From: Candidatus Nanoarchaeia archaeon
GTDB lineage: Archaea > Nanobdellota > Nanobdellia > SCGC-AAA011-G17 > JACPNG01
Assembly: GCA_028713535.1 (NCBI GenBank)
Contig: JAQTOC010000006.1
Coordinates: forward strand, 1 to 54,197
Length of the DNA stretch: 54,197 nt
Reading direction: 5' to 3'
Part shown: positions 1-54,197 of the stretch, one piece after another
Numbering within the stretch: position 1 is the first letter of the stretch
Layout of the letters: every line of letters starts with the position of its first letter
Program-made: the position numbers and the translations under genes
Notes under the pieces: model-generated
What the model was told of the DNA's origin: nothing
Databases searched by the model: none
Seen by the model: only the letters and a program-made list of their open reading frames with translations

Positions 1-2
1 GT

Positions 3-1007
3 GAAACAATTCAAATAACTGGTTCAGAAACCGCCAGAGAATTGTTGTTGGAAGTTTACAAACAAGTACTTGAAAGAGGAGCATACCCAATCTTGGATGT
101 TAACTTGGAAGGAAGTTCTTATATTTATTATAAAACAGCATCTGAGGAGCAGCTAAAGAAGTTCCCAGAGATAGCCCTGTTTAAAGTTAGGAAAGCAGAT
201 GCATATATCAGCCTCTGGGGTGATTTAAATACAAGGGAATTAAGTAATATTAATCCTAAGAAACTTGCATTAAGGAGAAAAACTACAAATCCCATCTCCG
301 AATTAATACATAAAAAAGACAGGTGGGTTACTCTTGATTTTCCAACAAATGCATTGGCAATGGAAGCAGATATGTCATTAAAGGAATTTGAGGATTTTGT
401 TTACAAGGCTTGCTTGGTTGATTGGGATGAGATGAAGAAAAAACAGGAAAAACTGAAAAAAATAATTGATCATGGAAATAAAGTAAGGATAATCGGTGAA
501 GAGACTGATATTGAGATGAGTATTAAAGGAAGGACCGGAGTCAACCGTCCAGGCATATTTAATATTCCTGATGGCGAGGTTTTTACATCTCCTGTTGAAA
601 ACTCTGCAAACGGATTTATTTCTTATACATTCCCCGCAATCTATTCAAGCAAGGAAGTTAGTGGAATAAAACTAAGGTTTGAAAAAGGAAAACTTGTAAA
701 AGCAACCGCAGAAAAAAATGAAGATTTGTTAAAAGCTCTCATCAAGATGGACCATGGTGCTTCAAGATTAGGAGAATTAGGAATTGGAACAAATTACAAT
801 ATCGATAAATTCATCAAGAATATATTATTTGATGAGAAAATAGGAGGGACAATCCACCTTGCTTTGGGAAATAGTTTTAAGGAAGCTGGCGGGAAAAACA
901 AATCTGCGTTGCATTGGGATATGATCAAAGATTTAAGAAAAGGCGGAGAAATCTTGGTTGACGACAAGGTGATTCAGAGGAACGGGAAGTTTAAATTTAA
1001 ATTTTAG
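3..1007 (+). CDS. M29-family (AmpS/thermophilic) aminopeptidase, 5' partial
   Basis: The reading frame is open from base 3, so the gene begins before the window; 334 residues are visible against about 370-410 for the family. M29 enzymes are metal-dependent exopeptidases acting in the cytoplasm on short peptides. Family signatures seen: NIPDGEVFTSP (first metal Glu), LGELGIGTN (second Glu), GGTIHLALG (His) and ALHWDMIKDLR (His and Asp). The residue seven after the GGTIH histidine, a Tyr in well-studied members as I recall, is Phe here. A TTG codon at 42 could be taken as a start, but family-like sequence continues upstream of it, so it is internal. The M16 peptidase gene starts two bases after the stop, suggesting one peptidase transcript. 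A divergent paralogue lies at 34969-35916. Confidence 0.88.
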   Translation, partial: ETIQITGSETARELLLEVYKQVLERGAYPILDVNLEGSSYIYYKTASEEQLKKFPEIALFKVRKADAYISLWGDLNTRELSNINPKKLALRRKTTNPISELIHKKDRWVTLDFPTNALAMEADMSLKEFEDFVYKACLVDWDEMKKKQEKLKKIIDHGNKVRIIGEETDIEMSIKGRTGVNRPGIFNIPDGEVFTSPVENSANGFISYTFPAIYSSKEVSGIKLRFEKGKLVKATAEKNEDLLKALIKMDHGASRLGELGIGTNYNIDKFIKNILFDEKIGGTIHLALGNSFKEAGGKNKSALHWDMIKDLRKGGEILVDDKVIQRNGKFKFKF

Positions 1008-1009
1008 CT

Positions 1010-2221
1010 ATGGAAAGACTAAGGGTTAACGGGCTTAATGTAGTTTTGGATAAAACAAAAGGAAATTCTGTCGTTGTCCTTGTAAGCGTCAAGGTTGGCT
1101 CAACTTACGAGAATAAGAATAATGCAGGAATTTCTCATTTAATTGAGCACATGGTCTTTGAAGGGACTAAGACAAGGACCTCTCAGGAGATAAGCAAGAC
1201 AATTGAGCAGTTTGGCGGGGAGCTTAATGCTTTTACAGATTTTGAGAAGACAGTATATTATGTCAGGATTGCAAAAAAACACGTAGAGCCTGCTTTGGAT
1301 ATTCTCTCAGATGTAATAAAGAATCCAACCTTTGAGCAAAAATCCCTTGAGAAGGAAAAGAAAGTCGTCGCTGATGAAATAAACATGATCTTTGACGACC
1401 CAAAGATGTATCAGTGGTTTTTTTTATTGAGAAACCTGTTCCAGAAAAATCCTGTTAAGAATCCAATTTACGGAAAAAAGGAAACAGTGTTGAATCTTTC
1501 AAGGCAGTCAGTAATTGATTTTTATAAAAAATATTATGTCAGGGATAACCTTGAATTAATTGTTGTTGGCAATTTTAATAAAAAAAGAATAATAAAATTG
1601 ATTAAAAATTATTTCAATAACATAAAAACCGGAAAGGTCTTGAGGAGAAATAAAATCCTTGAAAAACCATTAAATGCAAAAAAACAATGCACAGAGATAA
1701 AGAAAACAAAGCAAAGCTATATTGTATTTGGATTTAAAACAGTCCCAAGAACTAAAAAAGATTCATATGTTTTTGATGTGTTAAATGCAATATTGTGCAG
1801 GGGCCAGTCCTCTAAACTCTTCGAAGAGATACGAACAAAAAGAGGTCTCGCATACATTCTTGGTTCATACCTTGAAGAAGGCTCTGACTATGGATTTTAT
1901 GGTATTTATGTAGCCTCAAACATAAAAAACTTGGTTCAGATAAAAAAGATTGTTTTTGATGAAATCCAGAAATTAAAGCACATAAGCTCTGAAGACCTTA
2001 AAAAAGCAAAGAACTACCAAGAAGGGTCATATCTTCTTGAAACAGAAGATAACGAAAAAAAAGGTGCGCTTATCGCTTCATGGAGCTTGTGCAGCAACCT
2101 GGATGGTTTGATAAATTACATTAAGCAGATAAACAAGGTAACCAAAGAAGACATAAGCAGAATCATTGATTCTTACATGAACGAGCGCAATTCTGCCATA
2201 GTAATTATAAAACAAGTTTGA
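1010..2221 (+). CDS. M16-family zinc metallopeptidase (pitrilysin/processing-peptidase type)
   Basis: A 403-residue protein with the inverted zinc motif HLIEH (residues 43-47) and the distal zinc ligand Glu123 in VVADEINMIFDDP, exactly 76 residues after the first His as expected for M16. The second half carries a typical M16 C-terminal lobe segment, EEIRTKRGLAYILGSYLEEG. The length matches single-unit M16B peptidases that work as dimers. There is no signal peptide, so a cytoplasmic role in peptide breakdown or quality control is likely. The ATG is two bases after the M29 gene stop, so the two are probably cotranscribed. M16 genes are common in bacteria and patchy in archaea, which suggests old acquisition (inference). 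Confidence 0.9.
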   Translation: MERLRVNGLNVVLDKTKGNSVVVLVSVKVGSTYENKNNAGISHLIEHMVFEGTKTRTSQEISKTIEQFGGELNAFTDFEKTVYYVRIAKKHVEPALDILSDVIKNPTFEQKSLEKEKKVVADEINMIFDDPKMYQWFFLLRNLFQKNPVKNPIYGKKETVLNLSRQSVIDFYKKYYVRDNLELIVVGNFNKKRIIKLIKNYFNNIKTGKVLRRNKILEKPLNAKKQCTEIKKTKQSYIVFGFKTVPRTKKDSYVFDVLNAILCRGQSSKLFEEIRTKRGLAYILGSYLEEGSDYGFYGIYVASNIKNLVQIKKIVFDEIQKLKHISSEDLKKAKNYQEGSYLLETEDNEKKGALIASWSLCSNLDGLINYIKQINKVTKEDISRIIDSYMNERNSAIVIIKQV

Positions 2222-2281
2222 TTTGGTATATATTTTTGAGCAACATAATTTTTATAAAAGAAGTTTTTACTTAAAAGAGTA

Positions 2282-2509
2282 ATGAGTATCTTACTAAAAG
2301 TATTGGTGGTAATTGGAATTGTTATTGTTCTTATTATATTCCTTAAGCTATCAAAGAAGAACCCGAAAAGGTATTATAAAAAAGCAATGAAGATGCATAA
2401 GAAAGGCGAGGAGTATCATAACCTTGGTGACAGGGAATTGGCTGAAGAATACTACCAGGATGCTGATTACTACCGAAATAAGGCAAGGGAGTTAGAAGAT
2501 GTGGTTTGA
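2282..2509 (+). CDS. Small membrane-anchored helical protein
   Basis: 75 residues: one hydrophobic helix (residues 3-22) followed by a charged, Tyr-rich helical tail with AEEYY and DADYY, resembling a single TPR-like hairpin. A TATA-like element (TTTATAAAAG, 2250-2259) lies about 27 bases before the ATG, consistent with a leaderless transcript. Its last codons overlap the start of the next gene by 11 bases, so it is likely translated together with the AAA ATPase at 2499 and may tether it to the membrane (inference). No family was recognised. Confidence 0.7.
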   Translation: MSILLKVLVVIGIVIVLIIFLKLSKKNPKRYYKKAMKMHKKGEEYHNLGDRELAEEYYQDADYYRNKARELEDVV

Positions 2510-3350
2510 AGAGCTTGGTTTTGATGAGAGTCCATTTGAAGATTCTCCAGAATCCAGAATGATAGGATATGATGATGTTATTGAGGATTCTTTGTATAAT
2601 GCATATGCCGGAAATATAATCTTCTTGGAAGGTAAAGAAGGCTCAGGCAAAACTTCAATATTAAAAAGAGTTATTCATAAATTTAAAGGACAGGGCAAGG
2701 TTGTTTACTTAAAGTGCAGCGAAATAAAAGACCTTAATGTTGAGGAAGTTTTGATAAAAAAATACGGCATTATAAGAAGGTTGTTCAGCAAGACCCCAAA
2801 AGATATGATTTTGTTGTTTGATGACATTGAGGATTTATCAAGAAAAAACACAGAAAGGATAAAATACTTTTATGACCAGGGATACATAAGAAGCATAATA
2901 TTTACAGGCATCAATTATAAAAGATTGAATTTCAGCGACAGCCTTAAGGACAGGATAACAAAGATTGTAAAGATACCTGACCTTAATGACAATGACGCAA
3001 TTGAAGTCGTTGAGGAAAGGTTGGAAGGAAAAGACCTTATTCCTGAAAACATAATCAAAGAGGCATTCAAGAGATCAAATAAGAACGTTAAGGCATTCTT
3101 GAAGACCTGCGAGGACCTTGTAAGGTATGCTCTCCAGGAAAAGTCTGAAAAAGTTACAGATGAGCATGCAAAAGTTATTTTTGAAGGGGAAAGGATTGTA
3201 AAGGAAAAGGAAGAGCCAAAAGAAGAAAAGCCAAAAAAATCAAAGAAAAACCCAAAAGAAGAAAAGCCCAAGGAAAAAACCAAGGAAGTTGTTTCAGATG
3301 ATGATGGCATCAAGGTAATTTATGAAGACATTGCGGAGAAATATTATTAA
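2499..3350 (+). CDS. AAA ATPase, ExeA/TniB-like, copy 1
   Basis: 283 residues. The opening WFEELGFDESPFE followed by a P-loop near residue 45 (EGKEGSGKTS) and Walker B (DMILLFDDIEDL) is the layout of ExeA/TniB-like AAA ATPases, whose N-terminus typically reads F-x-x-x-P-F before the P-loop. A helical lid follows with RSNKNVKAFLKTCEDLVRYAL, then a long Lys/Glu tail from about residue 230. Such ATPases act as switches on a partner complex; the partner is not evident. It overlaps the small membrane protein upstream, and the next gene encodes a paralogue with the same layout. Function beyond ATPase is not assigned. Confidence 0.78.
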   Translation: MWFEELGFDESPFEDSPESRMIGYDDVIEDSLYNAYAGNIIFLEGKEGSGKTSILKRVIHKFKGQGKVVYLKCSEIKDLNVEEVLIKKYGIIRRLFSKTPKDMILLFDDIEDLSRKNTERIKYFYDQGYIRSIIFTGINYKRLNFSDSLKDRITKIVKIPDLNDNDAIEVVEERLEGKDLIPENIIKEAFKRSNKNVKAFLKTCEDLVRYALQEKSEKVTDEHAKVIFEGERIVKEKEEPKEEKPKKSKKNPKEEKPKEKTKEVVSDDDGIKVIYEDIAEKYY

Positions 3351-3351
3351 A

Positions 3352-4047
3352 ATGGAAATCTGGTTCAGAGAAATAGGATTTTGGAGCAACCCGTTTAATA
3401 TAAAGCCAAGTGCTTTTGACAATGAAATCTATGGGTATGATACAGACTTGATACTAAGCAAGATTGAAAGCGGCTCAATTTTGTTTATTGAAGGCGATTA
3501 TGGAAAAGGCAAGACCGCAATCTTGAAAAGAATAATTGACAAGTTTGGCGGAGAGAAAAAGCTGATTTATTACTCCTGCAATAGAACTGAAAATAATATC
3601 AATGTTGATGAACTGATTAAGGGAAGAACATTCTGGACAAGATTGTTTGGCAGAATGGGAAATGATATGATCTTGTTGCTGGATGAATCTCAAGATTTGA
3701 GCGAAACCGATGCAAAAGTAATAAGGGACCATTATGGAACTCACTTTAAGTCAATTGTGTTTGTGAGCTCTGACCCTAAGACTCTTAAGATAGACGGCTT
3801 AAAGGACATGGTTGGGGAGAATATAGTTAAGCTAGGCAAGTTAGATGAAAACGTTGCTATTGACATTGTAAGAAAAAGAATCGGAAGTTTGGATATTCTA
3901 AGTAATGACATGATTAAGGAAATATTCAAGAGATCTGATTTTAATCCAAGGCACTTATTGCAGAATTGCGAGAAAGCATGCAAGCTGGCAATCAAGAAAG
4001 GTGATTTGAAAGTAACCAAGGAACACTTGAAAGAAGTTTTTGGATGA
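3352..4047 (+). CDS. AAA ATPase, ExeA/TniB-like, copy 2
   Basis: 231 residues from the ATG at 3352, one base after the stop of copy 1. A longer frame reaching back to 3322 exists, but starting at 3352 aligns the N-terminus (EIWFREIGFWSNPF) with copy 1. P-loop GDYGKGKTA, Walker B DMILLLDESQDL, and lid with RSDFNPRHLLQNCEKACKLA match copy 1 in order and spacing, so the pair arose by tandem duplication. It lacks the charged tail of copy 1. Adjacent paralogues of this type may form mixed rings (inference). Confidence 0.78.
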   Translation: MEIWFREIGFWSNPFNIKPSAFDNEIYGYDTDLILSKIESGSILFIEGDYGKGKTAILKRIIDKFGGEKKLIYYSCNRTENNINVDELIKGRTFWTRLFGRMGNDMILLLDESQDLSETDAKVIRDHYGTHFKSIVFVSSDPKTLKIDGLKDMVGENIVKLGKLDENVAIDIVRKRIGSLDILSNDMIKEIFKRSDFNPRHLLQNCEKACKLAIKKGDLKVTKEHLKEVFG

Positions 4048-4082
4048 ATAACTTTTTAAGTTCTTAATTTCTAAGATTAGCT

Positions 4083-4343
4083 ATGACTCTTGTAACGGTA
4101 TTAGCTACAATTTTTGGAATTGCCTCTGGATTTGCAAACCTGCCCCAGGCAATAAAAATTTTTAAAAGAAAATCTGCAAAAGACATATCAATCATAACAT
4201 ATTTGATAGTGTTTGTAGGCGCGATAGTCTGGACCTTGTATGGAATAGAAATAAATGACTATCCTGTTTTGATTTCAAATGCATTTGGAATAGTGACTGT
4301 TGGTGCTGTTGTAGTTGGCTGGTTTTTCTACGGAAAATCTTAG
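4083..4343 (+). CDS. SemiSWEET/PQ-loop small transporter
   Basis: 86 residues in three predicted membrane helices. The first helix ends in the PQ-loop motif ANLPQAIKIFKRKSAKDIS (Pro21-Gln22), diagnostic of SemiSWEETs, which work as dimers and pass small sugars across the membrane by facilitated diffusion. The size is right for a bacterial or archaeal SemiSWEET. A T/A-rich box at about 4052-4060 lies 27 bases before the ATG, fitting a leaderless transcript. The substrate cannot be read from sequence. Confidence 0.87.
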   Translation: MTLVTVLATIFGIASGFANLPQAIKIFKRKSAKDISIITYLIVFVGAIVWTLYGIEINDYPVLISNAFGIVTVGAVVVGWFFYGKS

Positions 4344-4400
4344 GAAGAGAGCATTTTGAAAGCGATAGTTTTAAAAGTTTGAAATTTTTTATTAAAAAAT

Positions 4401-4856
4401 ATGACACTTCGTGAGAGAGAAAAACAAAAGAACAGGGAAGAGTATCAGAAAAAAGTCAAAATTAAAAATAAGAAAACTTGGATAACATTCATAATAATCT
4501 TCTTGGTAATCATTCTTATATTCCCCGTTGGTAAATTTATAGGGGGATTAGTCGGAGTCCACATATCTTACAGTGATGGCGAAAGAAGCATCAATGTTAT
4601 TAAAATAGCTGAAAAAGGATTAATTTGGAGAACTGTTGAAGCAGAGGGAGTTTTAAGCCAAAATGGCTTTTCTGTAACTTACGTTTGGGATTTCTCCATA
4701 GATAATAATGACCCTAATAAAGAAGAGTTATTGAAAGAGTTACAGCGTGCATTTGAAACTGGTCAAACAGTTAAGGTAAAATACGAACAAATGGCTGGCA
4801 CAGTTCCTTGGAGGGGAAAAACTACCTATTTTATCAAAGAAATAAGATGTGAATAA
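4401..4856 (+). CDS. Membrane-anchored protein of unknown function
   Basis: 151 residues: a highly charged N-terminal segment, one membrane helix (about residues 29-52) and a soluble domain outside. The soluble part contains KGLIWRTVEAEG and, near its end, VPWRGKTTYFIKEIRC. From memory this arrangement resembles small bacterial membrane proteins of unknown role with a KGLIWKT-like motif; I cannot confirm that. A TATA-like element at about 4370-4380 precedes the ATG by 26 bases. No function is assigned. Confidence 0.65.
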   Translation: MTLREREKQKNREEYQKKVKIKNKKTWITFIIIFLVIILIFPVGKFIGGLVGVHISYSDGERSINVIKIAEKGLIWRTVEAEGVLSQNGFSVTYVWDFSIDNNDPNKEELLKELQRAFETGQTVKVKYEQMAGTVPWRGKTTYFIKEIRCE

Positions 4857-4886
4857 TTCTACTTCAAAGAAATTTAAACAAAATAT

Positions 4887-6386
4887 TTATCTTTTTGTTT
4901 TAACTTTATCAGTTTTCTTTATTTGTTTTCCAGAAAGATTTTCTTTCTTGGATTTTTTGTTTAGGAGTTTAGTGATTACCATTCCAATAACAAAACCCAA
5001 AATTAAAATAAAAACAACTCCTGCAATCAGAAAAACCATAATATTTTTTATTTTATTAGGAGTCTTTGATGGACTCTCCGTATTTATAGGAGAGATAGGA
5101 GAAGCAACCTTGCTTGAACTTTGAGCTTTAGAATTAGCTTCTGACTCTTCTTTTACTAATTCTTCTTTCTCCTCGTTAGTTTGTATTGGTTCTGTGTTTA
5201 TGTGCTGCTGGCCTTCAATAATTGTAACATTGCTTACCAAATTTAGCCTATCTCTAAAGTATGATTTTACTTCTACGTCTTCTCCAGCAGTATGGCATCT
5301 AGCAGCATAAAGTTTAGGATCAGAAATAACCGCAGACATGGAAGTAATATTTAAAACATAATTATCTCCAATGTTAAAAGGTCCAATCATCCCTAAAGCT
5401 ATTAATATGTGAAAATAACCTGTTTCTAAGTTAAAATTATCTTTTGTGCCTCTAAGATCAAAAACTAAATTTCCAGCAGTTTCTCTCCCTTCTGAAATAA
5501 ATTTATCACTTGCATCATATACTCCATTTTGATTTACATCTACAACAGCAATAGGTCGAACTTTTGAACTGTCTCCAGTATGTATAAATGTAGTCTTGAG
5601 TTCTATTAACTCCGTCTCCCAGGACTCTTTGTTTGTTTCATAATATAGATTAAATAAAGGAAAATAATCATTATAATCCAATTGACTGCCTTCTCCTGTT
5701 CCTGCCCAGACCAAAATTTCCGGAGAGCAGTTGTCTGCAGGAGAATAAGTTAGTCTCATAGGCTCTTCACACAAATTCCCATTGCAACAACTATCATCAC
5801 CAAAACACCCCTCGTTATTTAACAAACTTAAATCCAAATCAACCCATGCAGGATTTATGCAGTTTAAATTTCTACCACAGCCATCATCCCATGTGCCGCA
5901 CGTTTTTCCAATTTCTGAACAGGTCTTTGGTTTACAAACCTCGCAGCCACCTTGGTTATTGCAAGCCGTGATGCAATTTAGTATTTCAGTTTTTGCTTCA
6001 GAATTTTCACAGTAAGTCTCTGTCAATTGCCCGTCTACGCAATTTTCAGGATAATTTGTTTTTGTCCCAATTGGATAATTTACTGTGACTAAGCCTTTCT
6101 CAAGATAATTTTTACTTTCTTCAGTATCTGTGCAAATTATGCACTGCCCTTCTAAACATTTGTTGCAGGCAAGATCATACTCTTGAAATGCATGTCCAGA
6201 AGTACAAATATACTCATGAATGAGTGCATCATTAACGCAGTAATCTTCTGCAATTTCTCCAGTATCAAATTCAACTCTTCCAAATACATAAGGTTCATTT
6301 CCACCATCACTATCTGAGAGGCAAGCAGCATAAGATATAGAAGTAAAACAAATAAATAAAAAAACAGGCAAAACCAACTTTTTCAT
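4887..6386 (-). CDS. Cys-rich secreted protein with C-terminal membrane anchor
   Basis: 499 residues. There is a signal peptide (residues 1-20, ending SYAAC), a Cys-rich ectodomain with many C-x2-C pairs and a segment KTCSEIGKTCGTWDDGCGRN of a type repeated in secreted proteins of uncultured archaea and bacteria, a polar linker, and a membrane helix near residue 450 followed by a Lys-rich cytoplasmic tail. This is a cell-surface protein held by one C-terminal helix; the even cysteine-rich pattern suggests disulfides. A TATA-like box at 6406-6415 lies about 25 bases upstream. The specific role is unknown. Confidence 0.75.
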   Translation of the reverse strand: MKKLVLPVFLFICFTSISYAACLSDSDGGNEPYVFGRVEFDTGEIAEDYCVNDALIHEYICTSGHAFQEYDLACNKCLEGQCIICTDTEESKNYLEKGLVTVNYPIGTKTNYPENCVDGQLTETYCENSEAKTEILNCITACNNQGGCEVCKPKTCSEIGKTCGTWDDGCGRNLNCINPAWVDLDLSLLNNEGCFGDDSCCNGNLCEEPMRLTYSPADNCSPEILVWAGTGEGSQLDYNDYFPLFNLYYETNKESWETELIELKTTFIHTGDSSKVRPIAVVDVNQNGVYDASDKFISEGRETAGNLVFDLRGTKDNFNLETGYFHILIALGMIGPFNIGDNYVLNITSMSAVISDPKLYAARCHTAGEDVEVKSYFRDRLNLVSNVTIIEGQQHINTEPIQTNEEKEELVKEESEANSKAQSSSKVASPISPINTESPSKTPNKIKNIMVFLIAGVVFILILGFVIGMVITKLLNKKSKKENLSGKQIKKTDKVKTKR

Positions 6387-6462
6387 AATATATTCTAGAG
6401 TATCTTATTTAAAAAGTTTTTTAAAACAGAATTATAATTCCTCGTTTGTTGAAGAGTTTAAC

Positions 6463-7758
6463 TTAAGGTCTAAACCTCAAAGGTGTTCTTGGGAAAGGAA
6501 TTGAATCTTTGATGTTATCTAAGCCGCAGATCCATGACAATAATCTTTCTACCCCCATTCCAAATCCGCCATGTGGAACGCTTCCATATTTTCTTGTGTC
6601 TAAATAGAATTTATACTCGTCTATGTTTTCTCCTTCTTCCTTAAGCCTCTGTATTATTTTTTTCTCATCAGACTCTCTTTCAGAGCCACCAATCAACTCT
6701 CCATAATGCTCAGGTGCAATAAAGTCAACCCCATGAACTACCTTTGGATTTTTATCATCTTCTTTCATATAAAATGCCTTGACTTTTTTAGGATAATTAA
6801 TAACAGCAACAGGAGTGTCAAACAAATCTGAAAGCTTGTCCTCTTCAACAGTTCTCAGGTCTTTTCCCCATGGGATTTTAACCCCCTGTTTCTCAAGTAA
6901 CTTCAATGCTTCATCGTAAGTTATTCTTTGGAACTTTTTCTTTACAGTTGGCTCTAATTTTTTAGGGTCTCTTTCAAGGATTTTTAGTTCTCCCTGGTTG
7001 TTTTCTAGGACTTTTTTAACAACGTGTTTTATCAGGGCTTCACCATGATCAATAATATCTTCAAAATTTGCCCAGGCAACTTCCATTTCTGCGTGCCAGT
7101 ATTCTGTTAGATGCCTTGATGTTTTGCTTTTCTCAGCCCTGAATGAAGGCGCCATAGTATAAATTTTTTCTAAAGCAAATATTGCTGGCTCTGCATATAG
7201 CTGCCATGTCTGTGCTAAAAATACTCCTTTGTTTCCAAAGTAAGGAACTGGAAATAAAGTACTCCCTCCCTCGCATTGTACAGACTGGAACATTGGACTT
7301 TGATACTCATAAAAATTATTGCTTCTGAAATATTCATGAATAGCGCCAAAAACAGTAGACCTTATCTTCATTATTGCAATCATCTTTCTTGATCTCAGCC
7401 ATAAATGCCTGTTGTCAGCCAGGAATTCAGTGCTCTGATCCTTGTTTATTGGAAATGGCTCTGAATAATGAATAACTTTTAGATCATCAACTTCAATTTC
7501 ATAACCTGTTGGCGCTCTGTTGTCTTCTTTTATTGTTCCTTCTATCTCTACAGAGCTTTCTATCAATATTTTTTCAGCACTCACCCATATCTTTTCATTT
7601 ACTTTTTCTTTTTTTATAACAGTCTGGATAATATTTGATGAATCCCTAATTATTAGGAAAATAAATTGGTTTGATTTTCTTTCTCTGTAAACCCAGCCCC
7701 TTATGGCTACTTTTCCAGAGCCTTTTTTCATTGCTTCCTGAATCTGGATAAATTTCAT
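6463..7758 (-). CDS. asnS: Asparaginyl-tRNA synthetase, archaeal type
   Basis: 431 residues from the ATG at 7758. Class II synthetase charging tRNA-Asn. An OB-fold anticodon-binding domain (about residues 15-110, with VAIRGWVYRERKSNQF) precedes the catalytic domain: motif 2 FRAEKSKTSRHLTEYWHAEME and motif 3 GGFGMGVERLLSWICGLDNI ending in IPFPRTPLRFRP. The WHAEME segment and the C-terminal PFPRTP favour Asn over Asp specificity. The frame extends 13 codons further upstream, but a TATA box (7774-7787) lies inside that extension about 25 bases before the chosen ATG, so the shorter form with a leaderless mRNA is preferred. With AspRS at 12258-13553, Asn-tRNA need not be made by transamidation. 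Confidence 0.93.
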   Translation of the reverse strand: MKFIQIQEAMKKGSGKVAIRGWVYRERKSNQFIFLIIRDSSNIIQTVIKKEKVNEKIWVSAEKILIESSVEIEGTIKEDNRAPTGYEIEVDDLKVIHYSEPFPINKDQSTEFLADNRHLWLRSRKMIAIMKIRSTVFGAIHEYFRSNNFYEYQSPMFQSVQCEGGSTLFPVPYFGNKGVFLAQTWQLYAEPAIFALEKIYTMAPSFRAEKSKTSRHLTEYWHAEMEVAWANFEDIIDHGEALIKHVVKKVLENNQGELKILERDPKKLEPTVKKKFQRITYDEALKLLEKQGVKIPWGKDLRTVEEDKLSDLFDTPVAVINYPKKVKAFYMKEDDKNPKVVHGVDFIAPEHYGELIGGSERESDEKKIIQRLKEEGENIDEYKFYLDTRKYGSVPHGGFGMGVERLLSWICGLDNIKDSIPFPRTPLRFRP

Positions 7759-7773
7759 AGTTTTAATCTGGGG

Positions 7774-7787
7774 TATAAATATAAAAA
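7774..7787 (-). promoter_or_regulatory. TATA box of asnS
   Basis: On the minus strand this reads TTTTTATATTTATA, centred about 23 bases before the asnS ATG, the usual archaeal spacing for transcription starting at or next to the start codon. Confidence 0.6.
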
Positions 7788-7802
7788 GGTTACTCATTTA
7801 TT

Positions 7803-8075
7803 TTACAGCCCAAAATCCTCAACAAAAGTTGTGATGTTCTTGTATTTCTCAAGATAATGAAACCCCTTGTCAGTCAGGCAAAAATACTTGTCTTTTTTGT
7901 TTTCAAGTGCTTTTATAAATTCTTTTTCTAACAACTCAGAAACATACTCTGAAAATCGTTTTGTAGACAAATTTGACTTTCTTAACAAAGGAGTGTATTT
8001 TATCCTGTTCTGGTTTTTGTTGATAACATTCAGGATGTCATAGATAATCTCTAATCGTCCTCTTTTTTTGTCCAT
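7803..8075 (-). CDS. Winged-helix transcription regulator (archaeal HTH_45 type)
   Basis: 90 residues, a single winged helix-turn-helix. The opening KKRGRLEIIYDILNVI, the recognition segment LLRKSNLSTKRFSEYVSELLEKEFI and the wing YFCLTDKGFHYLEKY match the small archaeal wHTH proteins of the ArnR/SSV type. It would bind DNA as a dimer. It starts seven bases after the stop of the upstream membrane protein gene (8082-8759), with an AGGATGA ribosome binding site, so the two form an operon and the regulator may respond to or control the membrane protein. Its target is not evident. Confidence 0.82.
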   Translation of the reverse strand: MDKKRGRLEIIYDILNVINKNQNRIKYTPLLRKSNLSTKRFSEYVSELLEKEFIKALENKKDKYFCLTDKGFHYLEKYKNITTFVEDFGL

Positions 8076-8081
8076 CTTGAT

Positions 8082-8759
8082 TCATCCTGTTCTCTTTATT
8101 ACAGCGTAAAAAATTGATAAAAACGTTCCGATTGACACCAAATAAATAATTATCTTGGATGTACTGAAGAAATCAGGTGTTAATGTCCCAATTGTGTTTA
8201 ATACCCAGAAAATAAACAAAAGGATGTATATTGTAAGGTTGCTTTTCACTCCTTTTTTCTTGCCTGACTGGATATATCTTCTGTAAGCTATTAGTGAGGC
8301 AACTGAAATTACTAAGCATTGCAAAATTAACAAGATTAGAGTGCTTTGAATGGCCACTCCTATTGCTGAAACTAATGCAATCCCAATATGAATCCATCCA
8401 ATCTTTTTTGAGTTCTTGTCCCATTTTTCCCAAATCATGCTATACAATAAATAAACTATTGCCATAGTACTGGTGTATATGAAAAACGTGGAACTAACAG
8501 ATCCGAGTAATCTTGGATTAAATTCAAATATCCTTGAAGCCTCAAACAAGGTTAAAAGGAAAAATATAATGAACCTGATAAAGAAAGCTACTGCAAAAAA
8601 CAAAAATGCATCCCTGAAATATTTTATTCCTTTGTGTGTTGTTAAGTTATAAAGCTCTTTTGTTTTAAAGTATATCATTAAGCTGGAAACAATAATTATG
8701 AAAGAATAGATTATTTCTATTTCAAATCCAGGCATTAAAAAAATTCTTGGGTGTATCAT
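8082..8759 (-). CDS. Polytopic membrane protein, about seven helices
   Basis: 225 residues from the ATG at 8759. Hydrophobic segments follow one another through the whole length with short charged loops (for example KTKELYNLTTHKGIKYFRDA between helices 1 and 2), giving about seven helices. A TTG five codons upstream could extend the frame, but a T/A-rich box at about 8783-8791 fits a transcript beginning at the ATG. Proteins with this layout are common in small archaeal genomes; function is unknown. The downstream HTH gene is in the same operon. Confidence 0.7.
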   Translation of the reverse strand: MIHPRIFLMPGFEIEIIYSFIIIVSSLMIYFKTKELYNLTTHKGIKYFRDAFLFFAVAFFIRFIIFFLLTLFEASRIFEFNPRLLGSVSSTFFIYTSTMAIVYLLYSMIWEKWDKNSKKIGWIHIGIALVSAIGVAIQSTLILLILQCLVISVASLIAYRRYIQSGKKKGVKSNLTIYILLFIFWVLNTIGTLTPDFFSTSKIIIYLVSIGTFLSIFYAVIKRTG

Positions 8760-8859
8760 TTTCAGTATAAACAAGCTAAATGACTATTTAAATTTTTATA
8801 AATTAGGTGGATTTCAAGTCCATCTTCTTTATAAACGAAATTTTAGTAGAAATGTAAAC

Positions 8860-9576
8860 ATGGAAAGCAAGTGCATTATCGAATTAAAGGGTATTTGGAA
8901 AATTTATCAGACTGGTTCTGTCAAAGTAGAAGCAGTCAGAGGAGTAAGTTTGAAGATTAGCAAAGAAGAATTCGTTGCTATCACCGGAGCCAGCGGCAGT
9001 GGCAAAAGTACTATGATGCACCTAGTCGGATGCTTGGACACGCCTTCCAAAGGAAGTATTTTTTTAGATGGAAAGGATATTTCTCTTTTAGGAGAATCTA
9101 ATCTCGCTGAGATAAGAGGTAAAAAAATAGGATTTATATTCCAGAAATTTAATTTGATTCCTACACTTACAGCCTTAGAAAATGTGATGTTGCCTATGGA
9201 TTTTCAGAATGATGATAACTCTGATGCCAGAAAAAGAGCAACAAAATTATTGGGGATGGTAGGCTTAAGTGACAGATTAAATCACAAGCCAGGCGAGCTA
9301 AGCGGGGGTCAGGCCCAAAGAGTTGCAATTGCAAGAGCATTGGCAAACAACCCAGAAGTTATACTGGCAGATGAGCCGACCGGAAACTTAGACAGTAAAA
9401 CCGGGCAGACAGTTATGGATTTTTTGTGCGAATTGCATAACAAAGAAGGAAAAACAGTTGTCATGGTCACTCACGACTTAAATCTTGTAAGATTTGCAAA
9501 AAGAGTTGTTAAACTAAAAGATGGAGAGGTTGAGAGCGATAGTTATTCTTATAATCACAGGAGGAAATCAAAATGA
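8860..9576 (+). CDS. ABC transporter ATPase, MacB/LolD class
   Basis: 238 residues with every ABC motif: Walker A GASGSGKST, Q-loop FIFQKFNLIPTLTALENV, signature LSGGQAQRVAIARAL, Walker B VILADEPTGNLD, and switch His in VMVTHDLN. The FNLIPTLTALENV and EPTGNLDS segments are typical of the MacB/LolD/FtsE group, which couple ATP hydrolysis to mechanical work on extracytoplasmic partners rather than to a classical channel. It is the first gene of a three-gene operon: its TGA overlaps the ATG of the secreted protein by four bases, and a MacB-like permease follows. A TTTATAAA box at 8827-8836 precedes it. Confidence 0.93.
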   Translation: MESKCIIELKGIWKIYQTGSVKVEAVRGVSLKISKEEFVAITGASGSGKSTMMHLVGCLDTPSKGSIFLDGKDISLLGESNLAEIRGKKIGFIFQKFNLIPTLTALENVMLPMDFQNDDNSDARKRATKLLGMVGLSDRLNHKPGELSGGQAQRVAIARALANNPEVILADEPTGNLDSKTGQTVMDFLCELHNKEGKTVVMVTHDLNLVRFAKRVVKLKDGEVESDSYSYNHRRKSK

Positions 9577-10502
9577 TTAAGAAAAACATTTTATTGTTTG
9601 CAGGAATCTTTTTATTAAGCTTAACTGCAGTAAGTGCTTCAGTAGAAATTTCTGCTACAAGTTATTATCCAACTCCTGCAGAAGCAGGAGATTACTTAAA
9701 TGTTCAGCTTAAAGTTATCAACAAGGGAGACTCTTCTACAGACGCAGTTGTAAGGTTTAAGGAAACTTATCCTTTTACAATGGATCCAGGAGATGAAGCC
9801 GAAGTAACCATCGAAGGTCTTGAAGAAGGGAGCATGGCTACACAAAAATTCAAGATAAGGGTTGATTCTGGTGCAAAAGAAGGAGAAAATCCCTTAACCT
9901 TTGAATATAAAGATTGCCCTGGCTGTGTCTGGAAAGAAAAATCTGTTCCAATAACCGTTATCGAGGCACAGACAACATTTGATGTTGTTCTGCAGGAGTT
10001 AAATACTGAGGGAGTTTATCTGGCTATCGCAAACATAGGAAAAAATACTGCTAATGCTGTTACAGTTAGAATTCCAGAACAGGAATACTTTGCTACAGAT
10101 ATTATTTCTGCCTCAATAGTTGGAAATTTGGAAAGTGGGGATTATACTCTTGTAGGTTTTCAGATTGTCCCAAAGACAACACAGCCCGCATCAACTTCTA
10201 CAGATGAAAAAGAGCCTGTAGGCAGAGGAAATATGGGATCTTCAGTTTCCCAAGAGGAACAGAATTTAAAAGTTCAGATAGATTATACAGATCCTTTAGG
10301 GGAAAGAAGAACCGTTTATGAAACTATTTTAATTTCACCGTCATCTTTAATGAGCACATCTGCAACCATAGATGCAACTGTTATGAAATCAGCTAAAAGT
10401 AGTTTCTTTAGCAATGTGATATGGTTTTGGGTTGTGGTAGTACTGGTACTTGGGTTTATTGGTAAAAAATATGTGTACCCGAAACTAAAAAAGAAAAAGT
10501 AG
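9573..10502 (+). CDS. Secreted beta-sandwich protein of the ABC operon
   Basis: 309 residues: signal peptide (about 1-22), beta-rich ectodomain with a CARDB/S-layer-like start (ISATSYYPTPAEAGDYLNVQ and VINKGDSSTDAVV), a second similar domain (VVLQELNTEGVYLAIANIGK), a polar Gly/Ser stretch, and a C-terminal membrane helix followed by KKYVYPKLKKKK. It occupies the place that MacA, the periplasmic adaptor, holds in Gram-negative MacAB systems, but has no coiled-coil hairpin. It is a plausible substrate-binding or cell-wall-side partner of the permease (inference). Four-base overlap with the ATPase gene and nine bases to the permease gene show cotranslation. Confidence 0.82.
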   Translation: MIKKNILLFAGIFLLSLTAVSASVEISATSYYPTPAEAGDYLNVQLKVINKGDSSTDAVVRFKETYPFTMDPGDEAEVTIEGLEEGSMATQKFKIRVDSGAKEGENPLTFEYKDCPGCVWKEKSVPITVIEAQTTFDVVLQELNTEGVYLAIANIGKNTANAVTVRIPEQEYFATDIISASIVGNLESGDYTLVGFQIVPKTTQPASTSTDEKEPVGRGNMGSSVSQEEQNLKVQIDYTDPLGERRTVYETILISPSSLMSTSATIDATVMKSAKSSFFSNVIWFWVVVVLVLGFIGKKYVYPKLKKKK

Positions 10503-10511
10503 GTTTAAAAA

Positions 10512-11792
10512 ATGAGGCTCACTAAATCCATTAAATTAGCATTTAATATGCTTGTACACAGCAAATTAAGAAGCTGGTTATCTGTAATTGGAATTGTTAT
10601 TGGGGTAGCCTCAGTTATTACAATTCTTGCTCTGAGTAATGGTATGAAGCAGGACATGGAAGAAAGACTTGGTGGTTTAGGTGCTGACATTATTACTATT
10701 TCAAAAGGATTTAGCAGAGCATCTGGGGCTGGTGGAAGTTTTGAGGGTGGCCCTCCAGGGCTTAGTGGATCTTCCTCAGGTGAGAAAAAAGATCAAAACC
10801 TAACAAATAAAGATGTTCAGGCATTAAAATTAATCTCAAATATTAAATATATCCAAGGAAAAGTTTCTGGTAAAGCAGATTTAACTTACTTGGCTGAAAC
10901 AATGTCTGTTACTGTTACAGGAGTTGATCCTAAAGTATGGAAAGATATTGAGACTACTGAATTGGACTCAGGCAGATACTTATCTCAGGGAGATACAAAT
11001 GTGGTAGTTCTCAGTTATAGCCTGGCAAAAGAGAGATTCAAAAATGAGATTCAGATTAACAATCAAATAAGCATAGAGGGTGTTGCATTTAGAGTTGTTG
11101 GTATTTTAGAAGAGTCCACTTCTAGCGGGATGGGTGGCGGCGGAGGCGGAATCTATATGCCAATCCAAACTGCAAGGACTGTTTTGGAAGATGTTGGAGA
11201 AAAAGAATTCAACTCTATTGAAATAAAAGTAGATGATGTTGATTTACTTGATGATACTGTAGCAGGAATAGAGGAAAGATTAAGGTTAACTAGAGCAGTT
11301 ACTGAAAAAACACAGGACTTTTCAGTAAGTTCTGTTAAGGCTATGCAGGAAACGATTTCATCAACAATCGAGTCTGTAACTTTATTCTTAACAGGCATTG
11401 CAGCTATTTCATTATTGGTTGGAGCTGTAGGTATTGCAAATACAATGTTTACAACCGTTTTAGAAAAGATTAAGGATATTGGTATCATGAAGTCTATTGG
11501 TGCAAAGAATAAAGAAATACTCTCAATCTTCTTGTTCAATTCCGGTATGATTGGTTTGGCTGGAGGAATCCTTGGAGGAATTTTAGGGGTTGTAATCTCC
11601 AAAACAATTATGTCTGTTGTTGGGCTCAGTATTGGGGGAGGCAAAGGGGGGATGAGTTTATCTTCAGTTGTTACTCCAACAATCGTATTATCTGTATTTG
11701 GTATTTCAGTCTTGATTGGAATCTTGGCAGGGATTATACCTGCTTACCAGGCTTCAAAGATGAATCCTGTAGACGCATTGAGATACGAATAA
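10512..11792 (+). CDS. MacB-like ABC permease (MacB_PCD plus FtsX)
   Basis: 426 residues: N-terminal membrane helix (RSWLSVIGIVIGVASVITIL), a large extracytoplasmic MacB_PCD domain (about residues 45-270) with Gly-rich loops, and three C-terminal FtsX helices starting at SVTLFLTGIAAISLLVGAVGI and including IGIMKSIGAKNKEIL, the coupling loop to the ATPase. The last residues, AYQASKMNPVDALRYE, are the usual MacB ending. It completes the operon 8860-11792. Substrate unknown: candidates are surface proteins, lipids or antimicrobial compounds. Confidence 0.92.
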   Translation: MRLTKSIKLAFNMLVHSKLRSWLSVIGIVIGVASVITILALSNGMKQDMEERLGGLGADIITISKGFSRASGAGGSFEGGPPGLSGSSSGEKKDQNLTNKDVQALKLISNIKYIQGKVSGKADLTYLAETMSVTVTGVDPKVWKDIETTELDSGRYLSQGDTNVVVLSYSLAKERFKNEIQINNQISIEGVAFRVVGILEESTSSGMGGGGGGIYMPIQTARTVLEDVGEKEFNSIEIKVDDVDLLDDTVAGIEERLRLTRAVTEKTQDFSVSSVKAMQETISSTIESVTLFLTGIAAISLLVGAVGIANTMFTTVLEKIKDIGIMKSIGAKNKEILSIFLFNSGMIGLAGGILGGILGVVISKTIMSVVGLSIGGGKGGMSLSSVVTPTIVLSVFGISVLIGILAGIIPAYQASKMNPVDALRYE

Positions 11793-11794
11793 AT

Positions 11795-12256
11795 TTATTC
11801 TGAAAAATCAGCAGATTTTTTCTTCATTATTTTATTAAAGTCCTCTGCTTTCATCTTTATAGATTTTACATGAGACCCAGCAGAAAACACAATTTCTTCG
11901 TTTTCCATTACAGAACCATCCAGATAATAATCCAAGTCAAATAAAATTGGAAAAGGTGGAACACTTCCGATTTTGCAATGTGTTATTTTCTCAACCTCTT
12001 CAGGAGTTGCAAACCTTAATTCTCTTGAGCCAGTTAATCCTCTTAATTTTTTAGAGCTAATCTTTTTTTCTGCAGATAGAATAGCCATTATAAATCCGTC
12101 TTTTATTTTTAAGACCATCGCTTTTGTTCCCATCTTTAGGCTGGAGCCTCTTATCTTGGAAGCATCTTCAGAAGTATATGCCGGACCATGTTCTAGAACT
12201 TCAAACTCAAAACCTCTTTTTTCTAACAAGTCCACAATATCTTTGAATACATTCAT
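11795..12256 (-). CDS. YbaK/ProX-type aminoacyl-tRNA deacylase
   Basis: 153 residues covering one YbaK domain. Signatures: EVLEHGPAYTSEDASKIRG at the start, KMGTKAMVLKIKDGFIMAIL with the conserved Lys, and KIGSVPPFPILFDLDYYLDG. These domains hydrolyse mischarged tRNAs such as Cys-tRNA-Pro or Ala-tRNA-Pro. It starts one base after the stop of aspS, in an operon running translin, aspS, ybaK, which supports a tRNA proofreading role. It converges with the MacB permease gene with only two bases between stops. The exact mischarged substrate cannot be told from sequence. Confidence 0.88.
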   Translation of the reverse strand: MNVFKDIVDLLEKRGFEFEVLEHGPAYTSEDASKIRGSSLKMGTKAMVLKIKDGFIMAILSAEKKISSKKLRGLTGSRELRFATPEEVEKITHCKIGSVPPFPILFDLDYYLDGSVMENEEIVFSAGSHVKSIKMKAEDFNKIMKKKSADFSE

Positions 12257-12257
12257 C

Positions 12258-13553
12258 TTAGGGATTTAATCTGTCAGGATCTCTTGGAAGCAAAACAGCT
12301 TCTTTGACATTAGCAATTTTTAATAATCTTTGAGTCATTCTGTCCAATCCAAGTCCGATTCCTCCGTGAGGAGGACATCCATATTTGAAAATTTCTTTGT
12401 AAGTATCGTCCAGTTTAATTCCTTTTTCCTTTGCTTGTTTTTCAATGATTTCTAATCTATGCTCTCTCTGTGCACCTGTAGCAATTTCAACCCCGTTCCA
12501 TAACAAATCAAATGATTTTGTTCCTCTTGGGTCATTTGCAGGTTTCATATGGTAGAAAGGTCTTTTAGCCCATGGATAGTTATAAACAAAAACAAACTCT
12601 GAGCCTTGTTTGTTAAAGTGCTCTCCTAGAATTGTTTCTGCCTCAGCATCCAGGTCATCATCTTCTTTCAGCATTTTTTTATGCTGTTTTAAAATATCCC
12701 TTGCTTCAGCCATTGTTATCCTGAACATTTTCTTTGGGATTGTTAATTTAACATCTAACAAATCAAGCTCTTCTTTGCAGTGTTTATTTACTTCCTGAAT
12801 AATGAACTGGAATAATTTTTCAATGATATCAATTATGTCCTGCTCGCTTTCAATAAACCCCATCTCCATGTCAATTCCTGTGAATTCTGTAAGATGTCTT
12901 GTTGTGTGTGATTTTTCAGCCCTGAATACCGGAGCAATTTCATAAACTCTTTCAAACCCAGCAATAACTCCTAATTGTTTGTATACTTGTGGGCTCTGCG
13001 CCAAGTATGCCGGTTTCCCAAAGTAGTCAACAACAAATAATCCAGCTCCGGATTCAACACCCATCTCAGTTAATTTTGGAGTATTGATGTTTATGAACCC
13101 CTCTTTGTCAAAAAAATCAACTGCAGCTTTGAATATTTTTGATCTTATCTTAAAGATTGCCAGGACTTTTGGATTTCTTGTGTCCAGATATCTATGATCT
13201 ATTCTTTTGTCAAATCCTGTTGTCCCTCCGAATATGTCAACAGGCAGTGGGGTATAAGCCAGACTTGAGATTTCTAATTCCTTTATGACCAGTTCAGGCT
13301 CTCCTGATTTTTGTTTGCTTTCCTGAACATCTCCGTTAACAATGATTACAGACTCATTTGTTAAGTCCTTTATTAAATCAAAATCCTTGAAATCTTTCTT
13401 TGCAATTAATTGTATTTTTCCAGTTCTGTCCCTTAATGTGATGAATGCAAGTGAAGTCCCCATTAATTTTACTTTTTCAACCCATCCTGCAGCCACAACG
13501 TTTTTTTGTGTTTTTTTTAATAGCTCATTTATTGGTTTTCTTTTCTCTAGCAT
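12258..13553 (-). CDS. aspS: Aspartyl-tRNA synthetase, archaeal type
   Basis: 431 residues, the length of archaeal AspRS, which lacks the bacterial GAD insert. OB-fold domain (VVAAGWVEKVKLMG), motif 2 FRAEKSHTTRHLTEFTGIDME, and motif 3 GGIGLGLDRMTQRLLKIANV ending LLPRDPDRLNP. A Lys in KQKSGEPEL aligns roughly with the Lys said to mark discriminating archaeal AspRS, which fits the presence of AsnRS here; the other marker position (Trp or His after GWV) is Glu. So Asp-only specificity is likely but not proven. The start overlaps the translin gene by seven bases. Confidence 0.93.
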   Translation of the reverse strand: MLEKRKPINELLKKTQKNVVAAGWVEKVKLMGTSLAFITLRDRTGKIQLIAKKDFKDFDLIKDLTNESVIIVNGDVQESKQKSGEPELVIKELEISSLAYTPLPVDIFGGTTGFDKRIDHRYLDTRNPKVLAIFKIRSKIFKAAVDFFDKEGFININTPKLTEMGVESGAGLFVVDYFGKPAYLAQSPQVYKQLGVIAGFERVYEIAPVFRAEKSHTTRHLTEFTGIDMEMGFIESEQDIIDIIEKLFQFIIQEVNKHCKEELDLLDVKLTIPKKMFRITMAEARDILKQHKKMLKEDDDLDAEAETILGEHFNKQGSEFVFVYNYPWAKRPFYHMKPANDPRGTKSFDLLWNGVEIATGAQREHRLEIIEKQAKEKGIKLDDTYKEIFKYGCPPHGGIGLGLDRMTQRLLKIANVKEAVLLPRDPDRLNP

Positions 13554-14098
13554 TTTTTCACCTTGACATCATACATTACTTCTTCAAGTTTTTTCAAGTT
13601 GTATTTTATTGAATCAAATTTTTTTCTCAGTTCACCGTTTCTCAGGTTGAACGTTAAAAATTCTGTGTAAATGTCATCTACAAGCTTTTTAATCTTTTCT
13701 GCATCATCATACCTATTTTTTATCACAAGGTTTATGCCTCTTCTTACTAGCTCCCCTGTTAAATCACATACTCCTAACAAGTAAGACTCTGTGTCAATCT
13801 TGATTTCCCTTCTTGTTGGCAGTTTATTTTCCTTGACAATGTAATAGAAAGTGAGTGCTTCTGCATATTCCTGCTTTGCTGCCCGTGCAATTCCCTCGCT
13901 GTCGTCAAGCTTTGCTACTGACTCCTTTATTTTTGCAATATAGCTCTTGCACTTGTCAAGTTCTTCCCGGTGTATCAAATTTATTATTAATTTTGAGAGT
14001 TTTATTGTATCTCTGGAAATTATTATTGTTTTTTCTCTCTTGTTGTCTAACTTTACAAGGTCTTTCCTTATGTTTGAAAAATCTTTCTTATTTAGCAT
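13547..14098 (-). CDS. Translin-family RNA-binding protein (archaeal C3PO-like)
   Basis: 183 residues, all helical. The centre TESYLLGVCDLTGELVRRGI and the C-terminal RNGELRKKFDSIKYNLKKLE and VMYDVKVK are characteristic of translin/TRAX. In eukaryotes C3PO trims tRNA leaders and small RNAs; archaeal translin homologues form octameric barrels with RNase activity. Acidic residues that could form the active site are present (EYAEAL; DLTGEL; LRKKFD). It heads an operon with aspS and ybaK, tying it to tRNA metabolism. A TATA box at 14120-14128 is about 25 bases before the ATG. Confidence 0.88.
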   Translation of the reverse strand: MLNKKDFSNIRKDLVKLDNKREKTIIISRDTIKLSKLIINLIHREELDKCKSYIAKIKESVAKLDDSEGIARAAKQEYAEALTFYYIVKENKLPTRREIKIDTESYLLGVCDLTGELVRRGINLVIKNRYDDAEKIKKLVDDIYTEFLTFNLRNGELRKKFDSIKYNLKKLEEVMYDVKVKKC

Positions 14099-14119
14099 GA
14101 AAATGAAACAGGGACAAAG

Positions 14120-14128
14120 TTTATATAG
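14120..14128 (-). promoter_or_regulatory. TATA box of the translin-aspS-ybaK operon
   Basis: Minus-strand CTATATAAA-type element about 25 bases before the translin ATG. It implies a nearly leaderless transcript for the three-gene operon. Confidence 0.6.
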
Positions 14129-14204
14129 ATTTCTAAATATATACCATTATTACTAAATGTTTTTAAATGATTTTTCTCTCTAAACATAAAAAGGAGGCGT
14201 TGAT

Positions 14205-14399
14205 ATGAGCGAGACTGCTCTAAGTCTGATAAAAATAATTGTTGGTATTGTTTTGATAGGCCTGCCAATTTATGTTTTGATATTTAACGTCTGGGGATTA
14301 CTGGATGCAGTTTGGTTGTTGGTCAAGGCAGGGGTTGTGATTGGTGTTGCTTTGATTGGATTAATATTCCTTGTATTGGGTTTTACAGAATTAAAATAA
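14205..14399 (+). CDS. Small two-helix membrane protein
   Basis: 64 residues with two hydrophobic helices (about 8-27 and 34-60) and hardly any soluble part. A strong ribosome binding site, AAAGGAGGCG, precedes the ATG by about seven bases. It is the first gene of a tight + strand group: a 32-residue acidic protein starts 16 bases after its stop and an S2P-like protease follows. Possible roles are a protease regulator or a membrane-stress peptide; none can be proven. Confidence 0.72.
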   Translation: MSETALSLIKIIVGIVLIGLPIYVLIFNVWGLLDAVWLLVKAGVVIGVALIGLIFLVLGFTELK

Positions 14400-14415
14400 A
14401 AAAAGAGGTGTTAGC

Positions 14416-14514
14416 TTGCCTGCTAAAAAGAGGATAAAGAATATAAATAGGTTTAACTTTGATGAAGACTATCTAGAAGAAGACGTAGAAGAAGGATTGT
14501 ACATAGCAGGATAA
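14416..14514 (+). CDS. 32-residue acidic protein with TTG start
   Basis: A frame of 32 codons starting TTG at 14416, five bases after a GAGGTG ribosome binding site (14405-14410). The product begins PAKKRIKNINRFNF, then is acidic (DEDYLEEDVEE) and ends LYIAG. The ribosome binding site, the basic-then-acidic composition and the fit exactly between two genes (the protease ATG is two bases after its TAA) argue for real translation. It may be coupled to the protease gene. No family recognised. Confidence 0.6.
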   Translation: MPAKKRIKNINRFNFDEDYLEEDVEEGLYIAG

Positions 14515-14516
14515 GT

Positions 14517-15071
14517 ATGGCATTATTTACAGTTTCTGAATTGATTGGCATAGTTGTACTGACAATTTACCTAGGCTATTTATTCTCAGGTATCACAATA
14601 AGAAGACCGGGCTTGGATAAAAAGGATTTTATTTTTTCAATTTTGATTGCAGCCCCGGCAGTAATTCTCCATGAATTTGCTCATAAGTTTACTGCAATGG
14701 CTTTTGGAATACCTGCAGTTTTCCATGTTTTTTATGAAGATTTATTTACGTTAATATTAGCAGGCGTCAGTGTCTTGCTGAAAGCGATTGGAAGTCCAAT
14801 CATATTTTTGATACCTGGCTTTGTTTCAATACCTAGCTCAATTACTCCTCCCCAGTCTGGGCTGATTTCATTTGCAGGCCCATTCATAAACTTGATGCTC
14901 TGGATTGGTTCTGGTTTATACCTAAAATATGGAAAAAGATTGACAAGGAAAAAAATGATATTCTTGTTTGTTACAAAAAGAGTAAACATGATACTGTTCT
15001 TGTTTAACATGATTCCATTCTATCCATTAGACGGAGAAAAAGTTCTCAATGCTTTATTTTCTCTTTTTTGA
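14517..15071 (+). CDS. M50/site-2-protease-like intramembrane metalloprotease
   Basis: 184 residues in five to six membrane helices. Zinc motif HEFAHK (His52, Glu53, His56) lies in a helix, and the second M50 signature NMIPFYPLDGEK supplies Asp172 near the C-terminus. This is a minimal S2P fold without PDZ or CBS domains, like short archaeal members. Such enzymes cut membrane-embedded segments of regulators or surface proteins. It follows the 32-residue gene by two bases; its 3' end overlaps the 3' end of tfe by 18 bases on the opposite strand. Confidence 0.88.
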   Translation: MALFTVSELIGIVVLTIYLGYLFSGITIRRPGLDKKDFIFSILIAAPAVILHEFAHKFTAMAFGIPAVFHVFYEDLFTLILAGVSVLLKAIGSPIIFLIPGFVSIPSSITPPQSGLISFAGPFINLMLWIGSGLYLKYGKRLTRKKMIFLFVTKRVNMILFLFNMIPFYPLDGEKVLNALFSLF

Positions 15072-15716
15072 TTTATGTTTTTTCCTGAAAATTTTCCTTA
15101 CAACTTTCTTGATTTTTCTCTTTGGTTTTTTGGCTGCTACCTTTTTGACAACTTTCTTTGCTTTCTTCTTTGCTTTCTTCGTTGGTTCTCTTGGCCTCTT
15201 GATTACTGGCTCAGGCTCAGCAAGATCTGCCTCTAAAACCCTTATTTGTTCATTTAAAGAATCCACGTATTTCTGGTTGTCCAATTGGACTAATCTTGTT
15301 CCGCATTCAGGGCAGACAAATCCATTTTCAAGAGCGTCTGCATAATCCATTCTTACGCAGCCCTCTGTGCAGACAAAGAATGTTCCTCCGGTTTCGTTCT
15401 TTATTTTATCTTTTAATCTCTGAAGCTTTTTCTTTTTCATTGCACGTATCAGACTATTGGCCTCCCTGTCGTCAAAAGTCCAGTAATAGATGTACCATCC
15501 TTTCTTCTTGTCTTTTTTTCTTGTGTAATAAACTAGATTATATTCATTTATTCTGTAAAGCATATTTCTGACTTGGTTAACGCCAATTTTTAGTTTCTCA
15601 GCTAGTTTAAACTCGCTGACGTTCTTCTTGTTCTTAAGTAAAATAACTAAAGGCACAACATCAGGTCCGGCAAGCTCTTTGATGAGCTCCTCTATGTTTT
15701 CTTGGGTTACCTTCAT
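15054..15716 (-). CDS. tfe: Transcription factor E, alpha subunit (TFIIE-alpha homologue)
   Basis: 220 residues: an extended winged helix (LVILLKNKKNVSEFKLAEKLKIG and NQVRNMLYRINEYNLV), a helical linker, and a zinc ribbon with Cys pairs in FFVCTEGCVRMD and GFVCPECGTRL. The order matches archaeal TFE, which helps open promoter DNA with TBP, TFB and RNA polymerase. Beyond the usual end there is a basic tail of about 40 residues made mostly of Lys, Arg and Ala (repeats of KKAKK), which may bind nucleic acid. A GGAGGT site lies just before the ATG, and a TATATAAA-like box at 15741-15750 lies upstream. This is the clearest archaeal marker in the window. Confidence 0.92.
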   Translation of the reverse strand: MKVTQENIEELIKELAGPDVVPLVILLKNKKNVSEFKLAEKLKIGVNQVRNMLYRINEYNLVYYTRKKDKKKGWYIYYWTFDDREANSLIRAMKKKKLQRLKDKIKNETGGTFFVCTEGCVRMDYADALENGFVCPECGTRLVQLDNQKYVDSLNEQIRVLEADLAEPEPVIKRPREPTKKAKKKAKKVVKKVAAKKPKRKIKKVVRKIFRKKHKSKKRK

Positions 15717-15937
15717 TATACCTCCGTAGAAACAACAGTTACTATATAAAAATCCATTTAAAAAGTTTTTGTTTTTTATTCAGAAAAGATTATGATTAAA
15801 ACTAGGGCAGAAAACCATTGTTTAGCAAAATATCCAATATAAAAGAATCATGCAAGAATATATTACTATTTCATAATGATACAAAAACCTTTAATAAGGG
15901 GTTTTAGTTTTACTAATTGAACAGAGGTGATAGTTTA

Positions 15938-16411
15938 ATGGGCCTATTTAGCAAGAAAAAACCAAAAACAAACTTAAAAGAGGAGCAATCCGCTATTAAC
16001 TTTCCAGATATTCCTTCAGAAGAAGATACCTCATATGGTTCTGATCATGATGCCAACGAAATTAAAGAGGGCGTTGGCTCAGGGATGTTTGATGATTTTG
16101 ATATTCCTGTAAGAAAGAACAGTAAATGGGAAGAGAACAGGACATTCGGTCCTCAAATCGCAGAGATGGATAACGACGTCAGAAAAGCCATCAAGGAAGA
16201 AAGACCTGTTTTCATCAAGCTTGATAAATACAAGCAGGTTATAAAATCTATAAATGAAATGAAAAGAAAGATAGAAGAAACTCAGGAAATAATCGCTAAA
16301 CTCGAGGAAGTTAAAAAAGAGGAAGACGAACAGCTGCAGAAATGGCATGAAGACCTTGAGACATTAAAGGAAAGATTGTTGTCTATTGATTCTACCCTGT
16401 TTGAGGAATAA
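15938..16411 (+). CDS. Coiled-coil protein of unknown function
   Basis: 157 residues from the ATG at 15938, chosen because AGAGGTGA (15923-15930) sits seven bases before it; an upstream TTG at 15917 would place that ribosome binding site inside the gene. The N-terminus is MGLFSKKKPKTN, then an acidic low-complexity region, then a long coiled coil (about residues 95-150, MKRKIEETQEIIAKLEEVKK). Soluble, probably oligomeric. It is two bases from the next gene. A TTTAATAAG box at about 15889-15899 is the likely promoter. Confidence 0.68.
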   Translation: MGLFSKKKPKTNLKEEQSAINFPDIPSEEDTSYGSDHDANEIKEGVGSGMFDDFDIPVRKNSKWEENRTFGPQIAEMDNDVRKAIKEERPVFIKLDKYKQVIKSINEMKRKIEETQEIIAKLEEVKKEEDEQLQKWHEDLETLKERLLSIDSTLFEE

Positions 16412-16413
16412 GA

Positions 16414-16809
16414 ATGAGCGAACTAAAATACGTGCAGATTCCTAGCCCTGTAAATTCAAGAAAGGCCTTGCTTGGCGGAGCAATAGATATCATACAATTT
16501 CTAAAAGACTATGAGAAGGTTTTACAAGTTAAAAAAGAAAAGCAGATTTATTTGAATCAGTGCAGAAGAAACTTTGCTTTCTTAAAGCAGGAATTCATTG
16601 AAATAAACAAACTTCCAAAAGTTGATATGGCTGACATTGAAAGGCACGAGCTTCCTGTAGATAAGAACCAGGTCATTGATATTAAAAAGCTTAAGAAAAA
16701 AGCGCAGGTAAGTGACAGGCAATTGTTAAAGGAGCAGCCAAAGCAGAAAAAAATGGACAGATTGCAGTCAGATATGGATATGTTAAAAGCAAAATTGGCA
16801 AGTTTATAA
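16414..16809 (+). CDS. Helical protein of unknown function, partner of 15938 gene
   Basis: 131 residues, rich in Lys and Gln, mostly helical, with LLGGAIDIIQFLKDYEKVLQ near the start and a C-terminal heptad segment MDRLQSDMDMLKAKLASL. Two bases separate it from the coiled-coil gene upstream, so both proteins probably act together, perhaps as a heteromeric coiled coil. It overlaps the 3' end of purA by six bases on the other strand. No family recognised. Confidence 0.68.
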   Translation: MSELKYVQIPSPVNSRKALLGGAIDIIQFLKDYEKVLQVKKEKQIYLNQCRRNFAFLKQEFIEINKLPKVDMADIERHELPVDKNQVIDIKKLKKKAQVSDRQLLKEQPKQKKMDRLQSDMDMLKAKLASL

Positions 16810-18225
16810 GAAAATCATGCTGTCTCTTTCTGCGCCTGTTGAAATACCTCTGATATTTGCGCCTGTTTCTTCTTTCATAAATTCTATTGCATATCTTAGA
16901 CTTTTAGGCAAATCATCGTACTTGTCAATGCTTGAGAGGTCTTCATTAAATCCTTTAAATGAAACATAGTCTGGCTTGAATCTTCTTAATTTATCGCTGT
17001 CTGTTGTAAATGTTTCATTCCCAGAATATCCCCTTGCAAGTTTAAATTCTTCTGCTCCCTGCAAAACATCAACTTTAGTTAAGATTATGTCTGAGCCGTT
17101 CTGATTTATTGCCCATCTTAATGCCTCTAAATCTGTCCATCCAGTTCTTCTTGGCCTTCCTGTTGTTGCACCATACTCATACCCAGCAAGTCTCAATCCT
17201 ATTCCTTGGTCAAAAGGATCTTTTGAATTGATTAACCCAATTATTTTTTGATGGTGAGGATCATATTTAAAATCTTCATCTATTTTTTCATAAGGAACTC
17301 CATATGTTTTTAGTTCAAATTCAATATTATGTTCAAGTCCTTTAGCACAATATTCTTCTGAGGCTATTCCTCCTAACTCTGTTGGAAAAGGTCCTCCTCC
17401 GACCCTTGTCATGTATGGAAATTTAACAATGCCTAAAACCAAATCAACATCTTTTGGGTTTAATCCCGCCCCTATTGCAGTGCCTCCAGCAGAACAATCA
17501 GAAGAAGTTTTATACGGATCTGTTCCAAACTCAAGGCTTAATAAAAGACCCTGTGCTCCTTCTAATAAAATCTTTTTATTGTTTTTTCTTAAATTGTTTA
17601 TTTCAGTAATCGTATTCCTGACAAACGGTCTAATCTTTTCCCCTTTGTTTGATAAATCCTTAATAATTTCATCTTTATTTATAGGGCAATCAGTATAAAA
17701 TTTGATTGCCTTGTCTATTTTTTTAGAGAGAGTATCAGTTTTAAAGAGATCCCTAATTAATATACCCGATCTTAAAGTCCTATCTCCATAACAAGGTCCA
17801 ATCCCTCTTCCTGTTGTTCCAATTCCTCCTTTTGCCTGTGAAGTATTTTCCTTTTTGTCTCTTTCAATATGGTAAGGTATGATTACTGCAGCATCTTCAC
17901 TTATCATTAAATTTTCAGGGAAAAAACCAAGCCCGTTAATTTCCTCCTGTAAAACATCTAGGTTGATAACCATCCCATTCCCCAGAATATTTGTTTTCTC
18001 AGGATAGGCAATCCCTGATGGTAATAAATGATAAATTGTTTTTTTGCCATTAATTACAACCGTATGTCCTGCATTGTTTCCGCCTGTTCCTCTTGCAATG
18101 ACATCAGCCCAGTAATTGGCGAAAAGATCAACTATTTTTCCTTTTCCAGAATCCCCCCACTGATTGCAGATTACAGAAATTATTTGCCTGTTCCTTGTTG
18201 TTATTTCAATGTCTTTAGGATTCAT
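16804..18225 (-). CDS. purA: Adenylosuccinate synthetase
   Basis: 473 residues, somewhat longer than the usual 430. It joins IMP and aspartate at the cost of GTP, the first step from IMP to AMP. Seen: the N-terminal loop QWGDSGKGKIVD with the catalytic Asp (usual form GDEGKGK; here Ser replaces Glu), NNAGHTVV with the catalytic His, GIGTTGRGIGPCYGDR, and TTGRPRRTGWTD near the C-terminal third. Its ATG overlaps the guaB stop by four bases, so the two IMP-consuming enzymes are translated from one mRNA. No other purine genes are nearby. Confidence 0.93.
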   Translation of the reverse strand: MNPKDIEITTRNRQIISVICNQWGDSGKGKIVDLFANYWADVIARGTGGNNAGHTVVINGKKTIYHLLPSGIAYPEKTNILGNGMVINLDVLQEEINGLGFFPENLMISEDAAVIIPYHIERDKKENTSQAKGGIGTTGRGIGPCYGDRTLRSGILIRDLFKTDTLSKKIDKAIKFYTDCPINKDEIIKDLSNKGEKIRPFVRNTITEINNLRKNNKKILLEGAQGLLLSLEFGTDPYKTSSDCSAGGTAIGAGLNPKDVDLVLGIVKFPYMTRVGGGPFPTELGGIASEEYCAKGLEHNIEFELKTYGVPYEKIDEDFKYDPHHQKIIGLINSKDPFDQGIGLRLAGYEYGATTGRPRRTGWTDLEALRWAINQNGSDIILTKVDVLQGAEEFKLARGYSGNETFTTDSDKLRRFKPDYVSFKGFNEDLSSIDKYDDLPKSLRYAIEFMKEETGANIRGISTGAERDSMIFL

Positions 18226-19733
18226 TTTTTTCTTATTTGGTAATTTGGTGGTTCTTTAACCATGTCTACACTTGGATGACCTTCTTGATCTCCGGCACTG
18301 GTAACCCTTATAAATTTTCCTTTTTCCCAAAGTTCAGGAATAGTTCTAGCACCAATATAGCCCATGCCTTGCCTTAAACCCCCCATAAAATTATAAACAA
18401 TTTGTTCAACACCCCCAACAAGTTCTACTTTTCCTTCAACTCCTTCTGGAACAGTTTTTCCTCCTGCAGTTGCACCATATCTCTTTCCAGTTTTATTCTC
18501 TTTCATTGCTCCTTCAGAACCCATTCCTCTGTAAGGCTTGAACCATATTCCATCAACCATGAATTTTTCCTCAGGGGATTCAATAGCAGAGGCAAAAACT
18601 CCGCCCATCATGACTGTATCTGCACCTGCCGCCAATGCTTTGGTAATTTGTCCAGAATACTTTATCCCTCCGTCTGCAATTATGGGTTTATTGTATTCTT
18701 CAGCAGCCTTAGCACACTCAAAGATTGCACTTATCTGAGGTCCACCGACTCCAGCAATAACTCTTGTATCACATATTCTGCCAGGACCCACTCCAACCTT
18801 GACTGCATCTGCCCCATCTTCAAATAATGCTTTAGCACCCTCGTAAGTTACGACATTGCCAGCAATTATGTCAAATTTATAACCTGAAAAATTAGCTTTT
18901 AATTCTTTGACAGTTTCAATAACATTTTTACTATAACCATGAGCCGTGCCTACTAAGAGAACATCACAATTTTTCTTTAATAATCTTTCGGCTCTTTCAT
19001 AATCATGAACTCCGACATTTGCTCCAACTCTTAGTTGCCCCCTTTCATCAAGATTATAATTAATATTTTTTCTTTCAACTAAAGACTGGACATTGGTCCA
19101 GCAATAAAGACCATTTAAGTTTCTATCTTTATCAATTAAAATTAATTTTGGAACATGTTCTTTTTTCATAAGAGTATATGCTTCGTTTAAATCCAAGTTT
19201 CCTTCATGCACAGTTAATTTTTCAAATTTAATCATAAAGTTCGATATCTTGTCATCTGGATTAGAAGAAAATTGTGTTTTATCCTTGGTTAAAAGTCCAG
19301 CAACTTTACCATTTTCATCTAATACCACCAATGTAGAGAATTTATTTCCAAATTTAGCCAGTATTTCTTTGGCATACCCAATGCTTTTATCTTGCTGGAT
19401 TGTTGCAGGGTTGTCTATTTTGACATTGAATGCATATTTTACTCTGTCTATCCATCCTTCTTGATCAGAAATGTCTGGGCTTTGCCATAGCATCCCTATC
19501 CCTCCTTGCATAGCAAGTGCTTGGGCCATCTCCCATTCTGTTACAGTATCCATGTCTGCGCTGATTACTGGAATCTTTAAGCCAATGTTCGTAGAAAGCA
19601 TTGTCTCAAGGTTTATCTGGCTTGGGAGGACATCACTATACTGAGTAGGAAGTAAAACATCATCAAAAGTAAGACGCTGGAATGTTTTGTGATGATATTC
19701 AAAGAAATCTCTATTATGTTGGTTTATTCTCAT
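18222..19733 (-). CDS. guaB: IMP dehydrogenase with CBS pair, divergent active site
   Basis: 503 residues. TIM barrel with the start FDDVLLPTQYSDVLPS, a CBS-pair insert (about residues 105-220), the Cys loop VGVGPGRICDTRVIAGVG (Cys321), YRGMGSEGAM, and a flap with the Arg-Tyr pair followed by VPEGVEG. These features fit IMPDH, which oxidises IMP to XMP with NAD, rather than GMP reductase, which lacks CBS. Unusual: VGTAHGYS where IMPDH normally has an Asp before TAHG, and GRIC-DTR instead of GSIC-TTR. The core function is likely kept. Upstream gene of the guaB-purA operon; TATA box at 19751-19768. Confidence 0.9.
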   Translation of the reverse strand: MRINQHNRDFFEYHHKTFQRLTFDDVLLPTQYSDVLPSQINLETMLSTNIGLKIPVISADMDTVTEWEMAQALAMQGGIGMLWQSPDISDQEGWIDRVKYAFNVKIDNPATIQQDKSIGYAKEILAKFGNKFSTLVVLDENGKVAGLLTKDKTQFSSNPDDKISNFMIKFEKLTVHEGNLDLNEAYTLMKKEHVPKLILIDKDRNLNGLYCWTNVQSLVERKNINYNLDERGQLRVGANVGVHDYERAERLLKKNCDVLLVGTAHGYSKNVIETVKELKANFSGYKFDIIAGNVVTYEGAKALFEDGADAVKVGVGPGRICDTRVIAGVGGPQISAIFECAKAAEEYNKPIIADGGIKYSGQITKALAAGADTVMMGGVFASAIESPEEKFMVDGIWFKPYRGMGSEGAMKENKTGKRYGATAGGKTVPEGVEGKVELVGGVEQIVYNFMGGLRQGMGYIGARTIPELWEKGKFIRVTSAGDQEGHPSVDMVKEPPNYQIRKK

Positions 19734-19750
19734 ATAAGCCTAACTAAAAA

Positions 19751-19768
19751 TATATTTATATAAATTTA
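19751..19768 (-). promoter_or_regulatory. TATA box of guaB-purA
   Basis: A T/A-only block whose minus strand contains TATATAAATATA-like sequence, 18-35 bases before the guaB ATG at 19733; consistent with a leaderless start. Confidence 0.55.
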
Positions 19769-19809
19769 TATTCTCCCTCTTATATTTCACTCTATGACCA
19801 ATAGAAATG

Positions 19810-19819
19810 TTTATATATT
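19810..19819 (+). promoter_or_regulatory. TATA box of the ParA/MinD gene
   Basis: TTTATATATT about 38 bases before the ATG at 19853, predicting a leader of roughly 12-15 bases. It is back to back with the guaB promoter. Confidence 0.55.
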
Positions 19820-19852
19820 TCCCTTTAATTATTTAGGATTAGATAGTATAAT

Positions 19853-20656
19853 ATGGCGCAGGTAATTGGTGTTATATCACTAAAAGGGGGAGTAGGAAAA
19901 ACATCTACTGTGGTTTCTCTGGGCGCTTCTTTGGCAAAAGACTTTAGTCAAAGAGTTTTGATTGTTGATGCAAATTACTCAGCCCCAAACCTCGGGCATC
20001 ATTTTGGATTAACTAACCCTGAAAAAACAATACAGGATGTCTTGTCTGACAAAACAGACATCAAGGATGTTATTCATGAGCATGAAGACTCAGGTTTGCA
20101 TATAATCCCTGCTGCGATGATAGCAAGAAAAGTCCAGGATCCTTTTGCATTAAAAAAGAAATTAAACCAAATAAAAAAATATTATGATTATATTTTAATT
20201 GATTCAAGCCCTTCATTGAATGAGGAAATTGTTTCCACTATGGCTGCATCTGACCAGTTGTTTGTTGTTACAACTCCAGATACTCCAACGTTAGAATCAA
20301 CAATGAAAGCAATAAGAATAGCAAGGCAGAAAAGCATCCCTATTACAGGTTTGATTTTAAATAAGGTTAGAGGCAAGAATTTCGAGACGAGCATAGAAGA
20401 CATTGAAAAACTGACCGGAGTTCCTGTTATAGCTAAAATAAGGGATCATGACCATGCTCTTGAAGCAGTAGCCAAACAGCATCCTGTGACAATGTTAAAA
20501 GAGAAAAGCCCTGTTTCCATTGAATACAAGAAACTTGCTGCAGCAATAACTGGAAAGCATTATTCAGACCCAAGATTCCATGCAAAAGTTGCTGATGCAT
20601 TCAGGAGACAGCCTGAAAAACAAGTGATTAACAGGCACATTTTGTATTATTCTTAG
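19853..20656 (+). CDS. ParA/MinD-family ATPase
   Basis: 267 residues. Deviant Walker A KGGVGKTS near the N-terminus, VLIVDANYSAPNLGHHFGL (Walker A' Asp), and YDYILIDSSPSLNEEI (Walker B). The ATP-dependent dimer sandwich of this family positions cellular cargo on membranes or nucleoid. There is no clear C-terminal amphipathic membrane-targeting helix: the end is HAKVADAFRRQPEKQVINRHILYYS. No ParB or MinE partner is adjacent. It is called MinD-like because chromosomal single-copy archaeal members usually are (inference). Its stop overlaps the end of the radical SAM gene by four bases, convergent. Confidence 0.9.
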   Translation: MAQVIGVISLKGGVGKTSTVVSLGASLAKDFSQRVLIVDANYSAPNLGHHFGLTNPEKTIQDVLSDKTDIKDVIHEHEDSGLHIIPAAMIARKVQDPFALKKKLNQIKKYYDYILIDSSPSLNEEIVSTMAASDQLFVVTTPDTPTLESTMKAIRIARQKSIPITGLILNKVRGKNFETSIEDIEKLTGVPVIAKIRDHDHALEAVAKQHPVTMLKEKSPVSIEYKKLAAAITGKHYSDPRFHAKVADAFRRQPEKQVINRHILYYS

Positions 20657-22143
20657 TCTTTAGTTTCACAGACTGGTTTTACAGATGGAATATATGGTCT
20701 GGAAGGCTGGATATATTCTTCTTCCCATCCAATAACTCCTTTAGCATCTAAAACTAAATCCGGATTTATCTTTCTTATATCTTCAAATGTTTTTTTGATT
20801 TCATCCAAAATATCTCTTCTTGTAATTCCGTTTGTAGACTGTTTTAGGAAATCCTCACTTATCTCAGGTATTTCTATTAAATCTCTATCTCCATACTTTT
20901 CTTCCATAGCAGGATCTTTTAGTAGTTCCCTGTAGTCTGGAGATCCAGGTAAAATAATTTGAGGACTTATCAAAACCCAGCTGGTGTTGTCATACTCAGC
21001 TAATTTTTTTGCTAAGCCTGTAGTTACTTCCATAGACTCAGGGGTTTCTCCTCTTCCTCCTAAAATAAAGCTTGCATGTAATTGTATGTTATTTTCTTTA
21101 AGTAAATCAACGTTTCTTAGCATATCATCGAGACTAGTCTCTGGTTTTTTGTAGTTACGTCTCATGTTTGGGTCTGCAGACTCAACCCCTACCTGGAAAA
21201 TTAGGTGTTTACCGTATCTGCTCTGTAATGTTTTAATATTCTCAGGAGTGATGCTCTCTGCTCCTATAAAAACCCTAAACCAGGAATCGTCTAAACCTAT
21301 TGGGTTTTTATTTTTAAGATTGACTGTATCCTGTACATTGAAGAATCCTCTTATTCCAAATTTAGTATATAATTCTTTAACAATTTCTTCTTCTCTTTTT
21401 CCTTCCATTAATCTAAAACCTAATTCATTTCTGCCACAAAAAGTGCAGGTATTCATCTTTGATACGAGATCAGTATATTCTTTAAAATTATATTCTGTTT
21501 CTAATCCTTTTGTGCTTCTTTTTGCACAACCCTTCCCAGCATAATAAGAAACCGCATTTCCAAATCCCCTTTCCCTAGCTTGTTTTAGGAACCTTTTCAT
21601 GTCAAAAAGAGAATAATTTATGTTTGGGAGTTCCCCCAAATTTGGAATATATATCCTCTCCGGAGGAATCACTTTTCCATCTTTGTCTCTAGATGCAAGA
21701 TTAGGTATTCCCTCTAAAGATGAATCTCCTAAAATTTTTCTTTTCACAATTTCAGAAAAAGGAATTTCCCCATCATACAAGACAACCCCATCAATAAATT
21801 TCCTGTTTTTTAACATATTATTATATAATGCAGAAGAATTTACTCCTCCAAAGAAAACATCTGCTCCGTTTTTCTTAGCTCCTTCAGCAAGTTTATAACT
21901 ATTCTTTTGACTTGCAAGTGTAGGAGCAAACCCAACAATGTTTGGTTTGAAATTCTTTAAAGATTCTATTTGCTCACCATGTGGGATTATAGAACTGTCA
22001 AGTATTTTAATATCTATTTGGTCTCCAAACTTTTGTTTACAGTATGTAGCTATCGAACCAAGGCCTAATGGTAAGGTATAAGTAACCGTATTTGTAATGC
22101 TTCCCTCGCATTCTGGATATATTAACATAATTTTTGTTTCCAT
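20653..22143 (-). CDS. Radical SAM protein with B12-binding-like N-terminus and stretched Cys motif
   Basis: 496 residues. Residues 1-150 resemble the Rossmann-like domain of B12-dependent radical SAM enzymes (LGLGSIATYCKQKFG; NIVGFAPTLASQ; DVFFGGVNSSAL) but lack the DxHxxG cobalamin ligand motif. The cluster cysteines appear as Cys206 (YAGKGC), then Cys233 and Cys236 (NTCTFCGRNELGFR), so the usual C-x3-C-x2-C is replaced by C-x26-C-x2-C. Downstream, IFQVGVESADPNMRRNYKKP and QLHASFILGGRGETPESME are typical radical SAM barrel strands. Reaction and substrate are unknown. It is divergent from the TrmB-like regulator. Confidence 0.82.
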   Translation of the reverse strand: METKIMLIYPECEGSITNTVTYTLPLGLGSIATYCKQKFGDQIDIKILDSSIIPHGEQIESLKNFKPNIVGFAPTLASQKNSYKLAEGAKKNGADVFFGGVNSSALYNNMLKNRKFIDGVVLYDGEIPFSEIVKRKILGDSSLEGIPNLASRDKDGKVIPPERIYIPNLGELPNINYSLFDMKRFLKQARERGFGNAVSYYAGKGCAKRSTKGLETEYNFKEYTDLVSKMNTCTFCGRNELGFRLMEGKREEEIVKELYTKFGIRGFFNVQDTVNLKNKNPIGLDDSWFRVFIGAESITPENIKTLQSRYGKHLIFQVGVESADPNMRRNYKKPETSLDDMLRNVDLLKENNIQLHASFILGGRGETPESMEVTTGLAKKLAEYDNTSWVLISPQIILPGSPDYRELLKDPAMEEKYGDRDLIEIPEISEDFLKQSTNGITRRDILDEIKKTFEDIRKINPDLVLDAKGVIGWEEEYIQPSRPYIPSVKPVCETKD

Positions 22144-22230
22144 TTTTTATAATTTCCCACTTCTTAGTGACAATTTATAATGACATCCATTCTTGTATTT
22201 AAACCTTTGTTGTTTTTTATTGACAACAAG

Positions 22231-22240
22231 ATTTATATAT
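22231..22240 (+). promoter_or_regulatory. TATA box of the TrmB-type regulator
   Basis: ATTTATATAT centred about 25 bases before the ATG at 22261; it decides the start, because the frame extends upstream through this element. Confidence 0.6.
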
Positions 22241-22260
22241 CCTTGATTTATGTTTATCTG

Positions 22261-22995
22261 ATGGACCCAGAAAAGCTAAAACAGATAGGTTTAAACGAAA
22301 AAGAAAGCAAAGTCTATCTTAGCTTGCTTGAATCAGAAGACTGTTTAGTTTCAGAAATTGCTGAAAAAACAAAAATCAATCGTACATTATTATATTCCAT
22401 TCTCTCAGATTTATCAAACAAAGGCATAGTAACTTACATCCTAAAAAACAATACAAGGTATTACAGGGCAGCAGAACCTGAAAAAATGCTTTCAATGCTA
22501 AAAGAAAAAGAAAAGTTCTTTGAGTCTATTCTCCCCGAACTAATTTCATTAAAAAAACCAAAAACAAAAAAGCCTTTGGTTGAAATCCTTGAAGGAAGAG
22601 AAGGAATAAAAACAATCTTAAATGATCTTTTGAGGATTAAGCAGGAATGGTTTGCATTTAATATTCCAGGCAAGGGACCAGAAATCATTGGCCCAACTGT
22701 AGAGGCTTTTGAAAAAGAAAGGCAAAAACAAAAAATTATACTTAATGTGCTCTGTGTCAAAACAACAGAGGGAATAAAAAGAGGAAAAGAATTTTCCCAG
22801 ATGAAGTTTACAAACGTAAGATTTATGCCTGAATCTTATGAATCTCCTGCATCAAACTGGATTTATGGAGACAGAGTTGTTGTTATTTTTTGGTATAAAG
22901 AATTTCCATTTGCAATAAGGATTATAGACAAGAACTTGGCAGAAAGCTATAAAAATTATTTCAAGGCTTTATGGAAGGTTGCTAAAGAAGATTAA
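22261..22995 (+). CDS. TrmB-family transcription regulator
   Basis: 244 residues from the ATG at 22261. N-terminal winged helix KQIGLNEKESKVYLSLLES with TKINRTLLYSILSDLSNKG as recognition region, then a linker EPEKMLSMLKEKEKFFESIL and an effector domain (from about residue 105, VEILEGREGIKTILNDLLR) of the TrmB C-terminal type. TrmB proteins sense sugars or other metabolites and repress or activate nearby genes. It lies head to head with the radical SAM gene, a natural target. The 27 upstream codons in frame contain the TATA box and are not part of the protein. Confidence 0.88.
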   Translation: MDPEKLKQIGLNEKESKVYLSLLESEDCLVSEIAEKTKINRTLLYSILSDLSNKGIVTYILKNNTRYYRAAEPEKMLSMLKEKEKFFESILPELISLKKPKTKKPLVEILEGREGIKTILNDLLRIKQEWFAFNIPGKGPEIIGPTVEAFEKERQKQKIILNVLCVKTTEGIKRGKEFSQMKFTNVRFMPESYESPASNWIYGDRVVVIFWYKEFPFAIRIIDKNLAESYKNYFKALWKVAKED

Positions 22996-23030
22996 AATTT
23001 CTTGTAAATATTTTTTCTAAATCTTCTACC

Positions 23031-23579
23031 TTATTCATTTTTATTTATTTTCTCCTGCATTAAGTCACCATATTTTCTGTTCTCAACCTTCGCATCAGGA
23101 ACTATTTTATGTAATAATTGTAAGCATTCTTGTCTTACTCTTTCTTTCTCATCAGAAGAAGAAATCATTTTTTCAATCTCAATAAAATCTCCCAGTTCAT
23201 CAACTTTATCTAAACAAACAGTAAACCCATCATGTAAAAAAATATCTCTTTTCTTGGAAACTGTAAATGCTTCTTCAAATTTAAGTTTCTCTAAAAATTT
23301 TAAACCAATTTTAACATCATTTAATTCTGAACTGACTTCCATGCCCCCGCCTTTTCTTACAATCTCTTTGAATTCTAAGAGTTTCTTCTCATTATTTTCT
23401 CTTATTCTGGCACTTAATCCTCCTTCAATAATTATTTTATTTTTGTCTAGAAACATCGGATGACCAAAGATCCTATCCACTTGTTTTTCATTTTTCACAA
23501 AACTAGCACCGATCTCATTCAGTTTATTTTTAACTTTGTTTAAATCATTTACTCTTGCCCTTATTTCTACTTCAATCAT
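23031..23579 (-). CDS. CYTH-domain protein (CyaB/ThTPase-like)
   Basis: 182 residues. The start IEVEIRARV is the ExExK-type metal and phosphate motif with Arg in place of Lys; RIRENNEKKLLEFKE and LGDFIEIEKM supply further charged strands of the tunnel. CYTH proteins bind triphosphate substrates: class IV adenylate cyclases, thiamine triphosphatases or tripolyphosphatases. Which activity applies is open. It begins two bases after alaS and is probably cotranscribed. Confidence 0.88.
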   Translation of the reverse strand: MIEVEIRARVNDLNKVKNKLNEIGASFVKNEKQVDRIFGHPMFLDKNKIIIEGGLSARIRENNEKKLLEFKEIVRKGGGMEVSSELNDVKIGLKFLEKLKFEEAFTVSKKRDIFLHDGFTVCLDKVDELGDFIEIEKMISSSDEKERVRQECLQLLHKIVPDAKVENRKYGDLMQEKINKNE

Positions 23580-23581
23580 TT

Positions 23582-25342
23582 TTACTCCAGTACAGCTTTA
23601 ATCCTTCTTATCCCAGAAGCAGAGCTTTTTTCTTTGATAATCTTGAACTTTCCAATCTCTTTTGTGTTTTTAACATGAGGTCCAGCACAAACTTCCTTTG
23701 AAAAATCTCCAATAGAATAAGCAGAAACTTCTTCCCCGTATTTATCTCTGAAAAATGCCAAGAATCCTTCTTTCTGTGCATCCTTGAATTTTTTAGTTTC
23801 TTTTTTTACAGGCAAGCATTCCCTTATCTTTTTATTTACAATGTCTTCAACCTTTTTCCTTTCCTCTTCAGTTAATGCTCTGTTAAAAGTAAAATCAAAT
23901 CTAATCCTCTCAGGAGTTAAGTCAGAACCAGCTTGCCTTACTTCTTTTCCTAAAACTTCTCTTAAAGCTTGATGTAATAAATGCGTTGCAGTATGCTGTC
24001 TAGCTACCTGTTCTCCAAAGTCTCCGACACCGCCAAACTTCTTTTCAACTCCAGCTCTTGAAATTTCCTGGTGCTTCCTGAACATCTCATCGAATTCATT
24101 TTCGTTAACACTTAATTTTTCCTTTGAAGCCAGTTCCTTTGTTATTTCTATTGGGAATCCATACGTATCATACAGTTTAAATATATCCTCTGTTGGCAGT
24201 TCTTTTTTCTTTAGTTTTTTTGTTTCATCAATTATTATCTTAATTTCAACAAAACCCTTGTCAAGGGATTTCTGGAATTTGTCTTTTTCTTCTTTAATTA
24301 TTTTTAATATTTCTTTTTTGTTTAATTCTTTATATTGATTAATTATTAAGTTGCATAAATCAATAATCTCGTCTTCCTTTGCGCCAAGTAAGCTCAGGTA
24401 GCTTATCGCCTTTCTCAAAACTCTTCTTAAAATATATCCTTGTTCTATATTCGAAGGCCTTACTCCATCTGAAACCAGGAATACAGTTCCTCTTAGATGG
24501 TCTGCAATTATTCTTTCCATCCTTTCTGTGTCTTTGTCTTTTTTATACCCAATCTCTCTTATCTTGTTGATAATCTCCTGGAACGCATCTGTCTCAAAAA
24601 TATTATTTTTCTTTTGCACTATCATTGAAATTCTTTCCAATCCCATTCCAGTATCAATATTCTTTGATGGCAAAACCTCGTATTGTTTTTTTTCATTGAA
24701 ATTATACTCCATGAACACCAAGTTCCAAATTTCTAAGAATCTTCCGCAGTCGCAGTTAGGCCCGCATTTCTTTCCTTTGTTGCATGGCTTTTGTGTTAGG
24801 TCATAATGCATTTCTGAGCAAGGGCCGCATGGTCCAGTAGCTCCTGGAGGGCCCCAGAAATTTTCCTTTTCTCCAAATTCGAATATTTTCTCTTCTGCAA
24901 TTCCTTGTTTTTTCCACAACTCAATTGCATCCATGTCTTTTGGAGCATCATTATTTCCTTTGAACACAGTAACCCATATTCTTTTTTTGTCCAGTTTTAG
25001 CTCATCAGTCAAGAATTTTAAAGCATAATTTATTGCATCTTTTTTAAAATAATCCCCTATTGAAAAGTTTCCAAGCATCTCAAAGAAAGTTAAATGGCTT
25101 TCATCTCCAACAGATCCTAGGTCAGAAGTCCTGAAGCATTTTTGCACAGAAGTTAATCTTCTTGATTTTAATTCCTTTTCTGGGTTTTTTTCGCCTTTGA
25201 AATAAGGAACAAACTGCTGCATGCCTGCTGTTGTTAATAAAACAGTCTTGTCTGAAGGAAGTAAAGATGAAGATTCAATTATTTTATGATTGTTTTTCTT
25301 GAAAAATTCCAGGAACTTGTTTGCTATTTCCCTTGATTTCAT
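23582..25342 (-). CDS. alaS: Alanyl-tRNA synthetase, bacterial type, without C-Ala domain
   Basis: 586 residues against about 870 for a complete AlaRS. Bacterial-type catalytic domain (IIESSSLLPSDKTVLLTTAGMQQF; FEMLGNFSIGDYF; GPPGATGPCGPCSE; a Cys cluster at 187-199; RFLEIWNLVFMEY), tRNA-recognition helices, and a complete editing domain with HTATH (His450, His454) and Cys552-x3-His556. The sequence stops at SSASGIRRIKAVLE, just where the C-Ala oligomerisation and tRNA-binding domain would begin. The next gene begins immediately and is unrelated, so the end is natural. TATA box at 25364-25377. Synthetases lacking C-Ala are seen in other reduced genomes. Confidence 0.92.
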   Translation of the reverse strand: MKSREIANKFLEFFKKNNHKIIESSSLLPSDKTVLLTTAGMQQFVPYFKGEKNPEKELKSRRLTSVQKCFRTSDLGSVGDESHLTFFEMLGNFSIGDYFKKDAINYALKFLTDELKLDKKRIWVTVFKGNNDAPKDMDAIELWKKQGIAEEKIFEFGEKENFWGPPGATGPCGPCSEMHYDLTQKPCNKGKKCGPNCDCGRFLEIWNLVFMEYNFNEKKQYEVLPSKNIDTGMGLERISMIVQKKNNIFETDAFQEIINKIREIGYKKDKDTERMERIIADHLRGTVFLVSDGVRPSNIEQGYILRRVLRKAISYLSLLGAKEDEIIDLCNLIINQYKELNKKEILKIIKEEKDKFQKSLDKGFVEIKIIIDETKKLKKKELPTEDIFKLYDTYGFPIEITKELASKEKLSVNENEFDEMFRKHQEISRAGVEKKFGGVGDFGEQVARQHTATHLLHQALREVLGKEVRQAGSDLTPERIRFDFTFNRALTEEERKKVEDIVNKKIRECLPVKKETKKFKDAQKEGFLAFFRDKYGEEVSAYSIGDFSKEVCAGPHVKNTKEIGKFKIIKEKSSASGIRRIKAVLE

Positions 25343-25363
25343 AACTAATTTAAGTTTAAGCTT

Positions 25364-25377
25364 AATTTATATAGTTT
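25364..25377 (-). promoter_or_regulatory. TATA box of alaS
   Basis: Minus-strand AAACTATATAAATT, about 28 bases before the alaS ATG. Confidence 0.55.
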
Positions 25378-25382
25378 ATGGG

Positions 25383-27002
25383 CTATTTCTTTAAGATCTT
25401 AACTATCCCTTTTATAGCATCAACTTCAACTAAATCACCGTCTTTTAGTACCTTGGTAGCTATCTTAGTCCCAATAACGCAAGGAATGTTTAATTCTCTT
25501 GAAACTATGGCGGCGTGGCTTGTAACCCCTCCTTGCTCAGTTATGATTGCTCCAGCCTTTTTCATTGCAGGAACAATATCTGGGTTAGTGGCAATAGAAA
25601 CCAAAATGTCCCCTTTATTCATCTTTGGCATGTCAGATAAACCATGAATTATTTTAACTATGCCTTTGGCCTTTCCAATACAGCCAGTCTGGCCCTTTAA
25701 TTCCTTAACATTGATTAATTTGTCTCTTTCAACAAGCTTGGCTAATCTTCTTGCTTTTTCTCCAGTAAAAATTTCCTCATAATTTTTTCCAACAAGATAT
25801 GCACAAAACTCAGTTCTTTCTTTTAATTCTTTTCTGTTAATCTTGCCTTTGGTTAATGCATCTCCAACTTCCTTAGTTAGCATAAACTTGACTTGCTTTT
25901 TGCTTAAGTCTAATCTTTTTGCAATTTCCTCAATAACAGGCTGCATCTGGTAGACAGCAAATAATTGCGCGTATCTTCTGTATATTTTTGTAACCATAAA
26001 ACCCCCAAAAGCATCAAATAAAATTTTTAAGTCCTTGCTCAATTTTAGTTTTTTAATTAACCTTGTTCTTTTATCAACTCCTTCTTTCAGCTCTTTTCTT
26101 TTTTCCTTTAATAATTTCTCTGCATCAGAGTCTCTTCCAACAAACTTAACTAGTTCCTTTAGGTAATAATCTAAACTAACTGCTCCATCTTCCCAAAGCC
26201 ACATATTGATAGCATAAAAATACTTGTTATAATAATTCTGGACCTTTTTGTAGATTTTATGATTTATTTTATCTTTGATAAGATCCATCTTTTTTTCAAG
26301 TCTTTCTTCATACTCAGGCGTATGCGTAGCCAAGCCAAAAGGCATAGCTTCTTTTTCCTCAAATAATTTATATAAGTCCTTGAATAGTTTCTTTTGGTTT
26401 TTATTTTTTTGAATCGTATTTGCTATTTCTAAAAATTCTTCCTGTTCCTGCTGAATTAATGATTTTTTAGTTGGCTGGGTTAAAATTACAAAGCATTCAT
26501 TCAAACTTCCTTCTTTAACTCCTTGTTCTCTAAGTTTTTTCTTTAGAGTATCTGTTAGGTTATTGTGGAACATGTCCACTCCAACAGGAATCCAGCCCCA
26601 CTCATAATATTCTGTATGAATCTGATCTTGGGTTTTATAAATTTCCCATAACCTCTTGTTACCTAACTTATGTAAATTATATTGTGGGATTTTTTCAGCA
26701 AATTTCCTTAATCTGTCTGACTCACTAATAATCTCCTTGTTTACTTTAATTGCAAACTCAGGATTTCTTAAGAATTTTTTAACAATGTTCTCCCCAACCT
26801 CAAAAGAGTCTTTGTCCCCAAAATAAAACCATAGATGGTATCCTTTGAAGATCGCTAAAACTTTTTTAAATGGTTTATTTGTGTATTTTTCAAATTCGTT
26901 AGCGAAATGAGACAACCATATCTGGGAGAAAAAAAGATCCATTTCCCTTATCTCTTCTGCTAGCATCCAAGGATCTTTATCTTTTAATATGTCAAATCCC
27001 AT
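25383..27002 (-). CDS. Orphan PEP-utilising enzyme phosphohistidine (swivel) domain protein
   Basis: 539 residues. The last 85 or so form the mobile phosphohistidine domain of PEP synthase/PPDK: GCIGKAKGIVKIIHG, GDILVSIATNPDIVPAMKKAG, the active His in EQGGVTSHAAIVSRELNIPC, and DGDLVEVDAIKGIVKIL. The first 440 residues are helical and Trp/Tyr-rich (KGYHLWFYFGDKDSF; YEWGWIPVGVDMFHNN) and have no ATP-grasp motif; there is no PEP/pyruvate TIM barrel either. So a phosphorylatable domain stands without its usual partners. The N-terminal part may carry a transferase or binding activity. A TATA-like TTTAAATAAAC at 27024-27034 precedes it. Confidence 0.78.
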   Translation of the reverse strand: MGFDILKDKDPWMLAEEIREMDLFFSQIWLSHFANEFEKYTNKPFKKVLAIFKGYHLWFYFGDKDSFEVGENIVKKFLRNPEFAIKVNKEIISESDRLRKFAEKIPQYNLHKLGNKRLWEIYKTQDQIHTEYYEWGWIPVGVDMFHNNLTDTLKKKLREQGVKEGSLNECFVILTQPTKKSLIQQEQEEFLEIANTIQKNKNQKKLFKDLYKLFEEKEAMPFGLATHTPEYEERLEKKMDLIKDKINHKIYKKVQNYYNKYFYAINMWLWEDGAVSLDYYLKELVKFVGRDSDAEKLLKEKRKELKEGVDKRTRLIKKLKLSKDLKILFDAFGGFMVTKIYRRYAQLFAVYQMQPVIEEIAKRLDLSKKQVKFMLTKEVGDALTKGKINRKELKERTEFCAYLVGKNYEEIFTGEKARRLAKLVERDKLINVKELKGQTGCIGKAKGIVKIIHGLSDMPKMNKGDILVSIATNPDIVPAMKKAGAIITEQGGVTSHAAIVSRELNIPCVIGTKIATKVLKDGDLVEVDAIKGIVKILKK

Positions 27003-27022
27003 AAAATAAAAATAAGAAGAGT

Positions 27023-27301
27023 TTATTTAAATTTATCCATGCAACTTGTATATTCTTCATTTTCTTCAAACTTGCAATAGCCATTGTTGCATGTACAAGA
27101 AGTGTATTTTAAGCAGTTATACTCTGGCTTGAATTCGCATGTGGTTATTATGCCAGATGCTTCCTCAGATTTAACGCATAACTGATTAGAACACCCAGCC
27201 ACAGCGCAGTCATCTTTAATAGTGCATTGGTCTCCAGAAGTTTCAATTGGTTTTGAGCACGAAACTAAAAAAATTAAAAATAAAAAAATTAATCTTTTCA
27301 T
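27023..27301 (-). CDS. Small Cys-rich lipoprotein-like secreted protein
   Basis: 92 residues. Signal sequence LIFLFLIFLVSC ends in a lipobox-like cysteine, then about ten Cys in 70 residues (DQCTIKDDCAVAGCSNQLC; YTSCTCNNGYCKF), probably disulfide-linked. Its ATG overlaps the previous gene's stop by four bases, the third gene of an operon (29150 to 27023) led by a membrane-bound HTH protein. Function unknown. Confidence 0.75.
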   Translation of the reverse strand: MKRLIFLFLIFLVSCSKPIETSGDQCTIKDDCAVAGCSNQLCVKSEEASGIITTCEFKPEYNCLKYTSCTCNNGYCKFEENEEYTSCMDKFK

Positions 27302-28581
27302 TCTGCTGCTCCTGCAGTAATTGCATCCTTAACCATTGCCCCGCCATAGTAAACAGGACCAGGGTTTTGTTTTAATGAAAAGATAATTATCATTGCAATG
27401 ACAACAAGTATCAATGTAAACCCAATCGTTGCAATTACAGTCCATATCCCTTCCTTAACGCCGTACTTCATCCCTATGAACACTGCCGGAACAATCCATA
27501 TTGCCAAACTTAAAATTACAGTCAATGTTATAATCAAAATTCCAACCAATGAACTGTACTGGTAATACAAGTTGTTTCTTACAAAGTCATAAAGTACTTT
27601 TGCTAAGAACCATAACCCACCAAGTACAATAGTTGAAACTAATGAAGTTCCAATAATTCTTAATGCAGGGCTTGTTTGTTTCTTAAGGCCTTTCTTAATC
27701 AGCAATACAGCTCCCCCAATAACAACCAGAGCAACCAAAACCCAGATTAAGATTGAGCCTTTATGCAGGTTAAACCATGAGCTTGAGTATTTTCCTGTAA
27801 CCTTGAATGATTCCCATGGATCTAAGTTTGAAGTTGTCTCCAATCTCTGCCCGTTATATCCAATATTGTTTGAAAATCTGTAAAGTTCATCGCTTTGAGC
27901 GCCTTCTCCAACTGCAAAGCTTGCTGCTTTGTCATAAGAAACATCTAAGTACTGTGTCTGTGAATTAGTGTCAGACATTTTTAAGTCATCAACAACATCA
28001 ACAGCTACTGTCATTGATTTTGTGTCATAAGGTATTTTTAATGTTTCAAATCCAAACCTATATACTCCAAATGAACTTTCAACATAATCCTTAGATTTAT
28101 AGTATAAAATTACGCTTCCTGACTCTTGTGATTTAATTGGTTTTTCAAGCTTAATGGTATACTTTACTGAATTTGAAAGTTCTTCTTTGTCAGATTTTAA
28201 GCTGTAATAATAAGGCGGATAAACCTGGTATTCATACCAGTTATTGCATTGTTTTTTGAATTCCTCGCAGAAACCATTTGAATCTGTTTTAAAACAGACC
28301 TCTTCCCAGTAAGAGCATCTTTTTTCCTTTACATAATACTCTTGTAATATTGAAACCATCCTGTGGTTTGTTCCGGGAAGTTCTATCACAACTTCATTTA
28401 TGTCTTCACTACCTGAGTTGTAATAGGTTATTTTTGCTGCTACTGCAGCCTCCCCTTCCTTGTCAAACACGACACCATAATACTGATCCTGGCCAAAACT
28501 ATTTTGATCCGGCACAGGCATGATAGCCAATACCAAAGGCAGTATCATTATTGCCAATAAAATTAAAACTACTTTTTTCAT
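27298..28581 (-). CDS. Secreted/polytopic membrane protein with large ectodomain
   Basis: 427 residues: signal peptide (1-19), beta-rich ectodomain to about residue 270 containing four Cys and a Tyr-rich stretch, then four membrane helices (about 275-295, 309-330, 345-369, 378-402). It overlaps the HTH gene upstream and the lipoprotein gene downstream by four bases each, so the three are translated as one unit. It could be a sensor whose state is read by the HTH protein (inference). No family recognised. Confidence 0.76.
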   Translation of the reverse strand: MKKVVLILLAIMILPLVLAIMPVPDQNSFGQDQYYGVVFDKEGEAAVAAKITYYNSGSEDINEVVIELPGTNHRMVSILQEYYVKEKRCSYWEEVCFKTDSNGFCEEFKKQCNNWYEYQVYPPYYYSLKSDKEELSNSVKYTIKLEKPIKSQESGSVILYYKSKDYVESSFGVYRFGFETLKIPYDTKSMTVAVDVVDDLKMSDTNSQTQYLDVSYDKAASFAVGEGAQSDELYRFSNNIGYNGQRLETTSNLDPWESFKVTGKYSSSWFNLHKGSILIWVLVALVVIGGAVLLIKKGLKKQTSPALRIIGTSLVSTIVLGGLWFLAKVLYDFVRNNLYYQYSSLVGILIITLTVILSLAIWIVPAVFIGMKYGVKEGIWTVIATIGFTLILVVIAMIIIFSLKQNPGPVYYGGAMVKDAITAGAAE

Positions 28582-29150
28582 TTTTCAGACCTCCACGTTT
28601 TTATTAAAAAGAATATTAAAAGAGCAAAAACCGCACCAATAAAAAACCATGATCCTGGATTTAATAAATAAGTTGATTGCTGGATAAAATTTTCCCGTCC
28701 TGCTTCCAGTGAAGCGTCTGCTGCATACAATGCTTTTTCCTGTACAGGCATAGTTGAGATTGCTTTGTAAGTTTTTGTGTAGATGTAAACAACTAATGAA
28801 GCAAATCCAGAGATTAAAATCACAGGCAGGAACTGCTTTAATGTGTTTAATCCCTGTTTCTTTGGCGAAATAACTATTGTTTTGTTTGAAATTTTGTAAA
28901 TATTAATTTTATTTCCTTTCCCGCTCCATAAAAAATCATTAATTTCTATTAGATTTGAATTTAACAGTGCTTTTATGTTGTAATTTACAGTAGAAGCAGG
29001 CAGCTTTAGTTTCTTGACTAAGTCAGTCTCTGAAGCATTGTTTTCAGATAGATAATCAAGTATTTTTCTTGAAGTTTTATTTGAGATTATATTGGCTAGC
29101 TCTTCAGCTTTCTTGTCATCTAATGAAACCATAATATACTTGTCTGTCAT
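28578..29150 (-). CDS. Membrane-bound winged-helix regulator
   Basis: 190 residues. N-terminal ArsR-like winged helix (SNKTSRKILDYLSENNASET; KLKLPASTVNYNIKALLNSN), then two membrane helices (about 108-128 and 165-185) with a loop of about 35 residues outside the cell. Such one-component membrane regulators couple an outside signal to transcription without a kinase. It heads the operon with a membrane protein and a lipoprotein. TATA-like AGTTTAAATACT at 29173-29184. Confidence 0.82.
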   Translation of the reverse strand: MTDKYIMVSLDDKKAEELANIISNKTSRKILDYLSENNASETDLVKKLKLPASTVNYNIKALLNSNLIEINDFLWSGKGNKINIYKISNKTIVISPKKQGLNTLKQFLPVILISGFASLVVYIYTKTYKAISTMPVQEKALYAADASLEAGRENFIQQSTYLLNPGSWFFIGAVFALLIFFLIKTWRSEK

Positions 29151-29209
29151 AAAAAATAATAAATTAAAGTAGTATTTAAACTATTTTATAGCTTCAAGTT
29201 GAATGGGAA

Positions 29210-32200
29210 CTATTCAATAAGAATGGCAACCTTTCCAGGATAGGCCTGTTTTGCTTTGCCTTCCTCAGACTTATCTGCCTTTATTATTTCTATGCCTGCT
29301 TTGAAATATTCTTCAAGTTCTTTTTTGTTGTCATTAAGTATCTTGGTTTCTTTTTCCTGGTCTAGAACAACCTTGTCAAAATTATTTGGGTTTTTAATGA
29401 ATGACTGGGCTATCCTTGGTATTTCTTTTTCATGGCCTTTAACCATAATGTCATTAATTATTGTTTTCATATCTCTTGATTCAGTCTTTATGAGTTTTTT
29501 GTAAACACCATATTTCCATGGCTCTGAAACAAATATTTTGATTAAACTTGGCTCTTTTCCCACTAGCTTAATTACAGTATTTATGTCATGCTTTATCCTT
29601 TCAATAAACTCATCTTCGAATTCAAATTCAATCTTTATTTTTTTCTCGTCATACTTTGGCCATTTAGCTGTAGAAATAAACTCTTTGTTTCCAAGCTTTT
29701 CCCACAGTTCTTCAGTTATGTGCGGGGCAAAAGGACTTAATATCTTAAGGAAATCTTCTAGCATTTCTTTGTTGGCTTCATTCTCTTTTGAAATGTTTTC
29801 AAATAACTGTCTCAACTTTATGACAGCCAGGTTATATTTGAATCCCTCAATATGTTCTTCAATCTCCTTTATTGTTTTGTTTAAGTTGGATTCTAATTTT
29901 TCATTTTTCTTCTTTGAGATCTCGACATTGTCAAAGTAATCAACAATTTTGTTTGTAAACTTGTAGGTTCCTTGTATTCCTTTCTCGCTCCAAATAACGT
30001 CTTTGTCCTGGGATGCCATTGAAACTAAAAACAATCTTGCTGTGTCAATTCCGTATTTTACAGAAACTTCTTCAGGCAAAACTCCATTGCCAGCAGACTT
30101 GGACATAACAGTTCCGTCCTCTCCATGAAGCATGCCCTGGTTAAACAAGTTATATGTTGGCTCATCAAACTTAATCAAGCCAATGTCTCTTAGGAATTTG
30201 GTGTAAAACCTAAAATAAATCAAGTGCATGCACGCATGCTCTCTTCCGCCAATGTACTGGTCTATTGGCATCCAATAACTTACTTTCTTGCTGTCAAATA
30301 TTTTTTTATCATTCTTTGGATCGCAGTATCTTAGGAAATACCATGAAGAATTGACAAAAGTATCCATTGTGTCAGTTTCTCTTTTAGCTTTTCCATTGCA
30401 CTTGGGGCATTTTACATTGACAAATGAACTATGATTTAATAAAGGATTTTCGTTGCTTGTAAATTTAACATCATCTGGAAGTTTAACAGGTAAATCTTTT
30501 TCAGGAACTGGAACCATTCCGCATTTAGCGCAATAAATAATCGGTATTGGAGTCCCCCAGAATCTTTGTCTGGAAATTAGCCAGTCTTTTAATTTATACT
30601 GCACTGTCTTTTTCCCTAAATTCTTTTTTTCCAGATATTTTGTAATTTCTTCAATTGCATCTGTGCTATTTGTTCCATTGAATTCTCCGGAGTTAACTAA
30701 AACTCCGTCGCTGGTATAAGCTCTTGACATTTTATCAGGACTTAATGAATAATCATTTGGGTTAATTACAATTTTGATTGGAATCTTGTATTTCTTTGCA
30801 AATTCAAAATCCCTTTGGTCATGAGCAGGAACAGCCATAACCATCCCGCAACCATAATCAGCTAAAACAAAATTTCCTGCATAAACAGGAATCTTTTCAT
30901 TATTAATTGGATTAACAGCATACTTACCAATAAATACTCCCTCTTTCTCTAGCTTGTCTAGATCTTCTTGCTTAGTAGATTTTATTTTCTTCAGGAAATT
31001 ATTAACATCTTTTTCATACTTGGTTCCTTTAACTAATTCATTCAGTCTTTGATGCTGTGCAGAAATAACCATGAATGTAACTCCATAAATCGTATCAGGC
31101 CTTGTTGTAAACACAGGCCAGTTTTCATGTAAATTAGTGCATATAAACTTTCTTAAAGATTTAAGGTCTTTTTTGTCCTTGTCGTAATGAAATGTTTCTA
31201 TGCCTGTGGATCTTGCACTTTTCACAGCTTCTTCATTATGTTCAAAATAAATAACATCTTCTGCTTTCAAACAAAAATGCTTCAGCATCTGTTTGTAGTA
31301 GTCTGGGTTTGTTTTATCAGGACTGTGTTTTAGCGTAAAAACTTCATAAGGCATACTGTTCAAATTAAATTTCTTTTTTTCCTCATCATTGGCATTAGTT
31401 AAAATTATTTTTTTGTTTGAAAATTCCTCTAATAATTGATGCATCTCTTTGAAAATTCCTCTTTCTTTTATTACAAAAGCATTTATTGCATCAACCAAAA
31501 TGACTTTGTTTTTATTTTCAATCTTGAAATTAATTATTGTTCCATAGCTTTTACCAATCCAGTTTCTCTGCATAGCCTTGACATCATCATTCCAGTTTTT
31601 TAGTTTTTCAATGCCTTCATATAACTCGTCAGCATACTCTGTTGTTTTAAAGAACCATTGCTCAAGTTGTTTTATTTCTACATCAACATCTTTATGCCTC
31701 CAGCATTTTCCGTCATGAACCTGTTCGTTAGCCAAAACAGTGTTGCATTTGCCGCACCAGTTTACAGAAGCTTTTTTCTTATAAGCTAAACCCCGTTCGT
31801 ACATTTTTAAGAAAATCCACTGATCCCATTTATAATAATCTGGCTTGTGGGTTTCAACCATTCTTGACCAGTCATAACTTAACCCAAGTTCTTTCTGCTG
31901 CCTTATGAAATTCTTGATTGCATCTTCAGTAAATATTCTTGGATGGGATTTATTTTTAATTGCTGCGTTCTCAGCAGGCAAACCTAAAGAATCATACCCC
32001 ATTGGATATAAAACATTATAATTATTCATCCTTTTGAATCTAGCATAAACATCTCCAATGGTGTAGTTTAATGCATGGCCCATGTGCAGTCCAGAAGATG
32101 AAGGATACGGATACATTTCAAGTACATAGAACTTTTTTTTCTTTGAATCTTCCTTAACTTGGAAGATTTTAGCCTTTTCCCATTTATCCTGCCATTTTTT

Positions 32201-32224
32201 CTCTATTTTCTGGAAGTTGACCAT
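29210..32224 (-). CDS. leuS: Leucyl-tRNA synthetase, bacterial type, with inserted HAD-like domain
   Basis: 1004 residues, over 100 longer than a usual bacterial LeuRS. Class I catalytic domain with SSSGLHMGHALNYTIGD (HIGH motif), EQWFFKTTEYADEL, DTMDTFVNSSWYFLRY and TVMSKSAGNG (KMSKS). The CP1 editing domain is present (VFTTRPDTIYGVTF and MAVPAHDQRDFEF with the conserved Asp). Between NWIGKSYGTIINFKI and WPVFTTRPDT, where a bacterial LeuRS has a short loop, there are about 130 extra residues (236-365) resembling a HAD hydrolase; see the separate entry. The C-terminus reaches the usual Leu-specific end. TATA-like GGTTTAAATAAG at 32242-32255; divergent from ppdK. Confidence 0.94.
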   Translation of the reverse strand: MVNFQKIEKKWQDKWEKAKIFQVKEDSKKKKFYVLEMYPYPSSSGLHMGHALNYTIGDVYARFKRMNNYNVLYPMGYDSLGLPAENAAIKNKSHPRIFTEDAIKNFIRQQKELGLSYDWSRMVETHKPDYYKWDQWIFLKMYERGLAYKKKASVNWCGKCNTVLANEQVHDGKCWRHKDVDVEIKQLEQWFFKTTEYADELYEGIEKLKNWNDDVKAMQRNWIGKSYGTIINFKIENKNKVILVDAINAFVIKERGIFKEMHQLLEEFSNKKIILTNANDEEKKKFNLNSMPYEVFTLKHSPDKTNPDYYKQMLKHFCLKAEDVIYFEHNEEAVKSARSTGIETFHYDKDKKDLKSLRKFICTNLHENWPVFTTRPDTIYGVTFMVISAQHQRLNELVKGTKYEKDVNNFLKKIKSTKQEDLDKLEKEGVFIGKYAVNPINNEKIPVYAGNFVLADYGCGMVMAVPAHDQRDFEFAKKYKIPIKIVINPNDYSLSPDKMSRAYTSDGVLVNSGEFNGTNSTDAIEEITKYLEKKNLGKKTVQYKLKDWLISRQRFWGTPIPIIYCAKCGMVPVPEKDLPVKLPDDVKFTSNENPLLNHSSFVNVKCPKCNGKAKRETDTMDTFVNSSWYFLRYCDPKNDKKIFDSKKVSYWMPIDQYIGGREHACMHLIYFRFYTKFLRDIGLIKFDEPTYNLFNQGMLHGEDGTVMSKSAGNGVLPEEVSVKYGIDTARLFLVSMASQDKDVIWSEKGIQGTYKFTNKIVDYFDNVEISKKKNEKLESNLNKTIKEIEEHIEGFKYNLAVIKLRQLFENISKENEANKEMLEDFLKILSPFAPHITEELWEKLGNKEFISTAKWPKYDEKKIKIEFEFEDEFIERIKHDINTVIKLVGKEPSLIKIFVSEPWKYGVYKKLIKTESRDMKTIINDIMVKGHEKEIPRIAQSFIKNPNNFDKVVLDQEKETKILNDNKKELEEYFKAGIEIIKADKSEEGKAKQAYPGKVAILIE
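31130..31519 (-). other. HAD-like domain inserted in LeuRS
   Basis: Residues 236-365 of LeuRS. Order of elements matches a HAD fold: VILVDAINAF (motif I region, Asp245 kept but the second acid is Asn248), KKIILTNAND (motif II Thr276), LKHSPDKTNPDYYKQML (motif III Lys region), and DVIYFEHNEEAVKSARSTGI (motif IV region, Glu-His where two Asp are usual), then ETFHYD. The missing acids suggest a fold kept for binding or structure rather than catalysis. It lies directly before the first strand of the editing domain. The domain assignment is my own reading of motifs. Confidence 0.65.
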
Positions 32225-32241
32225 GCTAATCTAATGGCTGA

Positions 32242-32255
32242 AACTTATTTAAACC
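32242..32255 (-). promoter_or_regulatory. TATA box of leuS
   Basis: Minus-strand GGTTTAAATAAGTT, centred about 25 bases before the leuS ATG. Confidence 0.5.
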
Positions 32256-32288
32256 TTACTTTTTAATTTTCAATAAAAAATCCACAAT

Positions 32289-32298
32289 CTTTATATAC
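32289..32298 (+). promoter_or_regulatory. TATA box of ppdK
   Basis: CTTTATATAC, about 52 bases before the ppdK ATG. Predicted transcription start near 32320 leaves a leader of roughly 25 bases carrying the GAGGTG ribosome binding site at 32333-32338. Confidence 0.55.
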
Positions 32299-32345
32299 TA
32301 TTTTTATTCCTAAAATAACCTGCGTAATTGACCGAGGTGTTGAAC

Positions 32346-34979
32346 ATGGAAAAAAAATACGTTTATGATTTTTCTGAAGGAAAGAAAGAGATGAAATCCC
32401 TTCTTGGGGGCAAAGGAGCCAATTTGGCTGAGATGACAAACTTAGGAATCCCTGTTCCTTTTGGCTTTACAATCACTACTGAAGCCTGCCACGAATATTA
32501 CTTGAATAATGAAAAAGTTCCATCTGATTTATACAATCGGGTTGATAAAAAATTGCTAGATCTTGAAAAAAGAATGAATAAAAAATTCGGGGATCCTTCC
32601 AATCCATTATTGGTTTCAGTAAGGTCTGGAGCAGCAGCTTCAATGCCTGGGATGATGGATACAATCCTTAATCTTGGTTTGAATGAAAAAGTCATTGCCG
32701 GATTAATCAAGAAAACAAACAATGAAAGGTTTGCATGGGATGCTTACAGAAGATTAATCCAGATGTTTGGTAACGTTGTTTTAAATGTTCCTGGCTCTGA
32801 GTTTGAAAAAGTTTTGGACAATAAAAAAGAAACAAAGGGAGTTGAGTATGACTTAGAGTTAACCGCAAGTGACCTTAAGGAAATTGTCAATGATTATAAA
32901 AAAGTAATATTGGAAAAAACAAATAAGTCTTTTCCAGATGACCCAAAAGAACAATTAAAGTTAGCTATCGAGGCTGTTTTTAGGTCTTGGAACAATGAAA
33001 GGGCAAAACTATACAGGAAATTAAACAGCATAAAAGGTTTGCTCGGAACCGCAGTTAATATTCAAGCCATGGTCTTTGGTAATATGGGTGAAACTTCTGG
33101 AACAGGAGTTTGTTTTACAAGAGACCCTGCAACAGGGGAAAACAAATTTTATGGAGAATATTTAATGAATGCTCAGGGAGAAGATGTTGTTTCTGGAGTA
33201 AGAACCCCAAAGAAAATAGAAACTCTCAAAGAGATTAATGAAGAAATTTATAATGATTTATTAGAAATAAGAAAAAAATTAGAAGAGCATTACAAAGACA
33301 TGCAGGACATTGAATTTACAATAGAAGAAAACAAATTGTTTATTTTGCAGACAAGATCTGGAAAAAGGACTGCTGCTGCAGCTGTAAAAATTGCAGTTGA
33401 TATGGTTAACGAAGGTCTTATTTCTAAAGAAGAGTCAATTTTAAGAGTTGATCCTGCTTCATTAGACCAGTTGCTTCATAAGCAGTTTGATCCAATTGCC
33501 CAGTCTCAGACCGTTCCAGCAACAAAAGGGCTTCCAGCCTCTCCTGGAGCTGCAGTTGGCCAGATTGTTTTTACTGCTGAAAAAGCTCATTTGTGGAAAG
33601 AAGAAGGCAAAAAAGTTGTTTTAGTTAGAACAGAAACCTCTCCAGAAGACCTTATCGGAATGAACGCGGCCCAAGGAATATTGACAGCAAGAGGCGGAAT
33701 GACATCTCATGCTGCAGTTGTTGCAAGAGGCATGGGAAAATGCTGTGTTTCAGGCTGTTCAGATATTGTTGTTAATGAATATGAAAATTACATGAAGATT
33801 AATGGAAAAAAACTTGTTGAAGGAGACTATATTAGTTTGGATGGTTCTACAGGAAAAGTTTACATTGGAAAGATTCCGACTGTGGATCCAGAACTTTCTG
33901 GAAGCTTTGGCATATTAATGCAGTGGGCTGATGAATTTAGAAGGCTAAGGGTGAGAACAAATGCAGACACTCCAAAAGATGCAGCCACAGCAATCAAGTT
34001 TGGCGCAGAAGGAATTGGATTGTGCAGGACCGAGCATATGTTCTTTGAAGGCGAAAGAATAAAAGCCATGCGGGAAATGATTCTTGCTGATAACCTTGAG
34101 GCTAGAAAAAAAGCGCTCGATAAATTATTGCCATACCAAAAATCAGATTTCAAGGGATTATTTGAGGCAATGGGTCACAGGCCTGTAACAATAAGGTTGT
34201 TAGACCCGCCTTTGCACGAATTCCTGCCAAAAGAAGAAGCAGATATTCAGGAGTTGACAGCGCAGACAAATGTTTCAATTGAAAAATTAAGGAATAAGAT
34301 TGTAAGTTTGCATGAGCAAAACCCTATGCTTGGCCACAGGGGCTGCAGGTTGGGAATTTCCTATCCTGAAATAACTGAAATGCAAACCAGAGCAATTATC
34401 GAGGCTGCTTTGGAAGTGAAAAAAGAAAAAAACATTGAAATTATCCCTGAAATTATGATTCCATTGGTTGGTGGGCCAAACGAATTTAAAAATCAAAAGG
34501 CAGTTGTTAAAAAAGTTGCTGATGAGATAATAAAAAAATCAGGAATCAACTTAAAATATTTAATTGGAACAATGATTGAAGTTCCAAGAGGGGCTTTGAC
34601 AGCAGACCGAATTGCAGAAGAAGCAGAGTTTTTTAGTTTTGGAACAAATGATTTAACTCAGATGACTCTTGGTTTTTCAAGAGATGATGTTGCAAGCTTT
34701 GTCCCTAAATATCTTGAAGTAGGAATAATTGAAAAAGATCCATTCCAGGCCCTGGATCAAACCGGAGTTGGCTTGTTAGTAGAAATTGCTGTGCAGAAAG
34801 GGAGACTAACAAGGGAAAGTTTAAAGTTAGGAATATGTGGTGAGCATGGTGGAGAGCCATCAAGCATCGAGTTCTGCCACAGAACAGGATTAGATTATGT
34901 AAGCTGCTCTCCCTACAGGGTTCCGATTGCAAGATTAGCAGCAGCCCATGCAGCAATAATCAATAAGCCTAAACTATAA
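32346..34979 (+). CDS. ppdK: Pyruvate, phosphate dikinase
   Basis: 877 residues from the ATG at 32346, preceded by GAGGTG with seven-base spacing; a TTG six codons upstream is rejected. Interconverts pyruvate, ATP and phosphate with PEP, AMP and pyrophosphate. N-terminal ATP-grasp ([45 protein letters not shown]), central swivel domain with the phosphorylated His455 in [17 protein letters not shown] (the same number as in the Clostridium enzyme), and C-terminal PEP barrel ([50 protein letters not shown]). All domains are complete. It likely supports gluconeogenesis or pyrophosphate-saving glycolysis. Its end overlaps a convergent gene by 11 bases. Confidence 0.96.
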
Positions 34980-35916
34980 TTTTTCCTTCTTTTATTACTA
35001 AGATAAAATCAAACCAGACATTAGGCTTTAGTAGAATCACGTCTTCATGTATTGTTGATTTTCTTTTGCTTCCAAACCCGCCAAAAGCAACATGCACGCT
35101 TCCGTGTATTTTTTCATCATGAATTATGTTTTCAGTTAAGTCTTTATGCAGGTAATTGGTTCCAAAGCCAAGTTCAACAACCCTTAAAGCTTTGTCTCCA
35201 TCAGCTTCTTCCAAATACTTGACAAAGTTCTCTGTTTTTTTGTTTCCATCATCGTCGACAATCTTTCCTCCGCTGATTAACACTGTTGCTTTGTCCTTTG
35301 GCTTTATCCCGACCCTTGAATAATCAATGGTTAACATGCCCATAGCCCTGTTTATTGGGGCAACAAAAACCTCCCCATAAGGGAAGTTGTTTAATACTCC
35401 TTTTTTAGTAGAATCCCCGTCATCCACATGAATATTCTTTTTAATAACTTTGAATAAAATATCAGTTCCAGAATGCGTTGTTATCCTTACTCTTTTTGTT
35501 TTTTTTAATAACTTGTACAGTTTTTCATTGGTTTTGATAATCTTGTTTTTATCTGCTGCCATCCCTTTTAAAAATAATTTTTCATCAACTCCGACCATTG
35601 TTATTGCTCTTGTGCCTTTTTTTATTGCCTTGCTCATTTCAGGGCAGTGGGAAATGCTCTTGTCAGTTATCCCTATAATAACCTTGCTTTTTCTAAAAAC
35701 TTTCTTTAGATAAGGTATAGGCTGGCTGTGCTCTCTTTCATCGCTTATATGTGCCTTAAACAGCCTTGCTTTTTTAAGTTCAGCAGCCCTGCATATAGCA
35801 TCAAAAATCTTGCATGACCTTCTGTCAGTAACTATTGTAGTAACTTCACCTTTTTTAAGGTCAAGATTCTGATTCAAAAAATTCATTGCAGCTTTATCTA
35901 GCCTAGACTTGCTCAT
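34969..35916 (-). CDS. M29-like aminopeptidase paralogue, shortened and divergent
   Basis: 315 residues from the ATG at 35916 (a TTG five codons earlier is possible). Conserved points: [14 protein letters not shown] (Glu), [10 protein letters not shown] (Glu), GSVHVAFGG (His) and [13 protein letters not shown] (His-x-Asp), so all main metal ligands remain. The N-terminal domain is shorter and more basic than in the copy at 3-1007, with little sequence in common. It could have narrowed substrate use or be a leucyl aminopeptidase-like relative. Convergent with ppdK. Confidence 0.8.
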
Positions 35917-35976
35917 AAGAAACTCTAACAACTATCTCTTAATAAATTTTATGTTTAAAATATATAAAAAGAAAAG

Positions 35977-35997
35977 AGAAAAAGGTTTACTTTTTCT
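35977..35997 (-). terminator. Hairpin terminator overlapping the S-layer gene stop
   Basis: Eight-base inverted repeat AGAAAAAG/CTTTTTCT with a five-base loop that contains the TAA stop, followed on the minus strand by a U-rich run (CTTTTCTTTTTATA). Confidence 0.55.
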
Positions 35998-37618
35998 TCT
36001 TTATGAACAAAGCTTTCAACAAGAATACAGCCAAAACTACAAGGATTATATCCCCTATAATCCACAAAACCTTGCTGTTCTCGCTGAAGAAGTTTTTTAT
36101 TCCTTCAGATGCGCTTGTTTCAGGCTCTTCAACAACTTCTCCTCCTAATTTCAAGGAGATTGACTGTGTTTTAACTACCTTTCCTGCTTCAGACAATACA
36201 TTAGCTGTAGCAGTTCTTGTTCCTGTTACCCCTTCGTTAGGTGTAATGTAGAAGTAAAAGGTTGTTGATTGATCCCTGTCAAGCAACTGGGACTTTGCAC
36301 TTCCTGTTTTTGCCCAGTCATCAAGGTTTGTTAGCTCAACGCTTAGCACTTGGCTTGTTCCCTTGTTTGTAACAGTTACTGGCAAGCTGAAAGCGTTTCC
36401 TTCAGCAACAGCTTCCTGTATGCTAAGTAATACAGAGTCTACTGTAGTACTTTCTTGTGCCTCAACAGCCTTGCTAGGTCCGGTTACGTCCAATGTCAAG
36501 AACTGTGAGTTTGTTTCTTTACCGTCATCGAAGTAAACTATTGCTTCAACATTGTATTGCTTTGTTTTAGCATCTTCAGGTACTGTTAATGTGAACTTTG
36601 CAGTTGCATCGTTGTCGCTATCATCATACTTAGATAGGTCGTATGTTGAAGATTTTTCATCAATTTTTAATTCTAAATCCTTAATCTTTACATAAACACC
36701 GTCTGAGTCCTTTGTTCCTACGTTTTCAACAGTTACACTAACATCAAATGTGTCTCCTGCCTCTACCATTGTTGGAGTTACATAAGCGTCTGTAATTATT
36801 ACGTTGTATTTTTCCCTTTCTATCTTGATTGTATCAGACTTATATGAACATCTTAGGTCGCCTTCTGTGCTTGACTCATCGCTGTCTCCTGTTGCAATAG
36901 CAAACAACCAGTATTTGTCGCTTGATCCGATTTCTTCATCGTTTGGGATTTTAAAGCTTACATCATAATCTTCGTCTTCCCCAGAGTCTAAATCCTGTGT
37001 TGTTTCAGAAGTCCAGCAGTCAACCTTTGTTCCTGTGTCTATATTAAACAAGCATAATTCAACTTCAACATCTGTGATGTCTTCGTTTGCTTTAACATTG
37101 TTGACAGTTACATCAACCTGATCAAAGATGTTATAGTCATCGTTGTCAAAGTCAAGGCTTCCAAAGTCAAATTGGTCTGTTTTAACATCATCGTTTCCCC
37201 TTTCACAAAAATCAGGATATACTCTTATTGTTAATTCCTTTGTTATTGTGTTTGGAATAGCTGCGTTGTCAACAGCCTTGAATAATAGTTTAACTCCACT
37301 AAAATCATAGGTGTCGCTAGGTTCCCAGGTCAATACAGAATTTACAGGATTTACTCCTGTTGCAATAACTGGTAATAGTGTTGCTTCACTTAATCCACTT
37401 AATGGAGTTGTTGCATCTAAGCTTAGTGTTACAGTTTCTCCTGCAGTATCTGTAGCAGTTACAGTTAATTTTCCCTGTACATTTTCATAGAATACAAAAC
37501 AGTCTGTACCACAGCTGTCGATTTTATCTGTAGCAGTGGTTATTGTTGGCACTGCAGCATAAGCAGCCCCAGCAAGTGTTAAAAGCACTGCCAAAAACAT
37601 TATAGCTAATTTCTTCAT
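35987..37618 (-). CDS. S-layer-like surface protein with C-terminal anchor
   Basis: 543 residues: signal peptide ending AGAAYAA, several beta-sandwich domains including a CARDB-like unit (YVTPTMVEAGDTFDVSVTVE and VENVGTKDSD) and a later one (NAFSLPVTVTNKGTSQVLSV), an acidic composition, and a C-terminal membrane helix (LWIIGDIILVVLAVFLLKAL) ending KKKK. This is a usual build for a main surface-layer protein in small archaea. A GGGGGT ribosome binding site and a 14-base palindrome lie in a leader of about 30 bases, below a TATA box at 37669-37683, suggesting strong and possibly controlled expression. Confidence 0.84.
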   Translation of the reverse strand: MKKLAIMFLAVLLTLAGAAYAAVPTITTATDKIDSCGTDCFVFYENVQGKLTVTATDTAGETVTLSLDATTPLSGLSEATLLPVIATGVNPVNSVLTWEPSDTYDFSGVKLLFKAVDNAAIPNTITKELTIRVYPDFCERGNDDVKTDQFDFGSLDFDNDDYNIFDQVDVTVNNVKANEDITDVEVELCLFNIDTGTKVDCWTSETTQDLDSGEDEDYDVSFKIPNDEEIGSSDKYWLFAIATGDSDESSTEGDLRCSYKSDTIKIEREKYNVIITDAYVTPTMVEAGDTFDVSVTVENVGTKDSDGVYVKIKDLELKIDEKSSTYDLSKYDDSDNDATAKFTLTVPEDAKTKQYNVEAIVYFDDGKETNSQFLTLDVTGPSKAVEAQESTTVDSVLLSIQEAVAEGNAFSLPVTVTNKGTSQVLSVELTNLDDWAKTGSAKSQLLDRDQSTTFYFYITPNEGVTGTRTATANVLSEAGKVVKTQSISLKLGGEVVEEPETSASEGIKNFFSENSKVLWIIGDIILVVLAVFLLKALFIKKKK

Positions 37619-37631
37619 TTTTATAAACCCC

Positions 37632-37645
37632 CAATTACGTAATTG
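37632..37645. promoter_or_regulatory. 14-base palindrome in the S-layer gene leader
   Basis: CAATTACGTAATTG is a perfect palindrome located between the predicted transcription start (near 37650) and the ribosome binding site. It could be an operator for a dimeric repressor. Confidence 0.5.
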
Positions 37646-37668
37646 TTACCATTTTGGAGTTGGAACGT

Positions 37669-37683
37669 ATTTATAAATGTTTC
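37669..37683 (-). promoter_or_regulatory. TATA box of the S-layer-like gene
   Basis: Minus-strand reading includes CATTTATAAATA, about 55 bases before the ATG, giving a predicted leader of about 30 bases. Confidence 0.55.
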
Positions 37684-37800
37684 TCTCAGCTTATTTCGTG
37701 TCCTAAGAGGCTATAAATGGCTTTTACGCATAAATCGTCAATATTTTAAAACATACACAATCCAAAGCTATTTTAATAAGCTTTATTTAAACTAAACCAG

Positions 37801-38952
37801 ATGAACGATAAATACAGGAAAAGGGTGATTAAGACATTCTCAATTGCATCTTTCCTGAATGACCTTGGTTCAGACATGATTGCTTCAATATGGCCTTTAT
37901 TTGTTACATCTGTCCTTGGGGCAAGCATGGCAACCCTCGGATTTATAGATGGGCTTGGCTATACATTAGTTTCCCTGTCACAGGCAGCCTCAGGATATAT
38001 CTCAGATAGAATAAGAAAAAGAAAGATATTTATCTGGCTTGGTTATTTGTTTGCAAGCTTAGCAAGGATTGGTTACGCATTTTCAAAAATATGGCAGCAC
38101 GTAGTTCCGTTTAAGGCCCTGGACAGGCTTGGAAAAATAAGGGATGCCCCGAGGGATGCATTGATTGCTAATGTTTCAAGCCACAAAAACAGGGGGAAAT
38201 ACTTTGGCATACTTGAGGCAATGGACAAGTTTGGGGGTTTGTGCGGAGCAATAGCAACCTTGTTGCTCTTTGGTTTTTTAGGCTATAAAAAATTATTTCT
38301 TGTTGCTGCAGTCCCTTCTTTGCTTGCAGTTATATTAATCTTATTTTTCATAAAAGAAAAACACAATCATCATATTAAAATCTACAAAGGGATTAAGTTT
38401 AAGGATATAAGTAAGAATCTTAGGCTGTTTTTAATCCTAGGCTCAATCTTTGCATTGGCTGCTTTCAGCTATTCTTTCCTTTTAGTTTTTGCGAACAAAG
38501 CCGGAATTGAACCAAGCTTTATCATAGTTTTATACTTAATATATGTAGGATTTAGTTCTTTGTCTGCACTTCCATTTGGAAGGCTTGCTGATCTGATTGG
38601 AAGGAAAATCATACTTGGACTTTCTTTTATCTTTTGGGGTTTGGTTTGCCTGATATTTATTCTCTTGAATAGTTACACAGGAATAATTGTTGCATTTGTT
38701 TTGTATGGCCTTCATAAAGGGGCAATAGACCCAGTCCAAAAAACTTTTGTTTCAGAACTTGCTCCAAAAGAGTATAAAGCAAGTATCCTGGGCGGGTACC
38801 AGATGTTGATTGGTTTGGTTGCTCTTCCTGCATCAGTGATTGCAGGACTCTTGTGGGACAAAATAAGTCCTACAGCTCCATTTTATTTTTCACTTGGATT
38901 GACAGTTTTGTCTGTTGTAATATTATTTTTTGTTAAAGAAAAGAAAAATTAA
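37801..38952 (+). CDS. Major facilitator superfamily transporter
   Basis: 383 residues in about 11-12 membrane helices. MFS signatures: ASGYISDRIRKRKIFIWLG (loop 2-3 motif), the DRLGKIRDAPRDALIA segment found in a drug/metabolite efflux subgroup, and the matching second-half loop GRLADLIGRKIILGL. Substrate unknown. A TTTTAATAAGC box at about 37770-37781 lies 26 bases before the ATG. No regulator is adjacent. Confidence 0.9.
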   Translation: MNDKYRKRVIKTFSIASFLNDLGSDMIASIWPLFVTSVLGASMATLGFIDGLGYTLVSLSQAASGYISDRIRKRKIFIWLGYLFASLARIGYAFSKIWQHVVPFKALDRLGKIRDAPRDALIANVSSHKNRGKYFGILEAMDKFGGLCGAIATLLLFGFLGYKKLFLVAAVPSLLAVILILFFIKEKHNHHIKIYKGIKFKDISKNLRLFLILGSIFALAAFSYSFLLVFANKAGIEPSFIIVLYLIYVGFSSLSALPFGRLADLIGRKIILGLSFIFWGLVCLIFILLNSYTGIIVAFVLYGLHKGAIDPVQKTFVSELAPKEYKASILGGYQMLIGLVALPASVIAGLLWDKISPTAPFYFSLGLTVLSVVILFFVKEKKN

Positions 38953-38955
38953 AAA

Positions 38956-38971
38956 AGGTCTTAATAGACCT
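38956..38971 (-). terminator. Hairpin terminator at the giant surface gene stop
   Basis: Minus-strand AGGTC-TATTAA-GACCT, with the TAA stop in the loop, followed by a run of six U (51-56). Also lies just past the stop of the convergent MFS gene. Confidence 0.55.
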
Positions 38972-41900
38972 CGAACTGGACATAACTTATGTCATGCTCC
39001 TTGCTGTTTTCAGCATCAACCTTTACAGTATAAGTCCCTTTCTTCATTGTCTTTGGAGTTTTCATTGTTATCCATGTTGACTTTGCTTCATTTTTATCCA
39101 GAGTAATGTATGCTGGAACAGATTGTTGTCCTGTTTCCATTATTGTTGCCTTAACCTTAACATCATTTTCTTTCTGGTTTCCTCTGTTCTTTAATTTAAT
39201 ATATAAGTCAACATTTTCTCCAGCTTTGATTTTTGGGTCTTCTACTGAAACCGAGCTTAGTGAGAATCTATGTGTTATAATTTCTTTTACTCTGTTGTCA
39301 ACACCATCACAAACATCTCCAAATCCATCCTGGTCAATGTCTGTCTGATCCCTGTTTCTTGTTTCAGGGCAGTTGTCTATTGAGTCTGGAACACTATCGT
39401 TGTCCCAGTCAAAGTCACAAACATCTCCAATCTTATCATTGTCAACATCGCTCTGGTCAGAGTTTGGTGTAAACTGGCAATTATCCTTGTTGTCTTTTAT
39501 TCCGTCATTATCATCATCGTCATCACAAACATCTCCAATATCATCTTGGTCATTGTCTTCCTGTCCAGGGTTATAATCTATTTCACAGTTATCTTGATCA
39601 TCAGGAATCTGGTCATTATCATTGTCATCATCACAAACATCCCCAATTCCATCATCGTCTGAATCTTCTTGGTCTGGGTTTGGAGTTATTACACAGTTAT
39701 CTTTGTTGTTTTTTATTCCATCTCCGTCTTTGTCATCATCACAAACATCCCCAATATGATCGCCATCAATATCGCTCTGGTCAGAGTTTGGAGTTGTTAC
39801 ACAATTATCATCTTCATTTAATACCTGGTCTCCATCAATGTCTGAGTCACATATATCTCCATAACCATCACTGTCTTGATCTTCCTGGTTTGGGTTTGGT
39901 ATTAATACACAATTGTCTCTGAAATCTTCAATTCCGTCTTGGTCTGCATCATTGTCTAGTGTGTTCGAATCGCAGTCATCATCCTTTCCGTTATTTGGAT
40001 CTTCTTCCATTCCCGGGTTTACCAAAGGATCGTTGTCATCACAGTCTACATTATGGTTGTATCCATCCTGGTCTAAGTCATCATCTAAGGTTAATGGATT
40101 ACAATCATTGTCAATTCCATCATAAGGAATTTCAGTTGCTCCTGGATGTATACTTGCATCATTGTCATTGCAATCATCTCCTCCAGATTGTGGAGCACTC
40201 CATCCATCACCATCAATATCATCTAAATCCCAGCCATTACAATCCTCATCTATTCCATTGTATGGAATCTCAGTTGCACCAGGATAAATTTTATTATTGT
40301 TGTCGTTGCAATCAGCAGGATAATCATGTCCATCTCCATCTAGATCATTGTCCAATGTTGATGGGTCACAGTCATCATCTTTTCCGTTGTAAATTATTTC
40401 TGTTTCTTCTGGATTTACATTTATATTTGTATCATCACAGTCTCCATCTCTTGAAGAAGTGTATTTTTCAGTTGCTGCACACAAGCATTTATTGTCATTT
40501 ATACCATAAGTGTCTGCATCAAAGTCATAGTAGTAGATTGCACATCCTGTTGCATCTTCCTCATCAATTAATCCATCACAGTCATCATCTACTGTATTAC
40601 ATGATTCTGTTTCTCCCAGGTTTATATCTTTATTATAATCATCGCAATCATCTCCACCAACAACAGTAGATTCATATCCGTCTCCATCTACGTCTCTCAA
40701 ATCAGTACCATCACAATTCTGATCAATTCCATCATATTCAATCTCAGTTGCTCCAGGGTAAACTGTATTTGTCGTATCATCACAATCTGTGCTGTCTGTT
40801 ACATAACCTGTTGGCTGGATGCATATGCTCTGTGAAACAGCAGCGTTTCCATAACTATCAGAATCAAAGTCCTGGTAGAATATTGGAGTTACATCTTCGT
40901 CAATGTTATTGTCACAATCATTGTCAAATAAATCACAGCTTATTTCCTCAGCTTCATAGTTAGCAACTCCAGTGTAGCTGTCTATCCAATCTCCTTCAGT
41001 ACATGATTGTAAGCTTCCTGCGCAAACACCATCTTGTTTGCTGTTTAATGGATTTGTTTCTCCAGAACCATCTGCTGTAGCAATATTACAGTCATCATCA
41101 ACATTGTTACATACATCAAATTCTCCTGGATTTATATCTACATTTGTATCATCGCAATCATCTCCACCAGCAGCAGTAGAATCATATCCATCATTATCAA
41201 CATCTGTTAAATCAACACCATCACAGTCCTGGTCTACAGTATCATATGGAATTTCAGTTGCGCCTAAATAAATCGTATTATCATTATCATCACAATCATC
41301 TCCCTGAATCTGGCTGCAATCTAAAGGTACACATTCAAATGCATCACATGTTCCTGTTACAAACAAATCTAGATGTTCATCTTCATCATTGTCGCAGTAA
41401 TAAATTAGTTCAGGGCATATGTCTGCTATCTCTTCATTGTCAATTACAATATTACAGTTATCATCGATTCCGTTACATGTTTCAGTTGCACCAGGATGAA
41501 CTGTGTTTTTATCATCATCGCAATCAGTATTATCTGTTACATAACCTGTTGGAAGAGAACATGCATCTATTGTGTTTAATGGATCTCCAAAGGTATCATC
41601 ATCAGAATCCATGTAATATTCAGTGGTTAATCCTTCATCGATTGTTCCATCACAGTTGTTGTCTGAGCCGTCACAGCTTATTTCTGTGTCCTCATAATCA
41701 GTTATTTCTGTATAGTCTGGTTCAATCCACCCACTTGTCCCATCACATATTTTTACAGAATCTTCACATACTCCGTCTTGGTTGTCTGCCAGTGGTGCTG
41801 TTAAATCTTCATCAATTGATGCATCACAATCTTCATCAATTCCATTGCAGATTTCTATTTTTCCTGGATGTCTGTTTGCATTTGTGTCGTCACAGTCTAA

Positions 41901-43871
41901 GCTGTTTGAAACATAACCTGTTGGAGCAGAGCATGCCTCTGTTGTTATTAGAATATCCCCATAAGTATCATTATCAAAGTCCTTATAATAGATATTCTTT
42001 ACTCCTTCATCAATTATTCCATCGCAGTCATCATCTATCCCGTTGCATGATTCTGTTTTTCCAGGATTTATATTCTTGTTATTATCATTACAGTCATTTC
42101 CAGGTGTTTCCGAACATCCTGTTGGAACACAGTTATATGTATTACATGTTCCTGAAACTGCTGAACTTATGTATGTGTCTGTATCATTGTCGCAGTAATA
42201 GATTTTAGCTGAACAAATACCGCCCTCATCAGTTGTTCCATCGCAGTCATCATCTATCCCATTGCATATTTCAGTTGCACCTGGGTGGATATTAGCAAAA
42301 TTATCATTACAGTCTGTTTTGTCTGAGACATAAGTTGCTGGAGCAGAGCATGCTTCGATAGTTACCCCAGAGTTTCCATAAGTATCCCCATCCTTATCCT
42401 TGTAATAAGTTGTTTTTACTCCATCATCCGAAGTCCCATCACAATCATTGTCTAATCCATCACAAACCTCTGTATTTCCTGGATACATGTTTGCATTATG
42501 GTCGTTGCAATCTTCTGTGTAATCATAGCCATCATCGTCTACATCTATTAAATCCTCTCCGTCACAATCCTCATCTACTCCATTGTATGGAATTTCAGTT
42601 GCACCAGGATGTATCATGCTGTTATTATCGTTACAATCTTCATCTAAATCATATCCGTCTCTGTCTAAATCATCATCAAGAGTTAATGGATTGCAGTCAT
42701 CATCTTTTCCATTGTAAATAATTTCTAGCTCTCCAGGATTTACATCTGGATCGTCATCATCGCAGTCATCATCGCTTAGATAACCGTCCTCATCTAAATC
42801 ATCAAGATCTCTTCCATCACAATCCTGGTCTATTCCGTCATAAGGAATTTCTTCAGCTCCAGGATAAATTGTATCATCATTATCATCACAATCTTCTAAA
42901 TGATCATATCCATCTTCGTCAAGATCCTCGTCTAAAGTTAATGGATTGCAATCATTGTCTATTCCATCATAAGGAATTTCTGTTTTTCCTGGATTTACAT
43001 TTGCATCTTCATCATCGCAATCAGCAGGATAATTATATCCATCTCCATCAAGGTCATTGTCCAAAGTTGATGGATCGCAATCATCATCTTTTCCGTTGTA
43101 AATTATTTCTTCCATATCTGGATTTACCAAAGGATCGTTGTCATTGCAATCATCATCAGAGTAATAGCCATCATTATCATTGTCTGTTCCTAATGCAGAC
43201 CATGTTGCACAGTTTAAGAATAATGTTTCTGCATTGCTTGTCCAGTACTGAGGCTCATTAATACCAAAATAACACATTCTAGAATTTACGGTGGTGTATT
43301 TCCATCCACTGACATAAATTCTTAAAACATCTCCTGGAGATGCAGTTGCAATAACAGCATCATTTAATGTTCCAACATAATAAGTTGAAGCAGCAGTTTT
43401 TAATTTTGGAGCTTTGTCTGAAGAAGGCAAATAAGATATTCTCCCTGAAACTCCTCCAGTTGTATAAACCTGAATTATAGCTGGAAGTCCTTTTGTAATT
43501 GGATTTGTAGGATCAACATTAGTTACTTTCTCTGGCTGGTCGCTTGTTTGGTCAGCAACAGCGCTGCTTAATCCCCATTTTTCTATATCTCCATCGTTAT
43601 CGCTTAAGATTACAGTATTATAACTTGTAACAGGAACTCTCTCCGGGTAAGGAAAATTTTGGTTTGCAACTAAGATTAAGTCATAGTCGCTGAAATCAGT
43701 TGTTAGTAATTCAGAATCATCAACAACATCTACAGTATGTCCGTTTGTTTCCAATAGCATCAATGGCTCTTGGTCCATTGTTGTTGGGTTAACTACAATA
43801 TAAGCTACATCCAAAGCTGTTACACAGCTTATCATTAATAAAAAGCTAAATAAAAAAACCAGTTTCTTCAT
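38961..43871 (-). CDS. Giant secreted MopE/thrombospondin-3 repeat protein
   Basis: 1636 residues. Signal peptide (1-19); an N-terminal alpha/beta domain to about residue 228 reading like a ThuA/GATase-like fold (DVAYIVVNPTTMDQEPLMLL, SDYDLILVANQNF); about 20 MopE-type metal-binding repeats (230-1305) with DCNDND, PGATEIPYDGIDNDC and PLTLD units; six thrombospondin type 3 repeats (1306-1526) of the form DNC-PNPDQ-D-D-D-GIGDVCD; and a CARDB-like C-terminal beta domain. No membrane anchor is seen. The repeats should bind many calcium (TSP3) and metal ions (MopE-like) and form a stiff rod. Its ATG overlaps the stop of the anchored partner (43868-44536) by four bases, with GGGGAGGA just upstream. 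Confidence 0.9.
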   Translation of the reverse strand: MKKLVFLFSFLLMISCVTALDVAYIVVNPTTMDQEPLMLLETNGHTVDVVDDSELLTTDFSDYDLILVANQNFPYPERVPVTSYNTVILSDNDGDIEKWGLSSAVADQTSDQPEKVTNVDPTNPITKGLPAIIQVYTTGGVSGRISYLPSSDKAPKLKTAASTYYVGTLNDAVIATASPGDVLRIYVSGWKYTTVNSRMCYFGINEPQYWTSNAETLFLNCATWSALGTDNDNDGYYSDDDCNDNDPLVNPDMEEIIYNGKDDDCDPSTLDNDLDGDGYNYPADCDDEDANVNPGKTEIPYDGIDNDCNPLTLDEDLDEDGYDHLEDCDDNDDTIYPGAEEIPYDGIDQDCDGRDLDDLDEDGYLSDDDCDDDDPDVNPGELEIIYNGKDDDCNPLTLDDDLDRDGYDLDEDCNDNNSMIHPGATEIPYNGVDEDCDGEDLIDVDDDGYDYTEDCNDHNANMYPGNTEVCDGLDNDCDGTSDDGVKTTYYKDKDGDTYGNSGVTIEACSAPATYVSDKTDCNDNFANIHPGATEICNGIDDDCDGTTDEGGICSAKIYYCDNDTDTYISSAVSGTCNTYNCVPTGCSETPGNDCNDNNKNINPGKTESCNGIDDDCDGIIDEGVKNIYYKDFDNDTYGDILITTEACSAPTGYVSNSLDCDDTNANRHPGKIEICNGIDEDCDASIDEDLTAPLADNQDGVCEDSVKICDGTSGWIEPDYTEITDYEDTEISCDGSDNNCDGTIDEGLTTEYYMDSDDDTFGDPLNTIDACSLPTGYVTDNTDCDDDKNTVHPGATETCNGIDDNCNIVIDNEEIADICPELIYYCDNDEDEHLDLFVTGTCDAFECVPLDCSQIQGDDCDDNDNTIYLGATEIPYDTVDQDCDGVDLTDVDNDGYDSTAAGGDDCDDTNVDINPGEFDVCNNVDDDCNIATADGSGETNPLNSKQDGVCAGSLQSCTEGDWIDSYTGVANYEAEEISCDLFDNDCDNNIDEDVTPIFYQDFDSDSYGNAAVSQSICIQPTGYVTDSTDCDDTTNTVYPGATEIEYDGIDQNCDGTDLRDVDGDGYESTVVGGDDCDDYNKDINLGETESCNTVDDDCDGLIDEEDATGCAIYYYDFDADTYGINDNKCLCAATEKYTSSRDGDCDDTNINVNPEETEIIYNGKDDDCDPSTLDNDLDGDGHDYPADCNDNNNKIYPGATEIPYNGIDEDCNGWDLDDIDGDGWSAPQSGGDDCNDNDASIHPGATEIPYDGIDNDCNPLTLDDDLDQDGYNHNVDCDDNDPLVNPGMEEDPNNGKDDDCDSNTLDNDADQDGIEDFRDNCVLIPNPNQEDQDSDGYGDICDSDIDGDQVLNEDDNCVTTPNSDQSDIDGDHIGDVCDDDKDGDGIKNNKDNCVITPNPDQEDSDDDGIGDVCDDDNDNDQIPDDQDNCEIDYNPGQEDNDQDDIGDVCDDDDDNDGIKDNKDNCQFTPNSDQSDVDNDKIGDVCDFDWDNDSVPDSIDNCPETRNRDQTDIDQDGFGDVCDGVDNRVKEIITHRFSLSSVSVEDPKIKAGENVDLYIKLKNRGNQKENDVKVKATIMETGQQSVPAYITLDKNEAKSTWITMKTPKTMKKGTYTVKVDAENSKEHDISYVQFEVY
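39294..39956 (-). repeat. Six thrombospondin type 3 repeats
   Basis: Protein repeats of about 36 residues, each with DNC, then P-N-x-x-Q-x-D-x-D-x-D, then G(D/F)GDVCD. Dense Asp/Asn pairs are calcium ligands. At DNA level the units share short near-identical runs encoding GDVCDDD. Confidence 0.88.
39957..43184 (-). repeat. About 20 MopE-type metal-binding repeats
   Basis: Repeats of about 43 residues: two Cys in D-C-(D/N)-D-x-(D/N) and D-(D/N/E)-(D/N)-C, separated by P-G-(A/K)-T-E. Some units carry a longer insert with a paired pattern YYxDxDxDTYG...EACSAPTGYV. Two are half units. Several neighbouring units are nearly identical in DNA, pointing to recent duplication. Confidence 0.85.
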
Positions 43872-44536
43872 TTTTTTCCTCCCCTTAAGAAAGCGATTAA
43901 TCCTGCTATGATTACCAATGCCAGTAATCCCAGGAAGATTATCATTGCTACATTAACATTTTTTTCAGGCTCTACAGGGTTGTTTCCACCCGGGCTTACA
44001 GAAACACCAGGGCCTTCTTCATCAGTTGTGGTATCATCAGTTGTAGTGTCGTCAGTTGTGTCATCTGCAGGAACCTCTGTGTCTTCTTCATCTGTTGTTT
44101 CATTAGGTCCTGGACTTACGAATTTTTCACCAGGTCCGTCTGCACTAACAGTGATTGCCAATGAAACTCCGACTCCCTGCTCTTTGATTGTACTCTCTGC
44201 TGGAGAAAATCCAACATTCATCTTTCCATAATAAACTCCGGGTTGTGAAATTTGTATCAGATATCTTGCATTTTTCTCTTCATTGGGCTGTAAAATAAAT
44301 TCTGCATCCTTTACATCTACTCTTCCCTTTAAGTCTTCAGCAGCTTCAATAGCAACCTTGACAGGAATGTCATTTACGTTTTTAACCCAGATTGTTCTGT
44401 CGATTATTTTTGTGCTTCCTTCTTCTACATCAACGCTAAGTACTGCCTGGCCTCTTGCGTAAGCTGTCAATTTTGCGCTTACAGGCAAAGCTAAAGCTAA
44501 AATTAATATAAATACCAAAGCCGTTATTTTCCTCAT
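43868..44536 (-). CDS. Membrane-anchored beta-domain surface protein, partner of the giant protein
   Basis: 222 residues: signal peptide to about 21, one beta-sandwich domain (RGQAVLSVDVEEGSTKIIDR; NEEKNARYLIQISQPGVYYG), an acidic Thr/Asp linker about residues 140-175 (repeated TDDTTTDDTTTD), and a membrane helix (VAMIIFLGLLALVIIAGLIAFL) with RGGKK end. The linker would cross the cell wall or S-layer. First gene of a two-gene operon; it may anchor the unanchored giant protein made from the next gene (inference). TATA box at 44594-44606. Confidence 0.82.
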   Translation of the reverse strand: MRKITALVFILILALALPVSAKLTAYARGQAVLSVDVEEGSTKIIDRTIWVKNVNDIPVKVAIEAAEDLKGRVDVKDAEFILQPNEEKNARYLIQISQPGVYYGKMNVGFSPAESTIKEQGVGVSLAITVSADGPGEKFVSPGPNETTDEEDTEVPADDTTDDTTTDDTTTDEEGPGVSVSPGGNNPVEPEKNVNVAMIIFLGLLALVIIAGLIAFLRGGKK

Positions 44537-44593
44537 TTTACCACTCCCTGTATGTATACAATAACACCACTTTAGGTTAATAACAACTTACGG

Positions 44594-44606
44594 ATTATAT
44601 ATAAAC
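44594..44606 (-). promoter_or_regulatory. TATA box of the 44536 surface operon
   Basis: Minus-strand GTTTATATATAAT, about 60 bases before the ATG, giving a leader of about 35 bases with a GGGAGTGG ribosome binding site. Confidence 0.55.
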
Positions 44607-44671
44607 ATTTATGCAACTAAATAGACATTATTGTAAATTATATTATAGAATCATACTAATTAATAATAAAT

Positions 44672-44698
44672 AAAAAAAGAGGAGGTTTAGATTACCTC
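44672..44698 (-). terminator. Hairpin terminator of the beta-helix gene
   Basis: Minus-strand GAGGT-loop-ACCTC stem (five bases) with the TAA stop in the loop, then CTC and a run of seven U (44672-44678). Confidence 0.5.
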
Positions 44699-47398
44699 AA
44701 AACTAATTGGTCCGTACATCGCTGTGTTGCCAGCAGGGTCTACCGCCTTGAATTCAACTTCATGGTTTCCGTCCTTGAAGTTTACAAGTTTATCATATGC
44801 TGTTGCCTTTGAAGCAATTCTTGTCCATCTAGGTGTTCTTGCTTTACCGTCCTTGTAATAAATGTCTGAAGCTTCATTGGTTGCTATGCTGAACTGGACC
44901 TTGTTGCTGTAAACTTTTCCATTCTGAGGTGAGCTTACAGACATTAATGGGGCAATCGTGTCTATGTTTGCAGTTGCTTTCTTAGACACTGCCTTAAATC
45001 CAGCTATATCCGTAATCTCAAATGTGAAGTTTACCTCTCCCTGTCCTATGTTATTAACATCAAAGATGCATATCTGGTTTTTTCCTCCAGGGCAGTCTGT
45101 TTTAGTCTCAGTTTTAATAACTCCGTCTTGCTCATATGTAAGTTTTACATCAACAGGGTTTTCTTCTGTGTATCTTACTTTAAACAAGCCGTCTCCAAAT
45201 CCTTTCTTAGGTTCTACCTGCGATATTTTTGGTTTTACTGAGTCTATGAAGAATGAAACTTCTTCAGTTGTATTTGATCCAGCGTAGTTTGTTGCCATTA
45301 TCTTTAATATGTGGCTTCCTTCCTTGAATGTTTTTGTTTTGTTGTATTCTATACAGTTCTTGCACAATAACTTGTATTTTCCGTCTATGCCATCATCCAT
45401 GTATTCAAGTTTTGCAACCTGCTCGCTTAGAAGAATGTCAATTGATTGTCTCTTGCTGTTTAATGTCCCTTCTTCTGGGCTGAAAATAGTTATGGTTGTT
45501 GATGTTGGATCTATTGTAAATGTCCATTCTTTTACTGCTTCATTTCCTGCATAATCTTTTGCTCTTATTTCTACAGTATGTAATCCTGCAGTCAAGCTAG
45601 CTACATAATCAATCTTTTTTGATAAGCTGTTATATGTGTGATCAACTAAAATATTATCAACTTTCATTGTTATTGTTGAAATATCTAGCTGTGAGTCTGT
45701 CTGGTATGGCTCTTTTATTGTAGCAGAGATTATTGGCTGTAAGCTTGATATCAATGACTCTTCTCCAGGATTTACGTTTGTTATCTCTGGTGCTCGTTGG
45801 TCAACATATATCTGTATATTCTGTTCTTCTTCTCCACTGCAAACATCAGACCACCAAGTTAATTCTAACAAACCATCTCCATCGTTAGGTGCATCTTCTA
45901 ATCCAAATGGCACTGTATAAATATGCTCTCCAGTTCCATCCCACCTGTATTTTATTAATGGGCTTGGTGTGCTTGGGTTTGTCAATGTGAGAGTTATGTT
46001 TGTTGTATACCATCCTTCATCTGGTAACTCAGGAGTTATTGTTAAGTCTGTAATATAATTCACAGTAAATGTTTGTTCCTCTCCTTCATCTAAATGTTCT
46101 TCACAATCTTCAACAACAAATTTCCAATGTACTGTATCTCCTCCAATTAAATCAGAACCTGGGATTGTTGCAACATATACTCCAGCATGTTTGGTTGCAG
46201 TATACTCCTCTGAGTTTGCTTCTAACCATACTGAAGGATTTGGACATGAAGATGAATTTGATGAAATTGTTGCATTAAATTCAACATCTTCATTTTCTAA
46301 AACACAACTATCTCCTATAAATTGTTGATCAATGCAGATTCCTAACCAAGGAGTGTAATCTACATCACCAACAATATTACCAACAGCCGGACCATCGCAT
46401 TTTCCCCAGTAATTATTCTCTGCATTTAGAACAGAAGCACCTGTCCAGTTTAAAGGATTAGCAATGTTTTCAAAAGAGTTGTAGTTGATTACTGCTGATC
46501 CAGTATTTTTCTCAAAGCTTATTGATGTTCCTAAGTTATGCAGATTGTTGTTTGTTATATCTGCTGATGATGTGTCTGTTATTGAATATGTCGATGTAAT
46601 TACAATTCCTGTATCGCAATCATAAATTTCGTTGTCATGGATATTTGCATACGAAGCACCGTTATCTGGATAACTTCCATAATAAGAACTTACAAATATT
46701 CCAGGAGAATCCCATTCTGGTGTTCCTGAAGCTAGAGCATCATGTAGGTCATTTTCATAAATTTCTACATTAGAGCCAGTCCATAAGTTAACTAAGTTTT
46801 GAACTCTGTTAACCCCATCAACATGATCTCCAATTATTTCGTTTCTATATACTTTTCCGCTAGAATGCACATATCTAATTCCTCTTTTATGGAATGAAGA
46901 AATTACGCAATCATAAATATCAACATTTGTAGAGTCTTCAATATTAATTCCATTTGCACCATTTACCCACACATTTTTAATAATAGAATTTTTTATTTCT
47001 ATGTTATTGGAATTCTTAATTAAGATGCCATGTTCAAAATTATTCTCCCCCACACCAGAGCCATGTCCGTTAACTTCAACATTGTCTACTGTAACACCGT
47101 TAGCTCCGTCAATTTTTATTATAAAATTATTTGCTCCTCCAGTAATAACTGGTCTTTCCCCAGCACCAATTAAATTAATATTATCAGTTATGATAACTTG
47201 TTCATTATAAGTTCCTGCTGCAACACTTACTGTGTCTCCATTGTTAGAATTATTTACCGCTGCCTGAATTGTACAGTATGGCAATCCAGTTGTATCATCA
47301 CAACCGGGCGCATTATTAACCTCTAATGTACCTGCAAAAACAAAACTTAAAGACGTAACAAAAAGTAATAAAACAATTAAAAAAATATTTTTTTTCAT
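44687..47398 (-). CDS. Secreted right-handed beta-helix protein with Ig-like C-terminal domains
   Basis: 903 residues. Signal peptide ending FVFAG; residues about 25-340 form a parallel beta-helix (YCTIQAAVNNSNNGDTVSVA, then short turns rich in Asn such as NSNNIEIKNSIIKN and NITNNNLHNLG); from about 360 come Ig/FnIII-like domains, two with VEIRAKDYAGNEAV and VEFKAVDPAGNTAMY ends. Beta-helix surface proteins often bind or cut polysaccharides; no catalytic residues can be named. The last domain is related to the end of the 47437-48558 protein. It follows that gene by 38 bases with GGAGG before the ATG, so they form one operon. Confidence 0.82.
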   Translation of the reverse strand: MKKNIFLIVLLLFVTSLSFVFAGTLEVNNAPGCDDTTGLPYCTIQAAVNNSNNGDTVSVAAGTYNEQVIITDNINLIGAGERPVITGGANNFIIKIDGANGVTVDNVEVNGHGSGVGENNFEHGILIKNSNNIEIKNSIIKNVWVNGANGINIEDSTNVDIYDCVISSFHKRGIRYVHSSGKVYRNEIIGDHVDGVNRVQNLVNLWTGSNVEIYENDLHDALASGTPEWDSPGIFVSSYYGSYPDNGASYANIHDNEIYDCDTGIVITSTYSITDTSSADITNNNLHNLGTSISFEKNTGSAVINYNSFENIANPLNWTGASVLNAENNYWGKCDGPAVGNIVGDVDYTPWLGICIDQQFIGDSCVLENEDVEFNATISSNSSSCPNPSVWLEANSEEYTATKHAGVYVATIPGSDLIGGDTVHWKFVVEDCEEHLDEGEEQTFTVNYITDLTITPELPDEGWYTTNITLTLTNPSTPSPLIKYRWDGTGEHIYTVPFGLEDAPNDGDGLLELTWWSDVCSGEEEQNIQIYVDQRAPEITNVNPGEESLISSLQPIISATIKEPYQTDSQLDISTITMKVDNILVDHTYNSLSKKIDYVASLTAGLHTVEIRAKDYAGNEAVKEWTFTIDPTSTTITIFSPEEGTLNSKRQSIDILLSEQVAKLEYMDDGIDGKYKLLCKNCIEYNKTKTFKEGSHILKIMATNYAGSNTTEEVSFFIDSVKPKISQVEPKKGFGDGLFKVRYTEENPVDVKLTYEQDGVIKTETKTDCPGGKNQICIFDVNNIGQGEVNFTFEITDIAGFKAVSKKATANIDTIAPLMSVSSPQNGKVYSNKVQFSIATNEASDIYYKDGKARTPRWTRIASKATAYDKLVNFKDGNHEVEFKAVDPAGNTAMYGPISFEVI

Positions 47399-47431
47399 TT
47401 TCTTTGGGCCTCCTTGTTTGTAAACCCACCA

Positions 47432-47447
47432 TAAGCTTAGTAGCTTA
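47432..47447 (-). other. Intergenic hairpin at the stop of the 373-residue gene
   Basis: TAAGCT/AGCTTA inverted repeat with a four-base loop spanning the TAA stop, with no U-run after it. It may slow processing or tune expression of the downstream beta-helix gene. Confidence 0.4.
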
Positions 47448-48558
47448 CAGTGAAGTCAACATTAATTGGAACAAAGTTTCCAGCCGGATCTGTTGCCTTA
47501 ATATCTACATTATGTGTCCCATTGCTGAAACTCTTTGTTTTGCTGTATTCCGTACACTTGCTGCACAGGCTCTTCCAAACAGGTATCTTGGCAGTATTGT
47601 CTCTGTATTGTAACTTTATAATCTCGCTTGATTTTATGTCAAACAAGACATATCTGCTGTTGTAAACTTCGTTTGTAGGTTTGTTTACAGTTAGTGTAGG
47701 GGGTGTTATATCTACCTTTACAGTAACAGGCATTTTTAATGAAACCTCTGTTACAAGGTCTTTTAGTTTGAAGTCATAATTAATTTCCTGTCCATCATAC
47801 TGATCTACATCAACACTTAATGTGCATGAAGCTGTCTTTGATGTTGAAGGGCAGTCTGTTCTAGTTAATTTTTTCTCACCATTTATATATAGTGAAACTT
47901 CCTTTAAATTCTCTTCTGTGTACTCAACTGTGAACTCTCCAGTTGTATAAGTTCCTTTCTTAGGGTATGTTTTCTTTATTTTAGGTATTTTTGAATCAAC
48001 AAACAAAGTTACTGTTTTATTTCCTTCATTTCCGTTTTTGTCTGTTGCAAATAATGTTATGCTGTTAAATCCTTCTTTCAGGCTTATTTTTTTGATGTAT
48101 GTTTTTCTCTCAGAGAAAACTCTGGTTCGTTTTCCTTCTCCGTATATATTGTCAGTATAGTATACGTCTCCAATTTCATCTAATGAAATATCAAATGAAA
48201 CTGATTTTGAAGTGTAAATATTACCTTCAGTAGGAGTATTTAATGTGATTATAGGTGCTTGTTGGTCAAGGCTTGATGAACTTCCAGGAGTGCACGTGCC
48301 ATCCTGATTGCATAAGTATTGTGCACCTCCATTGTAGCATTTCCTTATTGGGTCATATTCTTTCATGCATATTGGTCCGCAGTCATGATCATTTTTACAT
48401 TCACAGAAATCCCATTTTTCACATCTATTGTAAGTTACTAATGGATTACAAAAAGAAAATGTTTCACCATCTGCAAAGCAGACAAAAGAATCAGCATTTA
48501 TTGCTGGTATTATAGATAATGTTAGTAAGATTATGAATATTACTGTTGTTTTTTTCAT
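47437..48558 (-). CDS. Secreted Ig-like domain protein
   Basis: 373 residues. Signal peptide ending PAINA; a Cys-rich stretch (VTYNRCEKWDFCECKNDHDC, about residues 45-95), then three Ig-like domains each ending in a PxGN-type turn (KNGNEGNKTVTLFVDS; DPAGNFVPINVDFTV). The last two domains parallel those of the 44687-47398 protein (KLQYRDNTAKIPVWKSLC against DIYYKDGKARTPRWTRIA). No membrane anchor. First gene of the pair; AAGGAGAAC ribosome binding site. Confidence 0.8.
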   Translation of the reverse strand: MKKTTVIFIILLTLSIIPAINADSFVCFADGETFSFCNPLVTYNRCEKWDFCECKNDHDCGPICMKEYDPIRKCYNGGAQYLCNQDGTCTPGSSSSLDQQAPIITLNTPTEGNIYTSKSVSFDISLDEIGDVYYTDNIYGEGKRTRVFSERKTYIKKISLKEGFNSITLFATDKNGNEGNKTVTLFVDSKIPKIKKTYPKKGTYTTGEFTVEYTEENLKEVSLYINGEKKLTRTDCPSTSKTASCTLSVDVDQYDGQEINYDFKLKDLVTEVSLKMPVTVKVDITPPTLTVNKPTNEVYNSRYVLFDIKSSEIIKLQYRDNTAKIPVWKSLCSKCTEYSKTKSFSNGTHNVDIKATDPAGNFVPINVDFTVSY

Positions 48559-48617
48559 TTTTTATAGTTCTCCTTTTGCACCACCTCTTCTCTTTTTTTG
48601 TTGATTATAAAATAAAT

Positions 48618-48639
48618 AAAAAAAGGAAAAAAATTCCTT
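48618..48639 (-). terminator. Hairpin terminator of the 48643 gene
   Basis: Minus-strand AAGGAA-TTTTT-TTCCTT stem followed by a run of seven U (48618-48624), about four bases past the stop. Confidence 0.55.
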
Positions 48640-48642
48640 AAT

Positions 48643-49710
48643 TTATATTGCTTCACCCCAGAAGTAAATACTTCCAGTATCGAAGTCACCGTTGCATGGC
48701 TCTGGTAGCATTAATCTGAATGTTAATGACATTTCAGCGCCTGGTGCTAGGATGTTTCCAGCGAAGTAGTTTCCGTCATCTACATCTAAGTGAACTGGGC
48801 CTCTTATGATTTCTGCATCATTGTATAAGGTTGTACTGAATGAGTTACCGTATTCAATGTCTACATAACCTTCAGCATCGTGTCCCCAGCTGTCTGCTGT
48901 GCTGTAAGCACCGTTTACTGCGTAGTAATCAAAGCTGTCTAAGGATAGCTGGTTTGTAGTTGGGCACATTGCACCACTTGAACTTGAGTCGTAAAAGTCA
49001 GTTCCTGTGATAAACATATCCAACATTACTCCAGATCCTGCATCAGCATCGTTTCCAACCAATAAAGTTGGTGAGTAAGCTGCAGTTCCAGGTCTTACGT
49101 TTGCGAAGCCTAGGTCTCCCTCAACGCTCAATGCGATTGTTGGGTTGAAGAACCAGTATTCGTTTTCATCAACTGTGTTCTGTAATCCATCCAAGTCAGT
49201 AACTTCTGCTGTTACCCAGTATTCACCGTACATTGATTCCTGAGTTTCAACTGTTAAGGTACATGTGTAGTACTTCATTACCAATGGGTTGAAGTCCTCA
49301 GCACCAAGTACTTCTTCACCAATTCTTGCGTTACAGGATGGATCAATTCCAGTCTCTGTACTTGGGACACAGTTTACTTCTATGTCGTTTCCAACACCCT
49401 GTGAGCTTCCAATTGTCATGTAAACGTCTTCAATCTTGTTGATTCCGTTTTTATCCATGACTAATACGTCATATGCAATCTGCTCTCCTTCGAAAGCGTA
49501 GTTCTGTGTTCTTTCGAAAAGTTCGGTATCGTCAACTTTTCCTTCTTCAACATTGTCGTCTAATACTACTCTAGAATCGCACATCCAGATTTCTGGAACA
49601 AAATCTTCGGTTTCGATTTCAACGCCGATTCCAGTTCCAACGCTGTTTGCTGTTGCAAATGATACTGCTACCATAAGAACAACAGCCAAAACTGCAATTA
49701 GTTTTTTCAT
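48643..49710 (-). CDS. Secreted surface protein, probably abundant
   Basis: 355 residues from the ATG at 49710. Signal peptide KKLIAVLAVVLMVAVSFATA; the rest is acidic, beta-rich, with six Cys (EIWMCDSRVVLDD; KYYTCTLTVETQ), and no membrane anchor. An AGGAGG ribosome binding site sits eight bases before the ATG. The open frame continues 50 codons upstream, but that stretch is a structured leader and the signal peptide fixes the start. Codons are GC-richer than most neighbours, and the strong ribosome site and terminator suggest high expression. Role unknown; a main surface or S-layer component is a fair guess. Confidence 0.78.
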   Translation of the reverse strand: MKKLIAVLAVVLMVAVSFATANSVGTGIGVEIETEDFVPEIWMCDSRVVLDDNVEEGKVDDTELFERTQNYAFEGEQIAYDVLVMDKNGINKIEDVYMTIGSSQGVGNDIEVNCVPSTETGIDPSCNARIGEEVLGAEDFNPLVMKYYTCTLTVETQESMYGEYWVTAEVTDLDGLQNTVDENEYWFFNPTIALSVEGDLGFANVRPGTAAYSPTLLVGNDADAGSGVMLDMFITGTDFYDSSSSGAMCPTTNQLSLDSFDYYAVNGAYSTADSWGHDAEGYVDIEYGNSFSTTLYNDAEIIRGPVHLDVDDGNYFAGNILAPGAEMSLTFRLMLPEPCNGDFDTGSIYFWGEAI

Positions 49711-49746
49711 TTTGTATTGTCCTCCTTGTTTTATCATCTCTTTTTT

Positions 49747-49808
49747 ACCCAACATAGGTTGATGTTGGCTTTGCGCAAATCCAACTTTGCGAATTTGCAA
49801 TGTTGGGT
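49747..49808 (-). promoter_or_regulatory. Structured leader with mutually exclusive hairpins
   Basis: On the minus strand ACCCAACAT (49800-49808) can pair with ATGTTGGGT (49747-49755), closing a loop that holds GCAAAT/ATTTGC (inner stem). Alternatively the middle CCAACAT (49762-49768) pairs with ATGTTGG, loop CAACCT. The two forms compete for the same 3' strand, as in switch RNAs. It lies about 25 bases upstream of the ribosome binding site. Confidence 0.5.
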
Positions 49809-49860
49809 CTTTCTTCAAGACCTTATTTCTAATTCTCTGTGATCCAATTTTAGTCATCAC

Positions 49861-50213
49861 TCTTAAATTAATGAATCATAAAATCACGTGTTTTTTATTT
49901 AAGCATTATTCAGAAACTAAATAGATGTTACAAAACAGAAATAGCCCAAAAATTCCTTTACTATAACTCAGTGCGTAAAACAAAGAAAAACAAAAAAATT
50001 CTTAATTGTTCCGTCGATAAAATCAAGTGCTCAAACTAACATAAAAATGTTGTTATGTATAAGCCAGAACTAATATGTTTTTAAGCAAAAGTATCATCGG
50101 AATTTAGTAGTGATTTTTTTTCACTTGAAGATTACAACCCATCCAAAGTAACTCGAAAATACAAGGAAAGTTTAATGTGCATAATTTTAAATAAAACAAA
50201 TCCTTTATGAATT
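49861..50213. other. Intergenic stretch with no clear gene
   Basis: 353 bases. Holds the likely promoter of the 49710 gene (TATA-like GCTTAAATAAAA on the minus strand, 49893-49904, predicting a leader of about 160 bases) and a TTTAAATAAAAC element at 50186-50197 before the 50214 frame. A short plus-strand frame near 50120-50210 (start LEDYNPSKVTRKYKESL) may be a gene remnant. Nothing else was recognised. Confidence 0.5.
49893..49904 (-). promoter_or_regulatory. TATA box of the 49710 gene
   Basis: Minus-strand GCTTAAATAAAA. Transcription would start near 49872, giving an unusually long leader for this genome, about 160 bases. Confidence 0.5.
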
Positions 50214-50376
50214 ATGGAAATAGAATACAAAAAAAAACAAGATAGTATTTGCCAAAGAATTAAATAATCTGGCCAAATACTTGTATAACTTATTTAAAGA
50301 CAAACTTGATATGAATTTATTGGATTCATTTAACCAAAAACTTGAAATAGGAGAACGGTTTAAATATCTAAGATGA
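50214..50376 (+). pseudogene. Small gene broken by a frameshift in an A run
   Basis: From ATG at 50214 the frame stops after 17 codons. If the run of nine A (50229-50237) had eight, the frame would read MEIEYKKNKIVFAKELNN and go on for 53 residues to GERFKYLR, ending in a TGA that overlaps the next ATG by four bases. The coherent coding after the shift and the ATGA overlap show a real gene. The start resembles N-termini of archaeal nucleotidyltransferase-like proteins that pair with small partner proteins (from memory). It may be a sequencing error, a decayed gene or a frameshift read at low level. Confidence 0.6.
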
Positions 50377-50525
50377 AGCTTCCCAAAATAGACCTAGAGG
50401 AACTTAACAAACAAAAAGAAAAAAATTTTGAAGAGAGATTAAAATTTATTGATCGTTATGCTGAATGGGTTAAAAAAACCCCAAACAAAGTATGGAGTTC
50501 TCAGCAAAAAGAGCTTATTGATTAA
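50373..50525 (+). CDS. 50-residue protein, partner of the frameshifted gene
   Basis: 50 residues, helical and charged: LPKIDLEELNKQKEKNFEER, then FIDRYAEWVKKTPNKVWSSQ ending QKELID. The FIDxYxEWxKKTPNxxWSxQ pattern recalls short archaeal proteins found beside nucleotidyltransferase genes, possibly toxin-antitoxin related (from memory). It starts inside the stop of the upstream frame, so is translationally coupled to it. Its TAA is three bases from the convergent phosphoesterase gene. Confidence 0.65.
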   Translation: MKLPKIDLEELNKQKEKNFEERLKFIDRYAEWVKKTPNKVWSSQQKELID

Positions 50526-50528
50526 GTA

Positions 50529-51230
50529 TCATATCTTTTCAAGTTTTAAGCTATCCAGGTTTTTAAACCTGTAAATTTTGTTCTCCACAACAAAAACCTC
50601 AAAATCAGAAACATTTTTTCTTAAAAAAGGAGACAATGATTTTTCTCTTGTAACATCTGTCCCTGGAAAAATAAAATTAAATGAAGGCATGACTATCAAT
50701 GTTGAACCCTCAAATTTGCCTTTTAGGAAAGCCTTGTATTTTTCATCAGGTCTTTCAGGAAATGAAACGCACGGATGCTCATGCCCGATAACCAAAACCC
50801 TGTTTAATATCCCCGGAATAATGTGGCCATGGGTTATTGTAATGTCATTTATGTCATACTTATCCACAATCTTGATGTTTTTCTTCCCAGCTATCGGCCC
50901 AAGAATATTGTCGTGATTCCCCCTTACAAGAATAACTTCCTTGTCACCAATCAATTCAAGTAGATCCATGACCTGTTTCCACTCGCTGTTGCTTATCTCC
51001 CCAAACTCATGCTTCAAGTCCCCATTAATGATTATTCTTTTTACCTCAACCTTGTCAAGGATCTTTTTTAATCTTGAAACAATGTCCTCGTACTGGTTGA
51101 ACGGAATTAAGTACCCCTGTTTTTTTAATAATTCTTCATATCCTAGATGCAGATCACAGATTACCAGTGTTTTCTGCTCTTCTATGTAAAGTGATAAATC
51201 CACGATCTTGATCCCTTTTTCAATTTTCAC
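50529..51230 (-). CDS. Archaeal metallophosphoesterase (COG1407/SbcD-related)
   Basis: 233 residues, starting GTG at 51230. Calcineurin-like motifs in order: CDLHLGYEE, IINGDLKHEFG, VRGNHDN, ITHGHIIPG and VIGHEHP. This subgroup is often found in archaea beside a helicase or in DNA-repair settings; none of these is nearby here. It hydrolyses phosphodiesters with a two-metal site; the substrate is unknown. A TATA-like TCTATTTAAGTT at about 51250-51262 lies upstream. Confidence 0.9.
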   Translation of the reverse strand: MKIEKGIKIVDLSLYIEEQKTLVICDLHLGYEELLKKQGYLIPFNQYEDIVSRLKKILDKVEVKRIIINGDLKHEFGEISNSEWKQVMDLLELIGDKEVILVRGNHDNILGPIAGKKNIKIVDKYDINDITITHGHIIPGILNRVLVIGHEHPCVSFPERPDEKYKAFLKGKFEGSTLIVMPSFNFIFPGTDVTREKSLSPFLRKNVSDFEVFVVENKIYRFKNLDSLKLEKI

Positions 51231-51291
51231 AATATTTTATTCTTGATTAAACTTAAATAGATTATTATATGGATATATATACTATAATATT

Positions 51292-51320
51292 AAAAAAAGG
51301 TCAACAAAAATTGTTGACCT
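51292..51320 (-). terminator. Perfect hairpin plus U7 terminator
   Basis: Minus-strand AGGTCAACAA-TTT-TTGTTGACCT, a perfect ten-base stem with a three-base loop, directly followed by a run of seven U. It stands 32 bases past the stop of the three-gene cassette and has the form of a bacterial intrinsic terminator. Confidence 0.8.
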
Positions 51321-51352
51321 GGAACGTATTTTGATGTTTCCAGCAGCTCGTT

Positions 51353-51586
51353 TTACAGCTCTTTCCTCTTATTGGAGTTGCATAGATGATGTATCATGTA
51401 TCTTACCTTTGTTGCAGTTTTTTCATCTAAGAGAGAAGCTAGGTCTTTCAAATCAATTGTTGCTTTTGATCCGCCATCGCTGCTTGTGATGGTAACCGTC
51501 TGAGGAGGAAACTTGTCAGTGACGTTTGTCTCGATTTTAAATTTGCTATCATCAGATTTTATCAAGCAAACCTTTTTTGATCCCAT
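51353..51586 (-). CDS. Small protein of unknown function, cassette gene 3
   Basis: 77 residues from the ATG at 51586: GSKKVCLIKSDDSKFKIETN, later TVTITSSDGGSKATIDLKDL, ending HHLCNSNKRKEL. The upstream ATG at 51601 is in frame, but GGGAGGG lies between the two ATGs and six bases before the second, so the later one is preferred. It overlaps the end of cassette gene 2 by one to two codons. No family recognised. Confidence 0.6.
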   Translation of the reverse strand: MGSKKVCLIKSDDSKFKIETNVTDKFPPQTVTITSSDGGSKATIDLKDLASLLDEKTATKVRYMIHHLCNSNKRKEL

Positions 51587-51587
51587 G

Positions 51588-52226
51588 TCAGACCCTCCCA
51601 TCTACGCATTCATCAAACCTTCTGCAGAAATCTTTTACAGTTACATTTAAGCAATCGTGAAGGTAGTTAATCGAGTTAAATGGATATTGGGAACTCTTCC
51701 CTTTTTTTGTCGGGCAGGTAATAATTATTTTTCCATTTCCGCCCCTTCTTATGCTTACGCTTAAAGACTCTTCGTTTTGAATTGGATCAAGTTCTTTTCT
51801 GCATTCGACAAAGCGTTCCTTGTCTATATCAAGTAAACTCTTGATTGCTTTGGTCAGGGGTTCCTGACTTTTCTTTTCCCATTCTCTTTCTTCTTGTTTC
51901 TGATATAACTTGCTTATCTCGCCCCGGAGTTTTTGTGCATTGCCATTCTTGCGGGAAGGCAGTCCGTTCTCAAATGTTTCAGTTAAAAGAAAATAATAAG
52001 GGGCTGATTTGCCTATTTTAAAATTGATTGTAAGACATAATACAATATCTTCTCCGGCCTTACATGCTTCCAGAGTGTACCAACAGCCTATTGTTTTTAA
52101 GGTGCCGTACATTTCCGCAAGCTGTATGCACATCTCTTCGTATTGAGTTGCGACTTTGAACAATATTTCTGCCAACTTCTCAGCAGATATTGTTTTTTTC
52201 TTTAATTTTCCAGTAAGGTTAGTCAT
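51588..52226 (-). CDS. Protein of unknown function, cassette gene 2
   Basis: 212 residues, mixed helix and strand: helical start (KTISAEKLAEILFKVATQYEEM), a beta segment with GCWYTLEACKAGEDIVLCL, a helical middle (GEISKLYQKQEEREWEKKSQ) and a Cys-containing end (DCLNVTVKDFCRRFDECVDG). A ribosome binding site GGATGA precedes the ATG. It lies four bases after gene 1 of the cassette. Base composition is richer in G and C than its surroundings. Confidence 0.62.
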   Translation of the reverse strand: MTNLTGKLKKKTISAEKLAEILFKVATQYEEMCIQLAEMYGTLKTIGCWYTLEACKAGEDIVLCLTINFKIGKSAPYYFLLTETFENGLPSRKNGNAQKLRGEISKLYQKQEEREWEKKSQEPLTKAIKSLLDIDKERFVECRKELDPIQNEESLSVSIRRGGNGKIIITCPTKKGKSSQYPFNSINYLHDCLNVTVKDFCRRFDECVDGRV

Positions 52227-52230
52227 CGAT

Positions 52231-52755
52231 TCATCCTTTCCTTATGTTTAGTTCTTGTTTTTTTAACCGAGTCTTTACTTTTTCCAGATTTTCAAAGATG
52301 ATATCTCTCTTTTCAAAAATTTCCGTGAGAGAACCGTAATCGCATTTGATTTGTTCAAGGAGTTTTTCATCATCATATTTATCAGTCGATTTTTTTAAGG
52401 CATCTTCAACTTCAGATACTCCAGCAGGAGAAGCGTATTTTTTGATAGTTATCTCAGCACTCTGAGGTATTCCCTCAGTATAATCAATAGTTAACACACG
52501 TATTGATTTTGTATTGTCCAAAGCATTCCCTGCGCAGGCCATAATCTGGGTAGTTCCTGGTTTACCCGATTTTGTGATGTGTGGGGGGCCGTCATCTAGC
52601 AGATCCTTAAAGCCATCCTCAGACAGGTTAAGCACCCGATTCCCTGCATCAACAATAGTAATGATGCCTACATCCAGACCGTCAAAAAATATGACCAAGC
52701 CATATTTTCTTCTGCTTCTGAATATAGGTTTTATCTCGCATATTTTCCTGCCCAT
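52231..52755 (-). CDS. Protein of unknown function, cassette gene 1
   Basis: 174 residues. Beta-rich first half (RRKYGLVIFFDGLDVGIITI; SIRVLTIDYTEGIPQSAEITI) and a helical C-terminal part (FEKRDIIFENLEKVKTRLKK). AGGAGA ribosome binding site seven bases before the ATG. The three cassette genes, their own ribosome sites and the hairpin terminator suggest a module acquired as one piece. Function unknown. Confidence 0.62.
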   Translation of the reverse strand: MGRKICEIKPIFRSRRKYGLVIFFDGLDVGIITIVDAGNRVLNLSEDGFKDLLDDGPPHITKSGKPGTTQIMACAGNALDNTKSIRVLTIDYTEGIPQSAEITIKKYASPAGVSEVEDALKKSTDKYDDEKLLEQIKCDYGSLTEIFEKRDIIFENLEKVKTRLKKQELNIRKG

Positions 52756-52903
52756 TTTTTCTCCTAATATTTAGAATTCGTTTCTCCAGCCCATTCCGTC
52801 AATAACAAAAATTTTGACAGAGTTTAACCTAGGCTACCACCTCCTTTATGTTGCCCAGAATTCAGGCTGAAAATTACTTATACAACAAAAATTCATTAAA
52901 AAC

Positions 52904-53242
52904 TTACTTATAAACCTTCTCAAAATAATGGTTAATTCCCTCAATCTGCCTGAGCTCTGTTTTGAACAAGAACTCCCTTAACTTATTGTTTATTTTAACC
53001 CCTTTTGTCTGTAGCTGGTTTCTTAAGATAGAATAAAGTTTTTTGCCTTCAGGATCTAAGTCAGTTAAAATAACAACCTCCTTTTCATTGATTTCATCCA
53101 CAACTTTGTAAATTGCTTTCCTGTTTATTGCATAAACTCTTTTGATTCCAATCTCTTTTAATGCCTTTTCATCGTTCTTTCCTTCAACTATGACCAGAAG
53201 TCTTTTCTCATTTATTTTGTTGATATAGTCCTGGAGTTCCAC
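52904..53242 (-). CDS. Toprim-domain protein (small archaeal)
   Basis: 112 residues starting GTG. Toprim core: LLVIVEGKNDEKALKEIG with the catalytic Glu, and VVILTDLDPEGKKLYSILRN with the D-x-D pair; then a helical end. This domain alone, at this size, resembles archaeal M5-like or primase-related nucleases; metal-dependent phosphodiester cutting of nucleic acid is likely. A TTTTATATATTTT box at 53268-53281 is 30 bases upstream, and CCTAA-TAG-TTAGG lies between the box and the start. Confidence 0.84.
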   Translation of the reverse strand: MELQDYINKINEKRLLVIVEGKNDEKALKEIGIKRVYAINRKAIYKVVDEINEKEVVILTDLDPEGKKLYSILRNQLQTKGVKINNKLREFLFKTELRQIEGINHYFEKVYK

Positions 53243-53423
53243 TCTAACCTAATAGTTAGGATATAACAAAATATATAAAACTGCTTGTCATGGTTTAGTC
53301 TATTCTAACTTTTCGCAGTACCCGGAAAAACCCATCTGGGATTTTATTTTAAGAGAAATAAATCCTCTCAGAAATGGATTTGCCCGGGATAAACCGTAAA
53401 TTCTTAAAAACCTGGAGGAAAAA

Positions 53424-53825
53424 ATGCATAACATATATAATTTTTTAAAGGAGGTTGGTTTCTCAGAACTTATCGGTTCCATAGAAAAAATTTTGAAAAA
53501 AGTCTCAAAAGAAAAAGCAAGAATAATTATAGAGCAAATAGAGACTGGATGCCTCTTTGCTGAAAAAGAAGAAAGAGTAGAATCTTTCCGGTGTAATCTT
53601 ATTTTGACTATAGCCCTTATCGATAGGAGTGAAGTAATCAAAAAAATAAATTTTGTTGAGAACAAAGAAGTGAAAGGATTTGTAAAGCTTTTACTTACTA
53701 TCGCCCCTGATCAAACTCGTCTAAATAATGCTGTGAATAATTTTATTGGAGTATCTGCACCCAAAGAAGATACTCGCAATAAGCAAAGAACCATCAAGGA
53801 TACTCTGAACAAACCGCCTTCATAA
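53424..53825 (+). CDS. Helical protein of unknown function
   Basis: 133 residues. GGAGG five bases before the ATG supports this frame over a 121-residue frame on the opposite strand. Mostly helical: FLKEVGFSELIGSIEKILKK, TGCLFAEKEERVESFRCNLI, and a polar tail. No family recognised. The 180 bases before it hold no evident gene. Confidence 0.55.
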   Translation: MHNIYNFLKEVGFSELIGSIEKILKKVSKEKARIIIEQIETGCLFAEKEERVESFRCNLILTIALIDRSEVIKKINFVENKEVKGFVKLLLTIAPDQTRLNNAVNNFIGVSAPKEDTRNKQRTIKDTLNKPPS

Positions 53826-53895
53826 ATAAGGAAGCAAAAAGACCGTTAAACCCAAAAAACAAATAAAACAATGAAAGGTATAAGAGGTGATTAGA

Positions 53896-54153
53896 ATGTC
53901 TAAAACTTTCAATGCAGACGTTAGATTCCTTGAAGACGGAACAGTCCAAATTTCCGATGAATTTTGCAAAATAAACGGGACTGTGAAAAATTGGAATGAT
54001 TTCCTAAAGGATCCATCAAAGACCAATCCAGAATTTATTATGGTATCTCACTCTGAATTTAATGCTGTAAAAATCCTCGGAACAAACGGAAATCCAGTCT
54101 GGATGCCCAACGCACAATTCGACCAGTTACAGGCCGAAGCCAAAGCCCCATAA
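53896..54153 (+). CDS. Small protein of unknown function
   Basis: 85 residues from the ATG at 53896, five bases after AGAGGTGA; a GTG at 53887 overlaps that ribosome site and is rejected. Beta then helix: FNADVRFLEDGTVQISDEFC, GTVKNWNDFLKDPSKTNPEF, GTNGNPVWMPNAQFDQLQAE. No family recognised. Confidence 0.55.
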   Translation: MSKTFNADVRFLEDGTVQISDEFCKINGTVKNWNDFLKDPSKTNPEFIMVSHSEFNAVKILGTNGNPVWMPNAQFDQLQAEAKAP

Positions 54154-54197
54154 TAAAGAAGTTTTGAAATTATTATCAAAGGTCCTCCTGCAAGGGA

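Follow-up and report, generated by a model that had tools for sequence, protein, structure and literature searches.

A radical SAM protein with a C-x26-C-x2-C cysteine motif and a divergent TrmB-type neighbour in DPANN archaea

A CX3CX2C motif is the usual hallmark of radical SAM enzymes. The stretch of DNA that we analysed (the window, 54,197 nucleotides from a Candidatus Nanoarchaeia archaeon) encodes a protein in which the first two cysteines of this motif stand 26 residues apart, which raises the question of whether they can still hold a [4Fe-4S] cluster and what the additional residues would be for. Translation of 22143-20656 on the reverse strand gives 496 residues, with C206 within YAGKGC and C233 and C236 within NTCTFCGRNELG. 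The C-x26-C-x2-C spacing claimed in an earlier note on this DNA is thus exact; the segment between C206 and C233 is 23 residues above the canonical spacing. The note had also seen no other close cysteine triple, and indeed there is none, because the only cysteines in the protein are C12, C35, C206, C233, C236, and C492. The Pfam Radical_SAM model (PF04055) matches residues 231-374 at 38.2 bits against a cut-off of 29.5. This match begins beside the second cysteine, the outcome expected of an insertion after the first. The B12-binding model (PF02310) falls just below its cut-off over residues 21-132 (29.6 bits against 32.1). Among the NCBIfam models the protein passes no cut-off; it scores 37.9 bits against 500 for the B12/rSAM family TIGR04190 and 35.9 bits against 281.85 for TIGR03975 (rSAM_ocin_1, a RiPP C-methyltransferase subfamily).

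Table 1. Coordinates of the radical SAM gene, the divergent regulator gene, and the elements between them (positions in the window).
Feature	Position	Strand	Basis
Radical SAM protein, 496 aa, C206-x26-C233-x2-C236	20653..22143	-	translation; PF04055
Radical SAM core, Pfam match	21022..21453	-	PF04055, G000
B12-binding-like Rossmann domain, residues 21-132	21748..22083	-	PF02310; Rossmann pattern in model
Cys206 codon, proposed first [4Fe-4S] ligand	21526..21528	-	invariant 9/9
26-residue segment Cys206-Cys233, residues 207-232	21448..21525	-	length kept 9/9; helix in two models
Cys233-Thr-Phe-Cys236 codons, proposed second and third cluster ligands	21436..21447	-	invariant 9/9
TTTAAATA, TATA-like box of radical SAM gene	22196..22203	-	read from sequence; conserved block; putative function
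Palindrome TTGTTGT-N9-ACAACAA, proposed operator	22207..22229	.	pattern search; 5/5 divergent pairs
TTTATATA, TATA-like box of regulator gene	22232..22239	+	read from sequence; conserved block; putative function
TrmB-type regulator, divergent	22261..22995 (ORF opens 22180)	+	PF01978; start 22261 probable, from alignment

The x26 spacing is shared by a small family of nine members, each counted once: the window protein, L003 (genome G012), L004 (G002), L006, L007, L008, L009, L010, and L119 (G509). The eight relatives are 45-57% identical to the window protein and all have x26; L006, L008, and L009 are the genes of G432, G417, and G400 (100% identity), and L010, a fragment of 300 residues, is counted as the G329 gene. 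Among 190 relatives, matches at E <= 1e-20 occur in four genomes, namely the window's own (G000), G002, G012, and the more distant G164. In the one scan that extended to other phyla, run on contigs with the window protein as the single query, by which only close relatives are detectable, 43 stretches matched a pattern and five encode a relative, all from Woesearchaeota or Pacearchaeota. An eight-row alignment run against 371 genomes of the phylum yielded nine genomes at E <= 1e-30, seven of them with x26 (G000, G002, G012, G329, G400, G417, and G432) and two with shorter spacings (x10 in G164 and x12 in G237). In a second set of 287 genomes, which may overlap the first, seven genomes matched; G509 provided the new x26 member, and G526 and G530 have x6 and x8, counted by eye. 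A single scan of viral contigs, also run with the eight-row alignment, recovered no relative.

All nine members carry GKGC-x26-CxFCGRNE at identical length, and they share no cysteine other than C206, C233, and C236. At the sequence level, each therefore has the conserved cysteine triple expected of a [4Fe-4S] cluster site in the radical SAM superfamily; the canonical CX3CX2C, a motif that is common in the superfamily and not obligatory, is absent from all nine. L119 was found after the family had been defined, and it fits in spacing, regulator, and palindrome. Within the insert, 5 of 26 positions (K208, R209, Y218, Y223, and M230) do not vary among the nine members, compared with 66 of the first 309 residues; constraint on the insert is thus similar to that elsewhere in the protein. 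We considered C35 as an alternative ligand and rejected it, given that it is invariant in the first eight members and Ser in the ninth (L119). H55 (codon at 21979-21981 on the reverse strand), at the start of the second Rossmann helix, is also invariant in all nine, together with E57 and Q58, even though the protein has no standard cobalamin His motif.

How unusual is this spacing among the closest relatives of the family? We sought relatives of the x10 and x12 proteins in the 371 genomes, 69 of which matched at E <= 1e-25, and read the motif in all 30 loci among the matches listed. The GC/DC context of the first cysteine persists in these relatives, with spacings of 3, 4, 5, 6, 7, 8, 9, 10, and 12. 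We then compared 37 rows in an unrooted tree, namely seven x26 proteins, 28 of the 30 listed loci (the other two being repeats of family members), and L077 and L081, the radical SAM neighbours of TrmB-type genes. L005 (a repeat of L042), L002 (a paralogue from the window's own genome), the fragment L010, and the later-found L119 were excluded. L007, which reads as x4 owing to an extra cysteine inside the loop, was treated as x26. Alignment columns filled in fewer than 60% of rows were removed, which takes the insert out of the comparison.

The 37 rows comprise 15 with x3, 15 with x4-12, and 7 with x26. The x26 rows form one clade with support of 100/100, and their sister (100/99) is the pair L077 and L081, both of which are CX6CX2C and both of which also have divergent TrmB-type neighbours; being unrooted, the tree does not give the direction of change. 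The earlier note had held that non-standard spacing is rare and marks special subfamilies. The second part is borne out by the x26 clade; the first is not true of the surrounding branch, since the x26 proteins and their sister sit in a 24-row group with 14 rows of x4-12, 7 of x26, and only 3 of x3. The opposite group of the same unrooted tree has 13 rows, 12 of x3 and one of x4. As judged from these sequences, the loop between the first and second cysteines is an insertion hot spot on this branch, with x26 as its extreme. In the window's own genome, 20 proteins match Radical_SAM: 17 are CX3CX2C, one is CX4CX2C (L039 on contig 17, with YCKVGTCKFC), one is the window protein, and one, L035, has a start that falls outside the stretch examined and is presumably Elp3-like.

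The ladder of shorter spacings and the invariance of the triple in all nine members support C206 as the first cluster ligand, making it very probable that the three cysteines hold the cluster, as had been proposed from the window alone. Alternatively, a residue other than C206 could complete the cluster site with C233 and C236, or the protein might have ceased to be a radical SAM enzyme. The distance from C-x3-C and the uncertainty of the predicted structure at the loop would fit this reading, but C206 is invariant in its GKGC context with no shared cysteine beyond the triple, the relatives likewise have their first cysteine at the end of a strand, with spacings of 3 to 12, and the remaining core still scores above the PF04055 cut-off; we regard a C206 that is not a ligand as very improbable. 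A frameshift, an assembly error, or a recent insertion would be the simplest source of an odd spacing. The same length in nine open frames from separate assemblies leaves such an origin next to no probability, and we rejected it.

We generated two AlphaFold2 models from six sequences each, one with the window protein first (mean pLDDT 78.2, pTM 0.80) and one with L008 first (74.8, 0.78). The window model shows a radical SAM barrel and a Rossmann domain. In both models the insert is predicted to form a short strand and a helix, at residues 217-219 and 220-228 in the window protein and at 230-232 and 233-242 in L008 numbering; pLDDT drops below 50 at residues 203-212 of the former model and 215-226 of the latter. 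The best fold matches of the window model are AprD4 (a radical SAM diol-dehydratase, Z 23.1 over 393 residues, 15% identity), OxsB (22.2), CysS (22.1), TsrM (21.7), MgmA (20.7), and TokK (20.0). With the family profile, a search of PDB sequences returned three matches only: queuine lyase (6p78), AprD4 (6fd2), and MgmA (9ccb). The predicted order of a Rossmann domain before the radical SAM barrel and C-terminal helices is that of the class 1 cobalamin-dependent enzymes; in OxsB, TsrM, TokK, and CysS these three parts align over about 407-421 residues with Z of about 17.5-22. The identity to the window protein is only 11-16%, and cobalamin binding in the window protein is putative. These four enzymes presumably have CX3CX2C spacing, in contrast to the x26 of the window protein.

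Does the enzyme use cobalamin? By eye, the translation contains no DxHxxG, in agreement with the earlier observation that no cobalamin His motif is present in the N-terminal domain. This absence is not decisive because OxsB, TsrM, and TokK, which resemble the window protein in this respect, bind cobalamin without a His ligand (PMC13331322). Profile searches of the window's own genome found neither a class II ribonucleotide reductase (NrdJ, TIGR02504) nor a PduO-type adenosyltransferase (PF01923), which says little about cobalamin binding; among the seven x26 carriers, NrdJ is found in three, above the cut-off in only one, and the PduO-type enzyme in none. With PF02310 under its cut-off and neither of these genes in the genome, cobalamin use lacks independent support. 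We give methyl transfer with cobalamin a little less than an even chance.

A cobalamin-free hydrogen abstraction is a serious contender, though we would not bet on it. AprD4 abstracts hydrogen with the 5'-deoxyadenosyl radical and is not known to use cobalamin. By analogy, the N-terminal Rossmann domain would be a structural remnant, and the reaction a dehydration, epimerisation, or rearrangement. The position of AprD4 as the top fold match, the sub-threshold PF02310 score, and the missing NrdJ and PduO-type genes all point in this direction. On the other hand, the Z scores of OxsB, CysS, and TsrM lie within about 1.5 of that of AprD4, the window protein gives no match to the NCBIfam AprD4 model (NF033070) up to E 0.1, and T75, S78, and G99-G100, at what we take to be sites of contact with the cobalamin tail in the B12 fold, do not vary among the nine members. 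The insert itself could instead bind a macromolecule (RNA, DNA, or protein), which the enzyme would then modify in place of a metabolite. The invariant K208-R209 and the aromatic residues of the insert are compatible with such a role, as is PoyC, whose extended loop accompanies a peptide substrate (PMC5682303), and an ATP-dependent DNA ligase gene lies beside the x26 gene of G012 and an x7 relative in G249. However, no RNA- or DNA-binding domain was found with Pfam or NCBIfam, and no ligase is seen beside the other x26 genes, whose neighbours vary. We consider a macromolecular substrate rather unlikely.

Lengthened cluster loops are known in other radical SAM enzymes. Elp3 has a longer cluster loop, and so does QueE, which is not known to have a B12-like domain. 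QueE is listed with CX14CX2C, HmdB with CX5CX2C, and PhnJ with CX2CX21CX5C (PMC4389238). The QueE insert is shorter than that of the window protein; we take QueE as a precedent for a long loop only. PoyC and PoyB, B12-dependent peptide C-methyltransferases, have Cx7Cx2C (PMC5682303, PMC11285071), a lengthened loop between the same two cysteines in B12-dependent radical SAM enzymes, although with 7 residues rather than 26. We noticed no RiPP-like cluster around the window protein. Among the open-licence papers searched, we found no description of CX26CX2C and none that combines radical SAM, Woesearchaeota, and B12-binding. Unusual cluster motifs are already in print, and what sets the B12-domain radical SAM subfamily of the window protein apart is the extreme length of its cluster loop; given the long loops of QueE and PoyC, x26 is a variation within an established enzyme class and not a new system.

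The divergent regulator that had been noticed next door is an ORF at 22180-22995 on the forward strand. Pfam assigns it to TrmB through its N-terminal winged helix (PF01978, 54.9 bits against a cut-off of 25.6), and it matches the solved TrmB 3qph weakly (E 3.1e-4, profile positions 5-106). Its C-terminal domain has no match among Pfam models or PDB sequences, and all NCBIfam TrmB models stay under their cut-offs (TrmBL1 at 34.4 bits against 650, the others lower). A divergent TrmB-type gene stands beside the x26 gene at the window, L006, L008, L009, and L119, five of the eight members with visible upstream DNA; the regulators at L006, L008, and L009 are 68-77% identical to that of the window. 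Other genes take its place upstream of L003, L004, and L010, while L007 begins at a contig end. Since these three of eight members have no regulator adjoining, the x26 enzyme does not need one. In a search of the 371 genomes, the four best regulator matches are exactly those beside x26 genes (487-498 bits), followed by L075 and L076 (400 and 350 bits) and then by matches of 250 bits and lower. G002 and G329 have regulator matches only near 1e-45 and G012 has none at 1e-40; from these searches, the true partner looks absent from all three genomes.

Between the two genes lies a palindrome with an AT-rich box on either side; by sequence, the two boxes resemble TATA elements facing in opposite directions. 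It occurs once in the window with up to one mismatch allowed, compared with 0.02 expected by chance, and it is kept in all five divergent x26-regulator intergenic regions, where the L009 copy has one mismatch. The same palindrome also precedes L075 and L076, related regulators with no radical SAM neighbour, and so it belongs to the regulator subfamily and not to the enzyme. With spacers of N8-10, five of nine genomes searched had a match: two sites in G000 and one each in G417, G432, G012, and G312, with none found in G002, G400, G329, or G212. The second G000 site is N8, and a reversed control pattern also gives one site in that genome. The G012 palindrome is far from its x26 gene, while that of G312 lies directly upstream of the regulator of an x6 relative. 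To judge from this distribution, the regulator, where present, seems to serve this intergenic region specifically. As a diagnostic of the x26 enzyme it is weakened: a radical SAM relative lies next door by BLAST (flanks of about 1.5 kb) in 7 of the best 30 regulator loci, and the fifth and sixth best, L075 and L076, are not paired. These two face other genes, an ORF of 176 residues with no assigned function and an apparent substrate-binding protein, and this may offer clues to the ligand of the regulator.

The remaining neighbours of x26 genes differ between genomes, with only the TrmB-type gene recurring; in the x26 loci compared, no conserved neighbour points to a substrate. Divergent pairs of TrmB-type and radical SAM genes also exist outside the x26 family, in G212 and G312 (both x6), G249 (x7), G217 (x8, with a flavin reductase gene in between), and G296 (x3, with a small ORF in between). 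On contig 3 of G002, a TrmB-type gene is divergent from an x4 radical SAM gene, with another radical SAM gene between them. We found no such pair by title in the open-licence literature on archaeal TrmB or Woesearchaeota.

Several loci are worth recording in their own right. At that G002 locus (L103, 935-6022), the CX4CX2C gene, the second radical SAM gene, a deoxyhypusine synthase gene, and a PLP-dependent decarboxylase gene are co-oriented and together divergent from the TrmB-type gene, an arrangement that could represent a hypusine- or polyamine-related operon. In G217 (L101, 2417-7083), the CX8CX2C gene lies between the flavin reductase gene and a gene with thymidylate synthase, pterin-binding domain, and MtrA matches. 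The ligase genes are co-oriented with their radical SAM neighbours (L105 in G012, 6964-8649; L108 in G249, 2091-3956). The gene that follows the x26 enzyme in G509 (L119, after 2725) we take, by eye, to be RNA 3'-phosphate cyclase-like. In the window, an alanyl-tRNA synthetase-like ORF at 23582-25342, recognised by eye, has 586 residues (592 in its G002 counterpart), which is presumably short relative to the archaeal norm.

Radical SAM enzymes in general cleave SAM to a 5'-deoxyadenosyl radical. The explanation that we favour, and think likely as a whole, is that the window protein is such an enzyme from the cobalamin-domain branch, with its cluster-binding loop lengthened between the first and second cysteines. 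C206, C233, and C236 would hold the [4Fe-4S] cluster, and SAM would bind the fourth iron and be cleaved there to the radical. The insert, K208-R209 followed by a strand-helix element with Y218, Y223, and M230 and with no further conserved cysteine, would lie beside the cluster and most likely determine specificity, either as a lid or through contact with the substrate; the enzyme probably modifies an unactivated carbon. Where it is present, the TrmB-type product would bind the palindrome between the TATA boxes and act as a common switch for the two genes; its signal would probably be a small ligand connected with the reaction.

For this archaeal B12-domain branch, we tentatively suggest, at somewhat less than even confidence, that the stretch between the first and second cysteines, 3 to 26 residues long, is a hot spot for building substrate-selecting lids beside the cluster, with x26 the longest seen here, and that together with its dedicated TrmB-type switch the enzyme forms a self-contained, ligand-regulated radical module in DPANN archaea. 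A branch that mostly breaks CX3CX2C would be missed by motif scans or called degenerate. Its graded spacings offer a natural series for how far a cluster loop stretches and what the extra residues do, and the dedicated regulator provides a handle on the substrate, since its ligand should relate to the reaction.

Follow-up and report, generated by a model that had tools for sequence, protein, structure and literature searches.

In the DPANN genome studied here, a gene for a secreted surface protein is preceded by a real, long and structured mRNA leader, which is not a demonstrated switch and which combines ordinary with interesting features. As the best explanation, held at about even confidence, it would serve a gene for a major secreted, S-layer-like DPANN protein by constitutive ribosome loading or coupling and not as a switch that responds to a ligand or to temperature. 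The window, by which is meant the whole stretch of 54,197 nucleotides analysed, is part of an 873-kb DPANN genome (G000), and the leader, its gene and its promoter lie on the minus strand. DPANN archaea are mostly uncultured and, to our knowledge, almost nothing is known about their gene control; a search of open-licence papers found none that describes leaders of this kind in DPANN.

The surface-protein gene begins with an AUG at 49710, which is preceded by a Shine-Dalgarno (SD) motif AGGAGG at 49721..49726. A position weight matrix for TATA boxes, built from 32 homologous promoters and run over the 48 open reading frames of the window, gave its top score of 14.6 bits to CTTAAATA at 49896..49903, -193 from the AUG. 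Since the second-best site upstream of the gene reaches only -0.5 bits, a leader of ~165 nt with a predicted start is credible and well supported. The position of the TATA box places the transcription start at about 49873-49880 and the predicted 5' leader at 49711..49877, in agreement with the ~160 bases proposed in an earlier note on this DNA; a start downstream of 49747, which would speak against the leader, is not indicated by the promoter prediction. In each of the three species of the genus, and also in two other genera of this family, the leader promoter lies between -181 and -218. Other homologues with a placed TATA box carry it about 105-226 nt upstream of the AUG, for some no TATA box has been found, and a similarly long leader is present in nearly all homologues where the promoter could be placed. 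The earlier note had described most genes as nearly leaderless. In the window, to which the comparison of leader lengths was confined, the best TATA box of several other genes does lie at -27 to -30, as expected for leaderless transcripts, but for others the site is found at -43 to -98, and the contrast holds only roughly. Upstream of the promoter, 49911-50528 comprise ~600 nt without a convincing gene, which is long for such a compact genome.

The gene behind the leader (48643..49710) encodes a secreted beta-sandwich surface protein of 355 aa with the signal peptide MKKLIAVLAVVLMVAVSFATA; both the strong SD and the secreted product anticipated behind a folded leader are supported. It is the first of a run of three genes for secreted proteins with short gaps (44687-49710, minus strand), followed by an Ig-like/Big_13 protein and a 903-aa secreted repeat-type protein, and in G010, a genome of another genus of the family, the homologue is likewise followed by an Ig-like gene of the same kind as this second one. 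Comparison of the surface protein with Pfam and NCBIfam gave no family above cut-off. Its AlphaFold model is all beta with a mean pLDDT of 80, and fold matches in the PDB are of the Ig/adhesin type with low TM (~0.2), the Deinococcus HPI S-layer protein reaching a TM of 0.24. When a signal peptide together with repeated beta-sandwich domains is taken as characteristic of S-layer proteins, the signal-like N-terminus and the all-beta model suggest that the protein may be called S-layer-like. Homologues originate from MAGs labelled Woesearchaeota, Pacearchaeota, Nanoarchaeia and similar; none has been found in viral contigs.

The whole leader folds better than shuffled sequences, with a z of -2.7 and 1/200 shuffles as good in one run and a z of -3.3 in a second (z about -3 overall). 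Three successive hairpins, termed A, H1 and H2, are predicted as the dominant structure of the full leader. Hairpin A, GGUCUU-gaaga-AAGACC (49806..49822), is part of the minimum free energy structure and is absent from the two sister species, G001 and G002. Hairpin H1, GCAAAUUC-gcaaaguu-GGAUUUGC (49775..49798), contains an inner stem of GCAAAT (49793..49798) and ATTTGC (49775..49780), and its arms are invariant in G000, G001, G002 and G010. Hairpin H2, CCAACAU-caaccu-AUGUUGG (49749..49768), also called the 3:4 pairing, is the predicted dominant state with P = 0.95; it persists throughout the three species of the genus, and G010 has a hairpin of different sequence at the same place. An 83-nt core of the window leader has a folding z of -2.8, and the H1-H2 core reaches -3.1, -2.0, -2.35 and -3.1 in the four genomes. 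As wholes, the leaders of the sister species barely beat their shuffles (z -1.0 and -0.9) and the mean z over 37 homologous leaders is only -0.73.

Conservation of the leader is highest in the core, which within the genus is 86-91% identical, compared with 67-74% for the open reading frame and 49-66% for the whole leader. The most conserved stretch contains a frameshift in G002, caused by the loss of 1 nt, so that what is preserved here is the RNA or DNA and not a coding frame. A search with a model of the core found one place per genome in the four genomes, always before the surface-protein gene, and nothing convincing as a further copy in the genome or the family. The two-hairpin core is conserved as a single-copy element in the genus and in one more genus of the family. 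Covariation in relatives, which the earlier note had named as the check on its proposal, is not significant for the core in the four genomes (128/500 shuffles reach the observed value), and H1 is uninformative in this respect because its arms are invariant. For the switch proposed there, the outcome which the note itself had regarded as contrary has thus largely been obtained. By eye and in few sequences, the leaders L041, L049 and L057 have the A-H1-H2 order of the window with largely different stems, which would amount to covariation across families.

All the sequences on which a switch had been built are present on the minus strand, namely ACCCAACAT (49800..49808), the CCAACAT copy (49762..49768), the 3' copy ATGTTGGGT (49747..49755), the GCAAAT/ATTTGC stem and the AGGAGG site. 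In such a riboswitch or RNA thermometer the 3' copy would swap between the two partners, forming either H2 or the alternative 1:4 pairing with ACCCAACAT, and in this way control translation. Both pairings are possible in the sequence, and the two states come within 1-3 kcal/mol of each other when an 80-nt excerpt alone is folded. In the full leader at 37 C, however, the 3' copy pairs with the 49768 copy with P = 0.95 and with the 49808 copy with P = 0.01, and the 9-bp ACCCAACAT/ATGTTGGGT pairing rises to just 0.20 even at 70 C; it is rare because the 49808 copy is partly held in the hairpin GGUCUU/AAGACC. When either state is enforced, exposure of the translation start is the same, the SD being open at 0.33 in the 3:4 state and 0.32 in the 1:4 state and the AUG at 0.41 in both. 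Furthermore, the 1:4 pairing is restricted to the window genome and broken in both sister species, since these have TACAACTTG in place of ACCCAACAT. The absence of a known RNA class had been anticipated correctly: Rfam at gathering and relaxed thresholds found just a tRNA in window and leader, with chance-level matches in the leader region, and in 15 relatives' loci nothing but a tRNA at the gathering threshold. Inspection by eye revealed no U-run after the hairpins, as would be required for polyU transcription termination as described in archaea (PMC10450193), and transcription attenuation was therefore rejected. The switch is already largely refuted and we consider it very improbable. The alternative pairing is a property of one sequence without a predicted output, a by-product of the repeated CCAAC/GUUGG motif.

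Opening of the SD with temperature, from 0.32 at 10-37 C to 0.41 at 55 C and 0.79 at 70 C in the window leader, is a separate observation. The predicted partners of the SD in the window genome are signal-peptide codons and not the leader repeats (open 0.21), whereas the SD is open at 0.67 and 0.90 in the sister species, so that this pairing is not conserved. Conserved masking of the SD by the coding region, clear in the window genome and missing in the sister species, was rejected.

The most widespread property of the homologous leaders, of which about 50 distinct ones were collected, concerns translation. An upstream open reading frame (uORF) of at least 20 codons that ends at -8 to +4 of the main AUG is present in 24 of 37 leaders, with 3.0 expected from shuffles, and 13 of these 24 uORFs end at exactly AUGA (+4). 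With a looser rule that does not require a TATA box, the proportion is 30/48, against 1/32 of the other SD-led genes of the same loci. The count of 24 against 3 is the main evidence for a uORF that is putatively coupled to the gene. In related pairs, substitutions in the uORF are about equally distributed over codon positions 1, 2 and 3, and all gaps between relatives are multiples of 3, a result weaker than it appears since both ends of the frame are in frame by choice. A frame that is kept while its peptide drifts points to translational coupling. An arrest peptide of the SecM type was ruled out, as no uORF peptide is conserved. In several leaders the AUG of the uORF lies, by eye, near the expected transcription start. 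Short uORFs ~100-146 nt upstream of the main AUG, with their ends on the main start codon or only a few bases away from it, are seen in L033, L035, L044 (AUGA), L056, L069 (stop at -6) and other homologous loci; the peptides of the short uORFs in homologous loci are non-conserved and their last codons often encode the SD (ERRxx, KGGxx).

The counterpart in the window is a frame from an ATG at 49857 that runs without a stop and in frame into the main open reading frame (49711..49857, minus strand), and a coupled uORF that ends at the main start is not what the window genome has. An ATG-started open stretch as long as this one is found in 1.5% of shuffles. The open-frame length is matched by 3.5% of shuffles for G010, and for the sister species by 12% and, ATG-started, 34% (17% with GTG/TTG). 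The uORF ends at -23 in G001, at -26 in G002, where it starts with TTG, and at -22 in G010. An N-terminally extended protein with ATG 49857 as the usual start has been rejected, because the sister species and the inspected homologues start at the SD-preceded signal peptide. On these sequences, the genus of the window seems to have only a relaxed form of coupling, and the window leader works like, or descends from, a uORF-coupling device at most.

A second recurring element was recognized by eye as UUCAURGUY followed by a stem in many leaders and in different reading frames, with changed stem pairs such as GUUAUAC/GUGUAAC, GUUAUGC/GUAUGAC, GUCUUU/AAAGAC and GUCAU/AUGAC. The flank YAYRGUY occurs at 22 sites where 6.5 are expected, and a stem of at least 5 bp follows at 16/22 flank sites compared with 36/141 control sites (Fisher p = 3e-5; p = 3e-4 after removal of near-duplicates). 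This hairpin A test was site-based and did not choose the 3' arm, which the alignment misplaces in three sequences. Hairpin A of the window resembles the recurring hairpin but has the flank only in part. Among further leaders, L028 and L045 from two distant Woesearchaeota have a common long-range stem GTACCAGCT/AGCTGGTAC, and L079, 170 nt upstream of the main AUG, is unusually GC-rich and probably structured, with no TATA box found and no Rfam match.

These hairpins lend themselves to a reading as cis-regulatory RNA, in which expression would be set by an RNA-binding protein attached to A, H1 and H2, perhaps the surface protein itself or some factor associated with the ribosome, with the uORF of the relatives as part of the control. 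The strong conservation of the H1-H2 core at the nucleotide level is in its favour, as is the recurrence of the YAYRGUY-flanked hairpin in different reading frames. It fits less well that covariation of the core is not significant, that the 37 leaders fold on average little better than shuffles, that both sister species lack hairpin A and that a second copy in the genome was not found; we regard protein binding as possible and hold it only tentatively. Should the structures be incidental, the AT-rich leader would be long for promoter or spacing reasons and its low-complexity repeats would pair by chance; this agrees with whole sister leaders only slightly above shuffles, and is improbable given that no other part of the leader is as well conserved as the core, whose folding is significant in four genomes.

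Another reading concerns the DNA: the imperfect palindrome GTTGGATTTGCGCAAAGCCAAC (49764..49785), which may also form an RNA hairpin 2:3, would serve a transcription factor as operator, at a place downstream of the transcription start. All three species of the genus possess this palindrome, and two more genera have related ones, GGGATTTGCAAATCTC and GAGATTTGCAAATCTC. The spacing of the half-sites differs by 2 bp between genera, however, which a dimer would hardly tolerate; H2 is kept although it falls outside the palindrome, the palindrome core occurs once in the genome, and a site ~90 nt inside the transcript would be in an unusual position, which together make an operator quite improbable.

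In the preferred reading of a constitutive ribosome-loading or coupling leader, the uORF of the relatives starts at or near the 5' end of the RNA and terminates on the main AUG or overlaps with it, and the terminating ribosome would be left on a strong SD and restart on the main gene. In the genus of the window the uORF is relaxed: in the sister species it ends ~23-26 nt ahead of the gene, and in the window it is fused to the gene in frame. H1 and H2, just upstream of the SD, probably keep the RNA compact and stable, which would help ribosome loading or mRNA life. The identical accessibility of the SD in either pairing state favours this reading. Against it stand the window genome, which is without a terminated, coupled uORF, the core stretch, the constraint on which is not on the coding frame, and the SD of the window, predicted to be paired with signal-peptide codons, which does not apply to the sister species. 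A wider and rather unlikely proposal would unite the observations in one hitherto undescribed leader element of DPANN surface-protein genes, with the recurring hairpin (UUCAURGUY flank, covarying stem) and, in Woesearchaeales, two further tandem hairpins, all inside a peptide-neutral, AUG-coupled uORF, together tuning surface-layer synthesis via ribosome traffic.

In Haloferax, termination followed by reinitiation has been demonstrated where genes overlap, with the assistance of an SD inside the gene (Huber et al., 2019; PMC6728339). As in this archaeal AUGA coupling, the frame of most relatives has its stop at or beside the main AUG and an SD inside or just before its end; unlike there, where two functional genes are coupled, the uORF has 24-60 codons and a peptide that is not conserved, and the frame of the window is without a stop and fused to the gene. 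In Sulfolobus, 5' UTRs of abundant proteins including the S-layer genes slaA/slaB raise protein yield (PMC11627041). The alba and slaA/slaB 5' UTRs share with the present case an SD-bearing leader, a surface or abundant protein and a background of many leaderless genes; the leader here is ~165 nt long and has stable hairpins. Bacterial trp-type attenuators equally have four mutually complementary segments and a translated leader, as in the relatives, but a terminator, sequestration of the SD by the repeats and a conserved uORF peptide are absent here, and the 1:4 pairing is not conserved. With riboswitches and RNA thermometers the long structured leader is shared, whereas a conserved aptamer and alternative states of comparable weight are lacking and the SD is unmasked by the repeats.

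The case illustrates how an attractive switch may turn out to be a coincidence, confined to one species, within a leader whose structure is real. Together with its relatives, the leader also provides a clear and testable example of a uORF that would be selected for translation and not for its product. The position of the leader is kept for one surface-protein gene across several orders, with an open frame the peptide of which is free to change, which suggests a ribosome hand-over for a major envelope protein of these archaea.
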